Origin: Candidatus Omnitrophota bacterium
Lineage (GTDB): Bacteria > Omnitrophota > Koll11 > VGKN01
Assembly: GCA_016867055.1 (NCBI GenBank)
Contig: VGKN01000084.1
Coordinates: 1-6,877 of the forward strand
DNA length: 6,877 nt
Reading direction: 5' to 3'
Positions 1 to 6,877 of the stretch are shown one piece after another. Made by a program: the position numbers and the translations under genes. Under the pieces are notes generated by a model. The model was given only the letters and a program-made list of their open reading frames with translations. It made no database searches and was not told the DNA's origin. The first letter of the stretch is position 1; every line of letters starts with the position of its first letter.

Positions 1-2
1 GG

Positions 3-1238
3 GAATTTGGGTATTGCCACGGCGTTGAGAACTATTCAAGGCACCTCTCAGGAAGACCTCCCGGCTCAAGGCCGTATTGCCTGATAGACTATTTCCTTTA
101 CCCCGTTAGAAATCCTCAAGCAGAGGACGCTATTTCTAACGGGGCGAGGGATTTTCTTATAATAATTGATGAATCGCATGTTACTATACCGCAAATAGAG
201 GGGATGTATAACGGTGACAGGTCAAGGAAGGAAACCCTCGTGGAATATGGTTTCAGACTTCCTTCCTGCCTTGATAATAGGCCGTTAAGGTTTGATGAGT
301 TTGAAGGTCTTATAAATCAGGTGATTTTTGTATCTGCCACACCTAGTCAATACGAATTATTAAAATCAAAAACAGCGGTGGAGCAGATAATAAGACCCAC
401 TGGTTTAGTTGACCCCCAGATAAAGGTTTTACCTACTAAAAATCAGATACCAGACCTTATGAAGCGGATAAAGGAAAAGGCAGAGAAGGACCAAAGGACG
501 CTCGTAAGCACTCTTACTAAAAGGATGGCAGAAGAATTAGCGCATTTTTTAAGCGAGAAAGGCTTGAGGGTGAAATATCTCCATTCCGAGTTTGGTGCCT
601 TTGAGAGGGTAAAGATTTTAAAAGAGTTAAGACTCGGAGAGTTTGACTGCCTTGTGGGGGTAAACCTCTTGCGTGAGGGGCTTGACCTGCCTGAGGTTTC
701 CCTGGTGGCTATACTGGATGCGGATAAAGAGGGTTTTTTAAGAAGCCAGACATCCCTTATACAGGTGGCAGGAAGAGCCGCCAGAAATGTGGATGGAGAA
801 ATCGTTATGTATGCAGATACAAAAACGCGCTCAATGGAGAAAACTCTAAGGGAATGTGAAAGGAGAAGGAGGCTCCAACTTGGGTATAACAGGACCCATC
901 ACATTACACCCACTACCATAAAGAAGGCAATAAGGGAAGGCATTGAGATATTCTACAGGGCAAAAGAGGTTGTGAGAGAATCCACTAATCTCTCAGAAGA
1001 TAATTTTGATTTAGAAAATGTACTTTTTGAATTGGAACACGAGATGCAACTTTATGCAAGAAATCTGCAGTTTGAGGAAGCGGCTAAGGTGCGAGAAAGG
1101 ATTAGAGAACTTCTTGAGACTTACGGCCTTTTAGAAAAAAAGAGCAGTATAAAACTAGATGCTACAAAGGAATTATTGGAGATTATAAAAACAAGAAAGA
1201 AGGGAAAGAAATATGCGCAACATTCCAACAGAGGATAG
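3..1238 (+). CDS. uvrB: UvrB, excinuclease ABC subunit B (5' end outside window), with an in-frame palindromic insertion
   Basis: UvrB is the DNA-loading and damage-verifying helicase-like subunit of the UvrABC nucleotide excision repair system in the cytoplasm. The frame is open from base 3, so the gene enters from the left and roughly the first 300 residues of a ~670-residue family are missing. Counting base 3 as residue 1, I see GYCHGVENYSRHLSGR (3-18), the DESHVTIPQ Walker B motif (56-64), GMYNGDR, FVSATP (109-114), TLTKRMAEE (170-178), GVNLLREGLD (219-228), QVAGRAARN (254-262) and a C-terminal UVR domain (about 339-374, LEHEM...FEEAAKVR) that contacts UvrA and UvrC. Residues 32-49 (LYPVRNPQ AEDAISNGAR) are not UvrB sequence; they are encoded by the palindrome at 100-144 and sit where the family normally has about two residues (DYFP-D-DF). 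All downstream motifs are intact, so the gene is probably functional. The 3' end overlaps birA. The identification is very secure. Confidence 0.97.
   Translation, partial: EFGYCHGVENYSRHLSGRPPGSRPYCLIDYFLYPVRNPQAEDAISNGARDFLIIIDESHVTIPQIEGMYNGDRSRKETLVEYGFRLPSCLDNRPLRFDEFEGLINQVIFVSATPSQYELLKSKTAVEQIIRPTGLVDPQIKVLPTKNQIPDLMKRIKEKAEKDQRTLVSTLTKRMAEELAHFLSEKGLRVKYLHSEFGAFERVKILKELRLGEFDCLVGVNLLREGLDLPEVSLVAILDADKEGFLRSQTSLIQVAGRAARNVDGEIVMYADTKTRSMEKTLRECERRRRLQLGYNRTHHITPTTIKKAIREGIEIFYRAKEVVRESTNLSEDNFDLENVLFELEHEMQLYARNLQFEEAAKVRERIRELLETYGLLEKKSSIKLDATKELLEIIKTRKKGKKYAQHSNRG
100..144 (+). repeat. Palindromic element E1, inserted in frame in uvrB
   Basis: CCCCGTTAGAAAT (101-113) and ATTTCTAACGGGG (132-144) are perfect 13-bp inverted arms around an 18-nt core. 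The core contains a smaller stem, CCTC (114-117) with GAGG (123-126). The same arms recur at 2781-3054 and 3695-3739 in non-coding DNA. Here the element is read through as PVRN...ISNG within UvrB. The reading frame used has no stop, although another frame of the element does (TAG in CCC CGT TAG). The net gain over normal UvrB is about 16 codons. The resemblance to Rickettsia palindromic elements is in behaviour, not in sequence. Confidence 0.9.
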
Positions 1239-2184
1239 GATTTTATGGATACTCAAGGAGAAGGACGATTTTATCTCTGGCGAGGAACTAAGTCACAGAT
1301 TGGGACTAAGCCGTATGGGGATATGGAAGGCTATCCAGAGGATAAAATTGCTCGGATATAGCGTAGTTGCCCAGCCGCATTTGGGCTATAGACTCATAGA
1401 GGTTCCTGACAGACTTATACCATTTGAACTTACTTGGAATCTGAAGACAAAATCTATTGGGAAGAGCGTACTCTCATTTAAAAAAATAGAATCCACAAAT
1501 AACACTGCATATGAGCTTGCCACTAATGGTGCAAGAGAAGGAACGGTTGTATTTGCAGAAGAGCAGACCAAAGGTAAGGGAAGGCTTGGAAGGAGTTGGT
1601 TATCCCCGGCATATAAAGGAATATATATGTCAGTAATTTTACGACCCAATATCGCTCCCTCTTCTGCGCCTGAACTAACATTGATTGCAACCCTTGCCGT
1701 CACCAAGGCAATAAGAGAACTAACCGGGCTTTTAAGTTTTATCAAATGGCCTAACGACGTGGTAATAAACTCTAAAAAGGTCTGTGGTATTTTAACCGAA
1801 ATGAATGCCGAGATAGACAAGGTAAACTTTCTGATAGTTGGGATAGGCATCAATGTGAATTCTGAAAAGAAGGATTTGCCAAAGGAGGCAAGTTCTATAA
1901 AGGAAGAACTAAAACAAAGAATATCGCGGATTGAACTCGCAAGGCTTATATTATTAAGACTTGATGAATATTATGAAATATTTAAGGAATTTGGATTTAA
2001 TCCTCCCTTGGCAGAGATTAAAAGATATTCCTCAACCTTAAATAGGAGGGTGAAGGTTCATTATCTCAACAGGTTTATCGAAGGCCACGCCCAGGATATA
2101 GACAAGGATGGTGCTCTTTTGGTTAGACTTGATAATGGTTTTGCAGAGAAGGTTTTTGCAGGGGATTTGGTGAATATAAGGTAA
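1213..2184 (+). CDS. birA: Bifunctional biotin--[biotin carboxyl carrier protein] ligase / biotin-operon repressor, BirA
   Basis: BirA makes biotinyl-5'-AMP and transfers biotin to a lysine on the carrier protein of biotin-dependent carboxylases, in the cytoplasm. The product is 323 aa, normal for the two-function class. Residues ~8-60 form a winged helix-turn-helix (SGEELSHRLGLSRMGIWKAI), so it may also repress biotin genes. The catalytic domain shows EST (93-95), the biotinyl-AMP-binding loop GKGRLGRSW (121-129; first position of the GRGRxGR motif is conserved, Arg replaced by Lys), KWPND (178-182) and GIGINV (210-215). The C-terminal SH3-like domain (~275-323) ends with VFAGDLVNIR. The ATG at 1213 lies 26 bp inside uvrB, with purine-rich GAAGGGAAAG just upstream, so translational coupling is likely. 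No BirA operator is evident in the window. Confidence 0.96.
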   Translation: MRNIPTEDRILWILKEKDDFISGEELSHRLGLSRMGIWKAIQRIKLLGYSVVAQPHLGYRLIEVPDRLIPFELTWNLKTKSIGKSVLSFKKIESTNNTAYELATNGAREGTVVFAEEQTKGKGRLGRSWLSPAYKGIYMSVILRPNIAPSSAPELTLIATLAVTKAIRELTGLLSFIKWPNDVVINSKKVCGILTEMNAEIDKVNFLIVGIGINVNSEKKDLPKEASSIKEELKQRISRIELARLILLRLDEYYEIFKEFGFNPPLAEIKRYSSTLNRRVKVHYLNRFIEGHAQDIDKDGALLVRLDNGFAEKVFAGDLVNIR

Positions 2185-2243
2185 AATGGAGAGAAAAAGT
2201 AGCAAAGTAGAGAGTAGCGAGAATTTTGACAAAACAGAATAAG

Positions 2244-2354
2244 ATGTTGAAGGTTGAAGGGTTGAGTATGTTAGAAACGGTTACCGTTAGAAAGACGCCT
2301 AGTGGTTGTTTTTTGGCGGTTACGGAAAAGAACAGGCTCAATTTCGCGTCTTAG
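2244..2354 (+). CDS. Possible 36-residue small ORF between birA and the next gene (doubtful)
   Basis: An open frame runs from ATG 2244 (alternative ATG 2268, preceded by GAAGGG) to TAG 2352, encoding about 36 or 28 residues with the stretch VRKTPSGCFLAVTEKN. It stops eight bases before the ribosome binding site of the 2379 gene, so it could be a short leader cistron. Bases 2281-2293 (TTACCGTTAGAAA) loosely resemble a left arm of the palindromic repeat family, so the frame could instead be a by-product of a decayed element. There is no homology I recognise and no strong ribosome binding site for the longer form. Confidence 0.2.
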   Translation: MLKVEGLSMLETVTVRKTPSGCFLAVTEKNRLNFAS

Positions 2355-2361
2355 CGGTTGC

Positions 2362-2370
2362 AAAGGAGGG
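2362..2370 (+). promoter_or_regulatory. Strong Shine-Dalgarno that fixes the start of the 2379 gene
   Basis: AAAGGAGGG lies 8 bases before the ATG at 2379. A TTG seven codons upstream (2358) would put this site inside the coding region, so 2379 is the better start. Confidence 0.85.
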
Positions 2371-2378
2371 TTATAAAA

Positions 2379-2780
2379 ATGTCCCGCATTATTCTTATAA
2401 TTGTGTTAGGATGGGTACTATGGATTGGATATCAGTATACAACGAAATTTCAAACTGCAAACAAACTCCTTGCACAAAAAACCAAGACCCTTGAGAATGC
2501 CGATTTCGATACCTTGCTTGCAAAATTACAGAAAGGTTATACAAGAGAGGAGCTCACGATAGAGGGAAAAAAATACTGGATTAAATGGAGGGTTGCCGAT
2601 ACCTCTGCATTCACAGAGACAAAACAGGGAAAAGAGACAACCTCGGTAGAAATTGAGGGAAGGGTGGATTTCGTAGAACCTCTGCCCACGAGTGACTTTA
2701 AATTAGGCTTTCCTTTTAAAATCAATATTGAAAGAAAGGATATAACCGAAAAGAAGAGGAAGATGAGGCAAGATAAGTAA
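2379..2780 (+). CDS. Small membrane-anchored protein of unknown function
   Basis: The product is 133 aa from the ATG behind a strong ribosome binding site. Residues 2-18 (SRIILIIVLGWVLWIGY) form one hydrophobic segment with an Arg near the N-terminus and no lipobox or clear cleavage site, so it is probably an uncleaved N-terminal anchor with the rest outside the membrane. After a short helical stretch rich in Lys, Leu and Ala, the remainder (about residues 50-120) alternates charged and hydrophobic residues (YWIKWRVADTSAF, TSVEIEGRVDFVEPLP, FPFKINIERKD), suggesting a small beta-rich domain. The tail is very basic (EKKRKMRQDK). I recognise no family. It lies 194 bp after birA in the same direction. 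Its stop codon directly abuts the first palindrome arm at 2781, so an element inserted at or next to the 3' end and may have altered the C-terminus. Confidence 0.75.
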   Translation: MSRIILIIVLGWVLWIGYQYTTKFQTANKLLAQKTKTLENADFDTLLAKLQKGYTREELTIEGKKYWIKWRVADTSAFTETKQGKETTSVEIEGRVDFVEPLPTSDFKLGFPFKINIERKDITEKKRKMRQDK

Positions 2781-2904
2781 ACCCTGTTAGAGATAAGTCG
2801 CCTTTTGGCGACTGTAAATTATCTTTACCATTTATACAAAACTTATTCTTTTTCATATTTTTGTTAAGAAAAAAAGAGCCTGTATTTTTAATCTCTAACG
2901 GGGT
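2781..2904. repeat. Palindromic element E2 (long-core copy)
   Basis: The left arm ACCCTGTTAGAGAT (2781-2794) pairs with the right arm ATCTCTAACGGGGT (2891-2904) over 14 positions, with a single T/G (wobble) position. The 96-nt interior starts with a perfect 7-bp hairpin, AGTCGCC (2796-2802) TTTT GGCGACT (2807-2813), and is otherwise very AT-rich. The arms match E1 and E5 except for the change from GAAAT to GAGAT. The right arm of E2 and the left arm of E3 are two bases apart and can also pair with each other. Confidence 0.8.
2796..2813. terminator. 7-bp hairpin after the 2379 gene; possible weak terminator or element core
   Basis: The perfect stem AGTCGCC/GGCGACT with a TTTT loop starts 16 bases after the stop codon. 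It is followed by GTAAATTATC rather than a T-run, so factor-independent termination is doubtful. It may simply be the folded core of element E2. Confidence 0.35.
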
Positions 2905-2932
2905 AAACCCTGTTAGAGAACTTTGTTCTTTT

Positions 2933-2963
2933 ACCCTGTTAGGGAATCCTTTTCTAATAGGGT
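2933..2963. repeat. Palindromic element E4, compact copy nested in E3
   Basis: ACCCTGTTAGGGAA (2933-2946) and TTTTCTAATAGGGT (2950-2963) pair at all 14 positions around a 3-nt loop, but three of the pairs are G-U. As DNA the arms have drifted apart; as RNA on this strand the stem is unbroken. The bases after the right arm (GAGTGATTT) resemble those after E1 (GAGGGATTT), which may mark the true end of the element. Confidence 0.72.
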
Positions 2964-2975
2964 GAGTGATTTGTG

Positions 2976-3035
2976 CTGATGGTGGTATTAAACCGTCATC
3001 GGTTTTATAAGATATACCGCCACCGAGTTCGTCAG
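2976..3035. repeat. Long three-tier hairpin inside E3
   Basis: CTGA (2976-2979) pairs with TCAG (3032-3035). TGGTGGTAT (2980-2988) pairs with ATACCGCCA (3014-3022), with one G-U. AAACCG (2990-2995) pairs perfectly with CGGTTT (3000-3005) around TCAT. The base sequence is unlike the CCCCGTTAG arms, so this may be a different repeat family or a captured structured RNA. Confidence 0.6.
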
Positions 3036-3077
3036 TAATTTTCTCTAACGGGGTAAAGATAAGAAAGGCACGGTGAA

Positions 3078-3485
3078 ATGTATAGAATTGAGATAAAAAC
3101 AAACAAACGTGTTGAATTAGTTGAAATAACAGAGAGGGTTCAGGATATAGTTTCAAAAAGCAAGATAAAAGAAGGTCTTTGCTTTCTCTTTGTGCCACAT
3201 ACCACAGCAGGAATAATCATTAATGAGAATGCCGACCCTTCGGTCAAGGAAGATATTATTAATTCGCTTAATAAATTAGTACCTGCTGGCAAGGGTTATT
3301 CTCACACAGAAGGCAATGCAGACAGCCACATAAAATCCTCGCTTTTAGGAAATAGTCTTAATGTATTTATTGAAAATGGCATGTTATGTCTTGGCACCTG
3401 GCAGGGTATATTCTTTGCAGAGGGAGATGGTCCGCGTACACGAGAGGTATGGGTTAAAGTGACAAGAGAAAATCAGCATTCGTAA
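3078..3485 (+). CDS. yjbQ: YjbQ / UPF0047 family protein (secondary thiamine-phosphate synthase-like)
   Basis: The product is 135 aa, the normal length for this compact cytoplasmic family. Family members have been reported to have a weak thiamine-phosphate synthase side activity; the real cellular role is not settled. The signature residues are all present: PHTTAG (40-45), INENADPSV (48-56), YSHTEGNADSHIK (74-86; usually GNSDAHIK) and the C-terminal LGTWQGIFFAEGDGPRTR (105-122). The His residues at 41, 76 and 84 are the conserved metal/active-site candidates. The start is ATG 3078, with AAAGG at 3065-3069 as a moderate ribosome binding site. No promoter is obvious in the preceding palindrome-rich DNA, which may make its expression sensitive to those structures. 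The C-terminus (ENQHS) is normal and the gene is complete. Confidence 0.95.
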   Translation: MYRIEIKTNKRVELVEITERVQDIVSKSKIKEGLCFLFVPHTTAGIIINENADPSVKEDIINSLNKLVPAGKGYSHTEGNADSHIKSSLLGNSLNVFIENGMLCLGTWQGIFFAEGDGPRTREVWVKVTRENQHS

Positions 3486-3491
3486 TAACCT

Positions 3492-3544
3492 AACACATTC
3501 GGCGACAAACCCTAACACTTGTCGCTGGCATATACGAATGTGTT
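3492..3544. repeat. Two-tier perfect hairpin after the YjbQ-family gene
   Basis: AACACATTCG (3492-3501) pairs perfectly with CGAATGTGTT (3535-3544). Directly inside it, GCGACAA (3502-3508) pairs perfectly with TTGTCGC (3519-3525) around the 10-nt loop ACCCTAACAC, leaving a 9-nt bulge (3526-3534) on the right side. It begins six bases after the stop codon. No T-run follows, so it is not a standard intrinsic terminator. The motif CCTAACAC occurs both at the base of the left arm and in the loop, allowing alternative pairing with GTGTT. Confidence 0.8.
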
Positions 3545-3571
3545 GACATTTTGCATTTTAAGGCGTATCTT
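3543..3571 (+). promoter_or_regulatory. Sigma70-type promoter reading toward the rhodanese gene
   Basis: TTGACA (3543-3548), a 17-nt spacer and TATCTT (3566-3571) form a near-ideal housekeeping promoter; transcription would begin near 3578. The first two bases of the -35 box are the last two of the hairpin arm 3535-3544. The next gene starts at 3857, so the leader would be about 280 nt, unless the promoter makes a separate small RNA. Confidence 0.6.
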
Positions 3572-3594
3572 TTAATCAGGTTACAAAAGGTAAC

Positions 3595-3685
3595 AAGCGT
3601 ATTTTAGAAATTGAATTTAATAAAACTTAATAGGATAAATTCCACCCTGCCCTTGCGTGCAGGAGCGGGGTTTGAGAATACGTTT
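3595..3685 (+). ncRNA. Possible structured leader or small RNA (speculative)
   Basis: Just after the predicted start site, AAGCGTATTTT (3595-3605) can pair with AGAATACGTTT (3675-3685) over 11 positions including two G-U. Inside are CCTGC (3646-3650)/GCAGG (3659-3663) or, alternatively, ACCCTGC (3644-3650)/GCGGGGT (3665-3671). A 5-bp hairpin, GTTAC/GTAAC, precedes it near 3580-3594. I recognise no known RNA or riboswitch family here. The two mutually exclusive inner folds are what one would expect of a switch, but chance is not excluded. Confidence 0.25.
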
Positions 3686-3694
3686 CACAGGTAA

Positions 3695-3739
3695 ACCCCG
3701 TTAGAAATAGCGTCCCACGCTGTGGGATTTCTAACGAGG
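3695..3739. repeat. Palindromic element E5 in the leader of the rhodanese gene
   Basis: CCCCGTTAGAAAT (3696-3708) and ATTTCTAACGAGG (3727-3739) are arms with one mismatch, flanked by A and T that extend the pairing. The 18-nt core AGCGTCCCACGCTGTGGG (3709-3726) contains the stem CCCAC/GTGGG. The core has the same length as that of E1, and read on the opposite strand E1 begins with the same AGCGTCC. It is the closest relative of the copy in uvrB. Confidence 0.88.
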
Positions 3740-3856
3740 TAAAGGAAGTTAAATTTAAAGGACGGGACAAAAGCTGCATACTTAATTAAATTTTTAATTG
3801 CATCCCTAAATTCATAACACCAAATCATATCAAGATACACTTACACAAGGAGATTT

Positions 3857-4306
3857 ATGAAAAAGTATTTAACATTGATAGTTGGGATTATAATTTTAGT
3901 CGCCCTTATTGGATGTAAAGAGATACAACAAAGCGTATTTGACGAGATTTATCAAAATGCAAAAGTGACAGGATATGGGATTAAAGAGATAACCTACGAA
4001 GAATTTGTGAAAATAAGGAATTCCAAAGAGGTTTATGTTCTCCTTGATGTGTTATCTACTGAAAGTTTTAATAATAGGCATATCCCAGGCGCCAAGTCTT
4101 TTCCATTAGGCGAGATAAATAGTTTCAGCGCTGAAAAGAGAATTAGTAAAAATGTAAGGGTTATAGTTTACTGCGCCAGTTTCAGTTGTCAAGCCAGCAC
4201 AGCCGCAGCAAAATTACTCTCAAGTTTTGGATATAAGGTGCTTGATTACAAAGGCGGCTTAGAGGAATGGGGCGATAAGGGAAACAAATTTGTATCGGCA
4301 GAATAA
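3857..4306 (+). CDS. Rhodanese-like domain lipoprotein
   Basis: The product is 149 aa. Residues 1-20 form a lipoprotein signal peptide (MKKYL, hydrophobic core, ALIGC) with the lipidation Cys at 20, so the protein should be anchored on the outer side of the inner membrane or in the outer membrane. One rhodanese domain follows (about 43-140): LLDV (62-65), FNNRHIPGAKSFPL (71-84), VIVYCASFSCQAS (102-114) and GYKVLDYKGGLEEW (125-138). Cys106 is at the position of the catalytic Cys that carries persulfide in rhodaneses, and Cys111 sits five residues later where many enzymes have Arg or Gly-Arg. Sulfur transfer or a redox role outside the cytoplasm is therefore plausible, but the substrate is unknown. 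The start is ATG 3857 with AAGGAG (3848-3853) upstream. It is monocistronic as far as spacing shows, with a possible long leader from 3578. Confidence 0.9.
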   Translation: MKKYLTLIVGIIILVALIGCKEIQQSVFDEIYQNAKVTGYGIKEITYEEFVKIRNSKEVYVLLDVLSTESFNNRHIPGAKSFPLGEINSFSAEKRISKNVRVIVYCASFSCQASTAAAKLLSSFGYKVLDYKGGLEEWGDKGNKFVSAE

Positions 4307-4539
4307 TAGCCCAACCGTTTGAGGAGAAGATAGGCACCCGTCTCTATTAACCAAAATGTTTAAATCCACGGCTACCAAGAAAAGCAAGATAAATACGTGT
4401 TTTTATGCCAAATCTCTAAAAGATAAGGTCTTGGTTTGTTTGGTTTAAGAGAATAAAATTGTTGGGAATGTAGATAAAAAGAGAATTAAACAGGGTTAAA
4501 ATGGAATATGTCCCTATTTTTCTTGGGCGGGAAAGTAAG
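4307..4539. other. Gene-free spacer after the rhodanese gene
   Basis: No credible gene is present on either strand. There is no convincing intrinsic terminator after the rhodanese gene. The only structure noted is a weak near-palindrome at 4498-4520, followed by T-rich sequence; the 27-bp promoter-like repeat comes next. Confidence 0.5.
4498..4520. repeat. Degenerate near-palindrome, AAAATGG...CCCTATTTT
   Basis: AAAATGG at the left and CCCTATTTT at the right form imperfect complementary ends around AATATGT. From memory, ends of this kind (AAAATGGGGACA...TCCCTATTTT) occur near REP-associated transposases in many bacteria, but no transposase is present here. It could also act as a weak terminator, being followed by T's. 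Confidence 0.25.
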
Positions 4540-4566
4540 CCATTTTGAAATGGAAGTGGTATAGTT
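4540..4566 (+). promoter_or_regulatory. 27-bp promoter-like motif, copy 1
   Basis: CCATTTTGAAATGG (4540-4553) is a palindrome (CCATTT-TG-AAATGG), followed by AAGTGG and a -10-like TATAGT (4560-4565). The end of the -10 is 21 nt before the ATG at 4587. A second copy with 25 of 27 identical bases lies at 5805-5831. There is no good -35 hexamer 17 nt upstream (AAGCCA), so an activator, or a repressor binding the palindrome, could be involved. Confidence 0.55.
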
Positions 4567-4586
4567 AGGATAAAAGAGACGAAAAT

Positions 4587-5213
4587 ATGGGTAACAAAAT
4601 TGATATCCCTGATTTGAAAACGTTTCTCAGCATAGCAATGTTTGCTCATGTGATTGCTTATTTCTCAAACGGATTTAAATTCGGAGCACGTTATGCAATT
4701 GCATTCATTGTTAGTCTTGTTGTATTGCCTTTTTTGTGGATGACGGTTTTACGTTTAATTTTTAAATCAGCCGCTAAAGAACTTCAAAAATTTGAACCTA
4801 TGCATAATAAAATAAAAGAGATACAATTATTGCCTTTTGAAGAAGCAAAGAGGCTTGCGTTGGCTAAACTTGTTGATACGCAAAGATTTGAGTGTGTCGA
4901 GGCAAAGTTGACCAACGCGAATATCATCCAAGATTTGTCCCCGTCTTTAAAAGAACTTTTTACAAAATACGAGAGCATTCGGGTGGTTTCAAGTGATAAT
5001 AGACTGTCACGTAGTGAAATTTCGCTCTCTAAGTTAAACAGAATGTTTATTAAAATTGGAGATGGTTCATGCTGCGCTGAAGTGGTAGTAGAGCCTCGAA
5101 AAGAAACAGTCTTTATTATAGATGGAACCGAGCCGCCTGAGAAGTTAAAAGGTGACAATTATTTAAGTATATGGCACTGGATATTAGTAAAAGACTTTGT
5201 CGCACACGATTGA
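4587..5213 (+). CDS. Membrane protein of unknown function with a C-terminal soluble domain
   Basis: The product is 208 aa. Two hydrophobic segments lie near the N-terminus (about 12-27 and 36-59, the second strong: RYAIAFIVSLVVLPFLWMTVLRLIF). A soluble domain of ~148 residues follows. It starts with an amphipathic, Lys/Glu-rich helix (62-105) and ends with alternating strands (VVSSDNRLSRSEI, FIKIGDG, AEVVVEP, TVFIIDGTEPPEKL, YLSIWHWILVKDF). A Cys pair occurs at 162-163. I do not recognise the family; the C-terminal pattern vaguely recalls small immunity or SMI1-like domains, but not convincingly. The start is ATG 4587 with only a weak purine tract (AAAAGAGA) upstream, 21 nt below the -10 of the promoter-like motif. 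The stop is four bases from the next start, so the two genes are probably one operon. Confidence 0.75.
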   Translation: MGNKIDIPDLKTFLSIAMFAHVIAYFSNGFKFGARYAIAFIVSLVVLPFLWMTVLRLIFKSAAKELQKFEPMHNKIKEIQLLPFEEAKRLALAKLVDTQRFECVEAKLTNANIIQDLSPSLKELFTKYESIRVVSSDNRLSRSEISLSKLNRMFIKIGDGSCCAEVVVEPRKETVFIIDGTEPPEKLKGDNYLSIWHWILVKDFVAHD

Positions 5214-5217
5214 AAGG

Positions 5218-5784
5218 ATGATGGAGAAGAAGGTGTCGGTTAGAGCGACGATATCTCTAATAGCAATTTTGTTTTTAACTTGCCGAGCATTCTATCAAGA
5301 CTTAGAACCTCTTTCTAAAGAAAAATATGAAAAAATTGTCAAAGAAGAACGCCCTATTACTGTTGATACAGTTATTGCTGGAAAAAGAACTGTTTTAGGA
5401 AAACGCCTTGGAGTAGATTTTTATAATCTTAAGCCATATGAATTCCTTAGATTTTTAGCAACAAACCCTAGTAGTTTTGTAAGTATAATAAATATGCCAC
5501 CGAAAGATTGGGTTACAAAAGAAGATGTGGCTGAATTGATGAAATATATAAATTCTAAACAACCAGCCTCAGCAGTTGTTAGCCTGCTTAGTTCTTATTA
5601 TCCTACTCAACAATCCACTGTTGGTATAGAGGCAATGTGTCTAATCTCATATTATAGAGGAGAACATTATCCCCCATTATGTAGCAACCTTTACTTTTGT
5701 AAACCTGAAAACCAGGAAGAAATGGCAGAGGAATATTTAAAATGGTGGGAAACACAAAGGAATAAGTCACCCGCTCCAAAGTAA
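5218..5784 (+). CDS. Exported protein of unknown function
   Basis: About 188 aa from ATG 5218; ATG 5221 and GTG 5233 are equally possible (GGAGAAG stands before the GTG), so the N-terminus is uncertain. The start region is basic and is followed by a hydrophobic stretch, VRATISLIAILFLTC. The C after FLT could be a non-standard lipobox, otherwise this is a signal peptide or anchor. The mature part is helical with short recurring features: YNLKPYEFLRFLATNP, INMPPKDWVTKEDVAELM, SAVVSLLSSYYP and a Trp-rich end (YLKWWETQRN). From memory, secreted proteins with a similar xxDW...DV..L...SSY.P...GxEA pattern exist in several phyla without known function. Two Cys near the C-terminus (CSNLYFC) could form a disulfide outside the cytoplasm. 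It lies four bases after the preceding gene and should be co-transcribed with it. Confidence 0.72.
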   Translation: MMEKKVSVRATISLIAILFLTCRAFYQDLEPLSKEKYEKIVKEERPITVDTVIAGKRTVLGKRLGVDFYNLKPYEFLRFLATNPSSFVSIINMPPKDWVTKEDVAELMKYINSKQPASAVVSLLSSYYPTQQSTVGIEAMCLISYYRGEHYPPLCSNLYFCKPENQEEMAEEYLKWWETQRNKSPAPK

Positions 5785-5804
5785 AAAAGCAGGTTAAGTA
5801 ATCC

Positions 5805-5831
5805 CCATTTTGAAATGGAAGTAGTATAATT
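5805..5831 (+). promoter_or_regulatory. 27-bp promoter-like motif, copy 2
   Basis: The palindrome CCATTTTGAAATGG (5805-5818) is identical to copy 1, followed by AAGTAG and a consensus -10 TATAAT (5825-5830). The -10 ends 22 nt before the ATG at 5853, almost the same geometry as copy 1. The two changes between copies are both G to A and improve the -10, so this promoter may be the stronger one. No -35 match (TCCCCA at the expected place). Confidence 0.6.
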
Positions 5832-5852
5832 GAAGGGGAAGAGGAGAAAACA

Positions 5853-6877
5853 ATGATTTTTAATAAAAAAATCAACCTAAGATTAAGTGTCGCATTAGTT
5901 TTAGTAATATTACTTGTCATAGCGAATCGCTGTGTCTACGCTCAGAGCGCTGAAGAAGTATTGAATAAGGGCACAACCTATATGAAGGAAGGAAAGGTTA
6001 GTGAGGCGATTATGGAGTTTACTAAAGCTATTCAAATGAATCCTAGCAGTCTCAAGGGTTACTTTGCTCGTGGAATAGCACATGGAACAAATGGCAACTT
6101 TGGAGAAGCCCTCTCAGACTTTAACAAAGTAATAGAAATTAATCCTAAATTCGTTCCAGCATACATTGTGCGAGGGAATCTTTATGATAATAATGGCAAT
6201 TATGAACAAGCCATCTCTGATTATAATAAGGCTATCGAGATTGACCCTAAATTTGCTTCTGCGTATTTTGAACGAGGATTAGCTTATCTTAATAAAAATA
6301 AATACGACTTGGCCGTTTCAGATTTTAATAAGGTAATAGAAATCGACCCTAATGACGTAAGGGCCTATAGTAAGCGAGGGATTGCCAATGTGTATAAGAA
6401 TAATTTTACTCAAGCCTCCTCAGATCTGAAAAAGGCAATAGAAATAAATCCTAATGATACTGAGGCACGGGATTATCTAAGGATTATTGATGAAAGAAGG
6501 GATGCGTTTAGTAAGTTAGCTCTCAAGATGAACAAAGGAAGGGCGGTGGGAATAAAAGAAAAGATTTACTCTTCTCCCTCTCGAGTTTATAAGGTTCCTA
6601 TTCCTGTAGATAGAAGTCTCGGTGGAAAAATTGCAGATGCTGCAAATGCAGTGAGTTTCACAGACGATTTTTGTAGCTTGTTTCGGATTGAATTCTCTTC
6701 ATTACCTCCTCAATGGGGCTCTCACCTGGGAAAATCAGATAAAGAACAAGCCCTCAGAGATTTTTTTGAGCAAATTTATCTGCCAGCTACTATTCTCATA
6801 GCTGTCCCTAGTGCATCAGTTGAGTACCGAGAATATATGGATCAAATTCTAGGTGGCACTCTTTATGTGGAAGCATA
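5853..6877 (+). CDS. Exported TPR-repeat protein (3' end outside window)
   Basis: The first 341 residues are present and the frame is open to the window end. An N-terminal signal peptide (FNKKINLR, hydrophobic 11-24, cleavage probably after VYA at 30) exports it to the periplasm or cell surface. Five tetratricopeptide repeats follow in exact 34-residue phase, each closing with NP or DP at 63-64, 97-98, 131-132, 165-166 and 199-200, with the usual G-Y/F-A-hydrophobic spacing; such arrays bind other proteins. After ~210 comes a non-TPR domain with VPIPVDRSLGGKI (248-260), SFTDDFCSLFRIEF (268-281) and a Trp-Gly-Ser segment, which I recognise only as part of uncharacterised proteins. The start is ATG 5853 with GAGGAG (5841-5846) upstream and its own promoter-like motif. 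Its partner and role are unknown. Confidence 0.88.
   Translation, partial: MIFNKKINLRLSVALVLVILLVIANRCVYAQSAEEVLNKGTTYMKEGKVSEAIMEFTKAIQMNPSSLKGYFARGIAHGTNGNFGEALSDFNKVIEINPKFVPAYIVRGNLYDNNGNYEQAISDYNKAIEIDPKFASAYFERGLAYLNKNKYDLAVSDFNKVIEIDPNDVRAYSKRGIANVYKNNFTQASSDLKKAIEINPNDTEARDYLRIIDERRDAFSKLALKMNKGRAVGIKEKIYSSPSRVYKVPIPVDRSLGGKIADAANAVSFTDDFCSLFRIEFSSLPPQWGSHLGKSDKEQALRDFFEQIYLPATILIAVPSASVEYREYMDQILGGTLYVEA

What the first reader, a model, noticed from the sequence alone, without database searches (positions are those of the whole stretch)
93..155. A palindromic repeat inserted in frame in uvrB next to the helicase motif
Seen: uvrB is open across a perfect 13-bp inverted repeat that encodes 18 residues between DYF and DFLIIIDESH. 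The same arms recur four more times in non-coding DNA here. Known: UvrB has about two residues at this place (P-D), and Rickettsia palindromic elements are a precedent for repeats kept inside proteins. Inference: the element invades genes in a non-stop frame and UvrB tolerates a surface loop just before Walker B. It could also fold in the mRNA during translation.
Basis: partly seen in the sequence, partly recalled or inferred. Interest (0 to 1): 0.85.

Follow-up and report, generated by a model that had tools for sequence, protein, structure and literature searches.

The report
Mobile palindrome inside a repair protein
A tiny hairpin-shaped DNA element, which looks mobile, sits without breaking the reading frame inside the DNA-repair gene uvrB of an uncultivated bacterium, and it belongs to a family found the same way inside other genes in two bacterial phyla.

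Summary
uvrB of this Omnitrophota contig carries a 44-bp palindrome (101-144, perfect 13-bp arms) adding 16 residues in frame; the closest UvrB found (89% identical) lacks it. Four more copies lie in non-coding DNA of the window. The pattern CCCYGTTAGA...TCTAACRGGG occurs in 78 of 384 Omnitrophota, 9 of 192 Patescibacteria and 0 of 99 Acidobacteriota genomes; read backwards, in none of them. Of 134 copies collected from 36 genomes, 73 have identical 4-bp direct repeats as flanks (shuffle mean 16.5), and flanks fit YNNR in 127 and 128 of 134: a target-site duplication, so the copies were inserted as mobile DNA. The uvrB copy itself has unlike flanks (TTTA/CGAG). Of 27 copies lying in open frames of at least 60 codons on each side, all 27 keep the frame open. 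Pfam-named hosts include GcvT, an ammonium transporter, a ParA-type ATPase, MurJ and DNA polymerase I. In UvrB the same loop is occupied in several lineages. It works like Rickettsia palindromic elements, but its arms differ and its duplication is clear. The mobilising enzyme was not found. Two UvrBs identical at 669 of 675 residues differ only inside the insert.

The parts
3..1238 (+). uvrB, 3' part (411 codons, 5' end cut by the window)
   Evidence: UvrB hits, Pfam Helicase_C, UvrB and UVR
101..144 (+). 44-bp palindromic element in frame in uvrB (PVR...SNG frame)
101..113 (+). left terminal inverted repeat CCCCGTTAGAAAT
132..144 (+). right terminal inverted repeat ATTTCTAACGGGG
114..131 (+). 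interior, with a short inner stem CCTC/GAGG; in the 3696 copy read on the other strand it is CCCAC/GTGGG
97..100 (+). left flank TTTA (fits YNNR)
145..148 (+). right flank CGAG (fits YNNR, but differs from the left flank at all four bases: no intact duplication at this copy)
2782..2903 (.). 122-bp copy, flanked by TAAA on both sides (2778-2781, 2904-2907)
2908..3053 (.). 146-bp copy, TAAA on both sides; shares the TAAA at 2904-2907 with the preceding copy
2934..2962 (.). 29-bp degenerate copy nested in the 2908-3053 copy (flanks TTTA/TGAG)
3696..3739 (.). 44-bp copy, TAAA on both sides (3692-3695, 3740-3743); 3696-3747 is 87% complementary to 93-144

Best explanation
The insert is a non-autonomous mobile palindrome, MITE-like, of a family shared by Omnitrophota and some Patescibacteria. 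It has 13-bp terminal inverted repeats (10 bp used to find it, plus 3 lineage-specific complementary bp) and a variable interior; sizes run from about 28 bp to about 150 bp. Shown by sequence: copies sit at YNNR with a 4-bp duplication. Shown by sequence: copies inside long open frames all have length + 4 divisible by 3 and are read in a stop-free frame (PVR...SNG or PLE...LTG). Inferred: an unidentified enzyme acting in trans inserts copies, selection removes gene-breaking ones, and in-frame copies survive where the protein tolerates a flexible loop. In UvrB that place is the loop just before the Walker B strand, occupied in several lineages. Inferred: the peptide is translated and roughly neutral, and the hairpin also forms in the mRNA without blocking translation.
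For: Empty relatives: P0002 89%; P0066, 85% identical to insert-bearing P0005; L001. Family: 78/384 Omnitrophota, pattern read backwards 0 in all; 9/192 Patescibacteria; 0/99 Acidobacteriota. Mobility: identical 4-bp flanks 73/134 versus shuffle mean 16.5, maximum 29 of 1000; offsets off that register give at most 5. YNNR 127/134 and 128/134 versus 42 and 40 four bases further out. Patescibacteria 10/17. Nine tandem copies in one genome separated by exactly 4 bp. In-frame rule: 27 of 134 copies lie in an open frame once element + 4 bp are removed (at least 60 codons each side), and 27/27 are also open with the element, 0 broken; non-ORF copies have mixed lengths, 40:23:21 for remainder 2:0:1. 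Hosts: of 20 host proteins given to Pfam, a domain match runs across the insert in 11 (GcvT, class-V aminotransferase, ammonium transporter, AAA_31/ParA, MobA-like, FtsA-fold, PDDEXK_1, DNA pol III delta, MurJ, class I W/Y tRNA synthetase, Fer4_20). Stem positions 11-13 covary (108/114, 91/114, 80/110 Watson-Crick versus shuffle means 38, 64, 33). Structure: P0005 insert 328-348 is a loop, pLDDT <50 at 333-345, in a UvrB fold.
Against: The uvrB copy has unlike flanks (TTTA/CGAG), so its own duplication is not shown. 61 of 134 copies lack identical flanks; 27 of these differ at one base, as mutation would give, but 48 of the 61 still fit YNNR on both sides, which mutation alone does not explain. 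No transposase sharing the ends was found, and neither family tested tracks the element clearly. At a looser cut (40 codons each side) 4 of 36 copies break the frame. Some of the 27 frames may not be genes: 20 were checked and one of these (L181) had no Pfam match. No transcript, peptide or excision data. The window's uvrB is a contig end and its AlphaFold model is weak (mean pLDDT 71.9).
Confidence: 0.85

Rival explanations
1. It is a REP sequence moved by a RAYT/Y1 (HUH) tyrosine transposase, as in many REP-rich bacteria.
For: Hairpin shape, small size, in-frame copies in repair genes as reported for REPs (PMC3733652, section 15 read). Y1_Tnp genes are common in the phylum (60 of 72 genomes).
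Against: GTAG lies within 8 nt of an arm in 0 of 134 copies; CGTC in 2 of 134, never adjacent. A 4-bp duplication is not expected of HUH enzymes (general knowledge). Y1_Tnp is detected in 31 of 36 genomes with 4 or more copies and 29 of 36 without, and not in G326 (11 copies) and G357 (9 copies).
Confidence: 0.08
2. The insert is not translated: the ribosome bypasses it or the RNA is processed, as for palindromes bypassed in yeast mitochondria.
For: The RNA hairpin is predicted very stable (44 nt -24 kcal/mol; 63 nt -32.8, z -7.45). Bypassed palindromes are known in mitochondria of Magnusiomyces capitatus (PMC6649704, passage seen).
Against: 27 of 27 copies in long frames keep the frame and avoid the stop-bearing frame, a constraint that a skipped element would not need.
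Confidence: 0.04
3. The insert is a selected, functional UvrB loop rather than a tolerated parasite.
For: The same loop carries the insert in several lineages and other long inserts in more (P0011, P0024, P0026). uvrB and other repair genes are hit in REP/RPE species too.
Against: Near relatives lack it. Its interior is not conserved. 0 of the 30 best UvrB loci fetched from GTDB Omnitrophota carry it. Predicted with very low confidence, i.e. probably disordered.
Confidence: 0.08
4. Assembly or sequencing artefact of one contig.
For: Only one contig holds the window's version.
Against: The frame is open, the same family is in 87 genomes of two phyla, and related inserts stand at the same place in five other UvrB records.
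Confidence: 0.02

Closest known systems
Rickettsia / Wolbachia palindromic elements (RPE, WPE)
   Same: Palindromic repeats kept in frame inside unrelated conserved proteins as well as in intergenic DNA; reported at solvent-exposed places (PMC3767692, passages); uvrB is a reported host in R. conorii (PMC3733652, section 15).
   Different: RPEs are about 100-150 bp, and a review lists their target-site duplication as unknown (PMC2229807, passages). Here many copies are far shorter (134 collected: 23-53 bp, which is the pattern's limit; 29-122 bp in G230, where pairing was not limited), the ends are CCCYGTTAGA, a 4-bp YNNR duplication is clear, and the hosts are Omnitrophota and Patescibacteria. 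Sequence kinship to RPEs was not tested.
Bacterial MITEs (Correia/NEMIS, RUP, ERIC, QMITE)
   Same: Terminal inverted repeats, target-site duplication, no coding capacity of their own, trans-mobilisation presumed.
   Different: Many copies are below the usual 70-300 bp (size from PMC3733652, passage); duplication of YNNR instead of TA; no parent insertion sequence found.
REP sequences with GTAG/CGTC tags and RAYTs
   Same: Size, hairpin, dimers, occasional in-frame copies in repair genes, ends that can supply a TAG stop (PMC3733652).
   Different: No GTAG/CGTC tag, has a duplication, no link to presence of Y1 transposase.
Coding palindromes of Nematomorpha mitochondria
   Same: Perfect inverted repeats within translated genes.
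   Different: Those are long (arms up to 142 bp) and mitochondrial (PMC6649704, passages seen).

Membership tests
MITE (non-autonomous DDE-type element) | terminal inverted repeats | tested here: met
   13-bp arms; positions 11-13 covary across 115 unique copies
MITE (non-autonomous DDE-type element) | target-site duplication of fixed size | tested here: met
   4 bp, 73/134 versus 16.5 by shuffling; not intact at the uvrB copy
MITE (non-autonomous DDE-type element) | ends shared with an autonomous element in the same genome | tested here: inconclusive
   G230 only: 98 of the 100 listed arm places (203 in all) pair within about 120 bp, the other two have a degenerate partner; no pair at transposon distance among those seen
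MITE (non-autonomous DDE-type element) | a DDE transposase that tracks the element | tested here: inconclusive
   DDE_Tnp_1 in 17/36 genomes with 4 or more copies versus 9/36 without; other families not tested
Rickettsia palindromic elements | in-frame presence inside conserved proteins | tested here: met
   27/27 copies in long frames open; Pfam hosts
Rickettsia palindromic elements | length about 100-150 bp | tested here: inconclusive
   collected copies are 23-53 bp, the limit of the search pattern; G230 pairs span 29-122 bp; single longer copies of 107-147 bp exist, some holding nested copies, as in the window
Rickettsia palindromic elements | sequence kinship to RPE families | not tested
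   no RPE sequences were compared
REP/RAYT system | GTAG or CGTC tag beside the hairpin | tested here: not met
   adjacent in 0 of 134 copies
REP/RAYT system | co-occurrence with Y1 transposase | tested here: not met
   31/36 versus 29/36 genomes

The most novel reading that the evidence does not exclude
The elements are exchangeable cassettes: fixed arms and fixed length hold a place open inside genes such as uvrB, while the interior is replaced wholesale, for example by conversion from other copies through the shared arms, so that a working repair protein acquires a hypervariable loop without other change. P0006 and P0007 (669/675 identical, all six differences in one block inside the insert) are the pair that suggests it.
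Probability: 0.2. Interest if true: 0.85.

Novelty: new variant of a known kind. Interest (0 to 1): 0.62.

Why it matters
In-frame palindromes in proteins are described mainly from Rickettsia and REP-rich species (in the papers seen), and the duplication left by RPEs is listed as unknown. This family gives a clear insertion signature (4-bp YNNR duplication), about 411 strict copies in 384 genomes (my sum over the table), and a length rule that separates mobility from selection. It makes the question of how proteins gain loops from selfish DNA testable with many natural replicates, including repeated occupation of one UvrB loop.

Tried and rejected
No whole genome is held for the window, so relatives were used. 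An attC/integron-like reading was considered because GTTAGA/TCTAAC resembles GTTRRRY/RYYYAAC (recalled); dropped because the order of the two cores is reversed and copies carry a direct duplication. A parent transposon with the same ends was sought in G230: two seemingly unpaired arms proved to be paired with degenerate arms; half of the arm places were not listed, so absence is not shown. Y1 and DDE_Tnp_1 transposases do not track the element clearly. Rfam has no match in the window at gathering scores. In L062, L133, L041 and L034 the extra UvrB residues do not clearly show this element. Viral contigs hold palindromes of this pattern (20 stretches); they were left out of the counts. The third protein search found no further hypervariable UvrB. 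The motif as a text string hit 19 papers (listing); the one with an inverted repeat (PMC3969353) was looked into by passages and its match is in an oligonucleotide of another locus. The tree's change count compares insert rows with other-insert rows only; recurrence is read from the topology, not from that number. Ten single genomes outside the main sample had 1 positive (the Patescibacterium of L062).

Full report
What is there. The window comes from an Omnitrophota bacterium: the best named UvrB hits are Omnitrophota. uvrB (3-1238) is open across a 44-bp palindrome at 101-144 with perfect 13-bp arms. The arm decamer CCCYGTTAGR is found 8 times in 6.9 kb, 0.04 expected. Four other copies lie in non-coding DNA: 2782-2903, 2908-3053, a degenerate 29-bp copy nested in the latter (2934-2962), and 3696-3739. 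Three of the four are flanked by TAAA on both sides; the first two share the middle TAAA. The uvrB copy and the 3696 copy read on its other strand have the same arms (one base apart) and the same ACGCT beside an inner stem that differs on both sides (CCTC/GAGG versus CCCAC/GTGGG).

Relatives of the gene. The site region was read in the 120 listed UvrB proteins. Five, the window included, carry a PVR/PIR...SNGAR insert (P0001, P0004-P0007); a later search added P0121. The closest relative, P0002, lacks it: the gap is 16 residues, i.e. 48 bp = 44 + 4. P0066, 85% identical to P0005, lacks it too. In the 30 UvrB loci fetched as best matches from GTDB Omnitrophota none has it; one (L133) has other extra residues. 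On the tree the insert-bearing rows sit in four places (P0001; P0005-P0007; P0004; P0121), with insert-less rows as near neighbours of the first two. This means repeated gain, or gain with losses. My arithmetic on the inserted residues gives elements of 29 (P0121), 44 (P0001, P0004) and 53 bp (P0005-P0007); 53 and 29 are the commonest lengths among the collected DNA copies (30 and 25 of 134). Unrelated long inserts occupy the same loop in P0011, P0024 and P0026.

A family. The paired pattern occurs in 78 of 384 Omnitrophota genomes, up to 44 copies, and the same pattern read backwards in none; 9 of 192 Patescibacteria; 0 of 99 Acidobacteriota. In G230 the 12-base arm with up to one mismatch gives 100 forward and 103 reverse matches against 2 and 1 for the control; of the 100 places listed, 98 form close pairs (29-122 bp).

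It moves. From loci around copies in 36 of the 78 positive Omnitrophota genomes (genomes counted) 134 distinct copies with flanks were collected, two of them overlapping a longer one; viral contigs were left out. The sampling is not even: a few rich genomes give many copies. Identical 4-bp flanks: 73 of 134; 1000 reshufflings of right flanks gave mean 16.5, maximum 29; reverse-complementary flanks 9 versus 17. All 73 duplications fit YNNR. Left flanks fit YNNR in 127 and right flanks in 128 of 134, against 42 and 40 four bases further out. Of the 61 unmatched copies 27 differ at one base; 48 fit YNNR on both sides. Patescibacteria copies: 10 of 17. The uvrB copy has TTTA and CGAG: both fit YNNR but differ at all four bases. 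I do not know why unmatched flanks keep YNNR; exchange between copies is one possibility.

It respects genes. Removing element + 4 bp reveals an open frame of at least 60 codons on both sides at 27 of 134 copies; all 27 are also open with the element, none is broken, and one more copy is open only with the element. With 40 codons the numbers are 36, of which 4 are broken. Copies in frames of at least 60 codons have length = 2 modulo 3 in 28 of 28, copies outside frames in 40 of 84; 22 copies lie between these classes. Identical flanks are seen in 13 of those 28 and 49 of those 84. Two of the three frames through the arms are stop-free and both are used (PVR 21, PLE 7). Twenty of the 27 distinct host frames were given to Pfam: 19 have a match and in 11 a domain match runs across the insert; elsewhere it lies between domains or outside them, as in a Der/EngA-type GTPase and DNA polymerase I. 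Three copies extend prepilin-like leaders (TPLE...LTG|FTLIEL), and one protein holds two copies in tandem.

Shape. Arm positions 11-13 are complementary far more often than shuffled (108/114, 91/114, 80/110) and with several pair types; from position 14 on they are not above the shuffles. The first ten positions were fixed by the search and cannot be tested. The hairpin in the uvrB mRNA is predicted at -32.8 kcal/mol for 93-155, z -7.45. AlphaFold2 of the full-length insert-bearing P0005 gives a UvrB fold (best match 3uwx_B) with the insert as a loop of very low confidence between helix 323-327 and strand 351-355.

Comparison with the literature. In-frame palindromes are known as RPEs (PMC10969869, passages; PMC2229807, passages, which lists the RPE target duplication with a question mark) and as intragenic REPs including R. 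conorii uvrB (PMC3733652, section 15). So the kind is known. I found no description of this family in searches, which cover open-licence PMC papers only and were judged by their listings and a few opened papers.

Open. The mobilising enzyme is unknown. P0006 and P0007 differ at six residues, all inside the insert, in 675: a single pair, protein only, from two sources, DNA not available here.

Noticed in passing
P0006 and P0007: Two UvrB proteins identical at 669 of 675 residues; all six differences form one block inside the palindromic insert (HCYSPMDANG versus HWSADISANG).
   Followed up: partly
P0011, P0024, P0026: Unrelated long inserts at the same UvrB loop; that of P0011 is a tandem pair of PTPI...NWCGG units whose codons could form a different palindrome.
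   Followed up: no
L106, L159, L203: Copies inside prepilin-like leader peptides directly before the FTLIEL motif (TPLE...LTG|FTLIEL).
   Followed up: partly
L234:2-1819: A PDDEXK_1 family protein with two copies of the element in tandem, both in frame.
   Followed up: partly
window 4540-4566 and 5805-5831: A second repeat, CCATTTTGAAATGGAAGTRGTATARTT, 93% identical, each shortly upstream of an ORF start (4587, 5853).
   Followed up: no
L277 1638-1646: An element arm supplies the stop codon (CCC CGT TAG) of an upstream ORF.
   Followed up: no
L161-L180: Viral contigs hold palindromes of the same pattern, some with longer arms (for example AAGCCCCCGTTAGA...TCTAACGGGGGCTT).
   Followed up: no
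Y1 transposases are abundant across the sampled Omnitrophota (60 of 72 genomes, up to 15 matches in one).
   Followed up: no
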